Shown: positions 1 to 64,000 of the stretch, piece after piece
Layout: every line of letters starts with the position of its first letter
Position numbering within the stretch: position 1 is the stretch's first letter
Origin: Streptomyces sp. PCS3-D2
Lineage (GTDB): Bacteria; Actinomycetota; Actinomycetes; Streptomycetales; Streptomycetaceae
Assembly: GCF_000612545.2 (NCBI RefSeq)
Contig: NZ_CP097800.1
Location: 7,184,001-7,248,000, forward strand
DNA: 64,000 nt
Direction of reading: 5' to 3'
The notes under the pieces: model-generated
What the model saw: only the letters and a program-made list of their open reading frames with translations
The model's database searches: none
Told to the model about the DNA's origin: nothing
Program-made: the position numbers and the translations under genes

Positions 1-2
1 GG

Positions 3-1802
3 CGCGCCCCGCAGGCCCCGGCAGTGATCGACTCCACCCGGACCTGGACGTATCAGGACCTCGACGTCGCTGCCACGCGGGTCGCGGCAGCCCTGGGCGA
101 CCGCGTCCGGCCCGGCGACCTCGTCGGCGTCTGCCTCGACCGCTCCGCCGCCCTGGTGGTGACCGCCGTGGCCCTGGCCCGGATCGGTGCGGTCTACCTG
201 CCGCTCGGTCCCCGCCCCGGCGAACGCCGTATCCGGGCCGTCACCGAGGACCTCGACGTCGCGTGCCTCGTCGGCGACCCCGGTGCCCTGCCCCCGGAGC
301 ACCGCGGCGGGGAGCACACCCCGCTGCCGCTGCCCGTCGACGGGGTCAACGCCCCCGCCACCCCGGTGGCGGCCTTCGCCGGCCCCACGGGCGGCACCCG
401 GCCCGCCCCCGACGGCGCCCTGTACGCCGTACTCACCTCCGGTTCCACCGGCCGCCCCAAGGCAGTGGCCGTGGCCGAGTCCTCGCTCTCCGTCGCCCTG
501 GACTGGTACCGGGCCGAGACCGGCCTCGCACCGGGCGACCGCCAGTCCCTGCTCATCGGTGTCGCCTTCGACCCGCACCTGATGGAACTGTGGGCCGCCC
601 TGACCGCGGGAGCCGCCCTCGTCCCCGCCCCGGACGACACCCGCTGGGACTCGAACGTCCTCACCGACTGGTGGCGCGACACCGCCCTCACCCACGCCGT
701 GGCGGCCACCCCCACCGTCGAACCGCTGCTGGACCGGCCGTGGCCGCAAGGCCTGAAGCTGCGTCACCTCGTCGTCGGCGGAGACCGCATGCGCCGCCGC
801 CCCGGCAGCGACGTCACCGCCACCGTCCACAACGCCTACGGCCCGGCGGAGGCCACCGTCCTCACCACCGCCCACACCATGCGCGGCACCGACCCGCAGG
901 CCGGCGACCGGACCCCGCCCCCGATCGGCACCGCACTGCCCGGCGTCACCCTCGTCGTCACGGATGCCGAAGGCCGCCCCGTCGCCCGTGGCCAGGAAGG
1001 CGAACTGCGGGTCGGCGGCCACTGCCTGGCGCTCGGCTACCTCGATCCCGAACTCACCGCGGCCCGGTTCACCGCGCCCCCGAGCGATCCGGCGCTGTCC
1101 GAGGTCGACCGCGTCTACCGCACGGGCGACCGCGTACGGATGAACGCCGACGGCAGCCTGGACTTCCTCGGCCGCCTCGACGACCAGGTGAAGATCAGCG
1201 GAGTGCGGATCGAACCGGCCGAGGTGGAAGCCGCTTTCGAGCAGGACCCCCGCGTGCGCACCGCCGTCGTCACGGTGCTGCGCGACAGCTCCGGCCATGG
1301 CCGTCTCGTCGCCCATGTACGGCCCGCCGACGGCACCGGCCCGGCGCCCGGCGAGCTCCTCGACGCGGTCCGTTCCTGGCTCCCCGAGCAGGCCGTCCCC
1401 GCGGCCGTCCGGATCGTCGACGGCTTTCCGCTCGACGCCAACGGCAAGGTGGACCGCCCCGCCCTGGCGGCCCTGGCCGAGCTGGCCACCGGGGTCCCGG
1501 CCGACGCGGCGCCCGCTGCCGGGACCGCGCACGACCCGGCCGAGGCCACCGGCACCGCGACCGAGCTGCTCGTGCTGACCACCGCCCGTGAGCTCCTCGG
1601 CCGGCCCGGAGCCGGCCTCGGCCTCGGCGACAACTTCACCGATGCCGGCGGCACCTCCGTCATCGCCGCCCGACTGCTGGCCGCCGTCGAACGCGAGACC
1701 GGAGTGCGCCTGCGCGCCCCCGAACTGCTGCGCAGCACCGACCTGCGCGCCGTCGCCGCCCTCATCGACCGCCGCCGGACCCCGCACCCGGAAGGAAACT
1801 GA
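3..1802 (+). CDS. NRPS adenylation-carrier (A-PCP) protein, 5' truncated
   Basis: This is the C-terminal part of a stand-alone nonribosomal peptide synthetase module that activates an amino acid as its AMP ester and loads it on its own carrier domain. The reading frame is open to the window edge, and the bases before the GTG at 24 read RAPQAPAVID, the usual beginning of an A domain. That GTG is therefore an internal Val and the real start lies upstream. Visible A-domain motifs are LTSGSTGRPKAV (A3), NAYGPAEAT (A5), the YRTGDR-to-GVRIEPAEVE stretch (A7-A8) and NGKVDR (A10). The carrier motif is DAGGTSVIA, with Thr where most carriers have His before the phosphopantetheine Ser. Aligned by eye to GrsA, the specificity residues read about D-P-M-V-V-G-A-V-L-K, a code I do not recognise. 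The stop is one base before the next ATG, so the three NRPS genes are co-transcribed. Confidence 0.93.
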   Translation, partial: RAPQAPAVIDSTRTWTYQDLDVAATRVAAALGDRVRPGDLVGVCLDRSAALVVTAVALARIGAVYLPLGPRPGERRIRAVTEDLDVACLVGDPGALPPEHRGGEHTPLPLPVDGVNAPATPVAAFAGPTGGTRPAPDGALYAVLTSGSTGRPKAVAVAESSLSVALDWYRAETGLAPGDRQSLLIGVAFDPHLMELWAALTAGAALVPAPDDTRWDSNVLTDWWRDTALTHAVAATPTVEPLLDRPWPQGLKLRHLVVGGDRMRRRPGSDVTATVHNAYGPAEATVLTTAHTMRGTDPQAGDRTPPPIGTALPGVTLVVTDAEGRPVARGQEGELRVGGHCLALGYLDPELTAARFTAPPSDPALSEVDRVYRTGDRVRMNADGSLDFLGRLDDQVKISGVRIEPAEVEAAFEQDPRVRTAVVTVLRDSSGHGRLVAHVRPADGTGPAPGELLDAVRSWLPEQAVPAAVRIVDGFPLDANGKVDRPALAALAELATGVPADAAPAAGTAHDPAEATGTATELLVLTTARELLGRPGAGLGLGDNFTDAGGTSVIAARLLAAVERETGVRLRAPELLRSTDLRAVAALIDRRRTPHPEGN

Positions 1803-1803
1803 C

Positions 1804-3633
1804 ATGACGAAGCCCGCCATGACCCCGACCGCCGCGCAGTCCGCGACCACGCTGCCGGCCCTGGTCGCGCGGCACGCCGAGCTCACCCCCGACGCACTCG
1901 CCGTCGTGGACGGCGACACCACCCTCACCTACGGCCGCCTCCTCCAGGCCGGGCACGCCCTGGCCGCACGCCTGCGCGGACACGGAGTGACCCGCGGCGA
2001 CCGAGTGGCTCTGCTGACGACGCGTTCGTACCGCACGGTCGTCGCCCAGCTCGGCCTCTGGCTCGCCGGAGCCGCGTGCGTACCCCTCGACCCGGCGCAG
2101 CCCCGGCCGCGCACGGAGGCGGTGATCGCCGACGCGGAGGTGACGCTCACCGTCGGCGACGCGAAGCTGCTGGACGCGGCCCCCTTCCCCGGCCCTGCCC
2201 TCGCCCTGCCCGAGGAGCCGCTGACGGGCGGCCGGGCGGCCGACGGCTGCGACCCGGACGGCGCGGCGTTCATCATGTTCACCTCCGGCTCGACCGGCCG
2301 CCCCAAGGGCGTCCTCGTGCCCCACCGGGCCATCGCCGAGCTGGTCACCGAGCCCGACTACGTCACCCTCACCGGCCGCGACCGCGTCCTGTTCCACTCG
2401 CCCATGACCTTCGACGCCTCGACGTTCGAAGTCTGGGTCGCGCTCGCCAACGGCGCCGCGGTCGTCGTCTGCACCGAGCAGAGGCCCTCCCTGGAGGACC
2501 TCGCCCGGCAGGTGGAACGCCACGGCGTGACGGTGGCCTTCTTCACCACGGCCCTCTTCCACCAACTCGCCGCGCGCCGCTCCCGCGTCTTCACCCAGCT
2601 CCGGTCGGTCGTCGTGGGCGGCGAGGCAATGGCCGCCGCACAGGCCCGCGACGTGCTCACCGCCTTCCCCTGGCTGGAGCTCGTCAACGGCTACGGGCCG
2701 ACCGAGACGACCACCTTCGCGACCGCCCACCGGGTCACCGCGCAGGACTGCGACGCGCAGATACCGATCGGCAGGCCCGTCCACGGGGCCACGGCCCACG
2801 TCCTGGACCCCGCCGGACACCCGGTGGCCGACGGGGAGCGGGGCGAACTGTGGATCGGCGGGAGCAGGCTCGCGCACGGCTACACCGGCCTGCCCGAACT
2901 CACCGCCGAACGCTTCGTCGAGCACCCCGACGGCGGCGGCCGGCTCTACCGCACGGGAGACATCGCCTCCCGACGCCCCGACGGTGTCCTGCAGTTCCAC
3001 GGCCGCAACGACGACCAGGTGAAGGTCCGAGGCTTCCGCATCGAACCCGCCGAGATCGAACACGCCCTGCGCGAGCAGCCGGACGTCGACGACGCCGCCG
3101 TCACCGTCGACGGCGGCGGCACCCCCGAGGCGCGCCTCGTCGCCTTCGTCGTCGCCGCGCCCGGCCCGGTGCCCGCCGGAGCCGCCCTGCGGGAGCGCCT
3201 CACCACCGTCCTGCCGGCCCACCTGGTGCCCGACGCCGTCGCCGTGCTGGAGCGGCTTCCCCTCACCCCAGCGGGCAAGATCGACCGGCGCGCCCTCATC
3301 GGGCGCGCCCCCTGCACCGCCGACAGCGCTGCCGGCGGAGAGCCGGCGGCCCGGATGACACCGCTGGAACAGGCCGTCGCCGAGGTGTGGGGGCAGGCAC
3401 TGGGGATCGAGGTCACCCGCGCCGAGGACGAGTTCCTCCTGCTCGGCGGACACTCCCTGCTCGCCCTCGCCGTCACCGAGGACCTGCGCGAGGAACTCGG
3501 CGTGGAGATCCCCCTCGCCGACTTCTTCGCCGCACCGACCGTCGCCGCACAGGCCGCGCTGGTCGAACGCGCCCTCCTGGCCGCCCACCGCGACCTCCAC
3601 CCCGACACCCCGGAGCACAGCGATGCCCACTGA
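1804..3633 (+). CDS. NRPS adenylation-carrier (A-PCP) protein
   Basis: This is a second free-standing adenylation plus carrier protein of 609 aa. The ATG at 1804 is chosen because GGAAGG lies just upstream and the previous gene stops one base before; the frame is open further upstream but overlaps that gene. Motifs are FTSGSTGRPKGV (A3), FDASTFEVW (A4), NGYGPTETT (A5), YRTGD (A7), KVRGFRIEPAEIE (A8), AGKIDR (A10) and carrier LLGGHSLLAL. By-eye extraction of the ten pocket residues gives about D-A-F-F-V-G-G-T-F-K. This is close to the known valine code DAFWIGGTFK, so a small branched aliphatic amino acid is the best guess; it needs a proper alignment. There is no condensation domain, so the loaded residue must be used by a partner, most likely the next protein. 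The last 11 bases overlap the next gene. Confidence 0.94.
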   Translation: MTKPAMTPTAAQSATTLPALVARHAELTPDALAVVDGDTTLTYGRLLQAGHALAARLRGHGVTRGDRVALLTTRSYRTVVAQLGLWLAGAACVPLDPAQPRPRTEAVIADAEVTLTVGDAKLLDAAPFPGPALALPEEPLTGGRAADGCDPDGAAFIMFTSGSTGRPKGVLVPHRAIAELVTEPDYVTLTGRDRVLFHSPMTFDASTFEVWVALANGAAVVVCTEQRPSLEDLARQVERHGVTVAFFTTALFHQLAARRSRVFTQLRSVVVGGEAMAAAQARDVLTAFPWLELVNGYGPTETTTFATAHRVTAQDCDAQIPIGRPVHGATAHVLDPAGHPVADGERGELWIGGSRLAHGYTGLPELTAERFVEHPDGGGRLYRTGDIASRRPDGVLQFHGRNDDQVKVRGFRIEPAEIEHALREQPDVDDAAVTVDGGGTPEARLVAFVVAAPGPVPAGAALRERLTTVLPAHLVPDAVAVLERLPLTPAGKIDRRALIGRAPCTADSAAGGEPAARMTPLEQAVAEVWGQALGIEVTRAEDEFLLLGGHSLLALAVTEDLREELGVEIPLADFFAAPTVAAQAALVERALLAAHRDLHPDTPEHSDAH

Positions 3634-6600
3634 CGCCGACCCCGCGGCCCGCGACCGGCAGCAACTCCAGCGGGAACTGCTGCGCCGGGCCCGCGCCGGA
3701 ACGGCCCGGCGCACGACGGCCGACGCCGGAACCGTCGGGGGCACCGCCCCCGACAGGGCTGCCGGCGCCCCGGCCGCGGGCCGGCCCGGCCGGGCACCGC
3801 AGGCCGAGGGCGCACCCCTGTCCCGTGCCCAGCGCCGCATGTGGCTGATGGAGCGGCTGGGCGGCGCGGGCGACTCCTACCACGTACCGTTCGCCACCCG
3901 CGTGCGCGGCCCGTTCGACGCCGCCGCGTTCGCGACCGCGCTCACCTCGCTGGTGGCCCGACACACCATCCTGCGCACCCGCTACACGGAGCACGGGGGC
4001 GAGCCCCGGCAGGAGGTGCTCCCGACACCGCACACGGTCCCCGTCCGCGTGGTCGACACCGACCCGGCGCAGGCTGCGGTGCTGCTGCGGCGCGAGGCGG
4101 CCCGGCCGTTCGACCTCGCGGCGGGCGACGCCGTACGGGCGCTGGTGCTGCGCCACGGCCCGCAGGACCACACCCTGCTGCTGACGTTCCACCACATCGC
4201 CATGGACGGCGTTTCGCTGGAGACCGTCGCCGCCGAACTCGCCGTCCTCTACGCGGCGGCCACCGACGGCACCGACACCCACACGCTCACGGCGGCGCCC
4301 CAGTACGCCGACCACGCGCGCCGCGAACACGACGGCCTGCCAGGCCTGGAGGCGGACCTGAAGCGCTGGGGCGACCTGTTGGCGGACGCCGCCCCACCGA
4401 GCCTTCCCGGGCCGACGCCGGACGCGCCGGACGCGGCCGGGCGCCCCGCAGCAGCGCGCAGCCTGCCCCTCGCGCCCGCCGTGCCCGAGTCCCTGCGGGC
4501 GCTGGGCGCGCAGCGGCGGGCCACGCTCTTCGCGGTGTCCCTCACCGCGGCCTTCGCCGCGCTGCACCGGCTCACCGGCGACGACGACCTCGTCATCGGC
4601 GTGGCGGGCACCCACCGCAGCGGAACCGCCATGCGCGGCCTGGTCGGACTGTGCGTCAACACCCTGCCCGTGCGGGTGGAGGTCTCCGGCGACCTGTCCT
4701 TCGCCCAGCTGCTGCGACGCGTGAACGACGCGCTCCTCGAAGCCCAGCGCCACCGGCACATCCCCTTCGACCTGGTCCTGGAACGCCTCGGCGCCGGGGC
4801 GCGCGGCGCCGACGGGACCGCGCTGGTGCGCGTCACCTCCGACGTCCTCGGGGAGCCGACCGTGCTCCAGCTGCCGGGTACGTCCGCCGAGTACGTCGAC
4901 ATCCCCTCCGACGGCGCGAAGTTCACCCTGTCGTACGGCCTCGCCCTGGGCAGCGCCGACCGGCCCGAGGCGCTCGTCCAGTACGACGCGAACACCCTGG
5001 ACGAGGGCACGGCGCAGGCGGCCGTACAGGACTACGCGGACCTGCTCCACGCGGTGGCCGCGGACCCGGAGCGGCCCCTCGGCTCGCTGCTCCCCGCCCG
5101 CCACGGCCGCGCCCCCGGAGCCGGGGCCGTGGACGCGGACGCGGACGGGCGGAACGCCGGTTCCGCCGCACCGCGGAAGCCGGCGGCCGCCGGCCCGGAC
5201 CACGGCACGCCACGGCCCGCCGGCGGGGAGGAAGATCCGGACCCGGGTGCCGGCGCCGCTGCCCGGGACGGCTCGGCGCCGCAGGGCGACCCCCATCCGG
5301 CGGCGCAGGCCCTGCGCGCCCACCCGAAGGTCGCCGATGCCGCGGTGGTCCGGCTCCCCCACGGGCCCTCCGTGGCCTATGCCGTCCTCCACGACAGCAC
5401 CGGCCCGTCCGGTCACGAACTCCTGGGTCTGCTGCGCCGGTCGCTCGCCCCCGAGACGGTACCCGCGGCGGTCACGCTGCTCGACGCGCTGCCGCGGACG
5501 GCCGGCGGCGCGCTCGATCCCGCACGGTTGCCCGGGGCGCCGGTGCAGAGCCTCCCGCCCGGCCCCCGGGCCGAAGCGGTCCTGGAGACCTTCACCGGCG
5601 TGCTCGGCGTCCGGCCGTCGCCGGACGACGACTTCTTCGGGCTCGGCGGCCACTCCCTCAAGGCGGTGCAGCTCGCCGAACGGCTGCGCACGGACCTCGG
5701 GCTGCCGCTCACGGGCCTCGACGTGCTCCAGGCCCGTACGCCCCGGGCACTGACCGCGCTCCTCGACGAACGGGCCGCGCAGCAGAATGCGGCGAAGGCT
5801 GCGAGCCGGCCGGCCCCGCGCTCCCGGGACGCCCGCCCCGGGACGGTGCTGGTCACCGGCGCGACGGGCGGGGTGGGTGCCTTCGTGGTACGTGAACTGG
5901 TGGCCCAGGGGCGTCCGGTGCTGGCATTGGCCCGGCCCGAGTCCGCCCACCTGATCGCCACCGAGGGCGTCGACGTCGTCGAGGGCGACCTCACCGACCT
6001 GGCCGGACTGCGCGACGCCGTCGCACAGGCGGACGCCGTCGTCCACGCTGCCTGCACCTTCACCCGGCACGACGTGGACCTGGCGGCGATGGAGGCGATG
6101 GTCGGCGCCTGGCGGCGCGGACCGTTCGTCTTCGTCAGCAGCGTCGACGCCTACGGGCACCCCGGCACGGACCGGGTCGCCGAGGAGGCACCGCCCCACG
6201 AGCCGGTCAGCCCGTACGGGAAGGCCAAGCTCGACTGCGAGGCCATGGTGCTGCGTGCCGCGGGCAGCGCGGGACGCGGGGGAGCGAGCGCGGTGCGGTC
6301 GCCGATCGTCTGGGGCGCGCACGACCGGCTGCGCGAGCAACTGCGCTGGGGCGCCATCGGCTCCCTGTACCAGGCGGCCCGTCAGGGTCTGCCGATCGAA
6401 CTCCCGCGTCCCGGAACCGGCGGACACGACTGGTACGGCGCCGCCTGGGTGCATGCGGCCGCCCTGGCCCGCGCGGTGGCCGAATGCCTGGACCGCCCCG
6501 TGCACGGGATCGCCAACGCGTGCAGCGGCCACGTCTCCTGGCGTGACCTCGCCCAGGATCTCGCGGAACTTTCGGGCACCCGGCCGGCCTTCGACGAGAT

Positions 6601-6742
6601 CGGATCCGTCCCCCGCGATCTGGACCACCGCTGGCACTACGACAGCGCTCGCCTGGCCCGACCCCTGCGCCCCCGGGCCGGCGAGGACCGCCGGACGGTC
6701 CTCGCCGAGATGACCGCCGCCATGGCCGTGGGCGGCGCCTGA
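3623..6742 (+). CDS. NRPS condensation-(degenerate A)-carrier-SDR protein
   Basis: This 1039-aa protein probably joins and releases the peptide. Residues about 64-480 are a condensation domain with HHIAMDG at 190-196, matching HHxxxDG. After a Pro/Ala/Gly linker, residues about 555-640 look like only the C-terminal subdomain of an adenylation domain (ALRAHPKVADAAVV at its start). The A10 position reads TAGGALD instead of NGK(I/V)D, so the catalytic Lys is lost. A carrier domain follows (LGGHSLKAVQL, Ser near 677). Residues about 740-1039 are an NAD(P)-binding extended SDR with GATGGVG, SSVDAYG and YGKAK (Tyr near 864). That domain is shorter than usual thioester reductases and more like an epimerase/dehydratase. 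The ATG overlaps the preceding stop by 11 bases. With no adenylating core, its carrier must be loaded in trans or receive the dipeptide. Whether the SDR releases the product reductively or tailors it is open. Confidence 0.9.
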   Translation: MPTDADPAARDRQQLQRELLRRARAGTARRTTADAGTVGGTAPDRAAGAPAAGRPGRAPQAEGAPLSRAQRRMWLMERLGGAGDSYHVPFATRVRGPFDAAAFATALTSLVARHTILRTRYTEHGGEPRQEVLPTPHTVPVRVVDTDPAQAAVLLRREAARPFDLAAGDAVRALVLRHGPQDHTLLLTFHHIAMDGVSLETVAAELAVLYAAATDGTDTHTLTAAPQYADHARREHDGLPGLEADLKRWGDLLADAAPPSLPGPTPDAPDAAGRPAAARSLPLAPAVPESLRALGAQRRATLFAVSLTAAFAALHRLTGDDDLVIGVAGTHRSGTAMRGLVGLCVNTLPVRVEVSGDLSFAQLLRRVNDALLEAQRHRHIPFDLVLERLGAGARGADGTALVRVTSDVLGEPTVLQLPGTSAEYVDIPSDGAKFTLSYGLALGSADRPEALVQYDANTLDEGTAQAAVQDYADLLHAVAADPERPLGSLLPARHGRAPGAGAVDADADGRNAGSAAPRKPAAAGPDHGTPRPAGGEEDPDPGAGAAARDGSAPQGDPHPAAQALRAHPKVADAAVVRLPHGPSVAYAVLHDSTGPSGHELLGLLRRSLAPETVPAAVTLLDALPRTAGGALDPARLPGAPVQSLPPGPRAEAVLETFTGVLGVRPSPDDDFFGLGGHSLKAVQLAERLRTDLGLPLTGLDVLQARTPRALTALLDERAAQQNAAKAASRPAPRSRDARPGTVLVTGATGGVGAFVVRELVAQGRPVLALARPESAHLIATEGVDVVEGDLTDLAGLRDAVAQADAVVHAACTFTRHDVDLAAMEAMVGAWRRGPFVFVSSVDAYGHPGTDRVAEEAPPHEPVSPYGKAKLDCEAMVLRAAGSAGRGGASAVRSPIVWGAHDRLREQLRWGAIGSLYQAARQGLPIELPRPGTGGHDWYGAAWVHAAALARAVAECLDRPVHGIANACSGHVSWRDLAQDLAELSGTRPAFDEIGSVPRDLDHRWHYDSARLARPLRPRAGEDRRTVLAEMTAAMAVGGA

Positions 6743-6752
6743 CACACCTGCT

Positions 6753-6789
6753 GCCGCGCCCGGAGCCCGTACGCGGCTCCGGGCGCGGC
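6753..6789 (+). terminator. Strong hairpin after the NRPS genes
   Basis: A perfect 15-bp stem (6753-6767 with 6775-6789) encloses a 7-base loop, starting 11 bases after the NRPS stop. There is no T-tract, as is usual for Streptomyces terminators. It sits between convergent genes and can serve both strands. Confidence 0.8.
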
Positions 6790-6830
6790 GCCCGGCAGCG
6801 CGGCCCCGGCACCCTGCGGACGGCACGGTC

Positions 6831-7073
6831 CTAGCGATTGCGTCCGTGCTGCCAGAGGACGTGGACGACCCGAAGCGCCCCGAGGACTCCGCCCATCGAC
6901 GCGCCGGCCAGTACGAGGAAGTCCTCGAACCCGCCCGGCAGGTCCCACACGGCGACCGGCCCGGCGATCGCCGCAAACACGACGGCGCCGAGGAAGCAGG
7001 CGCTCAGCAGCGCGTATCCGATCTCGACCGTCATCGCGTCCCGTTCGGCCTGGCCCCGTCGTCTCGTCGTCAT
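6831..7073 (-). CDS. Small two-helix membrane protein (DUF6332-like)
   Basis: This is an 80-aa protein with an N-terminal basic segment containing QAERDAMTVEIGYAL and two hydrophobic stretches (about residues 20-42 and 52-70). It ends with a short basic tail. The ATG at 7073 is the only good start. The opening resembles the Streptomyces family DUF6332 as I remember it; no function is known for that family. It faces the NRPS genes and is probably not part of the cluster. Confidence 0.65.
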   Translation of the reverse strand: MTTRRRGQAERDAMTVEIGYALLSACFLGAVVFAAIAGPVAVWDLPGGFEDFLVLAGASMGGVLGALRVVHVLWQHGRNR

Positions 7074-7259
7074 GCTCGAAGGATCGCATGCGGTGGCCGG
7101 CGGGCGCGGCGGCAGGGGCGCACGAGAGGGGCCGCGGGGGGCCGGACGGGCGGCGGCCGGGCCCCCGGGCGGTGTCGCATCCGTGTCCGGGCGATGAGCG
7201 GAACACAGTGAACGGGCGGCGCGGGCCGTATCGGAGCGACATGTGAGAGAGGTGGTCGT

Positions 7260-8501
7260 ATGTCTTCAGCCCTGGAGGCGACGGACGCACTGGTCGTCGG
7301 GGCCGGAGTCGCCGGGCTGGCGTGCGCCCGGGATCTGGCCGCGGCCGGCGTGAGCGTACGGGTCGTGGAGGCGGGCGACGCGGTCGGCGGCCGGATGCGT
7401 TCCGACCGGATCGGTGGCTTCGTCGTCGACCGCGGGTTCCAGGTGTTCAACACCGCTTACCCCCAGGTGCGGCGCAGGTTCGACCTGAAGCGACTCCGGC
7501 TGCGGCCCTTCACACCGGGCTTCCTCGTCCACACCCCGGCGGGTCGGCTCCGCTTCAGCGACCCGACCCGCCGGCCGCGCGCGCTGCCCGGACTGCGCGC
7601 GGTCCGCACGGCCGGACCGCGCGACCTGACCGCCCTCGGCCTGCTGTCCGCCCGCGACATGCTGCTGCCCCCCGGCCGGATCAAACGGCGTCCGGACACC
7701 GCCACCCGCACCGCACTGGCCGAGGCGGGGCTCTCCGAGGAATTCGTCGAGAGGTTCCTGCGCCCCTTCCTGGCGGGGGTCTTCCTGGAGGACGAACTGG
7801 AGACCTCCGCCCGGGTGTTCCACCTGGTGTGGCGGAGCATGCTGCGCGGGACCGTGTGCCTGCCGGCCGAGGGCATCGGGGCGGTCCCGCGGGCCCTCGC
7901 GACCGGCCTGCCGGAGGGCACCGTACGGCTGGAGACCCCGGCGGCCGGGCTGACGGAGCACGGCGTCCTGACCGCCGAGGGCGCGGAGGTCCCCGCCCGC
8001 GCCGTCGTGGTCGCCACCGGCCCGGGGACGGTTCCGGCACTGCTGCCCCAGGTCGCCCTGCCCGACTACCGGATCGTGACGACGTACTACCACGTCGCCG
8101 AGCGGTCGCCCCTCGGCGAACCCACGCTGCTCGTGGACACCCGCCGCCGCTTCCTGAACACCTGCGTCCTCAGCGAGGTCGTGCCCTCCTACGCCCCGCG
8201 GGGCCGCAGTCTCGTCGCCACTTCGGTCCTCGGCAGGGACGGCCAGGGCCGCGAGCGCGAGCTCCGGGCGGCGCTCGCGGAGGCGTACGGCACGGACACC
8301 GACGGCTGGGACCTCCTCACCGTCCGCACCGTCGAGGACGCGCTGCCCGCCATGGCACCGCCCCAGGCGCTGACCCGCACCACGCGGGTGGCGCCGGGCC
8401 GGTACGTGTGCGGCGACCACCGGGCCACCGGCTCCGTCCAGGGCGCGATGGCCTCCGGCGCGCGGGCCGCCCGCGAGGTCCTGCGCGACCTGCGGCGCTG
8501 A
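7260..8501 (+). CDS. FAD-dependent oxidoreductase, amine oxidase / phytoene desaturase superfamily
   Basis: This 413-aa flavoprotein has an N-terminal Rossmann motif VVGAGVAGLACARDL, an acidic residue closing the fold (VVEAGD) and GGRMRS just after, the standard signature of the amine oxidase / protoporphyrinogen oxidase / carotenoid desaturase superfamily. A second FAD-contact region near the C terminus reads YVCGDHRATGSVQGAM. The ATG at 7260 follows GAGAGG. The substrate cannot be told from sequence. It stands alone and converges with the kinase gene only 14 bases away. It could act in the adjacent NRPS pathway, but single copies of such proteins are common in Streptomyces without a pathway link. 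Confidence 0.88.
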   Translation: MSSALEATDALVVGAGVAGLACARDLAAAGVSVRVVEAGDAVGGRMRSDRIGGFVVDRGFQVFNTAYPQVRRRFDLKRLRLRPFTPGFLVHTPAGRLRFSDPTRRPRALPGLRAVRTAGPRDLTALGLLSARDMLLPPGRIKRRPDTATRTALAEAGLSEEFVERFLRPFLAGVFLEDELETSARVFHLVWRSMLRGTVCLPAEGIGAVPRALATGLPEGTVRLETPAAGLTEHGVLTAEGAEVPARAVVVATGPGTVPALLPQVALPDYRIVTTYYHVAERSPLGEPTLLVDTRRRFLNTCVLSEVVPSYAPRGRSLVATSVLGRDGQGRERELRAALAEAYGTDTDGWDLLTVRTVEDALPAMAPPQALTRTTRVAPGRYVCGDHRATGSVQGAMASGARAAREVLRDLRR

Positions 8502-8515
8502 GGCGGACGGGGGAT

Positions 8516-10030
8516 TCAGCCGGTGCAGGTGATCGAGAACGGCACAGGGCGGGAGAGGACCCGGGCGGGGCTCTGGAGTTCCACCGCCATCCCCGTGGTC
8601 AGGGTGCCCGTCTTCGCGTAGGCCGCCAGGCGTACGGTGTCGCGTCCGGTCGGGTTGGCCTCGCCGCCGACGGACATGGTGCGCCACTGGGGGTCCACCA
8701 CCGAGCCGTCGCCGGACACCCAGCGGTAGGAGATCAGCGTGGGCTCGGACGCGCTGAACGTCGCGGTGAACGCCGGGGCCCGGCCCTCGGGAGTCGGGCA
8801 ACTGCCGCTGTAGGTCGTGTTCGTGCCCGTCACCGACATCCGTACGCCGGCACCCGCTGCGGCGGCGGTGCCGGCGCCACCGTCGTCGCGGGTGAGCGCG
8901 TGGGCCAGACCGCCGGCGACCAGCAGGCAGGCGGCCGCGCCGGCGGCGAAGGCCGCCGTCCGGCGTCGGCGCGGCGGGCCGGAATCCGCACGGGGCCCGG
9001 CGGGCGGCTCGGGCGCGTCCTGCCGCCCGGCGGACACCTCCTCCGGTGCGCGGGAGACGACGGTGGCCGTCGCCGAGGCCGTCCCTTCGGCGGTCTGCGC
9101 GGGGGCCGGGACGACGCGGGAGGAGGCCGTGGCGGCATCCGTCCCCTGCGCGATGTCCCGCAGGGCTGCGGCGACTTCGGCGGCGGGGGTCCGCTCCGAC
9201 GGCTCCTTGCGGAGCAGTCCGGCGATGACCGGGGTGAGCGGGCCGGCCCGCGTCGGCGACGGCGGCTCCTGTTCCACCACGGCCCGCAGGGTGCCCAGCA
9301 CGGTGTCCTGCCGGAACGGCGAGATCCCCTCCACGGTCGCGTACAGCATCACACCGAGGGACCACAGGTCGGACTCCGGGCCCGACGGACGGCCCAGTGC
9401 CCGTTCCGGCGGCAGGTATTCGGGGGATCCGACGACCTCGCCGGCCATGGTCAGGGCGGTGCTGCCCTCGACCGTCGCGATGCCGAAGTCGCCGAGCACC
9501 ACCCGCCCGTCCTCGGAGAGCAGCACGTTCGCCGGCTTGACGTCCCGGTGCTCGACCCCGACGGCGTGCGCGGCGCGCAGCGCGCCCAACACCTCCGCGC
9601 CGATGCGTGCGGCGTGCCGCGGGGCGAGCGGTCCCCCGGCACACAGCAGATCCGCCACCGACGGCCCGCGGATCAGTTCCATCACGATCCACGGCCGGTC
9701 GTCCTCCATGACCACGTCGTGAACCGTCACCACGTTGCGGCCGCCTATCCGGGCGGCCGCCCACGCCTCCCGCTCCAACCGACCGTACATCCGTGCGATG
9801 TCACCGGCCGGCAGGCCGGCCGGAACCCGCACCTCCTTGACGGCGACCTCCCGGTGCAGGGTCTCGTCGCGGGCCCGCCAGACGGTGCCCATGCCGCCTG
9901 CGCCGAGCCGGGACAGCAGCCGGTAGCGGTTCGCGATCAGCACGTCACCGCCCACCGCGCTCGCTGTCGGGGCGGCAGTGGCGGCCGTGAGTGCGGGCCC
10001 CGCCGGGGTCTCGGATTCCTCGTTGTGCAT
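8516..10030 (-). CDS. Receptor-type Ser/Thr protein kinase (PknB family)
   Basis: This is a 504-aa membrane kinase. The kinase domain covers about residues 35-290 with Gly-loop GAGGMG (43-48), catalytic Lys65 in EVAVKEV, HRDVKPANVLL and DFGIA. A Pro/Ala-rich juxtamembrane region leads to one membrane helix (FAAGAAACLLVAGGLAHAL). An extracellular segment of about 110 residues then looks beta-rich, with two Cys (SCPTPEG and ITCTG) that could pair. PASTA repeats are absent, so the sensor domain is of another type. The ATG at 10030 is preceded by GAGGGAGAA; the frame extends further upstream but begins MHNEES here with a good ribosome site. The kinase is transcribed away from the flavin hydroxylase gene. 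Confidence 0.9.
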   Translation of the reverse strand: MHNEESETPAGPALTAATAAPTASAVGGDVLIANRYRLLSRLGAGGMGTVWRARDETLHREVAVKEVRVPAGLPAGDIARMYGRLEREAWAAARIGGRNVVTVHDVVMEDDRPWIVMELIRGPSVADLLCAGGPLAPRHAARIGAEVLGALRAAHAVGVEHRDVKPANVLLSEDGRVVLGDFGIATVEGSTALTMAGEVVGSPEYLPPERALGRPSGPESDLWSLGVMLYATVEGISPFRQDTVLGTLRAVVEQEPPSPTRAGPLTPVIAGLLRKEPSERTPAAEVAAALRDIAQGTDAATASSRVVPAPAQTAEGTASATATVVSRAPEEVSAGRQDAPEPPAGPRADSGPPRRRRTAAFAAGAAACLLVAGGLAHALTRDDGGAGTAAAAGAGVRMSVTGTNTTYSGSCPTPEGRAPAFTATFSASEPTLISYRWVSGDGSVVDPQWRTMSVGGEANPTGRDTVRLAAYAKTGTLTTGMAVELQSPARVLSRPVPFSITCTG

Positions 10031-10341
10031 GGGGTGGTTCTCCCTCGTATCGCCGGCCGACGCGAACATCACGTACGGGCGCGGCGCCGGGTTCAGCGGA
10101 GCTCGGAATCCGTCGGGTGCCGGGCCGGGGCGATAGGCCGAACGGCCGGGCACACGGTGGGGCGTGCGCGAGAGCGCGCGTGCTTCCGTACGCCCGGCGC
10201 GTACCACCGGAAGGGCGTGGAATCCGGCCTGGGGGCCCGGATTTGCCGGGTGGCGACAGCCGTACCGATAGTCACTTTATTCCCGCCTTCGGATGGCTTG
10301 GGTAGGTCGGTGGATCTACGCGTGCTTATGCTTCAGCCGTT
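10031..10341. other. Divergent intergenic region, kinase / flavin hydroxylase
   Basis: These 311 bases separate two divergent genes. A TATGCT at 10327-10332 lies ten bases before the ATG of the hydroxylase, which has no ribosome-binding site. That layout fits a leaderless transcript, but I see no convincing -35 at the normal distance. The part next to the kinase contains the GAGGGAGAA ribosome site and nothing else I can name. Confidence 0.35.
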
Positions 10342-11565
10342 ATGACGGAACGTAACGACCCTCACACATCCTGTAGATCGGCCGACGTGGTGGTCCTCGG
10401 AGCGGGCCCCGCCGGGCTCGTACTCGGAGTCCTGCTGCACGCCGCCGGGATCGACTGCCTCATCCTTGAACGCGCCTCCCGCGCCCGGGTGCAGACGCGG
10501 GCCCGCGCCGGGTTCCTCGCCCCGAACACCGTGCGGATCCTGGACCGCCACGGCCTCGCCGGCGGCCTGCACCGCGACGGCCGCCGCCACGGCGCATGCG
10601 AGTTCCGCACGCAGGACGGCCGGTTCCGCCTCGACTACGGAACTCTCGGCCAAGGCGGTCGGCACCACGTCTACCCGCAGCAGAACCTGGTCACGGACCT
10701 GCTGACCCACTACCTCGACATCGGTGGACGCATCCGCTTCCACACCGACGCGCTCGCCGTGCACGACGCCGACAGCGCCCGGCCGTCCGTCACGACCCGT
10801 GAGCCCGACGGCCGTTCCATCCGGTGGAACGCCCGGTACGTCGCCGGCTGCGACGGCCGGCACGGGGCCGCCCGCCGCTCACTGCGGCCGGGCACCGCCC
10901 GCTACCACCACCACGACCACGGCGTGACCTGGCTCGGCCTGCTCGCCGAGACGCCGCCGAGCCTCGACGCCGTCGGATACGCGGTCCACGGCCGGGGCTT
11001 CGCCGGACACATGGCCCGCACCGCGGACGTCACCCGCTACTACCTCCAGTGGCAGCGCGGCGCGCCCGCCGACGCCTGGCCCGAGCAGCGCCTCTGGGAC
11101 GAGCTCGACCTCCGCATGCGCGCGGCGGACCACGGCCCGCTGCAACGGGGCCGACTCCTGGAACGCGGGGTCTTCGACCTGACCTGCGACGTCGTCGAAC
11201 CGCTGCGGCACGGTTCGCTGCTGCTGGCGGGCGACGCGGCGAGCCTGCTCGCCCCGGCCGCCGCGAAGGGCGCCAACCTCGCCGTCCTGGAGGCCGAGAT
11301 CTTGGCGGAAGCCCTCGCAGACGCCCTCCTGCGGGGGGACACCGCGGGACTCGACGCGTACTCGGACCGGTGCCTGGCGTACATCTGGCGGGCGCAGGAG
11401 TTCACCGGATGGATGACCCGCCTCCTGCACGCGCCACCCGAAGGGAGCCCGGGCGCCGGTGCCGGACCGCACTTCCAGGCCGGTCTCCAGCGCTCCCGGC
11501 TCAACTCGCTGCGCACGTCCCGCATCCACCAGGACTGGTTCGCCGAGAACTACGTCGGCGTGTGA
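10342..11565 (+). CDS. Flavin-dependent aromatic hydroxylase, p-hydroxybenzoate hydroxylase family
   Basis: This 407-aa group A flavin monooxygenase would hydroxylate a small aromatic acid using NAD(P)H and O2. It has GAGPAG (20-25) with ERASRARVQTRARAG after it, a region specific to PHBH-type enzymes. It also has the DG motif (GCDGRHGAARR) and the second FAD motif LLAGDAASLLAPAAAKGANLAV, in which PHBH also shows P-x-G-A-K-G. Length agrees with PobA (about 390-400). It may be 4-hydroxybenzoate 3-hydroxylase, or a paralogue acting on an aminobenzoate or carrier-bound aromatic. The methyltransferase 129 bases downstream on the same strand would be a natural next step. No regulator of the PobR type is adjacent. 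Confidence 0.88.
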   Translation: MTERNDPHTSCRSADVVVLGAGPAGLVLGVLLHAAGIDCLILERASRARVQTRARAGFLAPNTVRILDRHGLAGGLHRDGRRHGACEFRTQDGRFRLDYGTLGQGGRHHVYPQQNLVTDLLTHYLDIGGRIRFHTDALAVHDADSARPSVTTREPDGRSIRWNARYVAGCDGRHGAARRSLRPGTARYHHHDHGVTWLGLLAETPPSLDAVGYAVHGRGFAGHMARTADVTRYYLQWQRGAPADAWPEQRLWDELDLRMRAADHGPLQRGRLLERGVFDLTCDVVEPLRHGSLLLAGDAASLLAPAAAKGANLAVLEAEILAEALADALLRGDTAGLDAYSDRCLAYIWRAQEFTGWMTRLLHAPPEGSPGAGAGPHFQAGLQRSRLNSLRTSRIHQDWFAENYVGV

Positions 11566-11694
11566 CCCGCCGCGGCGCACCTCCCCGGTCCCCCCTCCCG
11601 CGCCCCCTCCCGCGCCGCCTCCCGTGACGCTCAGCCCTCCGCCTGCTTCGCCCTACCCTGCTCAGCCCCGTACCGGCCCGAGGACACCCCCACG

Positions 11695-13446
11695 ATGACG
11701 ACGACCCTGCCCGACAAAACGTTGCTTCCGGACGACGTCGCAGACCTGCGCGCGGCCGCCCGGTTCGTCCGCGAGCACGACAGCGCCGACCTGCTCCCGC
11801 TCCTCCTGCCCGGACTCGACGGGCCGGACCTCCGCGCGCTGGCCGGGCGCTGCCGGTTCGCCCACGCGGGGCTGCTGGTCTTTCCGCCCGACGTGGAAGG
11901 CCTCCGCGCCCAACTCGCCGCCTGCGAACTGGACATCGACACCCCGTCCCACCCGAGCGTGGTGGTCCGTGAACGGCTCGCCCGCCGCCACGGGCGCGAC
12001 CCGGCGGAGCTCGACGTCCGGATCCTGCGCCCCCCGGTGTACGGCTCCGCCGGGCAACGGCGCGCGGTCGAGGTGTTCGCCCTGACCGTGCCTCCGCATT
12101 CCGGCCTGGAAGGGATCGCCGCCCACGAACGCGCGCGCCGGCACGAGGCGCACCTCGCCTTCGAGATCGATCACCCGGAACCAGTGGCACTGCGGGGCCT
12201 GTGCGCGATCCTCGTCCGCCACGGCGCGAGGCCCGACGGCGGCGGCTACAACCCGCACGAGGACGGTACGGTCCTCTACTTCACCCTCCCCACCGAGGCG
12301 TCCTGCGCCTACGGGCGGCTGGAACTCTACGCCCGCGGTGACCACCGGGACACGCTCGCCCATCTGGACCGCCCGGACCGCTTCGGCCGCGCCCGTCCCG
12401 ATGCCCGACCGCCTGCCGAAACGCTCCTCCACCTGCTCACCGGCGCGTGGACGACCCAGGCACTGGCCGCCTTCGCCCGTCTGGGCCTGCCCGACGCCCT
12501 GCAGACCCGTACCGCGTCCCGCCCCGAGGACCTCGCCCGGCGGACGGGCGCGCAGCCCCGAAGCCTCGCCGTGCTGCTGCGCCACCTGGCCATGATCGGC
12601 GCCGTCGCCGAGGAGCGGGAGGGATTCCGCCTCACGGAACTCGGCGCTCTGCTGCGGGCGGACGCGCCCGGCTCGATGCGGCCACTGGCCCTGATGTACG
12701 GCGGCCCGTTCTACCGCTCCTTCGGCGGCCTCGACCACGCGGTGCGCACCGGACAGCCGGCCTTCGACCAGATCTTCGGGGAGAACCACTTCGACCACTT
12801 CGCCCGCGACCCCGAACTCGCTTCGCTCTTCGATCAGTCCATGGCGGCGAGCGCACGGATGTTCCAGCCGCTCCCCACCCACCCGGTCATCACAGCCGCC
12901 GCCCAGTCCCCCGAGCCCGCGACTGTCGTCGACGTCGCAGGCGGCAACGGAGAGCTCCTCGGCCGGATCCTCTCCGCTCACCCGCGCCTGCGCGGCGTCC
13001 TGCTGGAACGGCGGCACGCCGTCGAGGCCGCCCGCCGCCGGCTCGACGCCGGAGGCTGCGGAGCGCGCTGCGACTACCAGGTGGGCGACTTCGCCGACGT
13101 GCCGCCCGGCGGCGACGTCTACGTCCTCTCCCGCGTGCTGCACGACTGGGACGACGACCGCTGCCGGGCCATCCTGCGGCACTGCGCCCGTGCGATGCCC
13201 ACCCACGCCGACCTGCTCGTGGTGGAGCGCCTCCTGCCCGCCGACGGCTCGCCCTCCCTGGCCACCGCCTGGGACCTGCACATGCTGTGCAACGTCGGGG
13301 GGCGAGAACGCCGCGCCGACCACTACGCCCGCCTCCTGGCCGATGCCGGCCTCGAACTCGTCGGCCACAGCTCCCTGCCGCTGGACGCCCATGTGCTGCA
13401 CGCCCGCAGGGCGGCCGTACCGGATCCCGTCACCCGGCGGGGCTGA
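11695..13446 (+). CDS. SAM-dependent O-methyltransferase fused to a large N-terminal domain
   Basis: This is a 583-aa protein. Residues about 240-575 form a complete plant-caffeate-type O-methyltransferase: a dimerisation winged helix (LLHLLTGAWTTQALAAFARLGLPDAL), motif I DVAGGNGELL, and VLHDWDDDRCRAIL. Such enzymes are usually 330-350 aa. The first about 235 residues are extra. They contain a helical start (DDVADLRAAARFVREHDSADLLPLLLPG split over two segments) and a mixed region ending in a beta-rich part, and I recognise no family there. The ATG at 11695 follows GAGGA. Position behind the PHBH-like hydroxylase suggests methylation of the newly made phenol, an inference. A duplicated CCCCTCCCGCGCC-like stretch lies in the 129-base gap before it. 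Confidence 0.85.
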   Translation: MTTTLPDKTLLPDDVADLRAAARFVREHDSADLLPLLLPGLDGPDLRALAGRCRFAHAGLLVFPPDVEGLRAQLAACELDIDTPSHPSVVVRERLARRHGRDPAELDVRILRPPVYGSAGQRRAVEVFALTVPPHSGLEGIAAHERARRHEAHLAFEIDHPEPVALRGLCAILVRHGARPDGGGYNPHEDGTVLYFTLPTEASCAYGRLELYARGDHRDTLAHLDRPDRFGRARPDARPPAETLLHLLTGAWTTQALAAFARLGLPDALQTRTASRPEDLARRTGAQPRSLAVLLRHLAMIGAVAEEREGFRLTELGALLRADAPGSMRPLALMYGGPFYRSFGGLDHAVRTGQPAFDQIFGENHFDHFARDPELASLFDQSMAASARMFQPLPTHPVITAAAQSPEPATVVDVAGGNGELLGRILSAHPRLRGVLLERRHAVEAARRRLDAGGCGARCDYQVGDFADVPPGGDVYVLSRVLHDWDDDRCRAILRHCARAMPTHADLLVVERLLPADGSPSLATAWDLHMLCNVGGRERRADHYARLLADAGLELVGHSSLPLDAHVLHARRAAVPDPVTRRG

Positions 13447-13557
13447 GGCTGCGGCGCCGCGCGTACATCCGTCCCGTCTCCGCCTCGGTCCGCCGGCCCG
13501 GGACACGTCGGATCCACCTGGTGACCGACGCACCCCGGGGCCGCCGACCGGGCCCGG

Positions 13558-13965
13558 TCAGTCCAGGACGGCGGTGGCTTCGACCTCCACGAGGTGCTCG
13601 GGCACGTCCAGGGCCGCCACGCCCAGGAGCGTGGCCGGCGGGACCGGGGTGACCCCCAGCTTCGCGGCCGCCCGGGCGATCCCCTGCATCAGCCGGGGCA
13701 TCTTGTCGGGGGTCCAGTCGACGACGTGGACCGTCAGTTTCGCCACGTCCGCGAAGGAACCGCCGACCGCGGCCAGGGCGATGCCGACGTTGAGGTAGCA
13801 CTGCTCGACCTGTGCGGCGAGGTCGCCCGCGCCGACCGTCGCCCCGTCTTCGTCCCAGGACACCTGCCCTGCGACGAAGACGAGCTTCGACCCGGTCGCG
13901 ACCGACACCTGCCGGTAGGCGCCGATCTCCGGCAGTCCGGTGGGGTTCATCAGGGTGATGGCCAT
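13558..13965 (-). CDS. RidA/YjgF/UK114 family protein
   Basis: This 135-aa protein has the family fold signatures VFVAGQVSWDE, AQVEQCYLNVGIAL, VAKLTVHVVDW and a C-terminal VEVEATAVL. Archetypal RidA hydrolyses reactive enamines and imines. It needs an Arg in the segment corresponding to FPARS in E. coli; here the segment reads PVPPATLLGVAAL with no Arg, so it probably belongs to a Rid subgroup without classical deaminase activity. The ATG at 13965 has GAGAGGGA upstream. It is divergent from an HxlR regulator, which most likely controls it. A 14-bp palindrome GACCGGGCCCGGTC (13546-13559) covers the stop region. Confidence 0.9.
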   Translation of the reverse strand: MAITLMNPTGLPEIGAYRQVSVATGSKLVFVAGQVSWDEDGATVGAGDLAAQVEQCYLNVGIALAAVGGSFADVAKLTVHVVDWTPDKMPRLMQGIARAAAKLGVTPVPPATLLGVAALDVPEHLVEVEATAVLD

Positions 13966-13992
13966 GCCGTCCCTCTCTTTTGGCTCTCTTGT

Positions 13993-14007
13993 GGTTACTC
14001 AGGAACC
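13993..14007. promoter_or_regulatory. Candidate HxlR operator in the ridA / hxlR divergent region
   Basis: GGTT-N7-AACC sits in the 98 bases between the divergent RidA-like and HxlR genes. Short interrupted palindromes are typical HxlR targets. This is a by-eye call from one copy only. Confidence 0.4.
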
Positions 14008-14063
14008 GTAGGAGAGTGAACGCTGACGTGGAAGAACGCACTTTTCAGTGACGGGGGAACCTC

Positions 14064-14459
14064 ATGGTGACCAAGCAGTTCAGCGGCTCGCCGGACGAAG
14101 CGGACCTGCGGCGCGCGGACTCCCTGGCGCGGGAGATCTTCTCGGACGTCGCCAACAAGTGGGCGCTCCTGATCATCGAGGCCCTGGGGGAGCGGACCCT
14201 GCGCTTCAGCGAACTGCGCGACGACGTCGAGGGCATCAGCCACAAGATGCTCACCCAGAACCTGCGCATGCTGGAACGCAACGGTCTGATCGAGCGGACG
14301 GTGTACCCCGTGGTGCCGCCACGGGTGGAGTACGTGCTCACCGAACCGGGTCAGGCCCTGCGGGTGACGATCGACTCCCTGTGCGCGTGGACCCACCGCT
14401 ACCTCGGCCATATCGAGGCGGCCCGCCACCGCACGGACGGGGCCCAGGACGGCCGGTGA
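14064..14459 (+). CDS. HxlR family transcriptional regulator
   Basis: This 131-aa winged-helix protein shows the hallmarks of HxlR regulators: DVANKWALLIIEAL in helix 1, LRFSELRDDVEGISHKMLTQNLRMLERNGLIER across the recognition helices (two adjoining segments), and a beta wing with VVPPRVEYVLTEPGQAL. HxlR proteins often control a divergent oxidoreductase or small enzyme, here the RidA-like gene. It has no Cys, so direct thiol sensing of the YodB type is unlikely. The ATG at 14064 follows GGGGGA. Confidence 0.92.
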   Translation: MVTKQFSGSPDEADLRRADSLAREIFSDVANKWALLIIEALGERTLRFSELRDDVEGISHKMLTQNLRMLERNGLIERTVYPVVPPRVEYVLTEPGQALRVTIDSLCAWTHRYLGHIEAARHRTDGAQDGR

Positions 14460-14526
14460 TCGACTTCCCGGCCGGAGGACGCTCCGCGAAGATGAGGTGA
14501 GGGGATCCACCGGGAGGCTGAGGCGT

Positions 14527-14727
14527 GTGACCGCGGATTCAGAGGACGCACTCACCATCCGCGCCGTCGCCGAGCGGCTGATGAAGGCGCACCCGCAGGT
14601 CGACGCAGGCCTGGTGCAGAGCTCGGTACAGACCGCGTACGAGGAGCTCAAGTACGCGCGGGTGCGCACCTACCTGCCGGTACTGATGGAGCGCAGGGCG
14701 CGGGACCTGCTTCCTTCCGAGGAATAG
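14527..14727 (+). CDS. Small three-helix protein, phosphatase-N-terminal-like
   Basis: This 66-aa protein is all helical: LTIRAVAERLMKAHPQ, LVQSSVQTAYEELKYAR and TYLPVLMERRARDLL. This matches the three-helix bundle found at the N terminus of some actinobacterial low-molecular-weight phosphatase-like proteins and as free-standing small proteins. GTG at 14527 is preferred because GGGAGG ends 9 bases before it; an upstream ATG at 14497 has no such site. No function is established for the free form. Confidence 0.7.
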   Translation: MTADSEDALTIRAVAERLMKAHPQVDAGLVQSSVQTAYEELKYARVRTYLPVLMERRARDLLPSEE

Positions 14728-14765
14728 CGGCCACGGACGGCCGTGCGAGTGACAGGACGAACCCC

Positions 14766-15155
14766 ATGACCACCGAAAGCGCGCAGATCACAGCGGCCAC
14801 GGGGCACGGGTCGGCGGGCGCCCGGTCGCGGTGCCGGGGTGGCAGCTCCGGCCTCTCCCTCTGGTCCAGGGATTCGGTCCTGTCGATCGGGTCCGTCGGC
14901 TCGGTCCTGTCGATCGGATCGGTCGGCTCGGTGCTGTCCGTCGGCTCCGTGGGCTCCGCCCTCTCCGCGGCGTCCGCCGGATCCTCCCTCTCGCTGCTCT
15001 CGGCCGGGTCCTGGCTCAGCCTGGGCTCGGTACTGTCCGCGCGGTCCCGCTGGTCGGTGCTCGCCTGGCGCTCGCGCGGCGGTTTCCTGACCGCGGGGGC
15101 GGTCACCGCTGCCGCCCTGTACGCGCTGCACCGCCACGGCTGCGGAGACGCGTGA
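14766..15155 (+). CDS. Ser/Gly/Val repeat membrane protein
   Basis: This is a 129-aa protein of unknown function. Residues 37-91 are a nine-residue repeat of the form S-(I/V/A/L)-x-S-(V/A)-G-S-x-L, six rough copies with Ser at fixed intervals. Such regular small-residue spacing suggests a narrow beta-helix or stacked beta structure. One hydrophobic helix follows (FLTAGAVTAAALYAL, 107-121) and a short His/Cys tail. There is no signal peptide, so the repeat part may lie inside the membrane or the cytoplasm. It starts 38 bases after the three-helix gene and may share its transcript. Similar Ser-Gly repeat proteins occur in other actinobacteria, uncharacterised as far as I know. Confidence 0.7.
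   Translation: MTTESAQITAATGHGSAGARSRCRGGSSGLSLWSRDSVLSIGSVGSVLSIGSVGSVLSVGSVGSALSAASAGSSLSLLSAGSWLSLGSVLSARSRWSVLAWRSRGGFLTAGAVTAAALYALHRHGCGDA
14874..14954 (+). repeat. Three 27-bp coding tandem repeats
   Basis: Units at 14874-14900, 14901-14927 and 14928-14954 each begin TCGGT(C/G)CTGTC. They encode the best-conserved nine-residue repeats of the Ser/Gly protein, the first two differing at only two or three bases. This shows recent duplication or gene conversion. Confidence 0.8.
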
Positions 15156-15228
15156 GGTACGACGGGCGGGCGGGCGGGACGGGGCTCGGGCACTGCCTGC
15201 GCCCGCCGGGGCACCCGGACGGGTGATG

Positions 15229-16479
15229 TCAGGGGGTGCGGATACCGTCGCAGGCGATGGGCAGGTGTCGGGGGCCGCGCAGCACCGCGTTGCGGCGGTA
15301 CGGGGGCGGGTCCTCCAGCAGCCGGGGGTTGTCCAGGCGCCGGGCCAGCTCGCTCAGTGCCAGCTGGGCCTCCAGTCGGGCCAGCGGGGCGCCGAAGCAG
15401 CTGTGGATGCCGCTGCCGAGACCCAAGTGCTGGATGTCCTCGCGGTCGGGGTCGAAGCGGTCGGGGTTCTCGAATCGCTTCGGGTCGCGGTTGCCGGACG
15501 CCAGGACGAGGGAAACCGTGGCGCCTTTGGGAATGGTGACCCCCGCGACCTCGATGTCGGCGAGCGTACTGCGCCGCGGCAACATGTGCACGGGCGGTTC
15601 GTACCGCAGCAGCTCCTCCACGATCGGGACCGACAGGGCGGGGTCCTCGCGCAGCCGCTGCAGCACGTCCGGGTGACGCAGCAGGGTCAGCATCCCGTTC
15701 GTGATCAGGTTGACCGTGGTCTCGTGACCGGCGATCAGCAGCAGCGCCGCGGTACTGACGATCTCCAGCGTGCTCAGGGAACCGTCCGGTTCCTCGTCGA
15801 CGGCCGCCAGCTGGGACAGCATGTCCTCGCCCGGGTGTGTGCGGCGCTCCTCGATCAGCCCGCCCAGGTACATGCCGAGTTCCAGCTGGGCGGCGGACGC
15901 CTCCCTGCGGCGTTCGGCGGGGTCCGCGCCGGGTGCGGGGTCGAGGCTGGCGGCGATGGTGTCGGCCCAGACGTGGAAGCGCGACTCGTCCTCGTGCGGT
16001 ATGCCGAGCAGCCGGCAGATCACCGTCACGGGGAACGGGTAGGAGAAGTCTTCGACCAGGTCGATCCGGTCCGGGTTCCCGGAGGCGGCGATGCCGTCGA
16101 TGAGGCCGCCGACGATGCCGTCGAGCTCACCGCGCATGTCGTGGACCTTGTGCGGGGAGTGCGGGGGTCCGAAGGGACGGTTGGTGATGCGCCGCAGCCG
16201 GTCGTGGTCCGGGGGATCGAGCTTGAGGAAGACCGGAGGCAGGGCCGACTCGTCCCCTTCGTCCTGCGCCAGCGGATCGCTCGACGGCACGGTCAGGTTG
16301 TGGGGGTCGGAACTGATGCGCGGGTCGTGCAGCAGGCCGTGTATCTCGTGGTAGGTGCTCACGAGGTACGGCCCGTCCTCGTCGTGGAACACCGGTGTCT
16401 TGCGCAGTTCCTCGTACAGCGGGTAAGGGTCGGCGCGGTGGGAGTAGTCGACAATCTGCCGGAGCATGGCTCTGCCCAT
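15229..16479 (-). CDS. Cytochrome P450 (CYP105/107-type)
   Basis: This is a 416-aa soluble bacterial P450. It has I-helix LLIAGHETTVN, an ExxR in EELLRYEPP, and the heme loop GLGSGIHSCFGAPLAR with Cys361 as thiolate ligand. The usual Phe that opens the loop is replaced by Leu (HLGLGSG). The ATG at 16479 is chosen because ACGAGGACAT lies just upstream; the open frame continues about 60 codons further with no homology-like features. No ferredoxin gene is adjacent. It is monocistronic by spacing. The substrate cannot be predicted. Confidence 0.93.
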   Translation of the reverse strand: MGRAMLRQIVDYSHRADPYPLYEELRKTPVFHDEDGPYLVSTYHEIHGLLHDPRISSDPHNLTVPSSDPLAQDEGDESALPPVFLKLDPPDHDRLRRITNRPFGPPHSPHKVHDMRGELDGIVGGLIDGIAASGNPDRIDLVEDFSYPFPVTVICRLLGIPHEDESRFHVWADTIAASLDPAPGADPAERRREASAAQLELGMYLGGLIEERRTHPGEDMLSQLAAVDEEPDGSLSTLEIVSTAALLLIAGHETTVNLITNGMLTLLRHPDVLQRLREDPALSVPIVEELLRYEPPVHMLPRRSTLADIEVAGVTIPKGATVSLVLASGNRDPKRFENPDRFDPDREDIQHLGLGSGIHSCFGAPLARLEAQLALSELARRLDNPRLLEDPPPYRRNAVLRGPRHLPIACDGIRTP

Positions 16480-16807
16480 GGGATGTCCTCGTGCGGCTCG
16501 CGGGGTCGGGGCGTGGAACTGAGCGCGGGCTGGTGGCGCGCCCGGCGCGGCCTGGCGGAGCGGGTGGCTCCGGCCCTGAGTCGGCTTCCGCCGTCCGGTC
16601 CGCCCGCGTCCTGCTCGTCGGTCGACTCCGGGCCCGGTCCTACCCAGCATGCACAAAGGCCCCCGGTATCGCCTGCCGGGCGGGGGAGCCGCAGGTCACG
16701 CCCTCGTTCGGGCGGAGGGCGGAGGGCGGAGGGCGGAGGGCGGCGCGGCCCCGGGCCCCGGGAGCGCGGCGGGGCAGCGCCGGGCGAACAGGGGCCGGGG
16801 CACGGGC
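16480..16807. other. Intergenic region with heptanucleotide tandem repeat
   Basis: These 328 bases lie between the P450 and the subtilisin inhibitor gene. They hold four exact copies of GGAGGGC at 16714-16741 followed by a very GC-rich stretch with GGCCCCGGGCCCC. The latter may fold as the terminator of the inhibitor gene, which ends at 16808. I see no gene. Confidence 0.5.
16714..16741. repeat. GGAGGGC x4 tandem repeat
   Basis: Four perfect copies of a 7-bp unit, with partial copies on each side (16711-16713 and 16742-16744). It is non-coding and probably polymorphic by slippage. Confidence 0.85.
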
Positions 16808-17239
16808 TCAGAAGGCGTAGACCGGGTTTCCGTTCAGGGTGGTGGACATGACGCACGTGTTGGAGAAGGTGTGCTCCCAGGCCACGCGCCTGCCGTGCAG
16901 CACACCGTCCGCGGTGACCGTGACCGGGTCGAAGTACAGGGGGCAGGCCCGCGACGTGTTCGGATCCGCCAGCAGGCGGTTGAGCTCGCCACCGGTGGCG
17001 TTGAGGGCGTCGCACGCGGCCCTCGGGTCGGGGTGGGTGCCCTCGGCGGCGTAGGCGCAGCTGAGGGTGGCCGCGCGCACGGCCCCGTCCGTGTCCGCGG
17101 GCGTTCCAGAGGCATGGGCGATGGTGAAGACCATCGCGGACGGGCCGTGCCCGCCCGCGGGTTGGGCCTCCGCGAGCCCCGTGGTGCCTGCAACGCAGAG
17201 AAGGCTGAGTGCGGATGCGGCGATGATGCGGCGGCGCAT
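16808..17239 (-). CDS. Secreted subtilisin inhibitor (SSI family)
   Basis: This 143-aa secreted protease inhibitor starts with an N-terminal signal peptide (RRRIIAASALSLLCVAGTTG, cut near AEA-Q). The mature part has the four Cys of SSI proteins, C61, C76, C99 and C129, spaced for the two family disulfides. The family core DPVTVTADG and WEHTFSNTC are clear. The reactive-site loop reads ACPL-YFDP, so P1 is Leu101 and P1' Tyr102, where classic SSI has Met-Val. Leu at P1 fits inhibition of subtilisin- or chymotrypsin-like proteases rather than trypsin. SSI proteins control extracellular proteases during development. Confidence 0.93.
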   Translation of the reverse strand: MRRRIIAASALSLLCVAGTTGLAEAQPAGGHGPSAMVFTIAHASGTPADTDGAVRAATLSCAYAAEGTHPDPRAACDALNATGGELNRLLADPNTSRACPLYFDPVTVTADGVLHGRRVAWEHTFSNTCVMSTTLNGNPVYAF

Positions 17240-17657
17240 GACAGATTTCCCCTTCGAATCCAGGTCGATGACGGTTCGGCACCTCTGGTCCGGTGCTCAA
17301 CCGGGGACGAGCCTGGCAGGTTCGAAGGATGGCCGCCAACGGGCGGTCGTTTTACGGACAGTTCGTTCGGATACCGGTGGCCTCTGCGGTGTTCGCGCAG
17401 CTGGCGGGGCACTTCCCGGGCCCGCCGCGCGGCTCAGGGGACGATGTGCGCCGCGCGCCCCGCAGCGCCCGGCCTGGTGGCGGCGGTGGGCGGTTCGCCG
17501 GGTTGCCCCGCAGGGTGACGGGATGGATGCGCTCGGGCCGCGCCGGACGCCCCGGCGTCGCCGTGCCGGCGTGGCGACCGGTGCTGCTCCGTGAGCGCCA
17601 CGACCCGGGGGCGTGGTCCTCGCCCGTCACCGGCCGCGGGGCGTGGGCCGCTGCCCG
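17240..17657. other. Intergenic region with 16-bp direct repeat
   Basis: These 418 bases lie between the inhibitor and the spermidine-synthase-like gene. GCCCGTCACCGGCCGC occurs at 17622-17637 and again at 17653-17668, 31 bases apart, the second copy running into the 3' end of the next gene. This looks like a local tandem duplication. The inhibitor's promoter should lie just above 17240 but I cannot pick -35/-10 boxes with confidence. Confidence 0.45.
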
Positions 17658-19208
17658 TCACCGGCCGCTCGGTGGGCCGTAGGGCTGGAGGAGCTGGTCG
17701 ACGGGCGCGTAGTCGTCGGTGAGTGGTCGGGCGCCCCCGGTCCAGGAGGCGAGTTCGGCACCGCTGACGATCTTCCAGCCGCTCTGCCGGGCGTCCAGCG
17801 CCTTCCGGGCCGCGCCGAGGTCGACCGGTCGGTCGGACGCGAGGACGACCAGGTTGCCGCCTTTGGGGGCGGCGGTCGGGTCGAGGCCGATGTCCGAGGG
17901 CTCGCCGACGAGCGCGACGTGTGCGAAGGTCTCGCCGAGGGTGGCCACTTCGGCTCGGGCGAAGGCCAGAGCGCCGTGGTCGATGAGGTTGGCGACGTAG
18001 AGGCCGTCCTCGCCGAGCACCCGCCGTACGTCGGCCATCGCTTCCAGCGTCGTGAGGTGCCACGGCACGCTCACGCCCCCGAAGGCGTCACCGACGACGA
18101 GGTCGCGACTGCCGGTGTCCAGTCGCCGCAGACCGATCCGGCCGTCCTCCACGCGTACGCCGATGTCCCGTCCCGGCCCCTTCCCGAGCCCGAGCCGGTC
18201 GCGGTCGATGCGCACGACCCCGCCGTCGATCTCGGACACGAGGCTGCGCGTCCCGGGCCGCGTGGCCGCGAGGTAGCGGGGGAAGGTGAGTCCTCCGCCA
18301 CCCAGGTGGTGGGCGGTCAGCGGCTCACCCGCGGGAAAGGCGGCATCGACCACCGACGCGATGGCGCGCACGTACGCGAACCGGAGGTGGGTCGGGTCGT
18401 CGACGTCCACGTAGGAGTGTCGTACGCCGTCCAACACGAGGGTGCGGCCGCTGCCCCGCTCGGGATCCGCGACGACCCGCGCACAGTGGTACCTGGTCTC
18501 CATGTCGCAGCCGCCGGGTGCGACGGCGGTGCCGAGGCCGCCTGCGAGGAGCGCGAGGATGAGGGCAGGGGCTCCGGTCCACCCGCGCGATCGCCACTCC
18601 ACCAGCGCCGAAGCGGTCACCAGGAGTGTTCCGAGTCCGATCAGGATGGCGCTGACGGGCAGCCGCGCGATGAGGACGAAGCCGGTCAGGACCGTGCCGG
18701 CGATGGAGCCGGCGGTGCCCACGCCGGAGAGCCGGCCGACGACCGTTCCCGTCTCGGCGAGGCTGGTCAGGTGCAGCTTGGTCACGATCGGCGTGACCGC
18801 GGAGAGCAGCGCGCCCGGCACGAGGATGGTCAGGGACGCGATCAGCAGGAGCAACGCCGGTGCCCACTCCGCGGTGGTGCGCAGCACCGCCGGGGTGAGC
18901 GCCACGGCGGCTCCCGACACTCCGAGCGAGGGGCCGATGAGCCGGCGCGGATCGACCTGGTCGGCGATGCGCCCGCCCAGCCAGGAGCCGGCGGCGATCG
19001 CGGTGAGGGCGATGCCGATCACCAGCGTGCTGGTTTCGAGGGTGAGGCCGAGGTAGGGAGCCAGCAGGCGCAGCGCGACGATCTCCACCACCAGGACCGA
19101 CGCCGAGGCTCCGAACACCAGCGCGGCCGCTGTACGGGGACCCGGCCCGCAGGCGCGGGGCGTGCCCTCGGCGATGGGGGAGGAGGACGATCCGGTCACG
19201 GGCGACAT
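17658..19208 (-). CDS. Fused membrane transporter-like / spermidine-synthase-like protein
   Basis: This is a 516-aa protein. The N-terminal half has about seven or eight hydrophobic helices (for example AAALVFGASASVLVVEIVAL and GIALTAIAAGSWLGGRIAD), the MFS-like fold often fused to SpeE-like domains. The C-terminal half (from about residue 235) resembles an aminopropyltransferase/SAM fold: HHLGGGGLTFPRYLA corresponds to the glycine-rich motif, EIDGGVV to the acidic cofactor residue, VVGDAF to the gate-keeper region. True spermidine synthases have a D(Y/F)xxD-type stretch; here it reads VGDAFGG, so polyamine synthesis is doubtful. The ATG at 19208 overlaps the only nearby AAGG, so a slightly different start is possible. 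Confidence 0.8.
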   Translation of the reverse strand: MSPVTGSSSSPIAEGTPRACGPGPRTAAALVFGASASVLVVEIVALRLLAPYLGLTLETSTLVIGIALTAIAAGSWLGGRIADQVDPRRLIGPSLGVSGAAVALTPAVLRTTAEWAPALLLLIASLTILVPGALLSAVTPIVTKLHLTSLAETGTVVGRLSGVGTAGSIAGTVLTGFVLIARLPVSAILIGLGTLLVTASALVEWRSRGWTGAPALILALLAGGLGTAVAPGGCDMETRYHCARVVADPERGSGRTLVLDGVRHSYVDVDDPTHLRFAYVRAIASVVDAAFPAGEPLTAHHLGGGGLTFPRYLAATRPGTRSLVSEIDGGVVRIDRDRLGLGKGPGRDIGVRVEDGRIGLRRLDTGSRDLVVGDAFGGVSVPWHLTTLEAMADVRRVLGEDGLYVANLIDHGALAFARAEVATLGETFAHVALVGEPSDIGLDPTAAPKGGNLVVLASDRPVDLGAARKALDARQSGWKIVSGAELASWTGGARPLTDDYAPVDQLLQPYGPPSGR

Positions 19209-19517
19209 CCTTGCACGCACCGCAGGGACCGTATGGAGAAAGCGCGCGCTCCGGCCTTCCCGTGGGGTGGCCGGCCGCACCGGCGGTGCCCGGGGCGAAG
19301 CGCCGCCACCCCTGCCGCCGTTCTGCCGGTTCCTGCGCTCCGACCACCCGGAACGTCCCGCAGAGCCCTCGGACGGGATGCGCCCGAGGCAGCCGCCGCG
19401 CCATCCTCGCCGGGCTCCGGGGGTGCGTCGCCGCGAGCCCGGCCAACTGCCACGATCGAGTGGTGCGGGTTCGCGGCGCGCCCGGCCGAAGCCGTGCGCA
19501 GGTGGCAGGGTGGAGGC
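19209..19517. other. Divergent intergenic region
   Basis: These 309 bases separate the divergent membrane-SpeE-like and SRAP genes. They are GC-rich, and I find no repeat, operator or small gene that I can support. A GGAGG site sits directly before the SRAP ATG. Confidence 0.4.
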
Positions 19518-20270
19518 ATGTGCGGCCGATACGTCTCCACCCGGGGCCCCGAGGACCTCTCCGGTCTCTTCCGGGCGAGGCCCCCGGACCCCGGGCAGGT
19601 GCTGGAACCCAGCTGGAACGTCGCCCCCACCGACGCCGTCTGGGCGGTGCTGGAGCGCGCGGACCGGGAGACCGGTGTGCTGGAGCGCAGGCTGCGGCCC
19701 CTGCGGTGGGGGTTGGTGCCGTCGTGGTCCAAGACCCCGTCCGGCGGCGCGAAGATGATCAACGCTCGGGTCGAGACGGTGCACGAGAGGCCCGCGTACC
19801 GGCGCGCCTTCGCCAAGCGCCGCTGCCTGCTCCCGGCGGACGGGTTCTACGAGTGGCGGGCCGTCCCCGCGGCGGCCGGCGTGAAGGCCCACAAGCAGCC
19901 GTACTTCATCCGGCCCGAGGACGGCGCCGTGATGGCGATGGCCGGGCTGTACGAGTTCTGGCGCGATCCCGGCGTCGCCGACGAGGGCGATCCGGCGGCA
20001 TGGTGGGCGACCTGCACGATCATCACCACCGAGGCGACCGACGGGGCCGGCCGTGTCCACCCCCGTATGCCGCTCTCGCTCGCCCCGGCCGACTACGAGG
20101 CCTGGCTCGACCCGTCCCACCAGGACGCGCAGGAACTGCGTGCCCTGCTCGCCGCGCCCGGGGGCGGCCGACTGGACGTCCGGGCGGTGTCGACGGCGGT
20201 CAACAACGTGCGCAACAACGGGCCCGAGCTCCTCGACGACCCCGCGGACCCGGCGCCCGCGGCGTGGTGA
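19518..20270 (+). CDS. SRAP domain protein (HMCES/YedK), abasic-site shield
   Basis: This 250-aa protein would crosslink covalently to abasic sites in single-stranded DNA and protect them. All catalytic features are present: Cys2 exposed after Met removal (MCGRY), Asn34 in WNVAPT, Glu112 in DGFYEW, and His181 in HPRMPL, along with MINARVET. Length is normal for bacterial YedK-like proteins (220-250). The ATG at 19518 is fixed by the need for Cys2. It stands alone, convergent with the GH16-like gene. No SOS box was recognised upstream. Confidence 0.95.
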   Translation: MCGRYVSTRGPEDLSGLFRARPPDPGQVLEPSWNVAPTDAVWAVLERADRETGVLERRLRPLRWGLVPSWSKTPSGGAKMINARVETVHERPAYRRAFAKRRCLLPADGFYEWRAVPAAAGVKAHKQPYFIRPEDGAVMAMAGLYEFWRDPGVADEGDPAAWWATCTIITTEATDGAGRVHPRMPLSLAPADYEAWLDPSHQDAQELRALLAAPGGGRLDVRAVSTAVNNVRNNGPELLDDPADPAPAAW

Positions 20271-20301
20271 GAAGGGCCCTGCGCCCGCCCTCGGACGGAG
20301 G

Positions 20302-21240
20302 TCAGGCCTTCGGCACGGTGTTCACGTAGTCGGTGCCCGCACTGTAGAAGCCGTCCACCGTCTTCTGGACGTCGGCCTGGGACACCGCCTCGTCGGCCTT
20401 GTAGTAGACCCAGTTGACCTTCAGGTCCCACGTGCGGGGACCGCCGGCGAAGGGCAGGTCGATGAACCAGTTGCTGAAGTGGATGTCCATCTTCTCGCGC
20501 GGGACGTACTTGCCGGAGCTGGTGAACAGCTCCTTGCCGTCCAGGGAGTAGGTGACCGATCCGTTGACCGCGGTGATCATGAGGATGTGCCAGCCCCCGA
20601 CGCGCTGCTTGAGCGTGTGGCTGACCCGGTCCGGCGGATCGGCCTTGTACCAGCTGACGTTGTCGAGGCGGGGCCCCGTCGTACCCCAGCCGCCGTTCGG
20701 CAGGTACTCGAAGTCCAGTTCGCTGTAGTGCTCCGAGGAGTCCGAGGGGGAGATCGGGAAGAAGGTCTGGACGATGTGGTCGCCGTTGCGGCCGCTCGTG
20801 GGCTCGTCGCTGAAGTGGACCCGGGCGGCGAAAGTCCCCGTGAAGAGGTTTTTGCCGGTGCCCTGTATCTCGACCTGCCGGGTGCCCTGCGCGGTGCCGT
20901 CGGTGGAGGACTGCAGCCGCAGGACCCTGCCACCCTGGGCGGTCTCGTCGGAGGGGAAACCGGCGCCGTCCTTGGCCCAGGTGCCCTTGATCCCCGGACC
21001 GCCGCCGCCGGTGCGGACCTCCCAGCCGTGGGCGGCGAGCGCCGGGTCGTCGGGGCCGCTGTAGTGGAAGCTGTCGAACAGGGTTCCCGGCGGGCCGGAC
21101 GGGGTGGGCGAGGCGCTGGGGGCGGGCGCGGAGGCATCGTCGGCGGGGCCGCCGGAGCACGCGGCGAGTACGCACAGCAGGGCAGGCAGCGTGAGCGCGG
21201 TCCACACGCGGGAACGGCGGGTGCGGCGGGGCTGGCTCAC
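20302..21240 (-). CDS. GH16-like secreted lipoprotein
   Basis: This is a 312-aa lipoprotein with an N-terminal basic region, hydrophobic core and lipobox LAAC (Cys28), then an Ala/Pro/Ser linker. The rest looks like a concanavalin-type beta-sandwich. SELDFEYLPNGG matches the family-16 glycoside hydrolase pattern E-x-D-x-E, with the two Glu as nucleophile and acid/base. Aromatic substrate-platform candidates are WYKADPP and FSNWFIDLP. It probably cleaves or binds a beta-glucan or other polymer outside the membrane. The start is GTG at 21240 after AAGGAG; an upstream ATG at 21273 would put the ribosome site inside the gene. Confidence 0.82.
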   Translation of the reverse strand: MSQPRRTRRSRVWTALTLPALLCVLAACSGGPADDASAPAPSASPTPSGPPGTLFDSFHYSGPDDPALAAHGWEVRTGGGGPGIKGTWAKDGAGFPSDETAQGGRVLRLQSSTDGTAQGTRQVEIQGTGKNLFTGTFAARVHFSDEPTSGRNGDHIVQTFFPISPSDSSEHYSELDFEYLPNGGWGTTGPRLDNVSWYKADPPDRVSHTLKQRVGGWHILMITAVNGSVTYSLDGKELFTSSGKYVPREKMDIHFSNWFIDLPFAGGPRTWDLKVNWVYYKADEAVSQADVQKTVDGFYSAGTDYVNTVPKA

Positions 21241-21618
21241 ACAGGGCTCCTTGGAAGGGTAGAGGCGGCACACGGCCCCGCCCCCTGCGGGGGATCGGCT
21301 GGTGATCCGGTGCGGGCGTCATCCTAGGCACGCGGTGACGGCCGCAGTGACCGCCGGGGCGGCTCGGGAACGGCTGGCGGAGCCCCGGCGGTCCCCGTTC
21401 CGGGGGAGCGACTCGGGCTGACCAGGCACTGGCCAAGGCTCGGGCGCGGGCTGGCCGAACCTACTAACCGGTATTACATATTCCGTTTCGATCTGATCAC
21501 GACCCCCGGGTAGATCGTTTCAATCCGGACATCCAGCTCAAGTCGCCCTGGTTTGGTGCACTAGCGTTCGGCCTGCGATCCCACGGTCTACGTACCCTGC
21601 ACTGAAAGGCTTCGCAAG
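21241..21618. other. Regulatory region before the exopolysaccharide locus
   Basis: These 378 bases separate the GH16-like gene from the mat-like operon. From about 21461 to 21560 the sequence is clearly lower in GC than its surroundings. Candidate -10 elements are TAGCGT (21562-21567) and TACCCT (21593-21598), but neither has a good -35. No riboswitch fold that I know is recognisable. Confidence 0.4.
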
Positions 21619-22146
21619 GTGCGCCCAGTCATCACGCCCGTCCACAACGGATCGCCACGCCAGGCAGAATCCGAAATGTCTGATTCTGCTTCCGGGGAAC
21701 CCTCCCCCGCACCGGTGTTCGTCGACCAGTCCGGTCTGCGCGGCCGTCTGCTGCGGGGCTTCGGCTGGCCGGTCTCCATGATCGGCGCCATTCTGGCGGT
21801 CGCGATGAGCAGCAGCCTGATCGGCATGCAGGCGGACGCCCCGGCGATGGGCATCCCCGTGCGGCCGTCGCTGTCTCCGTCTCCGGTGCCGGCCCCGTCG
21901 TCCAGCACGACCGCGTCCCCCGGGGCGGCCGTGCCGTCCTCACCCCGCGCGGTCACGCGGTCCGCGACTCCCACGGCGAAGTCCTCCGCCGTCGCGACGG
22001 AGCCCGCGGCCACGCCCTCGAAGTCCGCGGCCGCCCCCTCGAAGTCCCCGGCCGCCCCGACGAAGCCGGCGGTCCCCGCGACGAAGCCCGCGGTTCCCAC
22101 GCCGAGCGTGGCGAAGTCCTCGGGCCATCCGGCCGAGCAGCCCTGA
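21619..22146 (+). CDS. Single-pass membrane protein with Ser/Ala/Pro/Lys-rich tail, mat-like operon
   Basis: This 175-aa protein has a cytoplasmic N-terminal part of about 50 residues and one membrane helix (PVSMIGAILAVAMSSSLIG). An extracellular tail rich in Ala, Pro, Ser, Thr and Lys carries repeats such as TPSKSAAAPSKSPAAPTKPA. The composition suggests an unstructured wall-spanning linker. The start is GTG 21619 after GAAAGG; ATG 21676 is an alternative. It lies 78 bases before the deacetylase-glycosyltransferase gene and is probably co-transcribed. An open frame also exists on the other strand, but membrane topology and operon position favour this one. Confidence 0.65.
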   Translation: MRPVITPVHNGSPRQAESEMSDSASGEPSPAPVFVDQSGLRGRLLRGFGWPVSMIGAILAVAMSSSLIGMQADAPAMGIPVRPSLSPSPVPAPSSSTTASPGAAVPSSPRAVTRSATPTAKSSAVATEPAATPSKSAAAPSKSPAAPTKPAVPATKPAVPTPSVAKSSGHPAEQP

Positions 22147-22224
22147 TCACGCTCACCCCTGACCACGCTCACCTCCGAGCGCCCTCAGCCCTGATCACTC
22201 TCACCACTGTCTCCAGGAGCGTCA

Positions 22225-24375
22225 TTGTCCCGCCACCAGCGCCGCCGGCAGTCCCTGCTCAGGTCGCGCCGACTGGCCGCGCCGCCACTGCGCTTCTTCA
22301 TGCCGCTGTCCCTCCTGGCGTGCCTGCTGGCCCTCCTGGTCCTGCGCGGTCTCGCCACGAACGAGGCGTTCCACGACTCCCGTATCGCCATCTCCGTCGA
22401 CAAGACGACCGTGCCGGAGAACCTGCTCAAGGGCGGTCCGGTCATCGACGCGCGCGGTGCCAAGAACGAGCAGCCCGCCAGCTACCACATCCCTGACCGT
22501 ACCGCGGTGCTGAGCTTCGACGACGGTCCCTCCCCGGAGTGGACGCCGAAGATCCTGGAGGTGCTCGCGGCCCGCGACATCCGTGCGGACTTCTTCGTGA
22601 CCGGGGCGATGACCACCCGCAACCCGGAGCTGATCCGGCAGATCGTCGCGGGCGGCCACGAACTCGGCGTGCACACCTTCACCCACCCCGACCTGGTGTA
22701 CCAGTCCCGCGCCCGGATCGGCTGGGAGCTGGCGCAGACGCAGCTGGCGCTGGCCGGCGTCGCGGGCGTCCACAGCGCGCTGTTCCGCCCGCCGTACTCC
22801 TCCGACGCCACCGCGATGGACGACTGGAACTATCCGGTGATCAAGTACGTGGGCGCGCGCGGCTACCTCACCGCGTTCATCGACCGCGACACCGACGACT
22901 GGAAGCGCCCCGGCGTGGACGCGATCGTCAAGGCGGCCATGCCGGCCAAGCCCGGTGCGGGCGCACTGATCCTGTTGCACGACGCGGGTGGCGACCGCAG
23001 CCAGACCCTCACCGCGCTCGTGCAGATCATCGACAGGCTGCAGGCCCAGGGCTACCGCTTCACCACCATCTCCGAGGCGCTCGGCGCCTCCAGCGCGACC
23101 GTGCCGGTGGACGGATTCCAGCTGTGGGCGGGCAAGGGATTCATCTGGGCCACCCAGGCCGCCGTGCTCACCCTGCCGGTGCTCGTCGGGCTGCTGGCCG
23201 TCGTCGGCTTCCTCAACTTCGGGCGGTTCGCGCTGATGCTCGTCCTCGCGCCGATCCACGCCCGCCGCTCCCGACGCGGGGACGCGTGGGGACCGCCCGT
23301 CACCGAACCGGTCACCGTGCTGGTGCCCGCCTACAACGAGCGCGAGTGCATAGCCAACACCCTCCAGTCCCTGGCCGCCAGTGACCACCCGATCGAGGTG
23401 ATCGTCGTCGACGACGGTTCCACGGACGGCACGGCGGACATCGTGGAGGAGATGGACCTGCCGTTCGTCCGGCTGATCCGCCAGGTCAACGGCGGCAAGT
23501 CCAGCGCGCTCAACACCGGTATCGCGGCGGCCTCGCACGACATCATCGTGATGATGGACGGCGACACCGTCTTCGAGCCGTCCACCGTGCGCGAGCTGGT
23601 CCAGCCCTTCGGGGACCCGGCGATCGGCGCCGTCGCGGGCAACGCCAAGGTCGGCAACCGCGAGAGCCTCATCGGCGCCTGGCAGCACATCGAGTACGTC
23701 CTCGGCCACAACCTGGACCGCCGGATGTACGACATGCTGGGCGTCATCCCGACCATTCCGGGCGCGGTCGGAGCCTTCCGCAAGGAGGCCCTGCGGCAGG
23801 TCGGCGGAATGAGCGACGACACCCTCGCCGAGGACACCGACATCACCATGGCAGTGCTCTGCGAAGGCTGGCGGATCGTCTACGCCGAGAACGCCCGTGC
23901 CTGGACCGAGGCGCCCGCAAGCCTCCAGCAGCTCTGGTCCCAGCGGTACCGCTGGAGCTACGGCAGCATGCAGGCGATGTGGAAGCACCGCCGCGCCGTG
24001 ACCGCACGTGGTCCGGCCGGCCGCTTCGGTCGCGTCGGGTTGCCGCTCGTCGTGCTGTTCGGCGTGATCGCCCCGCTGCTGGCGCCACTGGTCGACCTGT
24101 TCCTGCTGTACGGCGTGCTGTTCGGCGACGCCCCGATCACCCTCACCAGCTGGGGCGGCTTCATCCTGCTCCAGGCGGTGCTGTCCTGGTACGCCTTCCG
24201 CCTCGACCGCGAGAAGCCCTGGCACCTGATCAGCCTGCCCATCCAGCAGCTGGTCTACCGGCAGCTGATGTACATCGTCCTGTTGCAGTCCGCGATCACC
24301 GCGATGACCGGTGGCCGACTGCGCTGGCAGAAGCTCCGGCGTACCGGCGAGGTCGCCGTGCCGGTGGAGGCCTGA
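22225..24375 (+). CDS. matB: Bifunctional polysaccharide deacetylase / family 2 glycosyltransferase (MatB-like)
   Basis: This 716-aa membrane protein would make a poly-GlcNAc-type exopolymer and partly deacetylate it. After a basic N terminus and one helix (residues about 24-44) comes a NodB deacetylase domain: LSFDDGP with Asp99/Asp100, metal His150 and His154 in HTFTH, RPPYSS, and LLHDAGG. From about residue 360 a processive GT2 domain follows with VPAYNE, VVDDGSTDG, MDGDT, EDTDIT and QRYRW (about 573-577), then membrane helices. This architecture is that of MatB of the mat (mycelial aggregation) locus of Streptomyces. TTG at 22225 is used because AGGAG lies 5-6 bases before it and no ATG/GTG fits. 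It is followed by the acyltransferase after two bases. Confidence 0.85.
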   Translation: MSRHQRRRQSLLRSRRLAAPPLRFFMPLSLLACLLALLVLRGLATNEAFHDSRIAISVDKTTVPENLLKGGPVIDARGAKNEQPASYHIPDRTAVLSFDDGPSPEWTPKILEVLAARDIRADFFVTGAMTTRNPELIRQIVAGGHELGVHTFTHPDLVYQSRARIGWELAQTQLALAGVAGVHSALFRPPYSSDATAMDDWNYPVIKYVGARGYLTAFIDRDTDDWKRPGVDAIVKAAMPAKPGAGALILLHDAGGDRSQTLTALVQIIDRLQAQGYRFTTISEALGASSATVPVDGFQLWAGKGFIWATQAAVLTLPVLVGLLAVVGFLNFGRFALMLVLAPIHARRSRRGDAWGPPVTEPVTVLVPAYNERECIANTLQSLAASDHPIEVIVVDDGSTDGTADIVEEMDLPFVRLIRQVNGGKSSALNTGIAAASHDIIVMMDGDTVFEPSTVRELVQPFGDPAIGAVAGNAKVGNRESLIGAWQHIEYVLGHNLDRRMYDMLGVIPTIPGAVGAFRKEALRQVGGMSDDTLAEDTDITMAVLCEGWRIVYAENARAWTEAPASLQQLWSQRYRWSYGSMQAMWKHRRAVTARGPAGRFGRVGLPLVVLFGVIAPLLAPLVDLFLLYGVLFGDAPITLTSWGGFILLQAVLSWYAFRLDREKPWHLISLPIQQLVYRQLMYIVLLQSAITAMTGGRLRWQKLRRTGEVAVPVEA

Positions 24376-24377
24376 AC

Positions 24378-25640
24378 GTGACCGCATCCATCGACCTCGG
24401 ACGTTTCCGGGACACCGTCCAGCTGAGGGTTCCCCCCGCTCTGCGCACCGAGGCGGAGCCGGAGCCGGACCCGCAGGCGTCGGAGCCGTCCGGGCGCACG
24501 GGCGGCCGTGACCGCTACTTCGACCTGCTTCGCGCGCTGGCACTGGCCCGCGTGGTGCTCTACCACAACTTCGGCTGGTTCTGGCTGCCGCTGGTCTTCC
24601 CGTCGATGGGCGTGATGTTCGCCCTGGCCGGACTGCTGATGGCCCGTTCGCTCAGCCGTCCCGCGCTCGGCGTGATCCGCGGCCGACTGCGCCGGCTGCT
24701 GCCGCCGATGTGGCTCTTCGGCGCGGTCCTGATCACCCTGCAGGTCTACGCCGGCTGGGGCCCGCACTCCGAGGGCCACCCCACCTGGTGGTGGTCCAAG
24801 ATGGCGTTCTGGATCCTGCCGCTGAGCACTCCGCCGTACGCGGACGAGCTGTCCGGGTTCTCCTTCGTGGAGCACACCTGGGCGGCGCAGATCACCGTCC
24901 CGCTGTGGTACCTCCGGGCCTACCTCTGGTACGTCCTGCTCTCGCCGCTGCTGCTGCGGGGTCTGCGACGTTTCCCGGTGGCGACGCTGTCCGCTCCCCT
25001 GGCGATGGTGATCGTCATGAACGTGTTCCTCCTCGACCGGGACCTCGTCTACGGCCGGGTCTGGGAGAACGCCAACGACTTCGCCACCTTCGGCGCCTGC
25101 TGGATCCTCGGCATGGCCCACCAGGAGGGGCTGCTCAGGAAGATCCCGCAGTACGTGCTTCCGTCGGTGGCACCGCTGATCATGGTGGCCGGCTTCTGGT
25201 ACCTGCAGACCCGGCCGGTCGACCCGACCGTGGCCACCGACATCGAGGCTTGGCCGATCGCCCAGGCGCTGTGGTCCTTCGGCTTCGTCGCGATCCTCCT
25301 CCACGTCAGTCCGTCCTGGGACCGGTGGCCCCGGCCGCTGGAACGCTGGAACGGCCTGGTCGGCCTGCTCAACGCACGCGCCGTCAGCGTCTACCTCTGG
25401 CACCAGGTGGCCCTGGTGGCCGCCGTGCCGCTGATCGACCCGCTCTGGAGCGTCCCCTTCGTCTACGCGAACTTCCAGTGGCTGCTGGCCAGCCAGTGGT
25501 TCACGCTGCTGGTGGCCATCCCGCTGATGGGACTGCTGGTGCTGGCGTTCGGCTGGGTCGAGGACGTGGCCGCCAGACGCCGGCCGCGGCTCCTGCCGTA
25601 CGACCGCCGCCAGCGGGGCAAGCGCCGGGCGGCCGACTGA
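24378..25640 (+). CDS. Membrane acyltransferase family 3 protein
   Basis: This 420-aa integral membrane protein has about ten helices. The family signature is RYFDLLRALALARVVLYH, where the His in the first helix corresponds to the catalytic-type His of OafA/NodX acyltransferases. It is followed by RGRLRRLLPPMW. Such enzymes add acetyl, succinyl or similar groups to surface polysaccharides, so it probably decorates the polymer made by the upstream gene. GTG 24378 is two bases after the preceding stop with GGTGGAGG in front, meaning tight coupling. It is the last gene of the operon; a hairpin follows. Confidence 0.88.
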   Translation: MTASIDLGRFRDTVQLRVPPALRTEAEPEPDPQASEPSGRTGGRDRYFDLLRALALARVVLYHNFGWFWLPLVFPSMGVMFALAGLLMARSLSRPALGVIRGRLRRLLPPMWLFGAVLITLQVYAGWGPHSEGHPTWWWSKMAFWILPLSTPPYADELSGFSFVEHTWAAQITVPLWYLRAYLWYVLLSPLLLRGLRRFPVATLSAPLAMVIVMNVFLLDRDLVYGRVWENANDFATFGACWILGMAHQEGLLRKIPQYVLPSVAPLIMVAGFWYLQTRPVDPTVATDIEAWPIAQALWSFGFVAILLHVSPSWDRWPRPLERWNGLVGLLNARAVSVYLWHQVALVAAVPLIDPLWSVPFVYANFQWLLASQWFTLLVAIPLMGLLVLAFGWVEDVAARRRPRLLPYDRRQRGKRRAAD

Positions 25641-25713
25641 CGCGGGCGGACCTGCGTCCGGGGCCGGCCCCGCCCCGACCCCACGGCTCCGGACCCCGCT
25701 CCGCCCGGCCGGA

Positions 25714-25728
25714 GGGGGCGCCGCCCCC
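25714..25728. terminator. GC hairpin between convergent genes
   Basis: GGGGGC-GCC-GCCCCC lies in the 110-base gap between the acyltransferase gene (+) and the CopC-like gene (-). It is short but very GC-rich and could stop transcription from both sides. Confidence 0.5.
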
Positions 25729-25750
25729 GGCCCGGCCGGCGGACGAGCGG

Positions 25751-26395
25751 CTACGACGTCCGGCAGGCGCCCCGCATCCGGCGCCTCCGCAGCAGCAGGC
25801 CCACGCCGGCTCCGGCCAGCGCGGTCACCGCCACACCCGCCGTGGTCCACCAGACGGCGTCCCCGCCGGCGCCGGACGAGGCCTGGGTCCCGGAGGGAGC
25901 CGGAGCCGGCGACGACGCGTCCGCGGAGGCCGATGCGGCGGCGTCGGGAGTCGGGGCCGAGACGGCCGGAGTCGCTCCGGTGGACGCAGCGGTGGACGGA
26001 GCGGTGGACGGAGCGGGGTCCACCACGGGCACACCGACTTCGAGCTCGCCCTTGCCGAGAGCGGGGAAGCCCACCTCGATCGTGACCTTCCACGAACCGG
26101 GCGGCAGGGTCTCGGCCGTGGTCCAGCCGGCGGGCGCCGCCGCGGGGTCGCGGACCAGGCGCCAGGGGCCCATCGTGCGGGAACCGTCGACGCTCACCGC
26201 GTTCACGGTGGCGGCGACGGTCTCGTCGACGGCGTCCCCGTCGTTCTCCCACGTGATGTCGGCGGTGACGTGGCCGGCGCGCTCCCCGGTCACCAGCACC
26301 TTCAGGGTGTCGCCGTGGGCATGTGCGGCAGCGGGGATCAGGAACATGAGACCGAGTGCGGTCAGGGTGGCCGAGAGAACGATTCTTATGCGCAT
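25751..26395 (-). CDS. Secreted, C-terminally membrane-anchored Ig-fold protein (CopC/YtkA-like)
   Basis: This 214-aa protein has a signal peptide (MRIRIVLSATLTALGL to AAAHA) and a mature N terminus HGD. A beta-rich domain of about 100 residues follows, with TADITWENDGDAV, MGPWRLV and PPGSWKVTIEVGFP. Next come a Ser/Thr/Ala/Pro linker and a final helix with basic tail (WWTTAGVAVTALAGAGVGLLL then RRRRMRG). The pattern resembles CopC/YtkA-like domains that start with a metal-binding His after signal cleavage. Copper binding is only an inference because no other His-Met cluster is seen. ATG 26395 follows GGAG. The metalloprotease gene lies just upstream, 146 bases away on the same strand. Confidence 0.7.
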   Translation of the reverse strand: MRIRIVLSATLTALGLMFLIPAAAHAHGDTLKVLVTGERAGHVTADITWENDGDAVDETVAATVNAVSVDGSRTMGPWRLVRDPAAAPAGWTTAETLPPGSWKVTIEVGFPALGKGELEVGVPVVDPAPSTAPSTAASTGATPAVSAPTPDAAASASADASSPAPAPSGTQASSGAGGDAVWWTTAGVAVTALAGAGVGLLLRRRRMRGACRTS

Positions 26396-26541
26396 CGTCA
26401 GGTGCTCCGGTCGGGATGAGAGGAACCCGGCGGACGGCCGCACGGGGGCGGCCGTCCGCCGGGGGCGGGATCACGGCGTCACGGGGTGGCCCCGGAGCCC
26501 CGGCGCGGACGCGCCTGGGCCACCGGGCGCGGCGGGAGCGC

Positions 26542-28605
26542 TCAGCCGGACTTCTGGAGGGTCCAGGCCTGCGCCGCGCGGCCGTCCGCACGCTGGAGGT
26601 CGAGCAGCCAGTACCCGTAGTAGGGGCGGTTGCTGACGGTCAGTGCGAAACCGCCGCTCGGGTCCGTGACGGTCACCGCGCCGCCGCGGGACGTCAGCTT
26701 CCAGGCCTGCGCGCGACTGTTCCTGTCGCAGGGCTGCTGCGAGACCCACATGCCCTGCGCGACCGTGCTGCCCGGCTGGAGGCACTTGCCCGAGACCGCG
26801 GACCGGATGCGGATCTGGCCGCTGCCCGCGTCGTCGAAGTACCACTGCTGCTGGGCGTAGCCGTTGGCGCGGCCGCCGACGAGCACGGTGCCGTCGGCCG
26901 TGCGGCCGCCCCACACCTCCGCCGCCATGCCGGTGCTGCCGTTGCCGAGCGTGTAACGGCTGCCCGGGGTGGTCGTGCCGCCGCCGGCCCCGGTCGTACG
27001 GAAGGTCGCGGCCTTGCCGGGGCCGCTGTCGCGGCCGGAGCCGTCACGGGCCGACACGGTCACCGTGTACGAGGTGTTGGGCTGGAGGTTGTAGATGCGC
27101 AGCACCTGGGACTGGACCCAGGCCAGGTGCTTGCCGTTCAGCACGACCTGGTACCAGGCGGTTCCCTCGACCTTGGGCCAGCTCACCACGACGGAGTTGG
27201 ACTGGATCTGGGCCGCGGTCGCGGTCGGTCCGCCCGTGGGCTTCTTGGTCGGGGTCGGGCTCGGCTTCTTCGTGGGCGTCGGGCTCGGGTTCGGGTTCGG
27301 GCCGGGGTCCGTGCCGCCGCCACCGCCGCCCTTGGTCTTCATCAGGAACTGGTTGTCGGCGATGTTCCAGTGCGTGGCCAGGTAGCTGCCGGGCTTGGGA
27401 CTGGTGTGGAAGTAGTCGTCGTGGTTGCAGTCCAGGATGTTCTCGGACGCCTTGTTGGTGCAGATGTTGCGCATCTTCGGGTAGTACGGAGTGTCCGAGT
27501 AGCACATGACGTCGTACTCGTCGGTGCAGTGCGCGCCGCGGCTGGTGTTCGGGGCGCTGTTGTTGACGGCGCCCAGGTTGTGGCCGAGCTCGTGCGCGGC
27601 GGTGTGACCGCCCCAGCAGCCGGAGTCGGTGCGTCCGTAGGACGGGCCGAAGTTGCTCTGGTTCGACTGGCCGGGACGCTCGTCGCCGGCGAAGGTGCCG
27701 ATGCCGCAGTAGACCTGGCTGTCGGCGAAGATCATGTACTTGCGGTCGCGGCGGTCCAGGCCCTTGGCGGCGAGCGCCCTGTTGGTCGCACTGAACTCGC
27801 CCAGGGCGTTGGCCGGGAGCTCGATGTTGAGCACGGTCGGCGTGCAGTCCGCAGCGGTGACGTAGCGGATGTGGCGTACGCCGCCGGTCTCCTTGGCGCT
27901 CGCCGAGTAGATGAGGTCGGCGTCGGCCGCCCACTTGCGGAACGAGGCTACGTACTCGGAGTAGCGGTCCTTGCCGGGGGCGTGGACGTACACGACCTGC
28001 ACGCGGTTGCCGGTGCTGCCGTCGCCGTCGCACTGGACGGTCTGGCCCGCGGGGCCCGCCGCGACGGCCTGGCCGCCCTCGGTGGCCGCCGGCTGGGGCG
28101 CGGTCTCCTTGGTCGCCGCGGCGTCGGCGGCGGGCGCGTCCTGAGGACGCCCGCCGCCTTCCTTGGTGGCCGGGTCGTCGGTCGACGGCTTGGCCGGGTC
28201 GGCCGCCGGGGCGGTCTCCTTCACGGCCGGCGGGATGTCCTTGGTGATGTCGACGCCCTTGGGCGGCGCGTCGGGGCCATGGGTGCAGTGCCCGTCCCCG
28301 GTGCGGTAGACGCCGACGCAGCGGTCGCCCTTGGGTGCGGGCTGGAGGCCGTCGTAGACCATGCCGCGCGCGTTCTCGTTGGAGGGGGCCGCGGCGAGGG
28401 GTTCCGGCTCCTCGTCCCGGGCGGGCGCGGCGGCCGGAGCGGAGGCGGCGGCCTCGACGGTGTCGGCGGCCTGGGCGCCGTCGCCGAGCCCGGAGTAGGC
28501 GATGCCCGCGGCTATCACCGCTCCTGCTGCCACGGCGGCGGTGGCGAGTATCAACCGCCTGGGTTTGCGGCGGTGGTCGGCTGCACGTCTGCGACGGCCT
28601 GTCAT
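26542..28605 (-). CDS. Secreted zinc metalloprotease with Fn3 and ricin-type lectin domains
   Basis: This is a 687-aa secreted enzyme. Residues about 16-48 form a signal anchor (LILATAAVAAGAVIAAGIAY), followed by a long Ala/Pro/Thr-rich propeptide-like region. The protease core has HELGH at 338-342 and a metzincin-type Met-turn YDVMCYSD (Met367). The third zinc ligand expected at position 348 is Asn, so His359 in RGAHCTDEYD probably takes that role. After a Gly/Pro/Lys linker come an Fn3 domain (VVVSWPKVEGTAWYQVVLNG) and a ricin-like beta-trefoil with QQW, QAW, QAW repeats. It probably degrades a protein bound to carbohydrate. ATG 28605 follows GAGGTG; the frame is open 25 codons more without a ribosome site. 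Confidence 0.88.
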   Translation of the reverse strand: MTGRRRRAADHRRKPRRLILATAAVAAGAVIAAGIAYSGLGDGAQAADTVEAAASAPAAAPARDEEPEPLAAAPSNENARGMVYDGLQPAPKGDRCVGVYRTGDGHCTHGPDAPPKGVDITKDIPPAVKETAPAADPAKPSTDDPATKEGGGRPQDAPAADAAATKETAPQPAATEGGQAVAAGPAGQTVQCDGDGSTGNRVQVVYVHAPGKDRYSEYVASFRKWAADADLIYSASAKETGGVRHIRYVTAADCTPTVLNIELPANALGEFSATNRALAAKGLDRRDRKYMIFADSQVYCGIGTFAGDERPGQSNQSNFGPSYGRTDSGCWGGHTAAHELGHNLGAVNNSAPNTSRGAHCTDEYDVMCYSDTPYYPKMRNICTNKASENILDCNHDDYFHTSPKPGSYLATHWNIADNQFLMKTKGGGGGGTDPGPNPNPSPTPTKKPSPTPTKKPTGGPTATAAQIQSNSVVVSWPKVEGTAWYQVVLNGKHLAWVQSQVLRIYNLQPNTSYTVTVSARDGSGRDSGPGKAATFRTTGAGGGTTTPGSRYTLGNGSTGMAAEVWGGRTADGTVLVGGRANGYAQQQWYFDDAGSGQIRIRSAVSGKCLQPGSTVAQGMWVSQQPCDRNSRAQAWKLTSRGGAVTVTDPSGGFALTVSNRPYYGYWLLDLQRADGRAAQAWTLQKSG

Positions 28606-29412
28606 GGGCACCTCAAATCGATGTCGGACTAGCGGGTTCGCGGAAGCCTGCCAGACGAATGCCGCGGAGAATTCGGACAAACGGGGGCGCGGTCCAGGAA
28701 ATCATTCCGTTACCTGTCGGCATAATTTGACGAACACTCAACTGGCCTTTAAGGCAAGCCAGTTACGCGCGTTGCGCGGTAAAGGTCCAGTCCTTTGAGG
28801 CCGGGTTGTTATCAAATCGAGATATGATGTGGAAGCTTGTTGACGGGAATTCAGTCAGGAATTCATCTAATTGCTACCTCCTGAATTCTCTCCGTCACGA
28901 CCGGTGAGGGGTCGTGCGCCGTTCCCGCCTGCCGACCCGTCGGCTTCCGTGCGGAGTCCGCCAGTTGGCGCGGAGGGGTGCGTGGTGACCGGGGTGGAGG
29001 AGGCCCGGCGGCCGCCGATGACGCTCGGTTGGAGGGCGTGACGGGCGCTCGGTGCGCCCCTGGGCGGTGGGGTGTCGAGCGCGATGACCCTGCCTCCCCG
29101 GATGGCGAACGCCCTGACCGGTGAGCCCCGGCGGTGGGAGCCGGACGGCGGCGAGGGCGTCGCAATCCCCGCCGCGGAAGGCGCCGCTGGCCCCGGGAGA
29201 CGCCGGGGAGGCGCCGGTGACCGCACGCGGGAGGGTAGGTGCCGGATCGGGGTGGGTACGGCGCCCGCATCCGGCGGGGGCTGCGGCCGCCCGGGGCCGA
29301 GCGCCCCGGCGGGGCGTCCCCGACCGCCCGGTTCGACGGCGCCGGGCGGCGGGCCGGGCGCGACCGGCCCGGGGCGCGCAGAGAGCGGCGCGCGGTCGCT
29401 CCGTGCCTCGGT
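28606..29412. other. Long intergenic region with AT-rich island
   Basis: These 807 bases carry no gene I can support. From about 28680 to 28890 GC falls to near half, against about 70% around it. The island contains an interrupted palindrome (28740-28764) and three GAATTC sites between 28845 and 28895. On the minus strand it has a perfect AGGAGGT that is followed only by a three-codon ORF (ATG AAT TCC TGA). From 28890 to 29412 GC is again very high; the long frames there have no family features. The island probably holds the metalloprotease promoter and may be a scar of a transferred element. Confidence 0.45.
28740..28764. promoter_or_regulatory. Interrupted palindrome in AT-rich island
   Basis: AACTGGC (28740-28746) and GCCAGTT (28758-28764) are exact inverted repeats with an 11-base spacer that itself contains TTTAA. 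It lies about 135 bases before the metalloprotease start and may be an operator or a short hairpin. Confidence 0.35.
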
Positions 29413-30126
29413 CTAGGACCGGGCCGCCGCCTTGCGCAGGTGGCGGTAGAGGCGGTCGCGGTCGTCGTAGAGCCCGCGGCTGTCCGTCGGCACCGGGACG
29501 CCGTTGACCGCCATGGTGGGGGTCCCCTCGGCAGGCGACGCGGCCATCGCCTCGTCCGCGGCCTCCACGAAGTCCCGGTGCTTGGTCTCCAGCACGGCCG
29601 CGTCGAACTCCGGGCCGCGCAGGCCCGGCACCTTGACGGCCAGGGTCAGCAGCCGGTCCCTGGTGAAACCGCCGGCCTTGCGCACCTTCGCCTGGTGGCG
29701 GTACAGCACCTCGTGGTACTTGGCGAACCTGTTGTGGTCCACGGCGGCGCGCAGTGCGTTCGCGGCGAACTTCGACCCCGGTCCGAGGAAGGACCCCAGG
29801 GTGAACTGCAGTTGCAGTGCGTCGTTGCGGGCGGCCTGCTTCAGGTAGGGGCCGTTCCCGGCCAACTCGAAATCGGCGCAGGCCGGACAGCTCAGGTCCT
29901 CGTAGACCCGTACCGACAGGGGAGCGGACGGGTTGCCGATCACGATGGTGGTGCCGTCCGCGGCCAGCGACTCCCGTGCCGCGGGCAGGTTGGCCGTCGC
30001 CGACACGTCGAGCGGGTCCGTGGCCTGCGGCGCGCCGCCCCGCCGTGCTCCGCAAGCGCCGACGGACGACGCCACGGCGATCGCCGCGGACGCGCCGAGG
30101 AATCCACGTCTGGTTCTGACCTGCAT
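29413..30126 (-). CDS. DsbA-family thioredoxin-fold lipoprotein
   Basis: This 237-aa exported oxidoreductase has the N terminus RTRRGFLGASAA, a twin-arginine signal, and the lipobox VGAC (Cys25), so it is probably a Tat-exported lipoprotein. The thioredoxin domain carries the active site C80-P-A-C83 in YEDLSCPACADFE and the cis-Pro region EGTPTMAVNG. It resembles the DsbA/DsbG-like proteins of actinobacteria that form or exchange disulfides outside the membrane. The start is ATG 30126 with GGGGGAGAAGG upstream; a TTG one codon earlier is less likely. It is monocistronic. Confidence 0.92.
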   Translation of the reverse strand: MQVRTRRGFLGASAAIAVASSVGACGARRGGAPQATDPLDVSATANLPAARESLAADGTTIVIGNPSAPLSVRVYEDLSCPACADFELAGNGPYLKQAARNDALQLQFTLGSFLGPGSKFAANALRAAVDHNRFAKYHEVLYRHQAKVRKAGGFTRDRLLTLAVKVPGLRGPEFDAAVLETKHRDFVEAADEAMAASPAEGTPTMAVNGVPVPTDSRGLYDDRDRLYRHLRKAAARS

Positions 30127-30378
30127 CAATGCCTTCTCCCCCTGATCAACAGGAAGACCTTACGCGCTTCCGGCCCCGGCCATGCACCGGGTTTTCCACC
30201 CGACCGCCGGGCGCAGTCCTCCAGGGGTCTCACGATCCGTGGTGCCCCCGCCCGGGCCGTCGGGGAAGGGGGGCGCATACGGCGCGCGGGAGGCGCGTTC
30301 AGTAGAAGATCAATTCGAGCGTGCGCCCGCGGGTGATGTCCGGTCCTTCAAGATCGTCCGGTTGCTAGCGTCCGGGCC

Positions 30379-31545
30379 ATGACTCACACCATCGAGTCCG
30401 GCGCCGCGCCGGACCGCTTCGCGCTGCCTTCCGCCCGCGAAGCGAGCGAATCGTTTCGTCCGGTCGTGCTGGACCCCGCACGCCCCGACGACGCCGCAGC
30501 CCTCACCGCGCTGCGCGGGTCCGCCCGCCTGCGCGAGGTCCACGACCGGATCGAGGAGCAGGTTGACGAACTCCTGCGCTGCCGGGACCCCCGGGATCCC
30601 TTCGGCGGCCGGTCACCGGCCGACGCGGTGGCCGACGTCCTGGGCGAGCGGCCCGCCGCGTACGGCCGCTGGATCTGGTACCCGTGGTCCGGACGCCTGG
30701 TGCACCTGCTGCCCGAGGCCGAGTTCCGCCTGGTCCGCACCGACCGCAACCGCGACAAGATCACCCGTGACCAGCAGCAGGACCTGCTCCGCCGCCGCGT
30801 GGGCGTCATCGGTCTGTCGGTGGGCAGCAGCGCCGCGGTGACCTGTGCGATGGAGGGCGTCGGCGGCGCCTTCAGGCTCGCCGACTTCGACCGCGTCGGC
30901 CTGTCCAACCTCAACCGACTCCAGGTCGGAGTGCACGAACTCGGCCTGGAGAAGAGCGTGCTGTGCGCCCGGCGCATGTACGAACTCGATCCCTACCTGG
31001 ACATCGAGGTCCACCGCGGGGGCATCACCGAAGAGACCGTCGAGGACTTCGTCGGCGACGGTGACCGCGCCCTGGACCTGCTGGTCGAGGAGTGCGACAC
31101 CCCCTGGGTCAAGGTCGCCGCCCGCGAACACGCCCGCCTGCGAAGGATTCCGGTCCTCATGGACACGAACGACCGGGGACTCCTCGACGTCGAGCGCTTC
31201 GACCTCGAAGGGGACCGCCCGCTCTTCCACGGCCGCATCGGTGCCACGACCGCCGCCGACGTACGCGACCTCGACCGGGAGGCGGCCATCGGCTTCCTCC
31301 GCACCGTCGTCGACGAGCAGCGCCTGAGCCCCGCCATGACCGACGCGCTCACCCGCGTCGGCCGTACCCTCTCCAGCTGGCCGCAGCTCGCCAGCGGCGT
31401 CATGCTCGGCGCGGCCCTGGTCACGGACACGGCCCGCCGCATCCTGCTCGGCGAGCCGCTGCCGTCCGGCCGCCACTGCATCGACCTCGACGTCCTCGTC
31501 CCCGCCGCGCACCCGCTGCCCGCACCGCACGGAGCCACCCGGTGA
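30379..31545 (+). CDS. ThiF/E1-like adenylyltransferase
   Basis: This 388-aa protein has an N-terminal helical region of about 130 residues followed by an E1/ThiF nucleotide-binding fold: VGVIGLSVGSSAAVTCAMEG, LADFDRVGLSNLNRL and EECDTPWVK. These proteins activate the C-terminal carboxylate of a ubiquitin-like protein or peptide as an acyl-adenylate. The glycine-rich loop is degenerate (GLSVGS rather than GxGGxG), and no CxxC zinc pair is visible. No ubiquitin-like protein, JAB protease or RiPP precursor is adjacent. It resembles the stand-alone ThiF-like proteins of mycobacteria and streptomycetes. Its stop overlaps the start of the GNAT gene, so the two are translationally coupled. Confidence 0.85.
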   Translation: MTHTIESGAAPDRFALPSAREASESFRPVVLDPARPDDAAALTALRGSARLREVHDRIEEQVDELLRCRDPRDPFGGRSPADAVADVLGERPAAYGRWIWYPWSGRLVHLLPEAEFRLVRTDRNRDKITRDQQQDLLRRRVGVIGLSVGSSAAVTCAMEGVGGAFRLADFDRVGLSNLNRLQVGVHELGLEKSVLCARRMYELDPYLDIEVHRGGITEETVEDFVGDGDRALDLLVEECDTPWVKVAAREHARLRRIPVLMDTNDRGLLDVERFDLEGDRPLFHGRIGATTAADVRDLDREAAIGFLRTVVDEQRLSPAMTDALTRVGRTLSSWPQLASGVMLGAALVTDTARRILLGEPLPSGRHCIDLDVLVPAAHPLPAPHGATR

Positions 31546-32147
31546 ACAGAGTCCCCGAACTCCGCGGTGACCACCTCCGGCTGCGCGAACTGCACGCCGG
31601 CGACCACGAGGCATTCGCCCGGATCCTCACCCACCGCGTGCTCACCCGATATCTCGGCATCGACCGCATGGACCCGGGCCAGGCCCACGACGCCTTCGCC
31701 CAGAGCCTCGCCCAGCCGCACACCCATCCGCGCCGCAAGTACACCCTCGCCGTCTGCGCCCCGGACGACGACGTCCTCGTCGGCACCATGGGACTGCTCG
31801 TCGAGGACTACGGCAGCAACGCGATGCTCACCAGCCTGGTCCTGCTTCCCGGCGCTTCCGTCCGCGGGCACGGCCACGAGGCGGGCCGCCTGCTGATGGC
31901 CTACGGCTTCGGGCATCTGCGTCTGCACCGCATCTGGGCCGGCCACCGCAGCGACCACCACTTCATGCCGCAGGTGATGCGCGCCGCAGGCCTGCAGCCC
32001 GAGGCCACCCTGCGCCAGCTCTTCCGCACCCAGGGCTGCTGGCACGACGTCACCACGTACGCCACGGTCGCCCCCGAGTGGAAGTCCCAGGCCACCCCCG
32101 GAGAACTGGCCATCCTCGACGGCGCGGACCGGCTCGACCGCGTCTGA
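31542..32147 (+). CDS. GNAT family N-acetyltransferase (RimJ/RimL type)
   Basis: This 201-aa protein has a RimJ/RimL-like beginning (LRGDHLRLRELHAGDHEAFA), the central beta strands (LVGTMGLLVEDYGSNAMLTS) and an acetyl-CoA-binding helix region (SVRGHGHEAGRLLMAYGF). RLHRIWAGHRSDHHFMPQVMRAAGL is the usual motif B (two adjoining segments). GTG 31542 overlaps the TGA of the ThiF-like gene, so it is made together with it. The acceptor is unknown; a small molecule or N-terminal amine processed with the adenylated partner is possible. The QxxGxG/A signature is altered to S-V-R-G-H-G-H. Confidence 0.87.
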   Translation: MNRVPELRGDHLRLRELHAGDHEAFARILTHRVLTRYLGIDRMDPGQAHDAFAQSLAQPHTHPRRKYTLAVCAPDDDVLVGTMGLLVEDYGSNAMLTSLVLLPGASVRGHGHEAGRLLMAYGFGHLRLHRIWAGHRSDHHFMPQVMRAAGLQPEATLRQLFRTQGCWHDVTTYATVAPEWKSQATPGELAILDGADRLDRV

Positions 32148-32214
32148 CCGCCCGGCCGACGGGGAGTCCGGCCGCGCAACCGGGGAGCACGGGGACGGCC
32201 GGGGCCGGCGCTCG

Positions 32215-33183
32215 CTACAGGCGGATCACGGCCTTCCCGCGTACCCGGCCCTCCCGCAGGTCGCGGATGGCGTCCGGAACACCGGCCAGTGGGTAACCGC
32301 GGTGCACGGCGGGCGAGACCGAGCCCGCCTCCAGGAATTCCGTGAGGGCCTCCAGATCGCCGGCGCGCACCAGGGAGGTGAGCGGGCGGAGGCGGTGGGA
32401 GACGAAGGGAGACAGCAGCAGGGCCCCGAGGGACCGTTCGTTCCCGCCGAGCCAGCGCCCGCCGCCCTCCCCGCCGACGATGACGAGGGTTCCGCGCGGG
32501 GTGAGGGCGCCGCGCAGGCGGCCGATGGGGCGGTTGCCCGCGATGTCGAGGACGAGGTCGTAGCGGCGGCTGCCGTCGGTGGGATCCGCGACGGCGTAGT
32601 CGATGACCTCGTCCGCGCCCAGGGATCGGACGAAGTCGGCCTTGGCGGCGCTGCACACTCCGGTGACGCGTGCGCCGAAGGCCTTGGCCAGTTGCACGGC
32701 GAAGGAGCCGACGCCTCCCGAGGCCCCGAGGATCAGCACCGACTGTCCGGGCTCGACCCGGCCGGTCCTCCGCAGGGCCTGCAGGGCGCTGCACCCGGAC
32801 ACGGGCACGGCGGCGGCCTCCTCGAAGCCGAGGTTCCGCGGCTTCGGCGCCAGGGCTCCCTCCTTGGCGCACGCGTACTCGGCGAACGACCCCTCGCCGC
32901 TCCCGTACACCTCGTCGCCGGGCCGGAACCGCGTGACGCCCGGGCCGACGGCCTCCACCCGGCCCGACAGGTCCATGCCCCGCACGCGGCTCCGGGGCGC
33001 CCGCAGGCCCGTGGCGGCACGCACCGCGTACGGCATGCCCGCCATCAGGTGCCAGACGCCCTGGTCCACGGCGGCCGCGTGAACCCGTACGAGTACCCGG
33101 CCGCGGCCCGGTACGGGCCGCTCGGTCTCCTCGATGCGCAGGACCTCGGGCGGTCCGTACACGTCCTGCACCATGGCCTTCAC
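32215..33183 (-). CDS. Zinc-independent quinone oxidoreductase-like NAD(P)H dehydrogenase (MDR)
   Basis: This 322-aa protein of the medium-chain dehydrogenase superfamily has the GroES-like N-terminal domain and the nucleotide motif LILGASGGVGSFAVQLAKAFGA (in two parts around GASGGVG). VIDYAVADP and the C-terminal RGKAVIRL complete it. The catalytic and structural zinc Cys residues of alcohol dehydrogenases are missing, so it belongs to the quinone-reductase group. The ATG at 33183 overlaps the stop of the upstream XRE regulator by four bases. It is thus the third gene of a three-gene unit (membrane protein, regulator, reductase). Confidence 0.9.
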   Translation of the reverse strand: MKAMVQDVYGPPEVLRIEETERPVPGRGRVLVRVHAAAVDQGVWHLMAGMPYAVRAATGLRAPRSRVRGMDLSGRVEAVGPGVTRFRPGDEVYGSGEGSFAEYACAKEGALAPKPRNLGFEEAAAVPVSGCSALQALRRTGRVEPGQSVLILGASGGVGSFAVQLAKAFGARVTGVCSAAKADFVRSLGADEVIDYAVADPTDGSRRYDLVLDIAGNRPIGRLRGALTPRGTLVIVGGEGGGRWLGGNERSLGALLLSPFVSHRLRPLTSLVRAGDLEALTEFLEAGSVSPAVHRGYPLAGVPDAIRDLREGRVRGKAVIRL

Positions 33184-33413
33184 GACGGGTCTCCCTCTGT
33201 CTCCGAATACTGGAACACCGCGTCGAGCGGTACCGCGAACACACGGGCGATCTGGAACGCCTTCTCCAGGGAGGGCGAGTACCGGCCCTGTTCGATGGCG
33301 ATGACGGTCTGCCGGGTCACGCCGATCCGGCGGGCCAGCTCGGCCTGGGTCATCTCGCCGTGGGCGAAGCGCAGGGCCCGGATCCTGTTGGTCACGAGCG
33401 TGGGCCTCACCAC
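33180..33413 (-). CDS. Small XRE-family regulator
   Basis: This protein of up to 77 aa is essentially one helix-turn-helix: MTQAELARRIGVTRQTVIAIEQGRYSPSLEKAFQ (two adjoining segments), with no separate sensor domain. Small XRE proteins of this kind are often paired with a multi-pass membrane protein, as here. The reading start is GTG 33413 or 33410, which overlaps the upstream stop. GTG 33395 is an alternative with GTGAGG nine bases before it, leaving 71 aa. It probably represses its own operon through the palindromes at 33847-33912. Confidence 0.88.
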   Translation of the reverse strand: MVRPTLVTNRIRALRFAHGEMTQAELARRIGVTRQTVIAIEQGRYSPSLEKAFQIARVFAVPLDAVFQYSETEGDPS

Positions 33414-33835
33414 GTCTGGAACCCCGTCCGGTAGGCGGCGATCTTCGCCAAGGAGCCGAGCACAGCCGACAGCGCGAAGGCGAGGTAGAGGGTGTTGGCG
33501 ATCCAGAACTGGTCCGCCTCGGCCATCGCCAGCACGAGCGCGGTCACGCCGCCGATCGCGACGAAGGACTGGCCGACGTGCTCACCGAAGCGGTGGATCT
33601 CCCGGTCGCGCTGGTCCTTGGCCCGGTCCTCCTCGGGGGTGAGGAGCGCGGCGGTGATGTGCAGCGCGACCGAGGCGACGACGGATGCGCCGACCGTCCA
33701 CAGCAGGGCGGCCACGTACGGCGCTTCGGCGAGGGGCTCGCTGCCCGGCCGCCCGAGGACGGCCGCCAGGTAGGCCCCGTACGACGCGAGGGTGACCACG
33801 ATCATGATCCACGCGCGTTTCTCCTCGATTGCCAC
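33407..33835 (-). CDS. Four-helix membrane protein paired with XRE regulator
   Basis: This 142-aa protein has four hydrophobic helices (about 11-28, 40-65, 88-106, 112-130) and a charged cytoplasmic loop EEDRAKDQRDREIHRFGEH. It resembles the DUF2178-like proteins that sit next to small XRE regulators in many bacteria, whose role is unknown. GTG 33835 is chosen since GGGGAG is five bases upstream; GTG 33841 would overlap that site. The stop overlaps the regulator's start, so translation is coupled. Confidence 0.8.
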   Translation of the reverse strand: MAIEEKRAWIMIVVTLASYGAYLAAVLGRPGSEPLAEAPYVAALLWTVGASVVASVALHITAALLTPEEDRAKDQRDREIHRFGEHVGQSFVAIGGVTALVLAMAEADQFWIANTLYLAFALSAVLGSLAKIAAYRTGFQTW

Positions 33836-33846
33836 GACCACTCCCC

Positions 33847-33912
33847 ATGTAAAGAAAACCGGACATGACCAATGTCAAGCATCCGGCACATCGTGTCAAG
33901 AGTTCTTTACAT
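33847..33912. promoter_or_regulatory. Promoter and nested operators of the membrane/XRE/reductase operon
   Basis: ATGTAAAGAA (33847-33856) is repeated exactly in inverse at 33903-33912. Inside lie GACAT-N5-ATGTC (33862-33876) and CCGGA/TCCGG arms (33859-33863 and 33882-33886). On the minus strand two TTGACA boxes occur, one around 33872-33877 and one near 33893-33898. The first is about 20 bases from the TTACAT that could serve as -10. Such a dense, AT-rich, symmetric region directly before an XRE operon is best read as an autoregulated promoter. Confidence 0.65.
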
Positions 33913-33980
33913 CGCCGTGCGGGTGGTCGCCCCTGGGGCGGGCGGCGTGCGGATCGGCCGCGCGGACGGGGCAGCCGGAG

Positions 33981-34028
33981 CGCGAACGCCCCGTGGCATC
34001 GGCGGACCGATGTCACGGGGCGTTCGCG
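33981..34028 (-). terminator. 22-bp perfect-type hairpin after the Old Yellow Enzyme gene
   Basis: Arms 33981-34002 and 34007-34028 pair over 22 positions with a single G-T wobble and a four-base loop. It starts 25 bases after the stop of the minus-strand reductase gene. It is among the strongest hairpins in the window and may also protect from read-through toward the XRE promoter. Confidence 0.85.
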
Positions 34029-34052
34029 GAGCGGCTGTCCGGGCGGTGGCCG

Positions 34053-35183
34053 TCAGTGGCTGAGCGACCTGAGTGCCGCCGCGTCGTACGGCCTCAGTTC
34101 CTCGAAGCGGTTGCCGAGGACCTTCGCCGCCCAGTGCGGGTCCTGGAGCAGGGCGCGGCCGACGGCGACCAGGTCGAATTCGTCGCGTTCCATGCGGTCC
34201 AGGAGGTTGTCGAGGTCGCCGAGCGCGGCTCCCTCCCCGGCGAAGGAGCGCAGGAAGTCGCCGTCGAGACCGACCGATCCGACGGTGATGGCCGGTCGGC
34301 CGGTGAGCTTCTTGGTCCAGCCCGCGAGGTTGAGGTCCGACCCCTCGAACTCCGGGATCCAGTAGCGCCGGGTGGAGGCATGGAACGCGTCGACGCCGGC
34401 GGCCGCCAGCGGGGCCAGGATCGCCTCCAGCTCCTGCGGGGTCTGCGCGAGCCGGGCGTCGTAGGCGTCCTGCTTCCACTGCGAGTAGCGGAAGATCACC
34501 GGGAAGTCGGCCGGGACGCGCTGGCGCACCGCGGCCACGATCTCCGCGGCGAACTTCGTGCGGGCCACCGCGTCGCCGCCGTAGGCGTCGGTGCGGCGGT
34601 TGGTGCGCTCCCACAGGAACTGGTCGAGCAGATAGCCGTGTGCGCCGTGCAGTTCGACGCCGTCGAAGCCGATCCGCGCGGCGTCCGCGGCGGCGTCGGC
34701 GAACGCGCCGATGACGTCGTCGAGGTCGGCGGGGGTCATGGCCCTGCCGGTTCCCTCGGTGCCGTCGACGCGGATACCGGAGGGGCCGACGGCGGGCGCG
34801 TCGGGGTACGGGGCCTCGCCCTGCTTGCGCACCATGCCTATGTGCCACAGCTGGGGCACGATCGCGCCGCCGGCCTCGTGCACGGCCGCGGCGACCTCCG
34901 CCCATCCCGCCAGCTGGTCCTCGCCGTGGAACCTCGGAACCCGGTCGCTCTGCCCGGCGGACTCGTGGCCGACGTAGGTCCCCTCGGTGACGATCAGGCC
35001 CACGCCGGCGGCGGCCCGGCCGGCGTAGTACGCCCGTACGTCCTCACCGGGCACGCCGCCGGGGGAGAACATGCGCGTCATCGGCGCCATGGCGATGCGG
35101 TTGCGCACGGTCAGGCCGTTCAGCGTGACGGGGCGGGAGAGGATCTCGGCCGCGCGGGAGGCGGTGGACGTGGTGACGGTCAT
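34053..35183 (-). CDS. Old Yellow Enzyme family NADH:flavin oxidoreductase
   Basis: This 376-aa FMN-dependent ene-reductase has NRIAMAPMTRMFSPGGVP at the FMN site, GLIVTEGTYVG, PQLWHIGMVRK, FDGVELHGAHGYLLDQFL with the His/Gly substrate-binding stretch, TNRRTDAYGG, and DLVAVGRALLQDPHW at the C terminus. It reduces activated alkenes, quinones or nitro compounds. ATG 35183 follows GGAGG; the longer frame lacks a ribosome site. It is divergent from a MarR regulator with a large palindrome between them, so induction by an electrophilic substrate is the likely logic. Confidence 0.94.
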   Translation of the reverse strand: MTVTTSTASRAAEILSRPVTLNGLTVRNRIAMAPMTRMFSPGGVPGEDVRAYYAGRAAAGVGLIVTEGTYVGHESAGQSDRVPRFHGEDQLAGWAEVAAAVHEAGGAIVPQLWHIGMVRKQGEAPYPDAPAVGPSGIRVDGTEGTGRAMTPADLDDVIGAFADAAADAARIGFDGVELHGAHGYLLDQFLWERTNRRTDAYGGDAVARTKFAAEIVAAVRQRVPADFPVIFRYSQWKQDAYDARLAQTPQELEAILAPLAAAGVDAFHASTRRYWIPEFEGSDLNLAGWTKKLTGRPAITVGSVGLDGDFLRSFAGEGAALGDLDNLLDRMERDEFDLVAVGRALLQDPHWAAKVLGNRFEELRPYDAAALRSLSH

Positions 35184-35246
35184 GCGGGTCCTCCGGGTTG
35201 GGGCTGTGGCTCGTCGGGGTGGGGCGGCGACGAGCCGTGCGAGAAG

Positions 35247-35275
35247 TGCATAGTACACAGGATGTGTATCATGCA
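35247..35275. promoter_or_regulatory. MarR operator, 29-bp palindrome
   Basis: TGCAT-AG-TACACA-GGA-TGTGTA-TC-ATGCA is symmetric at 11 of 14 pairs and lies in the 143-base region between the OYE and marR starts. The AT-rich core TACACA/TGTGTA (35254-35268) is a typical MarR-type half-site pair. Binding here would block both divergent promoters. Confidence 0.75.
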
Positions 35276-35326
35276 TATCGCCGCGGGTGGCGATAATGGA
35301 GCGCCGGAAAGGAGCAGGGAGGCGAC

Positions 35327-35821
35327 GTGCTGGAGAAACTCGAACGGGAGCTGATGCTGCTCTCGCGCCACCAGGTGCTCGGCCGGCGTGACCGTGACCC
35401 CGAACGCCTGGAGCGCTCGGCCTACCTGCTGCTCAGCCGGATCGACACGCAAGGGCCCATGTCCATCGGACAGTTGGCGGAGGCCTTCGGGCTCGACACC
35501 TCCACCGTGAACCGCCAGACGGCCGCGCTCCTGCGCTGCGGACTGGCCGAGCGCGTCGCGGACCCGGACGGCGGCATGGCGCGCAAGCTGCGGATCACCG
35601 ACGAAGGCGGGCGCCGGCTGGCGGGTGACCGTGAGGTCAACCGCTCCTGCCTGGCCCGCGTGGTCGCCGACTGGTCCCCCGAGGACGTGCGACGGCTCGC
35701 GGACGTCCTGGTCCGGCTCAATCGCAGCGCGGAGGCCCTCGAAGGACGGTACTGGCCGCGCACGGAGGGCGAAGCCGCCCGCGCCGGATGCCGCCCACCC
35801 GCCGCACCGTCCGACGACTGA
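35327..35821 (+). CDS. MarR family transcriptional regulator
   Basis: This 164-aa winged-helix regulator has the DNA-binding part MSIGQLAEAFGLDTSTVNRQTAALLRCGLAER (two adjoining segments) and a wing with GGMARKLRITDEGG. C-terminal helices provide the dimer interface. The tail after about residue 140 is Ala/Pro-rich. The start is GTG 35327 after AGGAG. It very likely represses the divergent Old Yellow Enzyme gene and itself. Its only Cys residues are in RCGLAER, NRSCLAR and the tail, so oxidant sensing is possible but not shown. Confidence 0.92.
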   Translation: MLEKLERELMLLSRHQVLGRRDRDPERLERSAYLLLSRIDTQGPMSIGQLAEAFGLDTSTVNRQTAALLRCGLAERVADPDGGMARKLRITDEGGRRLAGDREVNRSCLARVVADWSPEDVRRLADVLVRLNRSAEALEGRYWPRTEGEAARAGCRPPAAPSDD

Positions 35822-35901
35822 CACCGTGGTCGCCCGCCCGGGCCGCCGACGTGCCCTGCGGGTGAGTCGGTCCGCCCCGACCCGGTCCGGCGTCCGCCGG
35901 G

Positions 35902-36327
35902 TCAGCCATGGCGGCGGTGGAACCGCAGGGTGGTGAAGACCGCCACGCCGAGCGTGATGTGCATGAGGGACAGGGCCGCGACGGTGCCGCCGTCCGCGTC
36001 GGACGACAGCGGGCCGGCGACCGACAGCAGTGCCAGCCCACTGCCCGCGTACTGCGCGATCCGCAGGAAGACCGGCTTCCACAGGGCCAGCAGGAGCGCG
36101 ACACCCACCCCGACGACCAGCGGCACAACGGACGATCCGATGACGCCGCCGACCGTGATCGGGTGTTCTTCGCCGCCGTCGACGACGATGAGCGAGGCAC
36201 CGGCCAGCTCTGCGACGGCGAGGACGGCCAGATTGACCGCGGCAGCCCCGAGCGCGCCGCCGGCCAGCGTCTTCCACCAGCCGAAGCCGGAACGGCGGAC
36301 CGGGTTCTGTACTGCGGCGCGTGACAT
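35902..36327 (-). CDS. Four-helix membrane protein (DUF6069-like)
   Basis: This 141-aa protein has four hydrophobic helices beginning with WWKTLAGGALGAAAVNLAVL and ending in MHITLGVAVFTTLRFH. The helix layout and the GxxxAAxxNL opening resemble the actinobacterial DUF6069 family, which has no known role. ATG 36327 follows GGGGGA. It is convergent with the MarR gene and stands alone. Confidence 0.72.
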   Translation of the reverse strand: MSRAAVQNPVRRSGFGWWKTLAGGALGAAAVNLAVLAVAELAGASLIVVDGGEEHPITVGGVIGSSVVPLVVGVGVALLLALWKPVFLRIAQYAGSGLALLSVAGPLSSDADGGTVAALSLMHITLGVAVFTTLRFHRRHG

Positions 36328-36467
36328 GAGAGTTCCCCCAAGGTGAGAAGTGCCCGGCTGTGGTCCGGCCGCGGCGTACGAGAAAGCCTCCAACCTGAAG
36401 CACACATGAGGTCAAGGCCTCTCCGGACGGCGCCGGAGCGGCCGGCCTCCCGGCCGGGTACGGCCGA

Positions 36468-38570
<2,103 letters not shown>

Positions 38571-38678
38571 TCACTGCGAACGGTGCGGAACGGCGAGTGG
38601 GATGCTGCTGGACGGCGACCCGGGTCGACCGAGGCAGCCCGCGCGCGGGTGCACGGGGCGCCTTCCGTTCCGGCGGGC

Positions 38679-39602
38679 TCAGGCACCGTGGACGGGCGGC
38701 CGGGGTGCGAAGAGAGCCTGCACGGTTTCGGCTGCCGTTTCGCGCAGCCAGGCGTGGGCGCGGTCGTCGTCGTAGCGCTGGTGCCACAGCAGGTGCAGGG
38801 GGACGTCGGGCAGCGGGAGCGGCGGCTGGAGTGTGACCAGGCCGAGTCGGTTGCGGGCGGTGCGGGTGACGGCGTCGGGGAGGGTGGTCACCAGGTCGGT
38901 GTCGAGGGCGAGTTGCAGGGCGAAGGCGGCGGTGGGTCCGGCGGCGGTGACGCGTCGTTCGAGGCCGCGTGCGCCCAGGGCGTCGTCGATCCGGTCGCGC
39001 AGGTGTCCGCGCCGCGAGACGGTGAGGTGCTCGGCGGCGGCGTAGCGTTCCGGGCTCAGCGGGCCCTCGGAGAGCGGGTGGCCCGGCCGGACGGCGATGA
39101 CGAGCCGGTCCTTGCCCACGAGCCGGTGGCGGATGTCGGGGAGAGCCGGGGCGCCGGCACTTGATGCGAGGTCGACTTCGCCCCGGCGCAGCTCGGCGTC
39201 GTCCGTCCCGGGTTCGGCGGGCAGGCGCAACCGGACGCCGGGGGCGCGGCGGTGGACGGCGGTGATCAGGGCGGTGCCGCAGGCCGCGGTCAGCGCGTCG
39301 TGCCAGCGCACGGTGAACACCCGCTCCAGAGACGCCAGGTCGAGTTCCTGCTGCGCGGAGAGGAGCTGGTGGGCCTGCTGGACCAGGGCGTGGACCTGGG
39401 CGCGCATCTCCAGCGCCCGGGTGGTGGGCACCATGCTGCGGCCGGTGCGGACCAGGATCTGGTCACCGGTGGCCTTGCGGATGCGGCCCAGCGAGCGGCT
39501 CATCGCCGGTGGGGTGACGTGCAGGCGGGCCGCGGCCCCGGCGACGCTGCCCTCTTCCAGCAAGGCGTCCAGGGCCGTGAGCAGATTCAGATCCAATTGC
39601 AT
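38679..39602 (-). CDS. LysR family transcriptional regulator
   Basis: This 307-aa regulator has an N-terminal winged helix (LNLLTALDALLEEGSVAGAAARLHVTPPAMSRSL in two segments) and a C-terminal periplasmic-binding-like effector domain. ATG 39602 is used; the frame continues upstream without a ribosome site. The gene is divergent from an inositol-monophosphatase-like gene, and an inverted repeat lies 13 bases in front of its start. It probably controls that gene and the NAD(P)-binding gene behind it. Confidence 0.93.
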   Translation of the reverse strand: MQLDLNLLTALDALLEEGSVAGAAARLHVTPPAMSRSLGRIRKATGDQILVRTGRSMVPTTRALEMRAQVHALVQQAHQLLSAQQELDLASLERVFTVRWHDALTAACGTALITAVHRRAPGVRLRLPAEPGTDDAELRRGEVDLASSAGAPALPDIRHRLVGKDRLVIAVRPGHPLSEGPLSPERYAAAEHLTVSRRGHLRDRIDDALGARGLERRVTAAGPTAAFALQLALDTDLVTTLPDAVTRTARNRLGLVTLQPPLPLPDVPLHLLWHQRYDDDRAHAWLRETAAETVQALFAPRPPVHGA

Positions 39603-39614
39603 GGCGGTAACTCT

Positions 39615-39637
39615 ACAAGTGACAAGCATGCACTTGT
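39615..39637. promoter_or_regulatory. Candidate LysR binding site
   Basis: ACAAGTG (39615-39621) and CACTTGT (39631-39637) are exact inverted repeats with a nine-base spacer centred on GCATGC. The site lies in the 127-base gap between the divergent LysR and phosphatase-like genes and fits a T-N11-A type LysR box. Confidence 0.6.
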
Positions 39638-39729
39638 TGTTAACGATCGGGCGGCCTACTTTCGATGTGCGGGGAGCTGGACAGCCACCCCGCTCCACCC
39701 CTCCTCAACCGATCCCCAGGGAGCCCGCC

Positions 39730-40542
39730 ATGAGCACAGCCATGCCCTTCGACGCCGGTACCACGTTCCTGCCGGAGGTGACGGCCGCGGTGAGGACCGC
39801 CGGCGCCGCGCTGCGCGACCGCCACACCCCGCACGCCCGGGGCGTGAGTCTGGACGAGGTCGTCGCCGAGATCCACGCCAACGACGACGCCGTACTGGAG
39901 GTACTGCGTGAACCGCTGCTGCGGGCCCGTCCGGGGTCGCAGTGGGCCGAGGACGAACTGGCCGGCGGCGCGCTCCCGCCGGGGGAGTGGTGGGTCGTCG
40001 ACCCCGCCGAGGGCAACATCAACCACGTCCACGGCATGGACGACTGGGCCGTGACCGCCACCCTGGTCCGCGACAACCAGCCGGTACTCACCGTCGTCCA
40101 CCTGCCGCTGACCGGTGCCACCTACACCGCGGTCGCCGGCCACGGAGCCCACCTCGACCACCGTCCTCTGAAGGTGTCCGCCAAGACCGACCTGGGCGCC
40201 GCGCTCACCGGCACCGGCCAGGCCCGGCCCGGCGAGGACGAGCGCATCTTCCGGCGGATCGGCGACTCCGTCACCGCCATGCTCGCGAGCGGCCTGGTCG
40301 TGCGCGTGTCCGTTCCCGCCACGATGCAACTCATCCACGTCGCCGCTGGACGCACGGACGCGTTCTGGCAGTTCTCCGACGTCCGCTCCGGCCTGGTCGC
40401 CGGTGCCCTGCTGGTCTCCGAGGCCGGAGGCACCGTCACCGACCTGGCGGGCGCCCCCTGGAACACCGCCAGCCGCGACTTCCTGGCCTCCGCGCCCGGC
40501 ATCCACGCCGCCGCCCTCAAGACCCTCGCGCCCATCGCCTGA
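39730..40542 (+). CDS. Inositol monophosphatase superfamily protein with altered metal motif
   Basis: This 270-aa protein has the superfamily layout: WAEDELAG (72-79) at the first metal-binding segment, VVDPAEGNINHVHG (89-102) in place of WxVDPxDGTxNF, and SDVRSGLVAGALLVSEAGG near the C terminus. The second Asp of the metal motif is Glu94 here and the Thr is Asn96, so activity may be changed or lost. Substrates in the family include inositol phosphates, fructose-1,6-bisphosphate and PAP. ATG 39730 has only weak upstream purines. It is likely under control of the divergent LysR protein. Confidence 0.8.
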   Translation: MSTAMPFDAGTTFLPEVTAAVRTAGAALRDRHTPHARGVSLDEVVAEIHANDDAVLEVLREPLLRARPGSQWAEDELAGGALPPGEWWVVDPAEGNINHVHGMDDWAVTATLVRDNQPVLTVVHLPLTGATYTAVAGHGAHLDHRPLKVSAKTDLGAALTGTGQARPGEDERIFRRIGDSVTAMLASGLVVRVSVPATMQLIHVAAGRTDAFWQFSDVRSGLVAGALLVSEAGGTVTDLAGAPWNTASRDFLASAPGIHAAALKTLAPIA

Positions 40543-40599
40543 CCTGCGGTGCCCGCATCGCCCCCGTCACCATCCCGAGACCGCAAGGAGCACCACCAC

Positions 40600-41250
40600 A
40601 TGACCCGCATCGGCATCCTGGGCGCCGGCCGCGTTGCCACCAACCTCGCCGCCGGGCTCTCCGCCGCCGGACACCACATCACCCTCGGCCACCGCGGCCG
40701 GCACGACACCGCAGCCCGCACCACCGGGCTCGCACCGGCGCCGCGGATCGCCTACGCCGACCACCGCACCACAGCCCGCACCACCGACATCGTGATCAAC
40801 GCAACCCCCGGCGACAGTTCTCTGGACCGCCTCACCGGCCTGCGGGGCGAACTCACCGGCAAGATCCTCATCGACGTCTCCAACGCCACCCGCGACGCCG
40901 CGGACGGCCTGCCCGAAGACCTGTGCTATCCGGGCAGCAGCCTCGCCGAGAAGCTCCAGGCGGCACTCCCCGACACCCACGTGGTCAAGACCCTCAACAC
41001 CATGCTCTTCACGGTCATGACCACCCCTCAAACCCTCGCTACCCCGCCGACCGCCTACCTCTCGGGCGACGACGACCACGCGAAGAAGACCGTTGCCGAC
41101 CTGCTCGGCGACCTCGGCTGGCACCCCGGTCAGATCGAGGACCTCGGCGGCATCGACACGGCCCGCGCCACTGAGGCCATGATCCTGATCGTGCCCCACA
41201 TCCTGCGCCGGCACGGCCTCAAGCCCTTCGCCGTCTCCCTGGCCCGCTGA
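40600..41250 (+). CDS. NAD(P)-binding F420-reductase-like oxidoreductase
   Basis: This 216-aa protein has the Rossmann motif MTRIGILGAGRVATNLAAGL at the N terminus and TDIVINATPGDSS. The following region ILIDVSNAT, HVVKTLNTMLFTVM and AYLSGDDDHAKK is typical of NADPH-dependent F420 reductases and related small dehydrogenases. The C-terminal part of IDTARATEAMILIVPHI fits as well. ATG 40600 follows AAGGAG. It is 57 bases behind the phosphatase-like gene on the same strand and probably in its operon. Confidence 0.87.
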   Translation: MTRIGILGAGRVATNLAAGLSAAGHHITLGHRGRHDTAARTTGLAPAPRIAYADHRTTARTTDIVINATPGDSSLDRLTGLRGELTGKILIDVSNATRDAADGLPEDLCYPGSSLAEKLQAALPDTHVVKTLNTMLFTVMTTPQTLATPPTAYLSGDDDHAKKTVADLLGDLGWHPGQIEDLGGIDTARATEAMILIVPHILRRHGLKPFAVSLAR

Positions 41251-41595
41251 CGGCCATGAAGACCGCGCCACCCCTCGGCGGCCCCCGACGTTGCCGACGG
41301 CCCAGCGGCGCGCCCTCGTCTCCTTGCCCTGCTGCGAGAAGCCGCCGGGGGCCGTGCAGCTGCGGAAGACCCCCACCTGTCGGCAGTCGACGCCGGCCGG
41401 ACGGCTGGCGCCGGCCGCCGTCCATGGCCCTACGGCCTCGACCCCGACGGTCCGGCCGCAGGCCCGTGGCAAGCCCGGTCTGAACCAGGTCGCAGCGGAC
41501 GCCGCCGCGGCGTGCACGGGAGGCCGGGCGCTCGGTGTGAGCGGTGAGGAGGCGGCTGGCTGGCGGTATCCGGCGGAGCGTTATGCTCCGCTCCT
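41251..41595. other. Intergenic region without recognised features
   Basis: These 345 bases lie between the F420-reductase-like gene and the YcxB-like gene. Several high-GC frames stay open through it but show no family motif, ribosome site or codon signal better than the opposite strand. I see no clear repeat. Confidence 0.4.
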
Positions 41596-42168
41596 GTGGA
41601 AGACATCAACGTACGACAGCCGCAGCAGGCCCGAGGAACGGGCGGGGTGGTCCTGCGGTTCAAGGGCAGGGTGGAGAAGAGCGAGCTCCGTGAGGGACTG
41701 AAGGTTGCAGGAACGTTCCGGCGACTGCGTTTGCTCGCTGCCGCAGGCGCGTTGGCCATCGCCTCCCTAGGGGTACGCGTCGATGCCGAGGGCGGCTCGG
41801 TGAACATCGGCCTCGTGGCCGCGGCCGTCGTCTACGCGACCGTGTTCGCCCTGCTGGCACCCCGGCGGATCGTCACTCATGCTTTCCGCGCCCAGCGGGC
41901 CCACGAGGGCGCGGACTGCGTGGTCGACGGCAATGGCATCGCGGCCGTTCTCGACGGCGTGGAGATCAAGCGCTTCGGCTGGGAGGAGATGACGCGGTAT
42001 CACGAAACCGCGGGACTCTACGTGGTCGTGGGCAAGATCCGCCTGAGGACCTGGGCGATCGTGCTGCCCAAGCGCCTGCTGACAGCACCCGACGCCGAAC
42101 TCCTCGGAGCGGTACTCGACTCCCGGCTGTGCTCCCGCACCGGTGCTGCCCTCCCGCCTTCCGCCTGA
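41596..42168 (+). CDS. YcxB-like membrane protein
   Basis: This 190-aa protein has a short cytoplasmic start, two membrane helices (LRLLAAAGALAIASLGV and VNIGLVAAAVVYATVFALLA) and a C-terminal domain of about 90 residues. That domain contains VVDGNGIAAVLDGVEIKRFGWEEMTRYHETAGLYVV (in two parts) and WAIVLPKRLL. This order of strands is that of the YcxB-like, PH-related domain seen in small bacterial membrane proteins. The start is GTG 41596. Function is unknown. Confidence 0.75.
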   Translation: MEDINVRQPQQARGTGGVVLRFKGRVEKSELREGLKVAGTFRRLRLLAAAGALAIASLGVRVDAEGGSVNIGLVAAAVVYATVFALLAPRRIVTHAFRAQRAHEGADCVVDGNGIAAVLDGVEIKRFGWEEMTRYHETAGLYVVVGKIRLRTWAIVLPKRLLTAPDAELLGAVLDSRLCSRTGAALPPSA

Positions 42169-42548
42169 GGCCGTCACCAGCACGGCGAGGGACCCGGCAG
42201 GGGTTCGCTGTCGTGCGGCGCTCCCTGCAATGACCCGTGTCGGAAGGGTACGCGCGGGACAGGCCCCGGCCCTCGTCCCCGGAACGCGGTCCGGCCCGGG
42301 GTGCCCCCTTCCGAGGGTGGCCGCGCACTGACGGTGGCCGCAGGCGCCCAGGAGGCGCTTGCGCTGTCCGGGGTCCTGGGTCCTGGATCCGCACGAGCGC
42401 ACGATCCTGGCCGGTGTCGCTCAACGGGGTTCCGAGCCTCACTCGCGTGACCGGCACCCCGCAACCGGTGAGGGGCGGGACAAGTGGACGCGCCCGGCCG
42501 GTGGCCGGGCGCGTCGTTTCACGTGGTCGAGCGGGCCGATGGGCCGTC
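42169..42548. other. Convergent intergenic region with terminator
   Basis: These 380 bases separate the YcxB-like gene (+) and the pentapeptide-repeat gene (-). Apart from the hairpin at 42488-42514 there is nothing I can support as a gene or site. Confidence 0.45.
42488..42514. terminator. 12-bp perfect hairpin
   Basis: ACGCGCCCGGCC and GGCCGGGCGCGT pair perfectly around a GGT loop. On the plus strand it is followed by CGTTTC. It lies 35 bases behind the stop of the minus-strand repeat-protein gene and can serve it; the YcxB-like gene ends over 300 bases away. Confidence 0.75.
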
Positions 42549-42875
42549 TCAGTTGCCGATGCCGGCGGTGCCGATGCCCGAGTTGCCGATGCCGTGGCTG
42601 CCGATGCCCGTGTTCGCGATGCCCGCGTTGCCCAGACCCCAGTTGGCGATGCCCGCGTTGCCCACGCCGCGGTTGAAGATGCCCGCGTTGCCCACGCCGT
42701 CGTTGAAGGCGCCCGCGTTCCCCACGCCGTCGTTGAAGACGCCGGCGTTGCCCACGCCATGGTTGCCGATGCCCGAGCTGCCCACCCCGTCGGCGCTGGC
42801 TGCGCCGACGCCGACGGCGGCCATCACTGCCGCGCCACCCAGCACGGTCGCCACGCGGAGAAGAGTCGCACGCAT
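42549..42875 (-). CDS. Secreted pentapeptide-repeat protein, GxGNxGxxN type
   Basis: This 108-aa exported protein has a signal peptide (MRATLLRVATVLGGAAVMAA up to ASA-D). From residue 30 to the end it is a regular repeat of ten residues, G-(V/I/L)-G-N-A-G-(V/I/A)-(F/A/G)-N-x, i.e. two pentapeptides with Asn at every fifth position. The Gly/Asn pattern is like the MPTR region of mycobacterial PPE proteins, but there is no PPE domain. It should form a right-handed beta-helix outside the cell. The AGGAGGT ribosome site nine bases before ATG 42875 is the strongest in this part, which suggests high expression. Confidence 0.82.
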   Translation of the reverse strand: MRATLLRVATVLGGAAVMAAVGVGAASADGVGSSGIGNHGVGNAGVFNDGVGNAGAFNDGVGNAGIFNRGVGNAGIANWGLGNAGIANTGIGSHGIGNSGIGTAGIGN

Positions 42876-43181
42876 CTTGATGTACCTCCTGTTTAGCGGA
42901 CCTTTCCGGTCATATCCCTAACATGTGGTCAGGTCGTACGGGGGGATGTCCACATCTGGCGTGCCGCCCGGAGACGGGCGCCGACGGCACGTGCTCTTCC
43001 CGGGCGGCCGCCCGGGAACTGATCCTGTCCGGCCGGCTGCGGCTTGCCACCCGAGTCCATGGCACCCGCAGGGACCCCGGCATACGCCAAGATCACCCAT
43101 TTGCCCCTTCCGTCCGGCAGGGACGCGCAAGAACACGGCCCACCGCGCGCTCCGGTGGTGTGTCCGGCTGATCGGTATCGC
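42876..43181. other. Intergenic region upstream of the repeat-protein gene
   Basis: These 306 bases hold the AGGAGGT ribosome site at 42884-42890 (minus strand) and a slightly AT-richer stretch to about 42945 where the promoter should be (TAGGGAT as possible -10). The remainder toward the SUKH gene shows nothing. Confidence 0.4.
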
Positions 43182-43718
43182 TCATGAGGCGACGGTTGGG
43201 TGGTAGCGGAGGTCGGTGCTGGGACGGTAGCGCCCCGTGAAGGACAGGTGGCGGGGGTTTTCGGCGAGGGTGAGCAGGAATTCGGTGACGGGTCCCGGGG
43301 CCTCGTGCCAGTCTCCGTCCGCTGTTTCGACGACCACGCGCCAGCCGTTCGGGTCCGGTTCCTCCGGGAGGAGGTAGTAGACGGTGCCGTCTTCTTCCCC
43401 GCCCCACTCGATCAGGCCGCCCGGATGGGGGTGGAACGGAAACGGGTAGCGATCAGGATCGGCCAGGTGCAGATCGTGTTTGTCTCCTGACCGCGGCCAG
43501 AGCCGTTCCAGTTCCTCTCGCGTCCCGTTCACAGGCCGGCACATCCAGAGGAACCCGTCGAAGGCGCCGGGACCGTACAGGTCGAGGAACGCCTTGTAGT
43601 CGGTAGGGAGGCGGACACCAAGGTGTTCCTCGGCGGCCTCCCACAGGCGCGGCCGCGCCCACCCCCAGCAGGCCGGCTCGCCCAGCAGTTTCTCAAGCCT
43701 GTCCAAGGCGGACGCCAT
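43182..43718 (-). CDS. SUKH (SMI1/KNR4) family protein
   Basis: This 178-aa protein shows the SUKH fold: an early LWEAAEEHLGVRLPTDYKAFLDLYGPGAFDGFLWM (two segments), the typical acidic-aromatic stretch after it, GGLIEWGGEEDGTVYYLLP, and a C-terminal VTEFLLTLAENP. SUKH proteins are the commonest immunity proteins of bacterial polymorphic toxin systems and also occur singly. ATG 43718 is preferred (GGGAG five to six bases before); GTG 43724 is possible. It lies 336 bases downstream of the conflict operon on the same strand. No toxin with a nuclease domain is seen next to it. Confidence 0.88.
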   Translation of the reverse strand: MASALDRLEKLLGEPACWGWARPRLWEAAEEHLGVRLPTDYKAFLDLYGPGAFDGFLWMCRPVNGTREELERLWPRSGDKHDLHLADPDRYPFPFHPHPGGLIEWGGEEDGTVYYLLPEEPDPNGWRVVVETADGDWHEAPGPVTEFLLTLAENPRHLSFTGRYRPSTDLRYHPTVAS

Positions 43719-44054
43719 CTGCACTCCCGGGTGTCTTCATGGGCACGGTTGCCGCGGCCACCTTCGCACGCGGCTGGGACAGCACCTTCAGGGGCAGGAC
43801 CGAGCCCATGTCCACGGCAGACTCGATGACGTGCCTGCCGTGGCCAGCACGGGGTTGCCCCCAGAGCGCGACGTCTGGTCGGAAGGTTGAAGCAGCAGTG
43901 GACCGGTGGACGACGCGCCGCTCGCCGCAGCGGTGGACCTCGGGCCTCCAGGCTCCGCGCCGCCGCCCCCGCGGCGGCGGCCGTCCGGCGCATCGGTCCC
44001 GGCTGGCAGGAATATGTTGTGGTGTACGAGCGCACGGCACGGCTCTCGTGTGTC
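43719..44054. other. Intergenic region between conflict operon and SUKH gene
   Basis: These 336 bases contain no frame with family features. I looked specifically for a short ORF ending in F-x-S-x-x, the signature of FxSxx-COOH peptides, and found none. No strong hairpin is visible either, so read-through from the operon into the SUKH gene is possible. Confidence 0.4.
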
Positions 44055-46865
44055 TCAGGACGATCGCGTGTGCCCGTTTCCCCCGCCGGTGCGGTCGTCG
44101 TGGATCCCCTCTTGGGGAGGAGACGGCAGAAGCGGTCGTGGCGGCAGCGCCTGGGCGTGACGCAGGTACCGCTGGGCCGCGTCCTCGATCACCCGGGGCA
44201 GGAGCTGGCTGAACTCCTCCATGCTCGACACCCCCCGGGCGGCGGCGCGGAGGACCTGGTTCATCGTGCTTGGCAGGGTCTCCTCCAGGCGGGCGGTGAG
44301 TCCTGTCTCTCGGGCGGAGCTTTGCGGGTCGCTTCGGTTCCACGGGACGACCACGCCGACCCACGGCCGGTGTCCGGCGTCGAAGGCGGCGAGCCGGGCC
44401 CGGCGCCCCTCGTCGGCCAGCGCCCAGCGGTCGAGCAGCAGCACTTCGGGGCTGGACGGGGCCTGTTCGCCGTCGTGGTGCGGCACCTGCTCGTCGAAGG
44501 AGGAGACGGTGACCCGGTAGTCGAGGGAGCGCGCCAGTTCCTCGGCGACCCAGACCAGAGGCCGCGCGGACACCGGGTGGTAGGGGTTCCAGTCCAGTGG
44601 ACTTTCCCCGTAGTACTCGGCGGCGCGGCCCTCGGGCAGTTGGTGACGCGTGGGGGCGACGACGGTCAGGCGAATCCGGCGCTGGCGGGACCCTGCTACC
44701 CCGAAGGCACTGGGGACCGTCCGGTAGTCGAGCACACGGCTGGGGTCGAGGGAGGTGGACTCGGCCACGTGCACGATGCGCTTGGCGAGCTCATAGATGC
44801 TCCGTTCGTACTCCTCGGCGAAGCGAAGCTTGATCAGCCCGTAGAGCCCTTCGGTGGCATAACGTTCGCCGAACGAGCGGTGGGTGAACTGCAACGCAGC
44901 TGCGGGAGAGGGAAGTTGCTCCGAAGGTACGGGGACCCAGAGCGCGGGCACGATCGCCCCGGCCGGCGCGTTGCTGCGCGCCTGGTGATGGATCATGCGT
45001 TGGGCGAACGCATGCCACTCCCTCCCGCACGTCTCGCTGGCGAAGTACCGTGGGGAGAACAGCGGGACGAACACCCGGCATGCGGCGAGCGCTGCGCCCA
45101 GCCGCTCGGACCAGCCCTCCCCGGTGCGTATCTCCCGGTCCATGAAGCCCACTGGCGCCCCGGCCGGCAGATCGGTCAGGGCCATCACATGGCCGCACAG
45201 ATCGCGGAACAACCGCTCGACCCACATGTCGGGGTCTGGACCGCCGGTGCCGAACCTCGGTGTGTGCGCGTAGCTGAGGAAGAAGTACGGCCGGTTGCGC
45301 GAGACCGCGGCGGAGCGAGCCGGGTCGCCCCCGGCCCGTACGGTCAGGCTCGGCCGTGGCGGGTCCGGAGGCGTGACGGGACCCGCGGGTGCCGGGGAAA
45401 CCGGCCCCATGACGGTGTCGGCGCCGGGGAGCCAGTCGGAATCCCCGGGGTGCTCCTCGGTGTGGCGGGCCAGCAGCTGACGCAGTGTGCGGACGTCGCG
45501 TACCCCGAGGCGCCGCTGCGCCACCTCGCGCACACCGGGTCGGTAACTCAGCTCGACGCCGCCCCGGACGGCGTCCGCCGCCTCCTCCGCCGAAAAGAGC
45601 CCGGCGACGAGGATCTCGGCGAGGTCCGCCACCGTGGCCTCGGGCACCATCCGCTCCTGGACGAACCGCACGAGCGGAAGACTCAGCCGGTCGAAGGGGG
45701 TGCACAGCACGGCAAGCCGGGCGGCGGCGGGCGACGCGAGGTGGAAGAAGGCGTCGGCGACGGCGTGCTCCCGGCCCGGACGGTCCACTTCCCGTACAGC
45801 CGGCGGGACGGGTTCGTAGGACGCGGGAAGGAACAGCGCGTCGCACCCCTCGGGGGCTGCGCGCATCAGAAGCCGGGCCCATCGGCCGAGGGAATGCGGC
45901 GAGAACGCCTGCACGGGCAGGGGCAGCCAGTCCGGCTGTCCGGGCACTGCGGCTGCCGACGGGACCGGTGACAGCGGAGGGTGGAAGCGAAGTGCGGCAT
46001 TCCACGGGCCGGGGGTCCCCGGGGAGCCGACCCGGCCGGCCGGGAGGTCCACGCCGACATGGCGCCATATCTTGGGCGGTAGCGGGTTGACCAGTGCCAC
46101 GCTGCCCTTCAGGGCCCAGATGTACGCCGAGTGCCACAAGGTGCCGTTGCGCCATGCCAGCGACGTGCAGTCGGAGGCAATGAGGAGCAGGCTGCGCGCA
46201 GTGGGGAGCCCAAGCGACCCGGGCGGATGCCGGTTGCCACGACCGTCCGCGATCTCGGGCCGCTCACCGTCGGCGTACAACTCGCGGACCCGCACGGCAC
46301 GGAAAGCTCCGAGGGTCCGCAGCCGCCGCCGGAACTCGTCCAGCACCTCCTGCCAGACCGTCATCGAGGGCGAGCGGTCCACGAGCAGGGTGAGGTCGTA
46401 CCAGCGTTCCGGTGCGGGGGCGAAGGCAGGAATGAGCTCACCGGTGCGGGCGTAGTCGCGTACGGTCGCCGCGATGTCGAGGGCCGGTCGGCGACCCTGT
46501 CGCCAGGGACGCTTGAACGGGCGCAGTGCACGGCCGAGTTCGAGGGAGCTCGGCAGGGCGGGCGACCTCGGCACAGCCGTGGATTCGGTGTGTGGCGCGG
46601 GGCCGGTCGGACGTCCCCGTCGCGCGAGTCGCAGCCGCTCGGGGGGCGGGCTGCCGACCGGGGCATCGGCGGGCCGGGCCGGGGACGGCGGCCCACCGGG
46701 GCGGCGCGGCGGTACCGAGGCCGGGGGCCGTTGCGCGGCCAACCAGATGACGTCGGCCAGCGAGACCGCGTCCATGGTGCTGTCGGCCCGCCGGAGCAGG
46801 CCGAGCGTGCGGGCAAGTGCGTCCCCGTGCGCTGAATCCCACCGGTCTGCGGGAGTTTCAGGCAC
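44055..46865 (-). CDS. SAV_2336-like / vWA-like / TIR (FxsC-like) fusion protein
   Basis: This 936-aa protein is probably the sensor-effector of the conflict operon. Residues about 20-48 (LRRADSTMDAVSLADVIWLA) match the start of the SAV_2336 N-terminal family. Residues about 155-260 look like a vWA domain with MIDAS-type D163-R-S165-P-S167. A helical region follows, then a Pro-rich linker (487-508). From about 525 a TIR domain begins with YFFLSYAH, and FVPLFSPRYFASETCGREW contains Glu616 at the place of the catalytic Glu of NADase TIRs. The region from about 705 to 935, with a second alpha/beta part (PWVGVVVPWN), is typical of FxsC-type proteins. The start is GTG 46865, overlapping the moxR stop by eight bases, with AAGGA upstream. 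It could cleave NAD+ when triggered; enzymatic activity is inferred. Confidence 0.82.
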   Translation of the reverse strand: MPETPADRWDSAHGDALARTLGLLRRADSTMDAVSLADVIWLAAQRPPASVPPRRPGGPPSPARPADAPVGSPPPERLRLARRGRPTGPAPHTESTAVPRSPALPSSLELGRALRPFKRPWRQGRRPALDIAATVRDYARTGELIPAFAPAPERWYDLTLLVDRSPSMTVWQEVLDEFRRRLRTLGAFRAVRVRELYADGERPEIADGRGNRHPPGSLGLPTARSLLLIASDCTSLAWRNGTLWHSAYIWALKGSVALVNPLPPKIWRHVGVDLPAGRVGSPGTPGPWNAALRFHPPLSPVPSAAAVPGQPDWLPLPVQAFSPHSLGRWARLLMRAAPEGCDALFLPASYEPVPPAVREVDRPGREHAVADAFFHLASPAAARLAVLCTPFDRLSLPLVRFVQERMVPEATVADLAEILVAGLFSAEEAADAVRGGVELSYRPGVREVAQRRLGVRDVRTLRQLLARHTEEHPGDSDWLPGADTVMGPVSPAPAGPVTPPDPPRPSLTVRAGGDPARSAAVSRNRPYFFLSYAHTPRFGTGGPDPDMWVERLFRDLCGHVMALTDLPAGAPVGFMDREIRTGEGWSERLGAALAACRVFVPLFSPRYFASETCGREWHAFAQRMIHHQARSNAPAGAIVPALWVPVPSEQLPSPAAALQFTHRSFGERYATEGLYGLIKLRFAEEYERSIYELAKRIVHVAESTSLDPSRVLDYRTVPSAFGVAGSRQRRIRLTVVAPTRHQLPEGRAAEYYGESPLDWNPYHPVSARPLVWVAEELARSLDYRVTVSSFDEQVPHHDGEQAPSSPEVLLLDRWALADEGRRARLAAFDAGHRPWVGVVVPWNRSDPQSSARETGLTARLEETLPSTMNQVLRAAARGVSSMEEFSQLLPRVIEDAAQRYLRHAQALPPRPLLPSPPQEGIHDDRTGGGNGHTRSS

Positions 46866-47775
46866 GGGACAGGTCCTTCAGCACCAGCTCGAACAGTCCG
46901 CGCGGGAGTTCCGTGGAGCCGTTCATCAGGTGGAGGGCGTTCAGCAACTGGTCGAGGGCGAGGGTTTCGCCGGAGGACACCCGGTTGACGAAGTCGGTGA
47001 CCAGCTCCGCGATGGGCCCGCCGTCTGCCACGTCGATGCCCAGGTGTTGGCGCACCACGTCCTGGATGAGCTCCTCCGAGGGGAGGGGCATGGTGAACCG
47101 GACGCAGCGGCGCAGGAACGGCGGCGGCAGTTCCTGTTCCCCGTTGCTGGTCATCACGATGAACGGGAACTCACTGCACTGCACAAGGCCGTGCTCCACC
47201 TGAGCCTTCTCCTCGCTGTCCCAGATCCGTACCTGCGCGCAGTCCTGCCCCTCCCGGAGCAGTTCAGGGATCCGGAACTCCCCGCGCTCCAGCACTTCCA
47301 GCAGGTCGCCAGGCAGGTCCAGATCGGCCTTGTCGATCTCGTCGACGAGCAGGGCCCGGGGCCCCGGTGGCAGCAGCGCGGAGCCCAGCGGGCCGAGCGC
47401 CAGGAAAGCGGCGACTTCGTCTTGCTGCCCGAGGCGCTGCGCGTGGATACGCCCAAGGGCGTCGTAGCGGTAGAGGGCGTCGGAGAGGGTGCTGCGGGAG
47501 GTGATGTGCCAGCGCAGCACCGGCCCCAGGTCGAGTTCGTGCGCCACCTGTTCGATCACGGTCGACTTGCCGGTGCCCGGCGGACCGGTGATCAGCAGGG
47601 GACGGCGCAGGATCAGCGCTGCGTTGACGGCTTGCTTCAGTTCCGGTGTCGGACAGAACACCTCGGCGGCCGGAAGCCTGGGAAACCGTCGCCACGGCGG
47701 TGGCTCGGGCAGTGCGGCGCCGGGCCTGGCGACACCGTCACCCCGGTAGTACGCGGTCTGTGGCCCGCTGGTCAT
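46858..47775 (-). CDS. MoxR-type AAA+ ATPase
   Basis: This 305-aa ATPase has Walker A GPPGTGKS (64-71), Walker B ALLVDEIDKA, sensor FIVMTSNGEQELPPPFLRRC with the Arg finger, and a MoxR-like C-terminal helical part. MoxR ATPases act with vWA proteins to remodel or load partner proteins. Here the vWA-like partner is the very next gene. ATG 47775 has GGAGGGGGAG upstream and overlaps the preceding stop by four bases; a longer frame runs back into the previous gene. It is the NTP-dependent switch of the operon. Confidence 0.92.
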   Translation of the reverse strand: MTSGPQTAYYRGDGVARPGAALPEPPPWRRFPRLPAAEVFCPTPELKQAVNAALILRRPLLITGPPGTGKSTVIEQVAHELDLGPVLRWHITSRSTLSDALYRYDALGRIHAQRLGQQDEVAAFLALGPLGSALLPPGPRALLVDEIDKADLDLPGDLLEVLERGEFRIPELLREGQDCAQVRIWDSEEKAQVEHGLVQCSEFPFIVMTSNGEQELPPPFLRRCVRFTMPLPSEELIQDVVRQHLGIDVADGGPIAELVTDFVNRVSSGETLALDQLLNALHLMNGSTELPRGLFELVLKDLSRA

Positions 47776-49871
47776 TCGCTCCCCCTCCACGTCGTCCGCC
47801 TCTCTGCCGTCTGCCCGGCGGTGAGCCGGCTGCAGAACCGCAGCCACTCGGGGTCGTCCCAGACGGCCCGCCAACCGCCGATGCCGTCGTCCGGTTCGTC
47901 CTGCCACCTGCACCGGTAGGCCAGCATCAGCACTTCGGGCATGCGCGGCCAATGGCGGTCGAGCCAGTCGGCCCGCACCCGGCCGCCGTCCGGACCGTGC
48001 GGCCACAGCAGCACCGGGGTGTAGGTGAGGAGAAGGTCCATCAGCTGTTCGTTTGCTCCAGGATGATGGGTCAGAGCGATTCCCTTCCCGAACCGTCCGT
48101 CCCGCAGGTGCTGACTGAGGACGGTCAGCGCCGGTGTGTCCGGCCCCGTGATCCAGTCGAGCGGGATGTCCGACTCAGGCGCGCCGATCCGGTTCCAACA
48201 ATTCCTGAGCGCGCTCTGTGCCAGACGCAGAGCCCGGGTCGGGCTGAGTCGCTGGCTCCAGTGCACGACGACGTCGTAGGACACGCCGAGCCGCAGGATC
48301 TCCCCCGCCTCCTCAGGACGCCACTTCAGCAGCAGGCCCGTGGGCACCGCGATATCGAGTCGACGCAGCGGGTACTCGAGGGACTCGGCGAGGTCCTCCG
48401 CCCAGAGCACGGCGTCCTCGAGTGCCGTCTCGACGCCGTGGCGGTCGGCCGCCGGGCACGGGAAGGTCCAGTGGTTGTGGGTGTGCCCGTTGTCCAGCAG
48501 CCAGGCCTCGAGGGACTCGGGCCAGTCTCCCGCCAGCGAGGCATGGAGGCTCACGACCAGACTGAGGCGTCGATCGCCCTGCTTGGCGCGGGCGAGGTCC
48601 ACCGCGTCGTTCAACGCCACCACTGCGTCGATCTGCTCAGCCCAGCGGCGCAGCTCGGGTGCCGTGTCGTCCATGCCCGCCTCGTGGGCGAGCAGCAGGA
48701 CGAGGGTCGTCAGTCCGGGCCGGCAGTCGGGGTCGGTGACCGGGTGGTCGAACACCATCTGGTCGACGACGTCGGTGAGGGTAGGCCGCGTCAGGAGTCT
48801 GGTGTCGGCCGGCAGACGTCCCTCCGCTGAGAGCAGCGTGTGCACGGCGCGACGGAGCATGAGCGTGGTGAGGCCCGCTCCCATCCAGGAGCCGATGAAG
48901 TCCACGGTGCGCAGGGCGATCAGTTGACCGTCGACCGCCCTCAGAGCTCGGTCACGCGCGGGCGACGCCGGCAGTGCGGTCAGCCGTCGGCGCGCCTCAA
49001 GCACGGTCGGGATGCCGAAGTCCCCGGCTTCCGGGTCCACTGCTCCGGTGAGGGACAGCCCGGTCACGGCACCGAGCGCCTCGGCGAGTTCGTCGACGGC
49101 GAGGCGTCCGGAGCGCCGGACGCCCGGTACCGCTCGGTGGCCGGTGTTGCGGGCCAGCCAGAGTTCTCCGTACGAGAAGTGGTCGCCGTCGTGCACGTTC
49201 GACAGCACGCTCTGGCCCACGATGAGCTCGCGCAGCCGTGTGGCGGCTCCCGCAACGGTCAGCAAGGGACCCTGATGGTCGGAGCCGTCGCGGATCAGGG
49301 CGGCCAGGGCTTTGGACAGGCGCAGGTCGTAGGCCGGCTCGTGCGGCAGCGCGCCCATCAGCACCGCCAGCCGGGCCCGGTCCTTGCTGATTTCGGTGGG
49401 ATGGACGGCCGCGGCACCGGCGTGGCAGGTGTCGACGACCGCGATGACGCCTTGGATACCGGGGTGGTCGACGGCGACGAGCAGTTCGGCGCCGATGTCG
49501 ACCGCCCGGTCTCGCACTCCCTCCCGCGAGTCGGCGCCCATCAGGTACAGCGTGCTGCCCAGCCGGAACCCGTGCCCGAGCAGCGCGAGGACGAGCACCG
49601 CGCCCCGTTCGCCCGCGTACTGGACGGCCGCCCGCAGCATCGCCGTGATCTCGGCGCTGTCCAGGTCGTCCCCGGTGATCAGAGAGGCGGCTCCGCCCGG
49701 GAACGCGGACCGTCCGGGCAGGGCGGGTACGCACCCGCCGAGCGACGGCTCCATCAGCACGTCGTGGAGCGCGCCCGCAGCGCTTCGCAGGTCTTTCAAG
49801 CGTTCCTTGGAAGCGCATTGCGGGGCGACGACAAGCAGGTGACGCCGCTGCCCGGCGCTGGTCGTGGTCAT
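47772..49871 (-). CDS. Caspase-like peptidase fused to VMAP-type domains
   Basis: This is a 699-aa protein. Residues about 8-225 are a caspase-fold (C14-like) peptidase: LVLALLGHGF with catalytic His100 and VIAVVDTCHAGAA with catalytic Cys149. From about 240 on the protein is mainly helical (RLTALPASPARDRALRAVD, TLTDVVDQMVFDHPV). From about 420 to the end it matches what is called the vWA-MoxR-associated protein C-terminal domain, with RRLSLVVSLHA, EYPLRRLDIAVPTGLL and ITGPDTPAL. In such systems the N-terminal module is a protease of trypsin or caspase type. ATG 49871 overlaps the hydrolase stop by four bases. The likely action is proteolysis of the other operon products or of host targets. 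Confidence 0.83.
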   Translation of the reverse strand: MTTTSAGQRRHLLVVAPQCASKERLKDLRSAAGALHDVLMEPSLGGCVPALPGRSAFPGGAASLITGDDLDSAEITAMLRAAVQYAGERGAVLVLALLGHGFRLGSTLYLMGADSREGVRDRAVDIGAELLVAVDHPGIQGVIAVVDTCHAGAAAVHPTEISKDRARLAVLMGALPHEPAYDLRLSKALAALIRDGSDHQGPLLTVAGAATRLRELIVGQSVLSNVHDGDHFSYGELWLARNTGHRAVPGVRRSGRLAVDELAEALGAVTGLSLTGAVDPEAGDFGIPTVLEARRRLTALPASPARDRALRAVDGQLIALRTVDFIGSWMGAGLTTLMLRRAVHTLLSAEGRLPADTRLLTRPTLTDVVDQMVFDHPVTDPDCRPGLTTLVLLLAHEAGMDDTAPELRRWAEQIDAVVALNDAVDLARAKQGDRRLSLVVSLHASLAGDWPESLEAWLLDNGHTHNHWTFPCPAADRHGVETALEDAVLWAEDLAESLEYPLRRLDIAVPTGLLLKWRPEEAGEILRLGVSYDVVVHWSQRLSPTRALRLAQSALRNCWNRIGAPESDIPLDWITGPDTPALTVLSQHLRDGRFGKGIALTHHPGANEQLMDLLLTYTPVLLWPHGPDGGRVRADWLDRHWPRMPEVLMLAYRCRWQDEPDDGIGGWRAVWDDPEWLRFCSRLTAGQTAERRTTWRGSE

Positions 49872-50842
49872 GCTCCAGGCGCGGATCCGCTACCGAGGGC
49901 CTCGGCGACGAGCCCGGCGACGCCCGGCTGGGCCAGGTACTTCACTGCCGGGTGCACCCAGGCCCCGTCCGAGTCGACGCGGCTGCTGACCGGGCGCACC
50001 CCGCGGGCGTTGGGACGAAAGCCGGCCTCCAGCCGCGGGCGCACCGCGATGACGTCGTCCCGGTCCCAGAAGTTGAGCCACCTCCCTACCACCGTGGGTG
50101 TCGCGGGCGGTTGTGGTACGAGCCGGGGATGGACCACGGTCCGCATGCACAAAGGGGAGCCGAGCGTGACGATCAGCGGAACCTCCCCATGGTGTTCGTG
50201 CAGACTCTCCAGGGCCACGACAGTCCCGAGCGAGTGGGCGACGACCACGGTCGCCGGTTCCGCGAGGGCCTCGGCGATCCGTCCGCGTATCCGGACGTCG
50301 AGGGTGTCTCCGTGTTCGTCGGGCTCCTGCCGCGCCAGGTAGCGGGCGACCTGGGACAGTTCACGGACCATGGCCCGGGGGGCCAGCATGCGGCCGGCGG
50401 TCCGCCACGGGGGCAGATCCATCAAGGTGGTGATCACGTTGAGCGCCCTGCGGGCGAGGTCGCCGATGCCCTGCGGCTGTCCCTCCGGGCGGGCCTGCGC
50501 CCGGGCGTGCGCCAGCATCCGGCCTTCCACACCGCCTGCGGGGAAGTCGTACTCCTCGCCCAGCGCGTCGACCATTTCGATGAGCAGGTCCGCGAGGATC
50601 TCCTCCGCCTGCCCGGTGATCTCTGGGGATCCGTCCCCCTGAGCTTGTGGAGCCTGGAAAAGGTCTCCGTAGTACGCGAACCGTGCTGCCACCGGGCCGC
50701 CGTCCGCCGTGAGCGCCTCCGCGAGGGCCGAGTGCCCCGCGAGGCGCATTCCGTTGGCGAGAGCCCCGGTCCACTGGGCGAGTTCCCGTGCCGGATCCCG
50801 CGGCCCGCCGATTCCGTGGACGAACACCATCCGCGGGCTCAT
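49868..50842 (-). CDS. Alpha/beta hydrolase (lipase/esterase-like), first gene of the conflict operon
   Basis: This 324-aa protein has the oxyanion-type opening MVFVHGIGG and the nucleophile elbow VAHSLGTVVALE with Ser204. The acid and base lie in the C-terminal part (WDRDDVIAVRP, HPAVKYLAQ). It resembles the lipase-like proteins found beside signalling NTPases. A helical insertion of about 100 residues lies between strand 1 and the elbow. ATG 50842 follows GGGGAGG; the frame runs nine codons further up. It has no signal peptide, so it acts in the cytoplasm, possibly on membrane lipids. Four-base overlap with the caspase-like gene makes it part of the operon. Confidence 0.85.
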   Translation of the reverse strand: MSPRMVFVHGIGGPRDPARELAQWTGALANGMRLAGHSALAEALTADGGPVAARFAYYGDLFQAPQAQGDGSPEITGQAEEILADLLIEMVDALGEEYDFPAGGVEGRMLAHARAQARPEGQPQGIGDLARRALNVITTLMDLPPWRTAGRMLAPRAMVRELSQVARYLARQEPDEHGDTLDVRIRGRIAEALAEPATVVVAHSLGTVVALESLHEHHGEVPLIVTLGSPLCMRTVVHPRLVPQPPATPTVVGRWLNFWDRDDVIAVRPRLEAGFRPNARGVRPVSSRVDSDGAWVHPAVKYLAQPGVAGLVAEALGSGSAPGA

Positions 50843-51259
50843 CCGCGTCCTCCCCGCGCCCCGAACCACCCGGGCGGGTGACCCGGTGAAAGGGTACCAA
50901 TGCGGTTTTCAACTCATCTGCGATTCAGCAGAGTTCATGGTCCCGCCGGGGTCCGTGCGATGCAGTGCCGCTGCGGCGGGGCGCTGCTGGCGGACGTCAC
51001 CGAAAGCGGCAGTCCGTTCCGGCCGGGGCTGGGGTTGGAAGGAGGCGAGGGTGTTGCCGACGGTCGGCAAGGATCCCGTCAGGCCCACGCCTGCGACCGG
51101 TTCCGTAGAAGCCGACGCGCTACCGTTCCCGGTGCTCCTGCTCCGCCGGACGCTACCGGCAGGCGAGGACCGACGCCCGTCGATCCGGCCGAGCATCATC
51201 CTGACCTGCGGCGATCGCTGCCGTCGGAGAACGGAGAGGCGCCGGACAGGGGCATCGGT

Positions 51260-51265
51260 TACCGT
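51260..51265 (+). promoter_or_regulatory. -10 element of a leaderless upstream ORF
   Basis: TACCGT fits TAnnnT and ends seven bases before the ATG at 51272, so transcription would begin at or next to that ATG. No -35 consensus is visible, which is common in Streptomyces. Confidence 0.45.
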
Positions 51266-51271
51266 GGACGC

Positions 51272-51295
51272 ATGTCTACGCCCCGAGTTTCCTAG
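51272..51295 (+). CDS. Seven-residue upstream ORF (MSTPRVS), candidate leader peptide
   Basis: ATG TCT ACG CCC CGA GTT TCC TAG ends 58 bases before the ABC-F start. There is no ribosome-binding site, but the -10-like TACCGT placement suggests a leaderless mRNA. Short leader ORFs in front of ABC-F and other antibiotic-resistance genes often sense stalled ribosomes and open an attenuator. The Pro-Arg-Val segment is of the kind that can stall. The following 58 bases contain TCCTTTTGCTTTCTC, a pyrimidine tract, but I see no strong terminator hairpin. Both the ORF and its role are inference. Confidence 0.4.
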   Translation: MSTPRVS

Positions 51296-51353
51296 CTGAG
51301 GACCCGCTTCCACATCAGAAGTCTGTCCTTTTGCTTTCTCGGAGCGTCATCCC

Positions 51354-52958
51354 ATGATTACCTTTCGTGATGTCGAGCTGCGTGCGGGCGCCCGCCTGCT
51401 GCTCTCCGACCTCTCCTTCACCGTTTCCCCCGGCGACCGCATCGGCCTGGTCGGCCGCAACGGAGCGGGCAAGACCACCCTCATGAACGTCCTTGCCGGG
51501 CGCACCCGGCCGGCTGCGGGCACCGTCACGCACACCGGTCCGGTGGGCTTCCTCGCCCAGGACTCCCGTGCCACGGACCAGCAGGTCACCGTCACCGACC
51601 GGATCCTGTCCGCCCGCGGCCTGGACCGGGCGCGGCGCCAGCTGCGAACGGCCGCGACGGCGATGGCCGACGCCGCCTCGCCCGACGTGCTGGACCGGGC
51701 GATGAACGCGTACGCCCGCGCCGACGCCGCCTTCCAGGCCGGCGGCGGATATGCCGCCGAGGCCGAGGCCGCCCGGGTGGCCGCCGGCCTGGGGCTGCCC
51801 GGCAGGGTCCTGCACGATCCGCTGGGCTCCCTGTCCGGAGGCCAGCGCCGCCGAGTGGACCTCGCGCGTATCCTCTTCGCCGGCCCGCGCGGAGTCCTGC
51901 TGCTGGACGAGCCGACCAACCACCTGGACGCCGACTCGGTCGGCTGGCTGCGCACCTTCCTCCAGGCCCATACCGGCGGCCTGGTCGTGATCAGTCACGA
52001 CACCTCGCTGTTGGCCGCCGTGACCAATCGGGTCTTCCATCTGGACGCCACCCGCACCACGATCGACATCCACAACACCGGCTGGGACACCTACCTCGCC
52101 CAAAGGGAGGCGGACGAACGGCGTCGCGCCCGCGAACGGGCGAGTATCGAACGCAAGGCCGCCGCCCTGCACGCGCAGGCCGACAGGATGAAGGCCCGCT
52201 CGGCAACCGCCGCCATGGCCAAGAGCATGGCCCGGCGCGCCGACCGGATGCTGACAGAGCTCGAACCGGCACGGCGTACGGAAAGGATCGCCAAGATCGC
52301 CCTGCCCGAGCCGGCGCCGTGCGGGCGGACGCCGCTGGGTGCGGTCAGCCTGACCAAGTCCTACGGCGACCACCAGGTACTCAAGGGCGTCGACCTCGCC
52401 GTGGACCGGGGCAGCCGCCTGGTGGTACTCGGCCTCAACGGCGCGGGCAAGACCACCCTGCTGCGTCTGCTGGCCGGCACCGAACGGCCGGATGCCGGCC
52501 GGGTGGTGCACGGTCACGGACTGCGCCTGGGCTACTTCGCGCAGGAGCACGACACCCTCGATGTGGATCTGACGGTCCGACAGAACCTGTCCGCAGCCGC
52601 CCCGCACCTGGGTGACGGCGCGGCGCGGCACGTGCTGGGCGCGTTCCTGTTCTCCGGGGATGATGCCGACAAGTCGGCCGGGGTGCTCTCCGGCGGCGAG
52701 AAGACCCGCCTGGCACTGGCCGGGCTGGTGCACTCCGGGGCCAACGTGCTGCTGCTGGACGAGCCGACCAACAACCTCGATCCCGCCTCCCGGGGCGAAG
52801 TCCTGGCCGCGGTCGGCGGTTACCCGGGCGCGATCGTGATGGTCACGCACGACGAGGGTGCCATCGACGCCCTGCGCCCCGACCGGGTCCTGCTGCTGCC
52901 GGACGCGGACGAGGACCTGTGGAGCGAGGACTACCGCGGCCTGGTCACGCTCGCCTGA
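51354..52958 (+). CDS. ABC-F family ATPase
   Basis: This 534-aa protein has two ATP-binding cassettes and no membrane part. Cassette 1 has GRNGAGKTT (Lys40), LSGGQRRR and [11 protein letters not shown]. Cassette 2 has [18 protein letters not shown] and [11 protein letters not shown]. The linker between them is basic and helical ([20 protein letters not shown] then [20 protein letters not shown]), the segment that enters the ribosome in antibiotic-resistance ABC-F proteins. It may protect ribosomes from an antibiotic or act as a housekeeping translation factor. The position behind a leader ORF favours inducible ribosome protection. A terminator follows. Confidence 0.93.
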
Positions 52959-52978
52959 GTCGGTGCCTCATCCTCACC

Positions 52979-53013
52979 CGGCCGGGCGGAGGCCACGGGT
53001 CCCCGCCCGGCCG
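52979..53013 (+). terminator. Hairpin after the ABC-F gene
   Basis: CGGCCGGGCGG (52979-52989) pairs with CCGCCCGGCCG (53003-53013) over 11 bp with a 13-base loop. It starts 20 bases after the ABC-F stop. Confidence 0.7.
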
Positions 53014-53191
53014 AGGTCAGGGGCTGCTTTCACCCGAACGGAGCCGAAGTGCGATGGTTGCCGCGATAGCAGGGAGGTCGTCACCGCCGCCTGCGGAGGG
53101 AGGTACGGCTGTCGATGAACGGCGCCTGTGCGGCGTGAGTGCCCCGAATACCTTCCTGACAGGATTGATCATCATGTGGTTGACGTGGGAC

Positions 53192-53737
53192 TCAGGGACG
53201 TCGGCGCAAATGTGTCGTCAGGTGGTGCTGGAGGGGTTGGCCCACCGCCGCCATGTCGTGGACGACGGTCATCTCCCCGTCCTGGACGGTGTACCGGCGG
53301 CGCGTGGCGGTGACCTCCTTGGCCAGCGGCGTCAGCGAGACGTCCTTGGTCTCGATCTCGAACCCGCCACCGGACACCCGCCCCACGTACGTCTCGACGA
53401 CACCGGTGGGGTGGGCGAGTACGACCTCCAGGGAGGCGTCGGGAGCCACCCGCCACCACCCCGCCTCGCGCCCCGCAGGCCGCACCGGGGCCCCGGCCTC
53501 GTCGATCAGCCACGCCCGGGCCTCGTAGCACAGGAAGGGGCGGCCGTCGTGGCTGAAGGTCACCTCCTGCTCGTAGCGGAAGCCCTTCTCCAACGTCGGG
53601 TACGCGCCGCGGCCGCGGCCGTGCCAGCGGCCCAGGAGCGGCAGCACGGGCGCCAGTAGTGGATGCGGCTGCGGCCCCTCGCCCGGGACGTGGCTGTCGG
53701 GGTACGGATTCTCCTGTACCGACTCGGACTTGTTCAC
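53192..53737 (-). CDS. Nitrobindin-like heme-binding beta-barrel protein
   Basis: This 181-aa protein is of the THAP4/nitrobindin family. It has the family motif LGRWHGRGRGAYPT (GxWxGxG), beta strands FRYEQEVTFSHDGRPFLCYE and TKDVSLTPLAKEVTATRRRY, and a C-terminal HHLTTHLRR with the His candidates for proximal heme ligand (171-176). These proteins isomerise peroxynitrite to nitrate or bind NO. The start is GTG 53737 after AGGAG. It is downstream of fusA2 but separated by the terminator at 53834-53877, so it is probably transcribed on its own. Confidence 0.88.
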   Translation of the reverse strand: MNKSESVQENPYPDSHVPGEGPQPHPLLAPVLPLLGRWHGRGRGAYPTLEKGFRYEQEVTFSHDGRPFLCYEARAWLIDEAGAPVRPAGREAGWWRVAPDASLEVVLAHPTGVVETYVGRVSGGGFEIETKDVSLTPLAKEVTATRRRYTVQDGEMTVVHDMAAVGQPLQHHLTTHLRRRP

Positions 53738-53833
53738 CCGGCGTGTCTCCTGTCTGCTCGTGGCCCCGCCGGAACCGAACCGACCGACCGAATCCGCAGC
53801 ATAAGCGGTGCACCCCCGCGCTCACGGGACGCG

Positions 53834-53877
53834 GCCCTCGCCCGCCCGTCCCGAAACCGGGGCGGGCGGGCGAGGGC
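53834..53877 (-). terminator. 20-bp hairpin after the EF-G paralogue
   Basis: Arms 53834-53853 and 53858-53877 pair at all 20 positions with one T-G wobble and an AAAC loop. It begins 16 bases past the fusA2 stop on the minus strand. No U-tract follows. Confidence 0.85.
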
Positions 53878-53893
53878 GGCAGCGGCCCGCGGG

Positions 53894-55978
53894 TCACCGG
53901 GCCGACAGGCCTCCGGCGACCGAGGCGGGTACGGGCGCCAGACCGGCCGGCCGGGTGGTGAAGACGCCCCGGCCCTGGGTCCGGCCGCGGAGCCGGGACG
54001 CGTACCCGAACAGCTCGGCCAGCGGCACCGTCGCCGTGATCACCGCGGTGCCGCCCGCGGACGCCTGTCCCGAGACCCGGCCGCGGCGGGCCGCGAGGTC
54101 GCCCAGAACGCCCCCGACGCCGTCGTCGGGGACGGTCACCGTGACCTCCACGACCGGCTCCAACAGCTCCATCGTGCTGAGCCGCAGCGCTTCGCGCAGC
54201 CCGAACCGGCCCGCCGCCCGGAACGCCATCTCCGAGGAGTCCTTGGAATGTGTCGCCCCGTCGGTGAGGGTGACGCGCAGCCCCGTCACCGGGTGACCGC
54301 CCAGCGGGCCCCCGGCCAGGGCCTCGCGGCAGCCGGCCTCCACGGCGCGCGCGTACTCCTGCGGCACCCGGCCGCCGACGACCGTCGAGCGGAACGCGAA
54401 GACCGGCTCCTCCAGCGGCTCGACGTCCAGCACGACGTGCGCGAACTGGCCCGCGCCACCGTCCTGTTTGACGTGCCGGTGGACCAGGCCGGTCACCCCG
54501 CGCACGACGGTCTCCCGGTAGGAGACCTGCGGCCGGCCCGCCACGACCTCCACCCCGTGACCGCCGCGGATCTTCTCCGCGGCCACCTCCAGGTGCAGTT
54601 CGCCCAGCCCCGACAGCACGGTCTGCCCGGTCTCCGGGTCGGAGCGCACGACCAGCGAGGGATCCTCCTCCGCGAGCCGTGCAAGCGCCGTCGCCAGCCG
54701 ACCGGTGTCGGCGTTGCGGCGCGCCTCCACGGCCACCGACACCACCGGCTCGGCCACCGTGGGCGGTTCGAGCAGCAGGGGCGCCCCCGGCGCGCACAGG
54801 GTGGTGCCCGCCCGGGCGGATTTGAGCCCGATCACGGCGACGATGTCGCCGGCCACCGCTTCCTCCCTGTCCTCGTGCCGGTCGGCCTGGACCCGCAGGA
54901 TCCGGCCCACCCGCTCCGTACGGCCCGTGGCCGCGTCCAGTACCGTCGCGCCCTTGCGCAGCGTGCCCGCGTAGACCCGCAGGTAGGTGAGCCGCCCCGG
55001 CGCCACGGTCGTCACCTTGAAGGCGAGGGCCGCGAACGGCTCCGCCGGGTCGGGCGCGCGCTCCTGCTCCGCGCCGCCGGCCGTACCGCGTACCGGCGGC
55101 ATGTCGGAGGGCGCCGGCAGGTACGCCACCACCGCGTCGAGCAGCGCTTCGATCCCGCGGTCGCGGTACGCCGAGCCGCACAGCACCACGACACCGTCCC
55201 CGCGCAGCGTCAGCTCCCGCAGGGCCCGGGCCAGGGTCGAGTCGCTCAGCGCCGATGCGGCGCAGAACTCCTCGAAGGCCCCGGTGTGGAGCTCCGCGAC
55301 CGTCTCCTCCAGCAGCCTGCGCCGCTGCCCGGCCTCCTCCCGCAGGGCTTCGGGGACCGCCCCCGGCGCGATGCCGGCGGAGCCGGACTGCGGGCACAGC
55401 GCACGCATCGTCACCAGGTCGACGACGCCGGCGAAGGCGCCCTCGCGGCCGATGGGCAGCTGTACCACCAGGGGTACGACGCCCAGGCGGCGGCGGATCG
55501 ACGCCACGGCGGTGTCGAGGTCGGCGCCCGCCCGGTCCAGCTTGTTGACGAACGCGATGCGCGGCACACCGTGCCGGTCCGCCTGCCGCCACACGGCTTC
55601 GCTCTGCGGTTCGACCCCGGCGACGGCGTCGAACACGGCGACGGCACCGTCGAGGACCCGCAGCGAGCGTTCCACCTCGTCGGAGAAGTCGACGTGTCCG
55701 GGCGTGTCGATCAGATTGATGTGGTGCCCGGCCCAGGTACAGCTCACGGCGGCGGCGAAGATGGTGATGCCGCGGTCGCGTTCCTGCGGGTCGTAGTCGG
55801 TGACGGTCGTCCCGTGGTGTACCTCGCCCCGCTTGTGGACGGCGCCGGCCGCGAACAGGATCCGTTCGGTGAGCGTGGTCTTGCCGGCGTCGACGTGGGC
55901 GAGGATGCCCAGGTTGCGCAGGGTGCCGAGGGAAGAGGCAGGGGAAGTGGAGGTGCGGGTGCGTCCGTTGGCGCGCAT
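53894..55978 (-). CDS. fusA2: Elongation factor G paralogue (EF-G2-like)
   Basis: This 694-aa translational GTPase has G1 AHVDAGKTT (27-35), G2 RGITI, G3 DTPGHVDF and G4 NKLD. It is followed by domains II-V with [10 protein letters not shown] and the domain IV loop region ([20 protein letters not shown]). Length equals normal EF-G. The sequence is closer to EF-G than to tetracycline-type ribosome protection proteins. Streptomycetes usually have the main fusA in the ribosomal operon; this copy is elsewhere, so it is a second EF-G of unknown role, perhaps in stress or recycling. ATG 55978 follows GAAAGG. A small ORF with a strong ribosome site lies 170 bases upstream on the same strand. Confidence 0.92.
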
Positions 55979-56147
55979 GGCCCGGGGCCTTTCGAATGAA
56001 GTGAGGAGATGAAGAGGGCGGCGCGATGTCCCTGACGACGGCCCCGTCACCCCGACCGGCATCGGCCGTCGACGGCCGCCACCCGTGGCCGGAGCAGGGC
56101 CGGGCGGGCAGGGCGGTGGCGTACGGAAGGCGGGGAGCGGGACGGAC

Positions 56148-56267
56148 CTAGAGGTGCGTCACGGGTGTACGGTGACGGCCGCGCAGCCGGCACCGGGCGC
56201 CACGAGACACCGGGATCACGTCGTACCGGGACGGGGGAGCGTAGGCGGCGCTGCGGTACGTGCACAT
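56148..56267 (-). CDS. 39-residue Arg-rich small ORF upstream of the EF-G paralogue
   Basis: This begins [17 protein letters not shown] and ends RHRTPVTHL. It has AAGGGGAG seven bases before the ATG at 56267, high-GC third positions, and a stop 169 bases before the EF-G2 start. No family is recognised. It could be a regulatory leader peptide for the EF-G gene or an independent small protein. Two Cys (residues 2 and 26) and many Arg are the only notable features. Confidence 0.45.
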
Positions 56268-56616
56268 GGCGCTGCTCCCCTTCTCTTCTCTTCGGACGCG
56301 GTACGAGGCGCGCAGTGCCTCTGCGGCAGCGCGTACGGCGAGCTTAGAGAGCGGGCCGGGGCGGACGCACCGCATTTTCCGGGAACGGAACACGCCGTGA
56401 GCTGCGGCCCGGTGGGGAGGGAGGCCACCGCTCCCGGTGCGGGTGGCGCCATGTACCGGCACCCGGCCGCGGCGTCCGTAGGCCCCGCCCGGGACGAGGG
56501 ACTGCGCACCGGCAGGACCTTGCGTCCCCGCCCACGGGCGCTCCTCGGGCGGCGGAACGAGGGTCGTCCGGTGAGGTCGGCCGTGTCGCCGGCGGCAGGC
56601 TGGGCACAAGCGCCGT

Positions 56617-56718
56617 ATGACCCTGCTCCTGCTGTTCCTGCTGCCCCTCGGCCTGGCTCTCGTCCTGCCGACGACCGACCGGCCGCCCAAGCACGGCCGA
56701 CACCGTCACCTCCGCTGA
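56617..56718 (+). CDS. 33-residue hydrophobic small ORF
   Basis: The peptide has a Leu-rich membrane segment (MTLLLLFLLPLGLALVLP) and a basic tail ending KHGRHRHLR, the arrangement of single-pass small membrane proteins. Third positions are G or C in almost every codon. No good ribosome site precedes the ATG. It may be real, but its length is too short for a firm call. Confidence 0.3.
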   Translation: MTLLLLFLLPLGLALVLPTTDRPPKHGRHRHLR

Positions 56719-56769
56719 CCCCGGTCCCGGATCCCGATCTCCGATCCCTGATGCCTGATGCCGCCCTGC

Positions 56770-58281
56770 TCAGGACCGGGACGTCAGCGGCAGCCTGAGC
56801 ACCAGCCGGGCGCCGCTCGCGCAGTCCTCGGCCGTCAGCGTTCCGCCGTGGTGCGTACTCAGGTCACGCGCGATGGCGAGGCCGAGACCGGCTCCGCCGT
56901 GGTCGCGGCTGCGTGAGTCGTCGAGCCGTGTGAACCGTTCGAAGACCCGCTCCCGGTCGGCGCCGGGAATCCCCGGCCCGTCGTCGACGACCTCCAGCAC
57001 GGCACGTCCCGGTACCGCCCCGCCACCGGTGGTGCGCAGCGTGACGCGCACCTCCTGTACGGCGTACCGCTGCGCGTTGTCGACCAGGTTGGTGACGACC
57101 CGGCCGAGCCACAGGGCCCCCGCGGTGACCTCGACATCCGCCGCGAGGTCCACGTGCAGCGGCACCCGGTCGCCGAGCCGGGCCTCCAGCACCTCGCGTA
57201 CCAGGGCGCCCAGGTCCACCGGCACGGCCGCCACGGGCTGGGCCGCGTCGATCCGAGCGAGCAGCAGCAGATCCGCCGCGAGGCGCTGGAGCCGGTCGAT
57301 GTCCTCCAGCGCGCCACCGATCAGCTCGGGCCACAGCTCGGGGTCCCGGACGGCCAGCGCGACCTCCAGCTGGGTGCGCAGGACGGTGATGGGGCTGCGC
57401 AGTTCGTGGGATGCGTCGGCGATGAACTGCCGCTGGCGGGTGCCGGACGCCTCCAGCCGGTCGAGGGTGTCGTTCATGGTCTCGGCCAGCCGGGCGACCT
57501 CGTCGCGGGTGGCCGGAACCGGCACCCGGCGGTGCAGGTCCCGGTCGGAGATCTCGGCCACCTCGGCGCGGATCGCTTCCACCGGCCGGAGCGCGTGCCC
57601 GGTGACCCGCCAGGTCACGAGGACGACGGTGGCCAGGAGCAGCGGCATACCGATCACGAGCGCGGCGGTGGTCGTGTCGTCGGCGGCGTCCGCGTCGCGC
57701 AGCGAGGCACCGGCGTAGACGGTGGCCGGGCCGTCCGGTGTCTGCGTGACGACCTGTACGACCCGCTGCCGGTGCTCGCCGTCGACCGGGCGGACCCGCC
57801 AGGTGTGCATCCGGGTTCCCGGCGTACCGGGCGGCGCCGGCGGGAACGGGGGCACCCCGATCAGGTTCGGGCTGGAGTAGAGGACCCGCCCGTCCGCGCT
57901 CACCACCTGTACGAACTCCACCGCCCGGCCCGGCGGGCGGGCCCGGCCGAGCTTCCCCGCGGCGGCGAGTTGTGCCACGGTCTCGGCCTGCCGCCGCGCG
58001 TCGGTCTCCGCGTTGCGCAGCAGGTTGGCCTCCAACAGGCCGAGCAGGGCGAACGAGGCGAGCGCCAGGGCCGCGGCCACGACCAGGCCCGCGCCCATGG
58101 TGGCCCGGGCCCGGACCGTGGTGGGCCACAGCCGGCGCAGGACGGGCCACCGGCCGAGGACGGCACTCCGGAGCGAGTGCAGCCCGTCGCCCAAGCGCCC
58201 GCGCAGTCCGTCGCCCTCACGCTCGCGCAGTCCGTCGCGCACCCGCCCGAGCAGGGCCGACGGTACGGAGGGCTCAGCCAC
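56770..58281 (-). CDS. Sensor histidine kinase (OmpR-partner type)
   Basis: This 503-aa membrane kinase has a cytoplasmic start, a first helix (ATMGAGLVVAAALALASFAL) and an extracellular sensor domain of about 120 residues. A second helix (AALVIGMPLLLATVVLVTW), HAMP linker, dimerisation His in ADASHELRSPITV, N box NLVDNAQRYA, and DDGPGIPG and GGAGLGLAIAR of the ATPase domain follow. All catalytic motifs are intact. The start is GTG 58281, overlapping the response regulator stop by eight bases. The pair probably controls the divergent PepSY gene. The signal is unknown; PepSY targets suggest envelope stress. Confidence 0.94.
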   Translation of the reverse strand: MAEPSVPSALLGRVRDGLREREGDGLRGRLGDGLHSLRSAVLGRWPVLRRLWPTTVRARATMGAGLVVAAALALASFALLGLLEANLLRNAETDARRQAETVAQLAAAGKLGRARPPGRAVEFVQVVSADGRVLYSSPNLIGVPPFPPAPPGTPGTRMHTWRVRPVDGEHRQRVVQVVTQTPDGPATVYAGASLRDADAADDTTTAALVIGMPLLLATVVLVTWRVTGHALRPVEAIRAEVAEISDRDLHRRVPVPATRDEVARLAETMNDTLDRLEASGTRQRQFIADASHELRSPITVLRTQLEVALAVRDPELWPELIGGALEDIDRLQRLAADLLLLARIDAAQPVAAVPVDLGALVREVLEARLGDRVPLHVDLAADVEVTAGALWLGRVVTNLVDNAQRYAVQEVRVTLRTTGGGAVPGRAVLEVVDDGPGIPGADRERVFERFTRLDDSRSRDHGGAGLGLAIARDLSTHHGGTLTAEDCASGARLVLRLPLTSRS

Positions 58282-58951
58282 CGTCGGCTGCCAGCCGGTA
58301 TCCGGCGCCCCGGACGGTCTCCAGGGCCGCTCGGCCGAACGGCGCGTCGACCTTCCGGCGGACGGCGCTGACGTGGACCTCCACGACGTTGGGGTCGCCG
58401 TCGAAGGCGGCGTCCCACACCTGCTCCAGGATGTCCCGCTTGGAGACCACCTCGCCGGACCGGCGGCCCAGGTACTCGAGGATGGCGAACTCCCTGGCGG
58501 TCAGCCGGACCTCGGTACCGCCGCGGGAGCACGTGTGGCGGGCCGGGTCGATCACGAGGTCGCCGAATCGCATCACCTGCGGGCGCCGGCCACCCGTACG
58601 CCGGCCGAGCGCGCGCAGCCGGGCGACCAGCACGAGATAGGAGAACGGTTTGGACAGGAAGTCGTCGGCGCCCGTGTCCAGGGCTTCCGCTTCGTCGTAC
58701 TCGCCGTCCTTGGCGGTGAGCATCAGGATCCCCGACTCGTTGCCGGCGGCGCGGAGCTTCGCGCAGATCCGATAGCCGTTCAGCCCGGGAAGCATGATGT
58801 CGAGCACGATCAGGTCGTAGTCGTGCTCGGTGGCCATCCACAGGCCCTGGGGCCCGTCGTGGGCCACGTCCACCGAGAACCCCTCCGACTGCAGACCCCG
58901 CTGCAGGGCCAGGGCGAGCCGCCGTTCGTCCTCCACCACCAGTACGCGCAT
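58274..58951 (-). CDS. OmpR family response regulator
   Basis: This 225-aa protein has a receiver domain with acidic pair ED at 7-9, phospho-acceptor Asp51 in LIVLDIMLPGLNGY and Lys in DDFLSKPFSY. A winged helix follows with LTAREFAILEYLGRRSGEVVSK, DGDPNVVEVHVSAVRRKVD and RGAGYRL. It is complete. ATG 58951 is clear. It is divergent from the PepSY gene, and the direct CTTCAG repeats between them are its likely binding site. Confidence 0.95.
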   Translation of the reverse strand: MRVLVVEDERRLALALQRGLQSEGFSVDVAHDGPQGLWMATEHDYDLIVLDIMLPGLNGYRICAKLRAAGNESGILMLTAKDGEYDEAEALDTGADDFLSKPFSYLVLVARLRALGRRTGGRRPQVMRFGDLVIDPARHTCSRGGTEVRLTAREFAILEYLGRRSGEVVSKRDILEQVWDAAFDGDPNVVEVHVSAVRRKVDAPFGRAALETVRGAGYRLAADGG

Positions 58952-58995
58952 GCCGAACAGGATCGCAGGCCCTTCCGACGTCCGGCTGAAGAGGT

Positions 58996-59033
58996 CTTCA
59001 GGTGGCTTCAGCTGGGCTTCAGCATCCCCTCAG
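58996..59033. promoter_or_regulatory. Phased CTTCAG direct repeats (response-regulator box)
   Basis: CTTCAG occurs at 58996-59001, 59006-59011 and 59017-59022, then CCTCAG at 59028-59033; starts are 10, 11 and 11 bases apart, one helical turn. A reverse copy CTGAAG lies at 58986-58991. OmpR-type regulators bind such phased repeats. The site is between the response regulator and PepSY genes. Confidence 0.75.
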
Positions 59034-59086
59034 CATGCTCTGGGGCGAGCCGGGCAGCGCGTCCGGCTGTCCGGAGGAGTAGCCGT

Positions 59087-59719
59087 ATGTCTGAATCCGT
59101 TCCGCCGCCCGAGCAGCTGCCCGGGACCGCGCCCGATACCGGCGCCCGCAAGCGCGCGTCGCTGTCCCGTCTGGTGCCCCGCAGCAGCCGAACCCGTTGG
59201 GTGGCGGCCGGCGCGGTCGTGGTGGTCGTGGGCGGCGGGGTCGCGGCGGCGGCCCTGGCCGAGCACCACCACGAGCGGGCCCAGCGGGGCCCGCACGCGT
59301 TCCGCTTCGAGCCCGGCCACGGGAACGGGCCCCAGCGGGGGCCGCACGGCGGAGGACACGACGAGGACCGCGCGCGGAAGGCTCGCGGTGATGAGGGCGA
59401 CGCCGGGGCGCGCGAGCGGTTCGGCCACCCCGGCGTCCCCGGCCACCCCGGCGGCCCCGGCCGGACCGAGCGGAGCGAGGCCTCCGGCAAGGGCGGCCGG
59501 GCGCCGGCGCCACTGCCCTCGCTGTCCATCGGTGACGCGGCCGGGAAGGCCGCTGCGGCGGTGCAGGACGGGAAGGTGGAGAGCCTGCGCGTCATCGCCC
59601 AGGACGGCGGCGGCAGCGCCTGGCGTGCTGTCGTCCTCGGCCCCGACGGTGTCCGGCACGCGGTCACGGTGTCCGGCACGGACGGCACCATCACCGGCAA
59701 TACCACCCTCGGCGGATAG
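59087..59719 (+). CDS. Membrane-anchored PepSY-domain protein
   Basis: This 210-aa protein has a cytoplasmic start, one helix (TRWVAAGAVVVVVGGGVAAAALA) and a low-complexity His/Gly/Arg/Pro-rich extracellular stretch. The C-terminal PepSY-like domain contains LSIGDAAGKAAAAVQDGKVE and RAVVLGPDGVRHAVTVSGTDG. PepSY domains are thought to inhibit or chaperone secreted peptidases. The His-rich part (EHHHERAQRGPH, GGGHDED) may bind metal. ATG 59087 follows GGAGGAG. It is the probable main target of the divergent two-component system. Confidence 0.85.
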   Translation: MSESVPPPEQLPGTAPDTGARKRASLSRLVPRSSRTRWVAAGAVVVVVGGGVAAAALAEHHHERAQRGPHAFRFEPGHGNGPQRGPHGGGHDEDRARKARGDEGDAGARERFGHPGVPGHPGGPGRTERSEASGKGGRAPAPLPSLSIGDAAGKAAAAVQDGKVESLRVIAQDGGGSAWRAVVLGPDGVRHAVTVSGTDGTITGNTTLGG

Positions 59720-59814
59720 TCGGACCGTGCGCGCCTGCCGGGCCCGGGGCCGCTCCACCCGGGTCCCGACGCCCGATCACGCGGCCGGTCCCCGGCGCGC
59801 CGTCAACGACGTGT

Positions 59815-61731
59815 TCACCGGCCCGCGGCCGCCGGCGTCGGCGCGGGCGCCGGGGGAGTGGGCCGGGGCGATCCCTGCAGGGCCAGTACGGTGAGCACGA
59901 CCAGCGCGTCCGTCCAGCCCAGCGGAGCGACGGCGGACGGCAGGCCGGCCGCGTTCACCGTTTCGGGGAGCTCGCCGAGTGCGTTGCGCTTTGACAGCAC
60001 CCAGTCGAGCACCCGGCCCGCTCTCGCCTGCTCACCCGTGCCGGCCCAGGCCAGGGCGAAGAAGGCGGTGCTGGCCGTCCAGGCGTACGATCCCCAGCTG
60101 AAATCGGGGTCGTTGCCGGGCGAGACACCGCCGTTCGGCAACAGCAGCGCCCGGTAGGTCGAGTCCAGCGCCTCCCCGAGGCCGGGCGGTGCGGTGTTGA
60201 ACGGGGGTGCCATGAACGCCACCGCGCTGTCCCTGCCGTGCTCGCCGTCGACGGTCCGCTGGTACCCCAGCGGAGCGAAGGAGACGGCGATGGCTGCGGA
60301 CAGCCGCCGCGACGCGGCCGCCCAGCGCTCCGCATCCCCGGCCGCACCCAGCCGTGCCGCCAGGTCCGCCGAGGCGTTCAGCCCGGCCAGGAGGGGAGCT
60401 GCGGTGCCGATGTTGGCGGTCGTCGTGTCCAGCTCCCAGTAGTCCGGGGACGCCGGCGGCAACCCGTCCGGGCCGAGGGAGCGGGCGGCGAAGTCGGCTG
60501 CCGCCCGCACCATCGGGTAGAGCTCGCGCAGCCGTTCGTCCCGTCCGGCGGCCGGTGCCGCCTGGTACCACTGCCAGGTCGCCCACGGCACCCAGCCGTT
60601 CCCGTCCAGCTGCCATGTGCGCGCGTCCGGCGGCCCGCTGCCGTCCAGCTTCGTCCGGGCCTCCCAGGTGCCGTCGGTCCGCTGGGTGCGCGCGTCGTAC
60701 GCCAGGATCCGGTACGCCTCCTCGTCGTGCCCGGTCGCCGCGAACGCAGCCGCGGCGAACGCTCCGTCCCGGGGCCACGAGTACTCCCACGGTGGGGACC
60801 ATGCCGCGGCGAAGGCGCCATTGGGCTTCAGCAGGGCCCGCATCGAGAGCAGGGCGCGCCCTGCGGCGGCCCGCTGCCGCGCGGTGGCTCCTGGCACCCG
60901 GCCCCCGGCCAGCCATGCGCGGCTCTCCTCGACCTGTGCCAGCGCGCCCGGGTCGTCCGCCTCGACGACGGCCGACTCCGTGGCCCCGGCGGGCAGGTAC
61001 CGCCAGCGGCCGGAGGGCAGTCGCAGCACGTTGCTCCCCGCGACGTAGGAGGCTCCGACGGCGAAGGACGGCGACACCGCCTCGGTCACCGCACCGTTGG
61101 CCAGCAGCCCCGATGTACGGGCCGCGAGAGCGGAGGAGGGTACGTAGCACGGCTCGGTCTCCCCGCACCGCTCGCCGCCGCTGGGGTTGACGCGGAAGGC
61201 CGGCCGGGCGGTGTCGTCGGCGTGCCAGCCGCCCCAGTACGCCCGGTCGTAGTTCCAGCTGCTGAGCGAACCGGGCACCGCCCGCCGCGTGCCGTACCAG
61301 GCGACCGGCCCGCTCTCCGAGGTCGTGGCCTGGACGAAGAGGTGGTAGGTGCGGCCCGCAGTGATCCCGGTGTCCCCGAGCGGGAACTCCACCCAGCCGG
61401 CTCCGGGGCCGCCGAGGGCGGCGAGGTCCACGGTGGCCGAGGCGATCGCCGACGCCGGGTCCGAGCGCACGCGCCGCACCTGGGCGGTCACCGTCCCCGT
61501 CGCGGCACCGCTCCCCAGCCAGACGCTCACCCGGGACAGCCGGGTGCCGTCGACCGTGAACCCCTGTGCGGCCGCGTTGTTCGTCGCCTTCACGCTGAAG
61601 AGCGCGCTCTCGTGGCGCACCTGCCCGTCGTACGCCACCGCGGCCGCGGCCGCCGCGTCGGGAGCCGCGGCCGGAACCCCGGTCAGCGACAGGCAGAGCA
61701 GGGCGGGCAGTACGGTCCTCGCGAACGCCAT
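59815..61731 (-). CDS. Secreted GH15-like (alpha/alpha)6 glycoside hydrolase
   Basis: This 638-aa secreted protein has a signal peptide (MAFARTVLPALLCLSLTGV to AAA). A beta-sandwich domain covers about 30-165 with SVWLGSGAATGTVTAQV and TYHLFVQAT. The (alpha/alpha)6 barrel begins at about 200. PWEYSWPRDGAFAAAAFAATG is the glucoamylase-family motif with Trp-Pro-Arg-Asp, and later SPDYWELDTTTANIG and SWGSYAWTAS fit the barrel. Substrate may be an alpha-glucan or a dextran-like or trehalose-type sugar. The start is ATG 61731 with GAGGAGGAAGG about 10 bases above. It ends with an Ala/Pro tail but no anchor. Confidence 0.82.
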   Translation of the reverse strand: MAFARTVLPALLCLSLTGVPAAAPDAAAAAAVAYDGQVRHESALFSVKATNNAAAQGFTVDGTRLSRVSVWLGSGAATGTVTAQVRRVRSDPASAIASATVDLAALGGPGAGWVEFPLGDTGITAGRTYHLFVQATTSESGPVAWYGTRRAVPGSLSSWNYDRAYWGGWHADDTARPAFRVNPSGGERCGETEPCYVPSSALAARTSGLLANGAVTEAVSPSFAVGASYVAGSNVLRLPSGRWRYLPAGATESAVVEADDPGALAQVEESRAWLAGGRVPGATARQRAAAGRALLSMRALLKPNGAFAAAWSPPWEYSWPRDGAFAAAAFAATGHDEEAYRILAYDARTQRTDGTWEARTKLDGSGPPDARTWQLDGNGWVPWATWQWYQAAPAAGRDERLRELYPMVRAAADFAARSLGPDGLPPASPDYWELDTTTANIGTAAPLLAGLNASADLAARLGAAGDAERWAAASRRLSAAIAVSFAPLGYQRTVDGEHGRDSAVAFMAPPFNTAPPGLGEALDSTYRALLLPNGGVSPGNDPDFSWGSYAWTASTAFFALAWAGTGEQARAGRVLDWVLSKRNALGELPETVNAAGLPSAVAPLGWTDALVVLTVLALQGSPRPTPPAPAPTPAAAGR

Positions 61732-62069
61732 CCGGATACGGCCCTTCCTCCTCGACGGGACGCGCGTGCGGGGGTGCCCGGCGCCGCATTCCGGACCCAC
61801 CATGCAGGCAGCCGGCCCCGGAGAGGGGCGCGTCCGTACGTGTTCCACCGGATCGGGGCACGGAGCCATCCGATCGGGGGCGTGCGCGGGGGGCCGGGGG
61901 CGCGCGGAACGGCGAATGCGCTTCGTGGCGGGGATTTCCACGGACCGGCTTGCACGATCGGGCTCGTTTTCCGATGGGGTGGTGATCGGGAGCGCCTGGC
62001 GCTCCGCGGCCGCTGGGGCGGGGGCAGGCGGCCGGCCACCCACACTCCACCGGGAAGGTCCGCTCAGAC
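61732..62069. other. Divergent region, GH15-like gene / sigma operon
   Basis: These 338 bases separate the GH15-like gene (-) and the sigma-factor operon (+). I see no clear palindrome, direct repeat or sigma consensus. The GGGAAGG at 62052-62058 is the ribosome site of the first operon gene. Several high-GC frames cross it without family features. Confidence 0.4.
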
Positions 62070-62294
62070 GTGAATGCCGCCGAGACGCTCGCCCTCGTGC
62101 TGTTGGCCACCACCGTGGTCGGCGTTGTCACGATCGATGTGCTGCGGGCGCGCACGCGCCCGCCGGGGCCCGGAGCGGGGAGAGCAACCGCAGGGCCGTC
62201 CGCCGGCCGACCGCCGAACGCCCCCGCGGGCCGCCGCCGTCGAGTCCCCGCCACTGCGACGGACGGCGGCGCACAGCTGTGGGGGAGCGCATGA
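62070..62294 (+). CDS. Small single-pass membrane protein of the sigma operon
   Basis: This 74-aa protein has one membrane helix (TLALVLLATTVVGVVTIDVL) at the N terminus and a basic Pro/Gly/Arg-rich tail. The start is GTG 62070 after GGGAAGG. Its TGA overlaps the ATG of the sigma gene by one codon frame (ATGA). It may act as a membrane partner of the sigma factor, an inference from position only. Confidence 0.62.
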   Translation: MNAAETLALVLLATTVVGVVTIDVLRARTRPPGPGAGRATAGPSAGRPPNAPAGRRRRVPATATDGGAQLWGSA

Positions 62295-62869
62295 ACGCAG
62301 GAGAATTCGATCCGTCGGGATACCGCGCGGTCTCCAGCGAACTCGCCGGCGTGCTGCCGGTGGAGTTCACGGCCTTCCACTCCCAGCAGCACCGTGCCTA
62401 TCTGCGCTACGCCCACCTGCAGCTGGGGAACCCCAAGGACGCCGAGGAAGTCGTCGACGACGTGTTCACCTTCCTGCTGAAGGTGTGGCGCCAGGCACTG
62501 AAGGAGGCGAGCCTGCACGGCTTCGCCTGGGCGGTGCTGCGCGAGCACGTCGAGCGGCGGCTGGCCGTCCTGGGACGGCAGGTGGCGATGGTCGAGACGG
62601 CCTGGTTCGCCGCACTGCGCCGCTCCTCGCGGGAACGGCTGGAACTGCTGGAGTCGAAACTCGGACTGTACGCGGCGATCGCGGGCCTGTCCGAGCGGCA
62701 GTACGACGTGGTGCTGCTCGCCTTCCTGCTGGGCAACGACTGCGACACGGTCGCCCGGATGATGGGGATCGCCCCGGCCACGGTCCGATCGCACATCCGC
62801 GGCGCACGCCGAACCCTGTCCCGCAAACTCGGGGTGGACTGGATCCCCGGAGAGGAGAAGGACCAGTGA
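62291..62869 (+). CDS. ECF-type sigma factor
   Basis: This 192-aa protein has region 2 (HRAYLRYAHLQLGNPKDAEE then VVDDVFTFLLKVW) and region 4 (LSERQYDVVLLAFLLGNDCD then MGIAPATVRSHIRGARRTL). The linker is long and helical. It has no zinc-binding anti-sigma in the next gene; instead a protein with a helix-turn-helix follows with a four-base overlap. Both ends overlap their neighbours, so the three genes are one operon. Confidence 0.88.
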   Translation: MNAGEFDPSGYRAVSSELAGVLPVEFTAFHSQQHRAYLRYAHLQLGNPKDAEEVVDDVFTFLLKVWRQALKEASLHGFAWAVLREHVERRLAVLGRQVAMVETAWFAALRRSSRERLELLESKLGLYAAIAGLSERQYDVVLLAFLLGNDCDTVARMMGIAPATVRSHIRGARRTLSRKLGVDWIPGEEKDQ

Positions 62870-64000
62870 GCGACAGGCCACGCCACCGAGACAAGCCGCC
62901 GTGCGGACTGGACGCGTCCCTGGCGGACGCGACGGTACTCGCGGAGGAGTACGCCGGATACGACGAGGGCGCCGCGCGGCGCCGCATCGCCCGCCGGATC
63001 GCCGCGGACCGCGCCCGCGCGGCGGCCGGAACCACCACCCTGGCCGGACCGGCCGCCGCCGCGGGCGGACCGGCCCCCCAGGCCGACACCGACGAGCTGG
63101 TCCTCGACGCGGCCTGCCATGTGCGGGCGGCCCGCGGTCTGGACGACCTCGCCTGGTGCCTCGTGGAGAGCCGGGACTTCGCCCAGCTCGCCCTGGCGGT
63201 CGACTCCTGGCCCCACGGCGCGAACTCGGCACTCCTCTTTGGCTGCTTGCTCCACCTCGCGGACCGGACGGAGGGCGCGCAGTTCTGGTTCCAGTACGCG
63301 GCGGGGGCGGGCTCGCAGACCGCGGCCCGCTGTCTCTACCTGCACCACCTGGCGCGCGCCGAGGTCGCGACCGCCCGGTTCTGGAAGCGCCAGGCCCACA
63401 TCCTGGCGCCCGACGAACGCCTGCCGCCGCTGCCGCAGATCCCCCACGCGCTCGAAGAGGCCCTCGGGGCCTCCGTCATCTGGACGTCCCCGCCCATCAC
63501 CACCCAGGACCTCACGTCCCTGACCGGCGGACCGGGCGGGGCCTGCCGGCCGCCGCTGCGGCTCCCGGCGCGCCTGCGGCAGGCCCTGACGGCGCGCCCC
63601 CGCAGGGAGCACCCCGACCTGGGGGAGGTCTTCACCCCGGGGCCGCAGGTCGCCGTGGCCGTCGCGCAGAACGCCCGGCTCAACCCCTTGCACCTCACGG
63701 AGCAGGCGAACGGGTGGGAAATCGAGGCGCTGAAGCAGCCGCGGCCGACCCGTGCGGCCGCGCCGTCCCCCGGGGGACGGACGGCCCCGGCACCACTGGA
63801 ATCCGTCCACCGGGCACTGCGCGTCCTGGAAGTCGTCAACCGGCACTCGGGCGGCGTGAACCTGACCCAGATCGCCCGCGAGACGAAGCTGCCGCAGCTG
63901 GTCCTCGCCCGGGCGGTGGAGCAGCTCGTCCGCGCCGACCTGGCCACGCCGATCGGACCGGACGCCTATGTCGCCGGCCACGTCCTCCTGCTGAGCGAGA
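62866..64000 (+). CDS. Sigma-operon protein with repeat-like helices and C-terminal HTH, 3' truncated
   Basis: GTG 62866 overlaps the sigma stop and the frame is open to the window end (378 codons). Residues about 85-190 are helical with a tetratricopeptide/Sel1-like look (ALLFGCLLHLADRTEGAQFW, AAGAGSQTAARCLYLHHLAR). After a Pro-rich part, residues about 305-365 form an IclR-like winged helix (VHRALRVLEVVNRHSGGVNL then IARETKLPQLVLARAVEQLV). The combination suggests a regulator acting with the sigma factor. No transmembrane helix is present in the visible part. Confidence 0.75.
   Translation, partial: MSDRPRHRDKPPCGLDASLADATVLAEEYAGYDEGAARRRIARRIAADRARAAAGTTTLAGPAAAAGGPAPQADTDELVLDAACHVRAARGLDDLAWCLVESRDFAQLALAVDSWPHGANSALLFGCLLHLADRTEGAQFWFQYAAGAGSQTAARCLYLHHLARAEVATARFWKRQAHILAPDERLPPLPQIPHALEEALGASVIWTSPPITTQDLTSLTGGPGGACRPPLRLPARLRQALTARPRREHPDLGEVFTPGPQVAVAVAQNARLNPLHLTEQANGWEIEALKQPRPTRAAAPSPGGRTAPAPLESVHRALRVLEVVNRHSGGVNLTQIARETKLPQLVLARAVEQLVRADLATPIGPDAYVAGHVLLLSE

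What the first reader, a model, noticed from the sequence alone, without database searches (positions are those of the whole stretch)
44055..50842. Four-gene overlapping conflict operon: alpha/beta hydrolase, caspase-VMAP, MoxR ATPase, vWA-TIR
Four minus-strand genes overlap by 4, 4 and 8 bases, so they are one translational unit. Their domains (caspase-like peptidase with His100/Cys149, VMAP-type C-terminal region, MoxR AAA+, vWA with MIDAS, TIR with a Glu at the NADase position, and an alpha/beta hydrolase with a GxSxG-type elbow) fit the vWA-MoxR-VMAP ternary conflict systems known from comparative genomics. Three different candidate killing activities (protease, NADase, lipase) in one operon would allow layered abortive response to phage or other stress. 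I do not know of an experimental description of this exact set.
Basis: partly seen in the sequence, partly recalled or inferred. Interest (0 to 1): 0.85.

Follow-up and report, generated by a model that had tools for sequence, protein, structure and literature searches.

The report
Caspase-VMAP ternary system with FxsC effector
Four overlapping genes encode a predicted bacterial cell-death switch of an already described kind, whose output part, a TIR-type domain, appears to have been borrowed several times from a separate peptide-making system.

Summary
In detail: four minus-strand genes overlap by 4, 4 and 8 bases. They are an alpha/beta hydrolase, a caspase-VMAP protein, a MoxR ATPase, and a vWA protein ending in a TIR domain. 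Catalytic residues are conserved. The caspase fold is supported by an AlphaFold2 model. VMAP-C is too diverged for Pfam but is found profile to profile. Gene order is conserved in 54 of 64 related loci.

The class is not new. Kaur et al. 2020 (PMC7159879) describe VMAP ternary systems, the caspase-hydrolase pairing, and TIR as a vWA effector.

What I did not find in print: the TIR module is FxsC, a marker of FxsABC cyclophane-peptide clusters. FxsC-vWA fusions arose repeatedly. Over 11 genomes the fused copy resembles the genome's own separate FxsC more than expected (p 5e-5), but the window's copy does not (rank 21 of 38). Verdict: a new member of a known kind, with a testable link between two systems.

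The parts
49868..50842 (-). alpha/beta hydrolase-like protein, 324 aa; Ser204, His297 and Asp260 or Asp263 as likely triad
   Evidence: weak PGAP1/Abhydrolase_1; Ser204 and His297 in 58 of 58 rows, Asp260 and Asp263 in at least 95%
47772..49871 (-). caspase-VMAP protein, 699 aa
   Evidence: model mean pLDDT 86.3
49275..49847 (-). caspase-like domain, residues 9-199, His100/Cys149
   Evidence: Foldseek: legumain 7.8e-6, MALT1 caspase domain 3.1e-5; His 56 of 57, Cys 57 of 58 rows with a residue there; NF047832 2.4e-6, below cut-off
48600..49271 (-). VMAP-M2 middle region, residues 201-424
   Evidence: PF19965 8.3e-49
47850..48455 (-). diverged VMAP-C domain, residues 473-674
   Evidence: hhalign against 21 VMAP-C sequences: prob. 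96.8, E 2.1e-10; no Pfam hit
46858..47775 (-). MoxR-type AAA+ ATPase, 305 aa (Walker A GPPGTGKS, Walker B LLVDEID)
   Evidence: AAA_5 1.6e-9; G64, G67, G69, K70, S71, D145 in 60 of 60 rows, E146 in 59
44055..46865 (-). vWA-FxsC fusion protein, 936 aa, GTG start
45450..46733 (-). SAV_2336 N-terminal region with vWA domain, residues 45-472; MIDAS Asp163, Asp232
   Evidence: NF041121 6.4e-93; Asp163 59 of 60, Asp232 60 of 60; best PDB folds are vWA domains and NorQD, E 0.007-0.011, weak
44760..45290 (-). FxsC N-terminal (TIR) domain, residues 526-702, Glu616
   Evidence: NF040588 4.3e-68, TIR_2 2e-9; Glu in 45 of 45 rows
44133..44672 (-). FxsC C-terminal domain, residues 732-911
   Evidence: TIGR04276 8.8e-61

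Best explanation
This is a caspase-type vWA-MoxR-VMAP ternary conflict system. Shown by sequence: a constant four-gene core, intact active-site residues, and a swappable vWA C-terminus that here is the FxsC module (TIR plus FxsC C-terminal domain). Inferred: the VMAP middle region senses an intruder or damage; VMAP-C and the MoxR ring remodel the vWA protein; the caspase, with its hydrolase partner, becomes active and frees or unleashes the FxsC TIR through the disordered linker; the TIR then consumes NAD+ or makes a nucleotide signal, stopping or killing the cell. FxsC was exchanged several times with the separate FxsC of FxsABC cyclophane-peptide clusters, most simply by capture into the vWA gene, often from the host's own cluster. 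That suggests a cellular partner that the FxsABC system also uses.
For: Four genes in order in 54 of 64 loci and all four present in 15 of 15 full-length homologous loci among 20 taken from one genus. Catalytic residues conserved. Caspase fold. VMAP-C by profile. The SAV_2336 region is also in the vWA protein of another VMAP-C, MoxR, vWA system of the same genome, whose VMAP has weak serine-protease matches. Output part varies while the core stays (18 changes for 18 labels on a quick VMAP tree). FxsC presence needs 4 changes (gains or losses) on that tree; on the FxsC tree fused/separate needs 12 changes, 6 forced by supported branches. Eight FxsC modules from one VMAP clade, plus that of L049, are not one clade (p-AU 5e-9). 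Fused and separate FxsC of one genome resemble each other (mean best rank 5.5 of 38, 19.2 when shuffled, p 5e-5). A trypsin-type ternary system, L165, carries an FxsC 93.7% identical to the genome's own. The linker before the TIR is low-confidence and not conserved.
Against: No experiment on a caspase-VMAP system turned up in my searches (open-licence papers only). NADase activity of FxsC has not been shown; the TIR part of the model is poor (block means 30-60). No conserved cleavage motif in 16 linkers. The window's own FxsC is not closest to its genome's copy (67.8%, rank 21 of 38), and own is the top hit in only 4 of 11 genomes. 11 of 12 fused-FxsC genomes also have a separate FxsC, against 124 of 381 others, but among caspase-VMAP genomes with other outputs it was 4 of 8, so co-occurrence alone is weak. 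Trees do not fix the direction of exchange. Defence role rests on class analogy.
Confidence: 0.55

Rival explanations
1. Reverse direction, as Dore et al. 2024 propose for VMAP systems with DGR-diversified vWA proteins: the vWA C-terminal part is the sensor and the caspase (with the hydrolase) is the killer. Here the FxsC part would detect an event in the FxsABC pathway, and the caspase would execute.
For: Constant caspase and hydrolase with varied vWA C-termini suit many sensors feeding one executor as well as one switch feeding many effectors. Passages of PMC10907252 state this alternative. Captured host proteins as bait (integrated decoys) would explain copies resembling the genome's own FxsC.
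Confidence: 0.25
2. Layered three-toxin system: protease, NADase and lipase each kill.
For: All three active sites look intact and conserved.
Against: Hydrolase and working caspase are missing together in L084 and L100 while VMAP, MoxR and vWA stay, and the vWA C-terminus is what is exchanged; this fits partner and switch roles. Lipase activity is not indicated by any above-threshold family.
Confidence: 0.1
3. A developmental or physiological signalling switch of mycelial actinobacteria rather than anti-phage defence.
For: Some relatives have SpoIIE phosphatase, GntR-ParA or TPR outputs; I know of no established function of FxsABC.
Against: Sporadic spread: 21 of 150 genomes of the genus, also on 10 Streptomyces plasmid records; varied output parts; several outputs are nucleases or helicases of restriction type.
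Confidence: 0.15

Closest known systems
vWA-MoxR-VMAP (VMAP) ternary conflict systems, Kaur et al. 2020, PMC7159879 (sections 8, 10 and 24 whole, section 35 part 1 of 2, abstract and passages read)
   Same: Order VMAP, MoxR, vWA; tripartite VMAP with N-terminal caspase, middle region and VMAP-C; neighbouring alpha/beta hydrolase; MIDAS vWA; C-terminal variable effector, TIR included
   Different: The main text does not use the word FxsC. It derives vWA TIR domains from AP-ATPase-fused versions; here the TIR comes with the FxsC C-terminal domain and groups with separate FxsC. VMAP-C too diverged for Pfam. Its source-data tables could not be opened, so this very architecture may be listed there
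FxsABC (FxSxx-COOH) cyclophane-peptide clusters, NCBIfam FxsB TIGR04269, FxsC TIGR04276/NF040588
   Same: The C-terminal 400 residues of the vWA protein are FxsC, 67.8% identical to the genome's separate FxsC
   Different: No FxsB in the window; the genome's best FxsB is at C1:6046396 beside the separate FxsC
EACC1-associated caspases, NCBIfam NF047832
   Same: Caspase-like N-terminus matches at 2.4e-6
   Different: 27 bits against a cut-off of 140; followed by VMAP regions instead

Membership tests
VMAP ternary system | VMAP-C domain | tested here: met
   profile-profile prob. 96.8, 199 columns; controls under 1%; Pfam model itself silent
VMAP ternary system | gene order VMAP, MoxR, vWA | tested here: met
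   window; 54 of 64 loci in order, hydrolase included
VMAP ternary system | MoxR AAA+ ATPase with Walker motifs | tested here: met
   the helix-2 insert that defines the MoxR clade was not checked
VMAP ternary system | vWA with MIDAS aspartates | tested here: met
   Asp163 59 of 60, Asp232 60 of 60; SAV_2336_NTERM 6e-93
VMAP ternary system, caspase subtype | caspase VMAP always beside an alpha/beta hydrolase gene | tested here: met
   window and 54 of 64 loci; hydrolase absent where caspase is degenerate or not detectable (L084, L100)
VMAP ternary system | variable effector at the vWA C-terminus | tested here: met
VMAP ternary system | conflict (anti-invader) function | not testable with these tools
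   predicted in PMC7159879
FxsABC cyclophane-peptide system | FxsC domains | tested here: met
   NF040588 4e-68, TIGR04276 9e-61, both over cut-off
FxsABC cyclophane-peptide system | FxsB radical SAM maturase in the locus | tested here: not met
   FxsB matches at C1:6046396, 4418958, 2560607 and a weak one at 5948769; none in the window
NADase TIR | catalytic glutamate | tested here: met
   Glu616 in 45 of 45 FxsC rows; that this is the catalytic position is recalled knowledge of TIR NADases
NADase TIR | NAD+ cleavage | not testable with these tools
   needs an assay
known PADLOC defence systems | match to a system's models | tested here: not met
   no match for three proteins; MoxR only short P-loop matches

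The most novel reading that the evidence does not exclude
Ternary conflict systems repeatedly take in a copy of the host's own FxsC so that the switch is wired into the FxsABC peptide pathway: either the fused TIR acts on the same downstream partner as FxsC, or it is an integrated decoy that guards FxsC. Other FxsABC-cluster parts (FxSxx_TPR-type repeats, AAC(3)-like proteins) appear at the same effector position.
Probability: 0.35. Interest if true: 0.65.

Novelty: new member of a known kind. Interest (0 to 1): 0.42.

Why it matters
It gives a compact, chromosomal, intact example of a class on which I found no experimental paper, with clear point mutants (Cys149, Ser204, Glu616, Asp163) that would separate sensor, switch and effector. 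The repeated exchange of FxsC with the host's own peptide cluster makes a specific prediction: the two systems share a partner, so the function of FxsABC, which I know only as a natural-product-like cluster, may lie in cellular conflict.

Tried and rejected
Caspase without VMAP-C: rejected, because Pfam missed it but profile-profile comparison found it. An FxsABC locus with FxsB near the window operon: rejected. A single FxsC-vWA fusion inherited down: rejected. A conserved protease cleavage site in the linker: looked for by eye in 16 fused proteins, none seen. TIR fold by structure: inconclusive, since the P0001 model is weak there and Foldseek gave no match at E 0.001 or better. Sequence search of P0003 and P0001 against the PDB: no match for P0003, one weak TIR match (E 0.72) for P0001. 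Literature on FxsABC function: nothing found in the listings (20 of 60 listed, 12 of 166, 8 of 22).

Rows dropped before counts: L028 and L029 VMAP from A1 (one search named a stop in L028; L029 is listed with stops); rows whose matched range holds stops (VMAP L049, L061, L066, L099; hydrolase L080; MoxR L099, L107; vWA L076); L101 (partial) and L174 (fragment) from FxsC trees, and L050 and L065 from the later trees, where their genomes are represented by L164 and L167. VMAP tree: nine partial or duplicate rows left out. In one search three fused rows (L164, L165, L167) were wrongly cut; one search repeats it corrected. The match list was cut at about E 1e-47, so weak fusions can be missing; three of the 12 come only (G022, G098, G108). 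G226 looked long but shows no vWA match. In one search the group included L049, which is not on the VMAP tree, and a first FxsC tree had already been seen. L111 has a caspase profile match and no hydrolase but is a caspase-AAA protein without VMAP regions.
Full report
Observation. Four minus-strand ORFs at 49868-50842, 47772-49871, 46858-47775 and 44055-46865 overlap by 4, 4 and 8 bases. The hydrolase start has a GGAGGA and the MoxR start a GGAGG stretch upstream. The window lies at C1:7184001-7248000 of a 7.63 Mb genome.

Domains. P0003 (699 aa) has VMAP-M2 at 8e-49 and a weak EACC1-type caspase match (2.4e-6, below cut-off). An AlphaFold2 model from 39 sequences has mean pLDDT 86.3. Its best PDB matches are legumain (7.8e-6) and the MALT1 caspase domain (3.1e-5, TM-score by target 0.65). 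Pfam VMAP-C does not hit it. A profile of its C-terminus aligns to a profile of 21 Pfam-recognised VMAP-C sequences with probability 96.8 and E 2e-10 over 199 columns, while its middle and caspase regions as controls give under 1%. P0001 (936 aa) is SAV_2336_NTERM (6e-93) followed by FxsC_Nterm (4e-68) and FxsC_Cterm (9e-61), with TIR_2 at 2e-9. SAV_2336_NTERM is also in the third gene of another VMAP-C, MoxR, vWA system of the same genome (L046; its VMAP has weak serine-protease matches); the genome has three such proteins. P0002 is an AAA+ ATPase, of MoxR type by context. P0004 has only weak alpha/beta hydrolase matches.

Active sites. Among relatives (rows with stops dropped): caspase His100 in 56 of 57 and Cys149 in 57 of 58 rows with a residue there; hydrolase Ser204 and His297 in 58 of 58; MoxR G64, G67, G69, K70 and S71 in 60 of 60; vWA Asp163 in 59 of 60 and Asp232 in 60 of 60. 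FxsC Glu616 is present in 45 of 45 rows, 15 fused and 30 separate.

Neighbourhood. P0003 relatives occur in 21 of 150 genomes of the genus, the window's own included. I fetched 20 of the 25 listed places; all 15 with a full-length match have hydrolase, VMAP, MoxR and vWA. A scan of genome contigs (84,980 species) gave 64 loci; 54 have the four genes in order. Some of these are the same genomes as, and L097/L105 are two copies in one genome. Of the other ten, five are cut by contig ends (L060, L082, L085, L089, L109), L050 lacks MoxR, L099 has stops in its matched VMAP and MoxR ranges and no vWA match, L111 is a caspase-AAA protein without VMAP regions and without a hydrolase, and L084 and L100 lack the hydrolase. 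With profiles built from the relatives, L084 matches the caspase only in two pieces with a gap between (the aligned dyad is gone) and L100 gives no caspase match; neither gives a hydrolase match better than E 0.36, while the control locus L064 gives both at 1e-75 or better. The hydrolase thus seems to go with a working caspase; this rests on two loci. Two genomes (L040, L041) have a hydrolase beside a caspase and no VMAP-C, MoxR or vWA match; in L041, the one scanned, the caspase protein carries a partial VMAP-M2 and TPR repeats. Ten Streptomyces plasmid records carry relatives.

FxsC. In the window's genome a separate FxsC (C1:6043105) lies in a cluster with FxsB (radical SAM), an AAC(3)-like gene and an FxSxx_TPR protein; upstream of FxsB an open frame ends in FNSAL, an FxSxx-type end (my reading). 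The window has no FxsB. vWA-FxsC fusions are in frame in 11 of the 64 loci; in L056 the FxsC match lies beyond the vWA frame's stop. FxsC presence needs 4 changes on the VMAP tree. On the FxsC tree of 55 rows, fused and separate rows need 12 changes, 6 forced by supported branches (8 and 4 in the first tree of 45 rows). Fused FxsC of eight members of one VMAP clade plus L049 are rejected as one clade (p-AU 5e-9; long branches present). In 11 genomes with both kinds, the fused FxsC's best own-genome rank among 38 separate copies averages 5.5 against 19.2 when genomes are shuffled (p 5e-5); own is the top hit in 4 of 11; one genome (G108) has three own copies in the pool. The clearest case is L165 (G387), 93.7% identical, in a Trypco1/trypsin-VMAP system. 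The window's own pair is not such a case (67.8%, rank 21 of 38; best 69.6%). Of 393 genomes, 12 have a fusion that I confirmed against the vWA region and 11 of these also have a separate FxsC, against 124 of 381 others (Fisher p 5e-5; my tally, fusions checked; in the 150-genome sample 7 of 8 against 48 of 142, p 0.004). A fairer control, caspase-VMAP genomes with other outputs in the 150-genome sample, is 4 of 8, so this count alone does not show a link.

Literature. Kaur et al. 2020 (PMC7159879; sections 8, 10 and 24 whole, 35 first part, abstract and passages) set out this class, the gene order, the caspase-hydrolase rule, TIR and inactive MinD/ParA-like domains as vWA effectors, and a link of some VMAP systems to FxSxx peptide-processing genes. 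They propose that proteolysis frees the effector. Dore et al. 2024 (PMC10907252; passages) propose the reverse flow and say that experimental tests are still to be done. PMC10910872 (passages) reports vWA-MoxR-VMAP domains near CRISPR loci. My searches gave no listed report of an FxsC-vWA fusion or of an experiment on such a system (open-licence PMC papers only; long lists seen in part).

Mechanism. Shown: the parts, their conservation, one constant core, one exchangeable output, and repeated exchange of FxsC between fused and separate forms. Inferred: sensing by the VMAP, remodelling by MoxR-vWA, caspase-dependent release through a variable disordered linker (no conserved cleavage motif), and TIR enzyme activity. 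The three-toxin reading is less likely because two of the three candidate enzymes sit in the constant part and are missing together where one is lost.

Verdict. A well-conserved new member of the VMAP ternary class. The part worth following is the recurrent borrowing of FxsC.

Noticed in passing
L165:6079-12671 (G387): Trypco1 + trypsin-VMAP-C + MoxR + vWA system whose vWA protein ends in an FxsC 93.7% identical to the genome's separate FxsC: a recent capture.
   Followed up: yes
L041:7362-9763 and L040: Two-gene unit: alpha/beta hydrolase plus caspase, without VMAP-C, MoxR or vWA matches; in L041 the caspase protein has partial VMAP-M2 and TPR repeats. Possibly a reduced form.
   Followed up: partly
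L045:4983-13494 (own genome C1 about 6.04 Mb): FxsABC cluster also holds an AAC(3)-like gene; AAC(3)-like domains sit at the vWA effector position in L090 (44% identical), L091 and L110, and FxSxx_TPR-type repeats with FxsC in L038/L039.
   Followed up: partly
G000:C1:2560607-2569281: Another ternary system of the genome (VMAP-C protein with weak serine-protease matches, MoxR, SAV_2336 vWA) with an FxsB-family radical SAM gene a few kb away.
   Followed up: no
L050:9001-13574 (G217): Relative without a MoxR match and without the first part of the vWA region, yet with an open vWA-FxsC frame.
   Followed up: no
L097 and L105: Streptomyces cyaneochromogenes carries the system twice, near both ends of its chromosome.
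   Followed up: no
[not shown]
   Followed up: no
window 36468-38555 (-), 51354-52958 (+), 53894-56062 (-): Flanking genes: an NAD-dependent DNA ligase, an ABC transporter-type ATPase with two ATPase stretches, and an EF-G-like protein.
   Followed up: no
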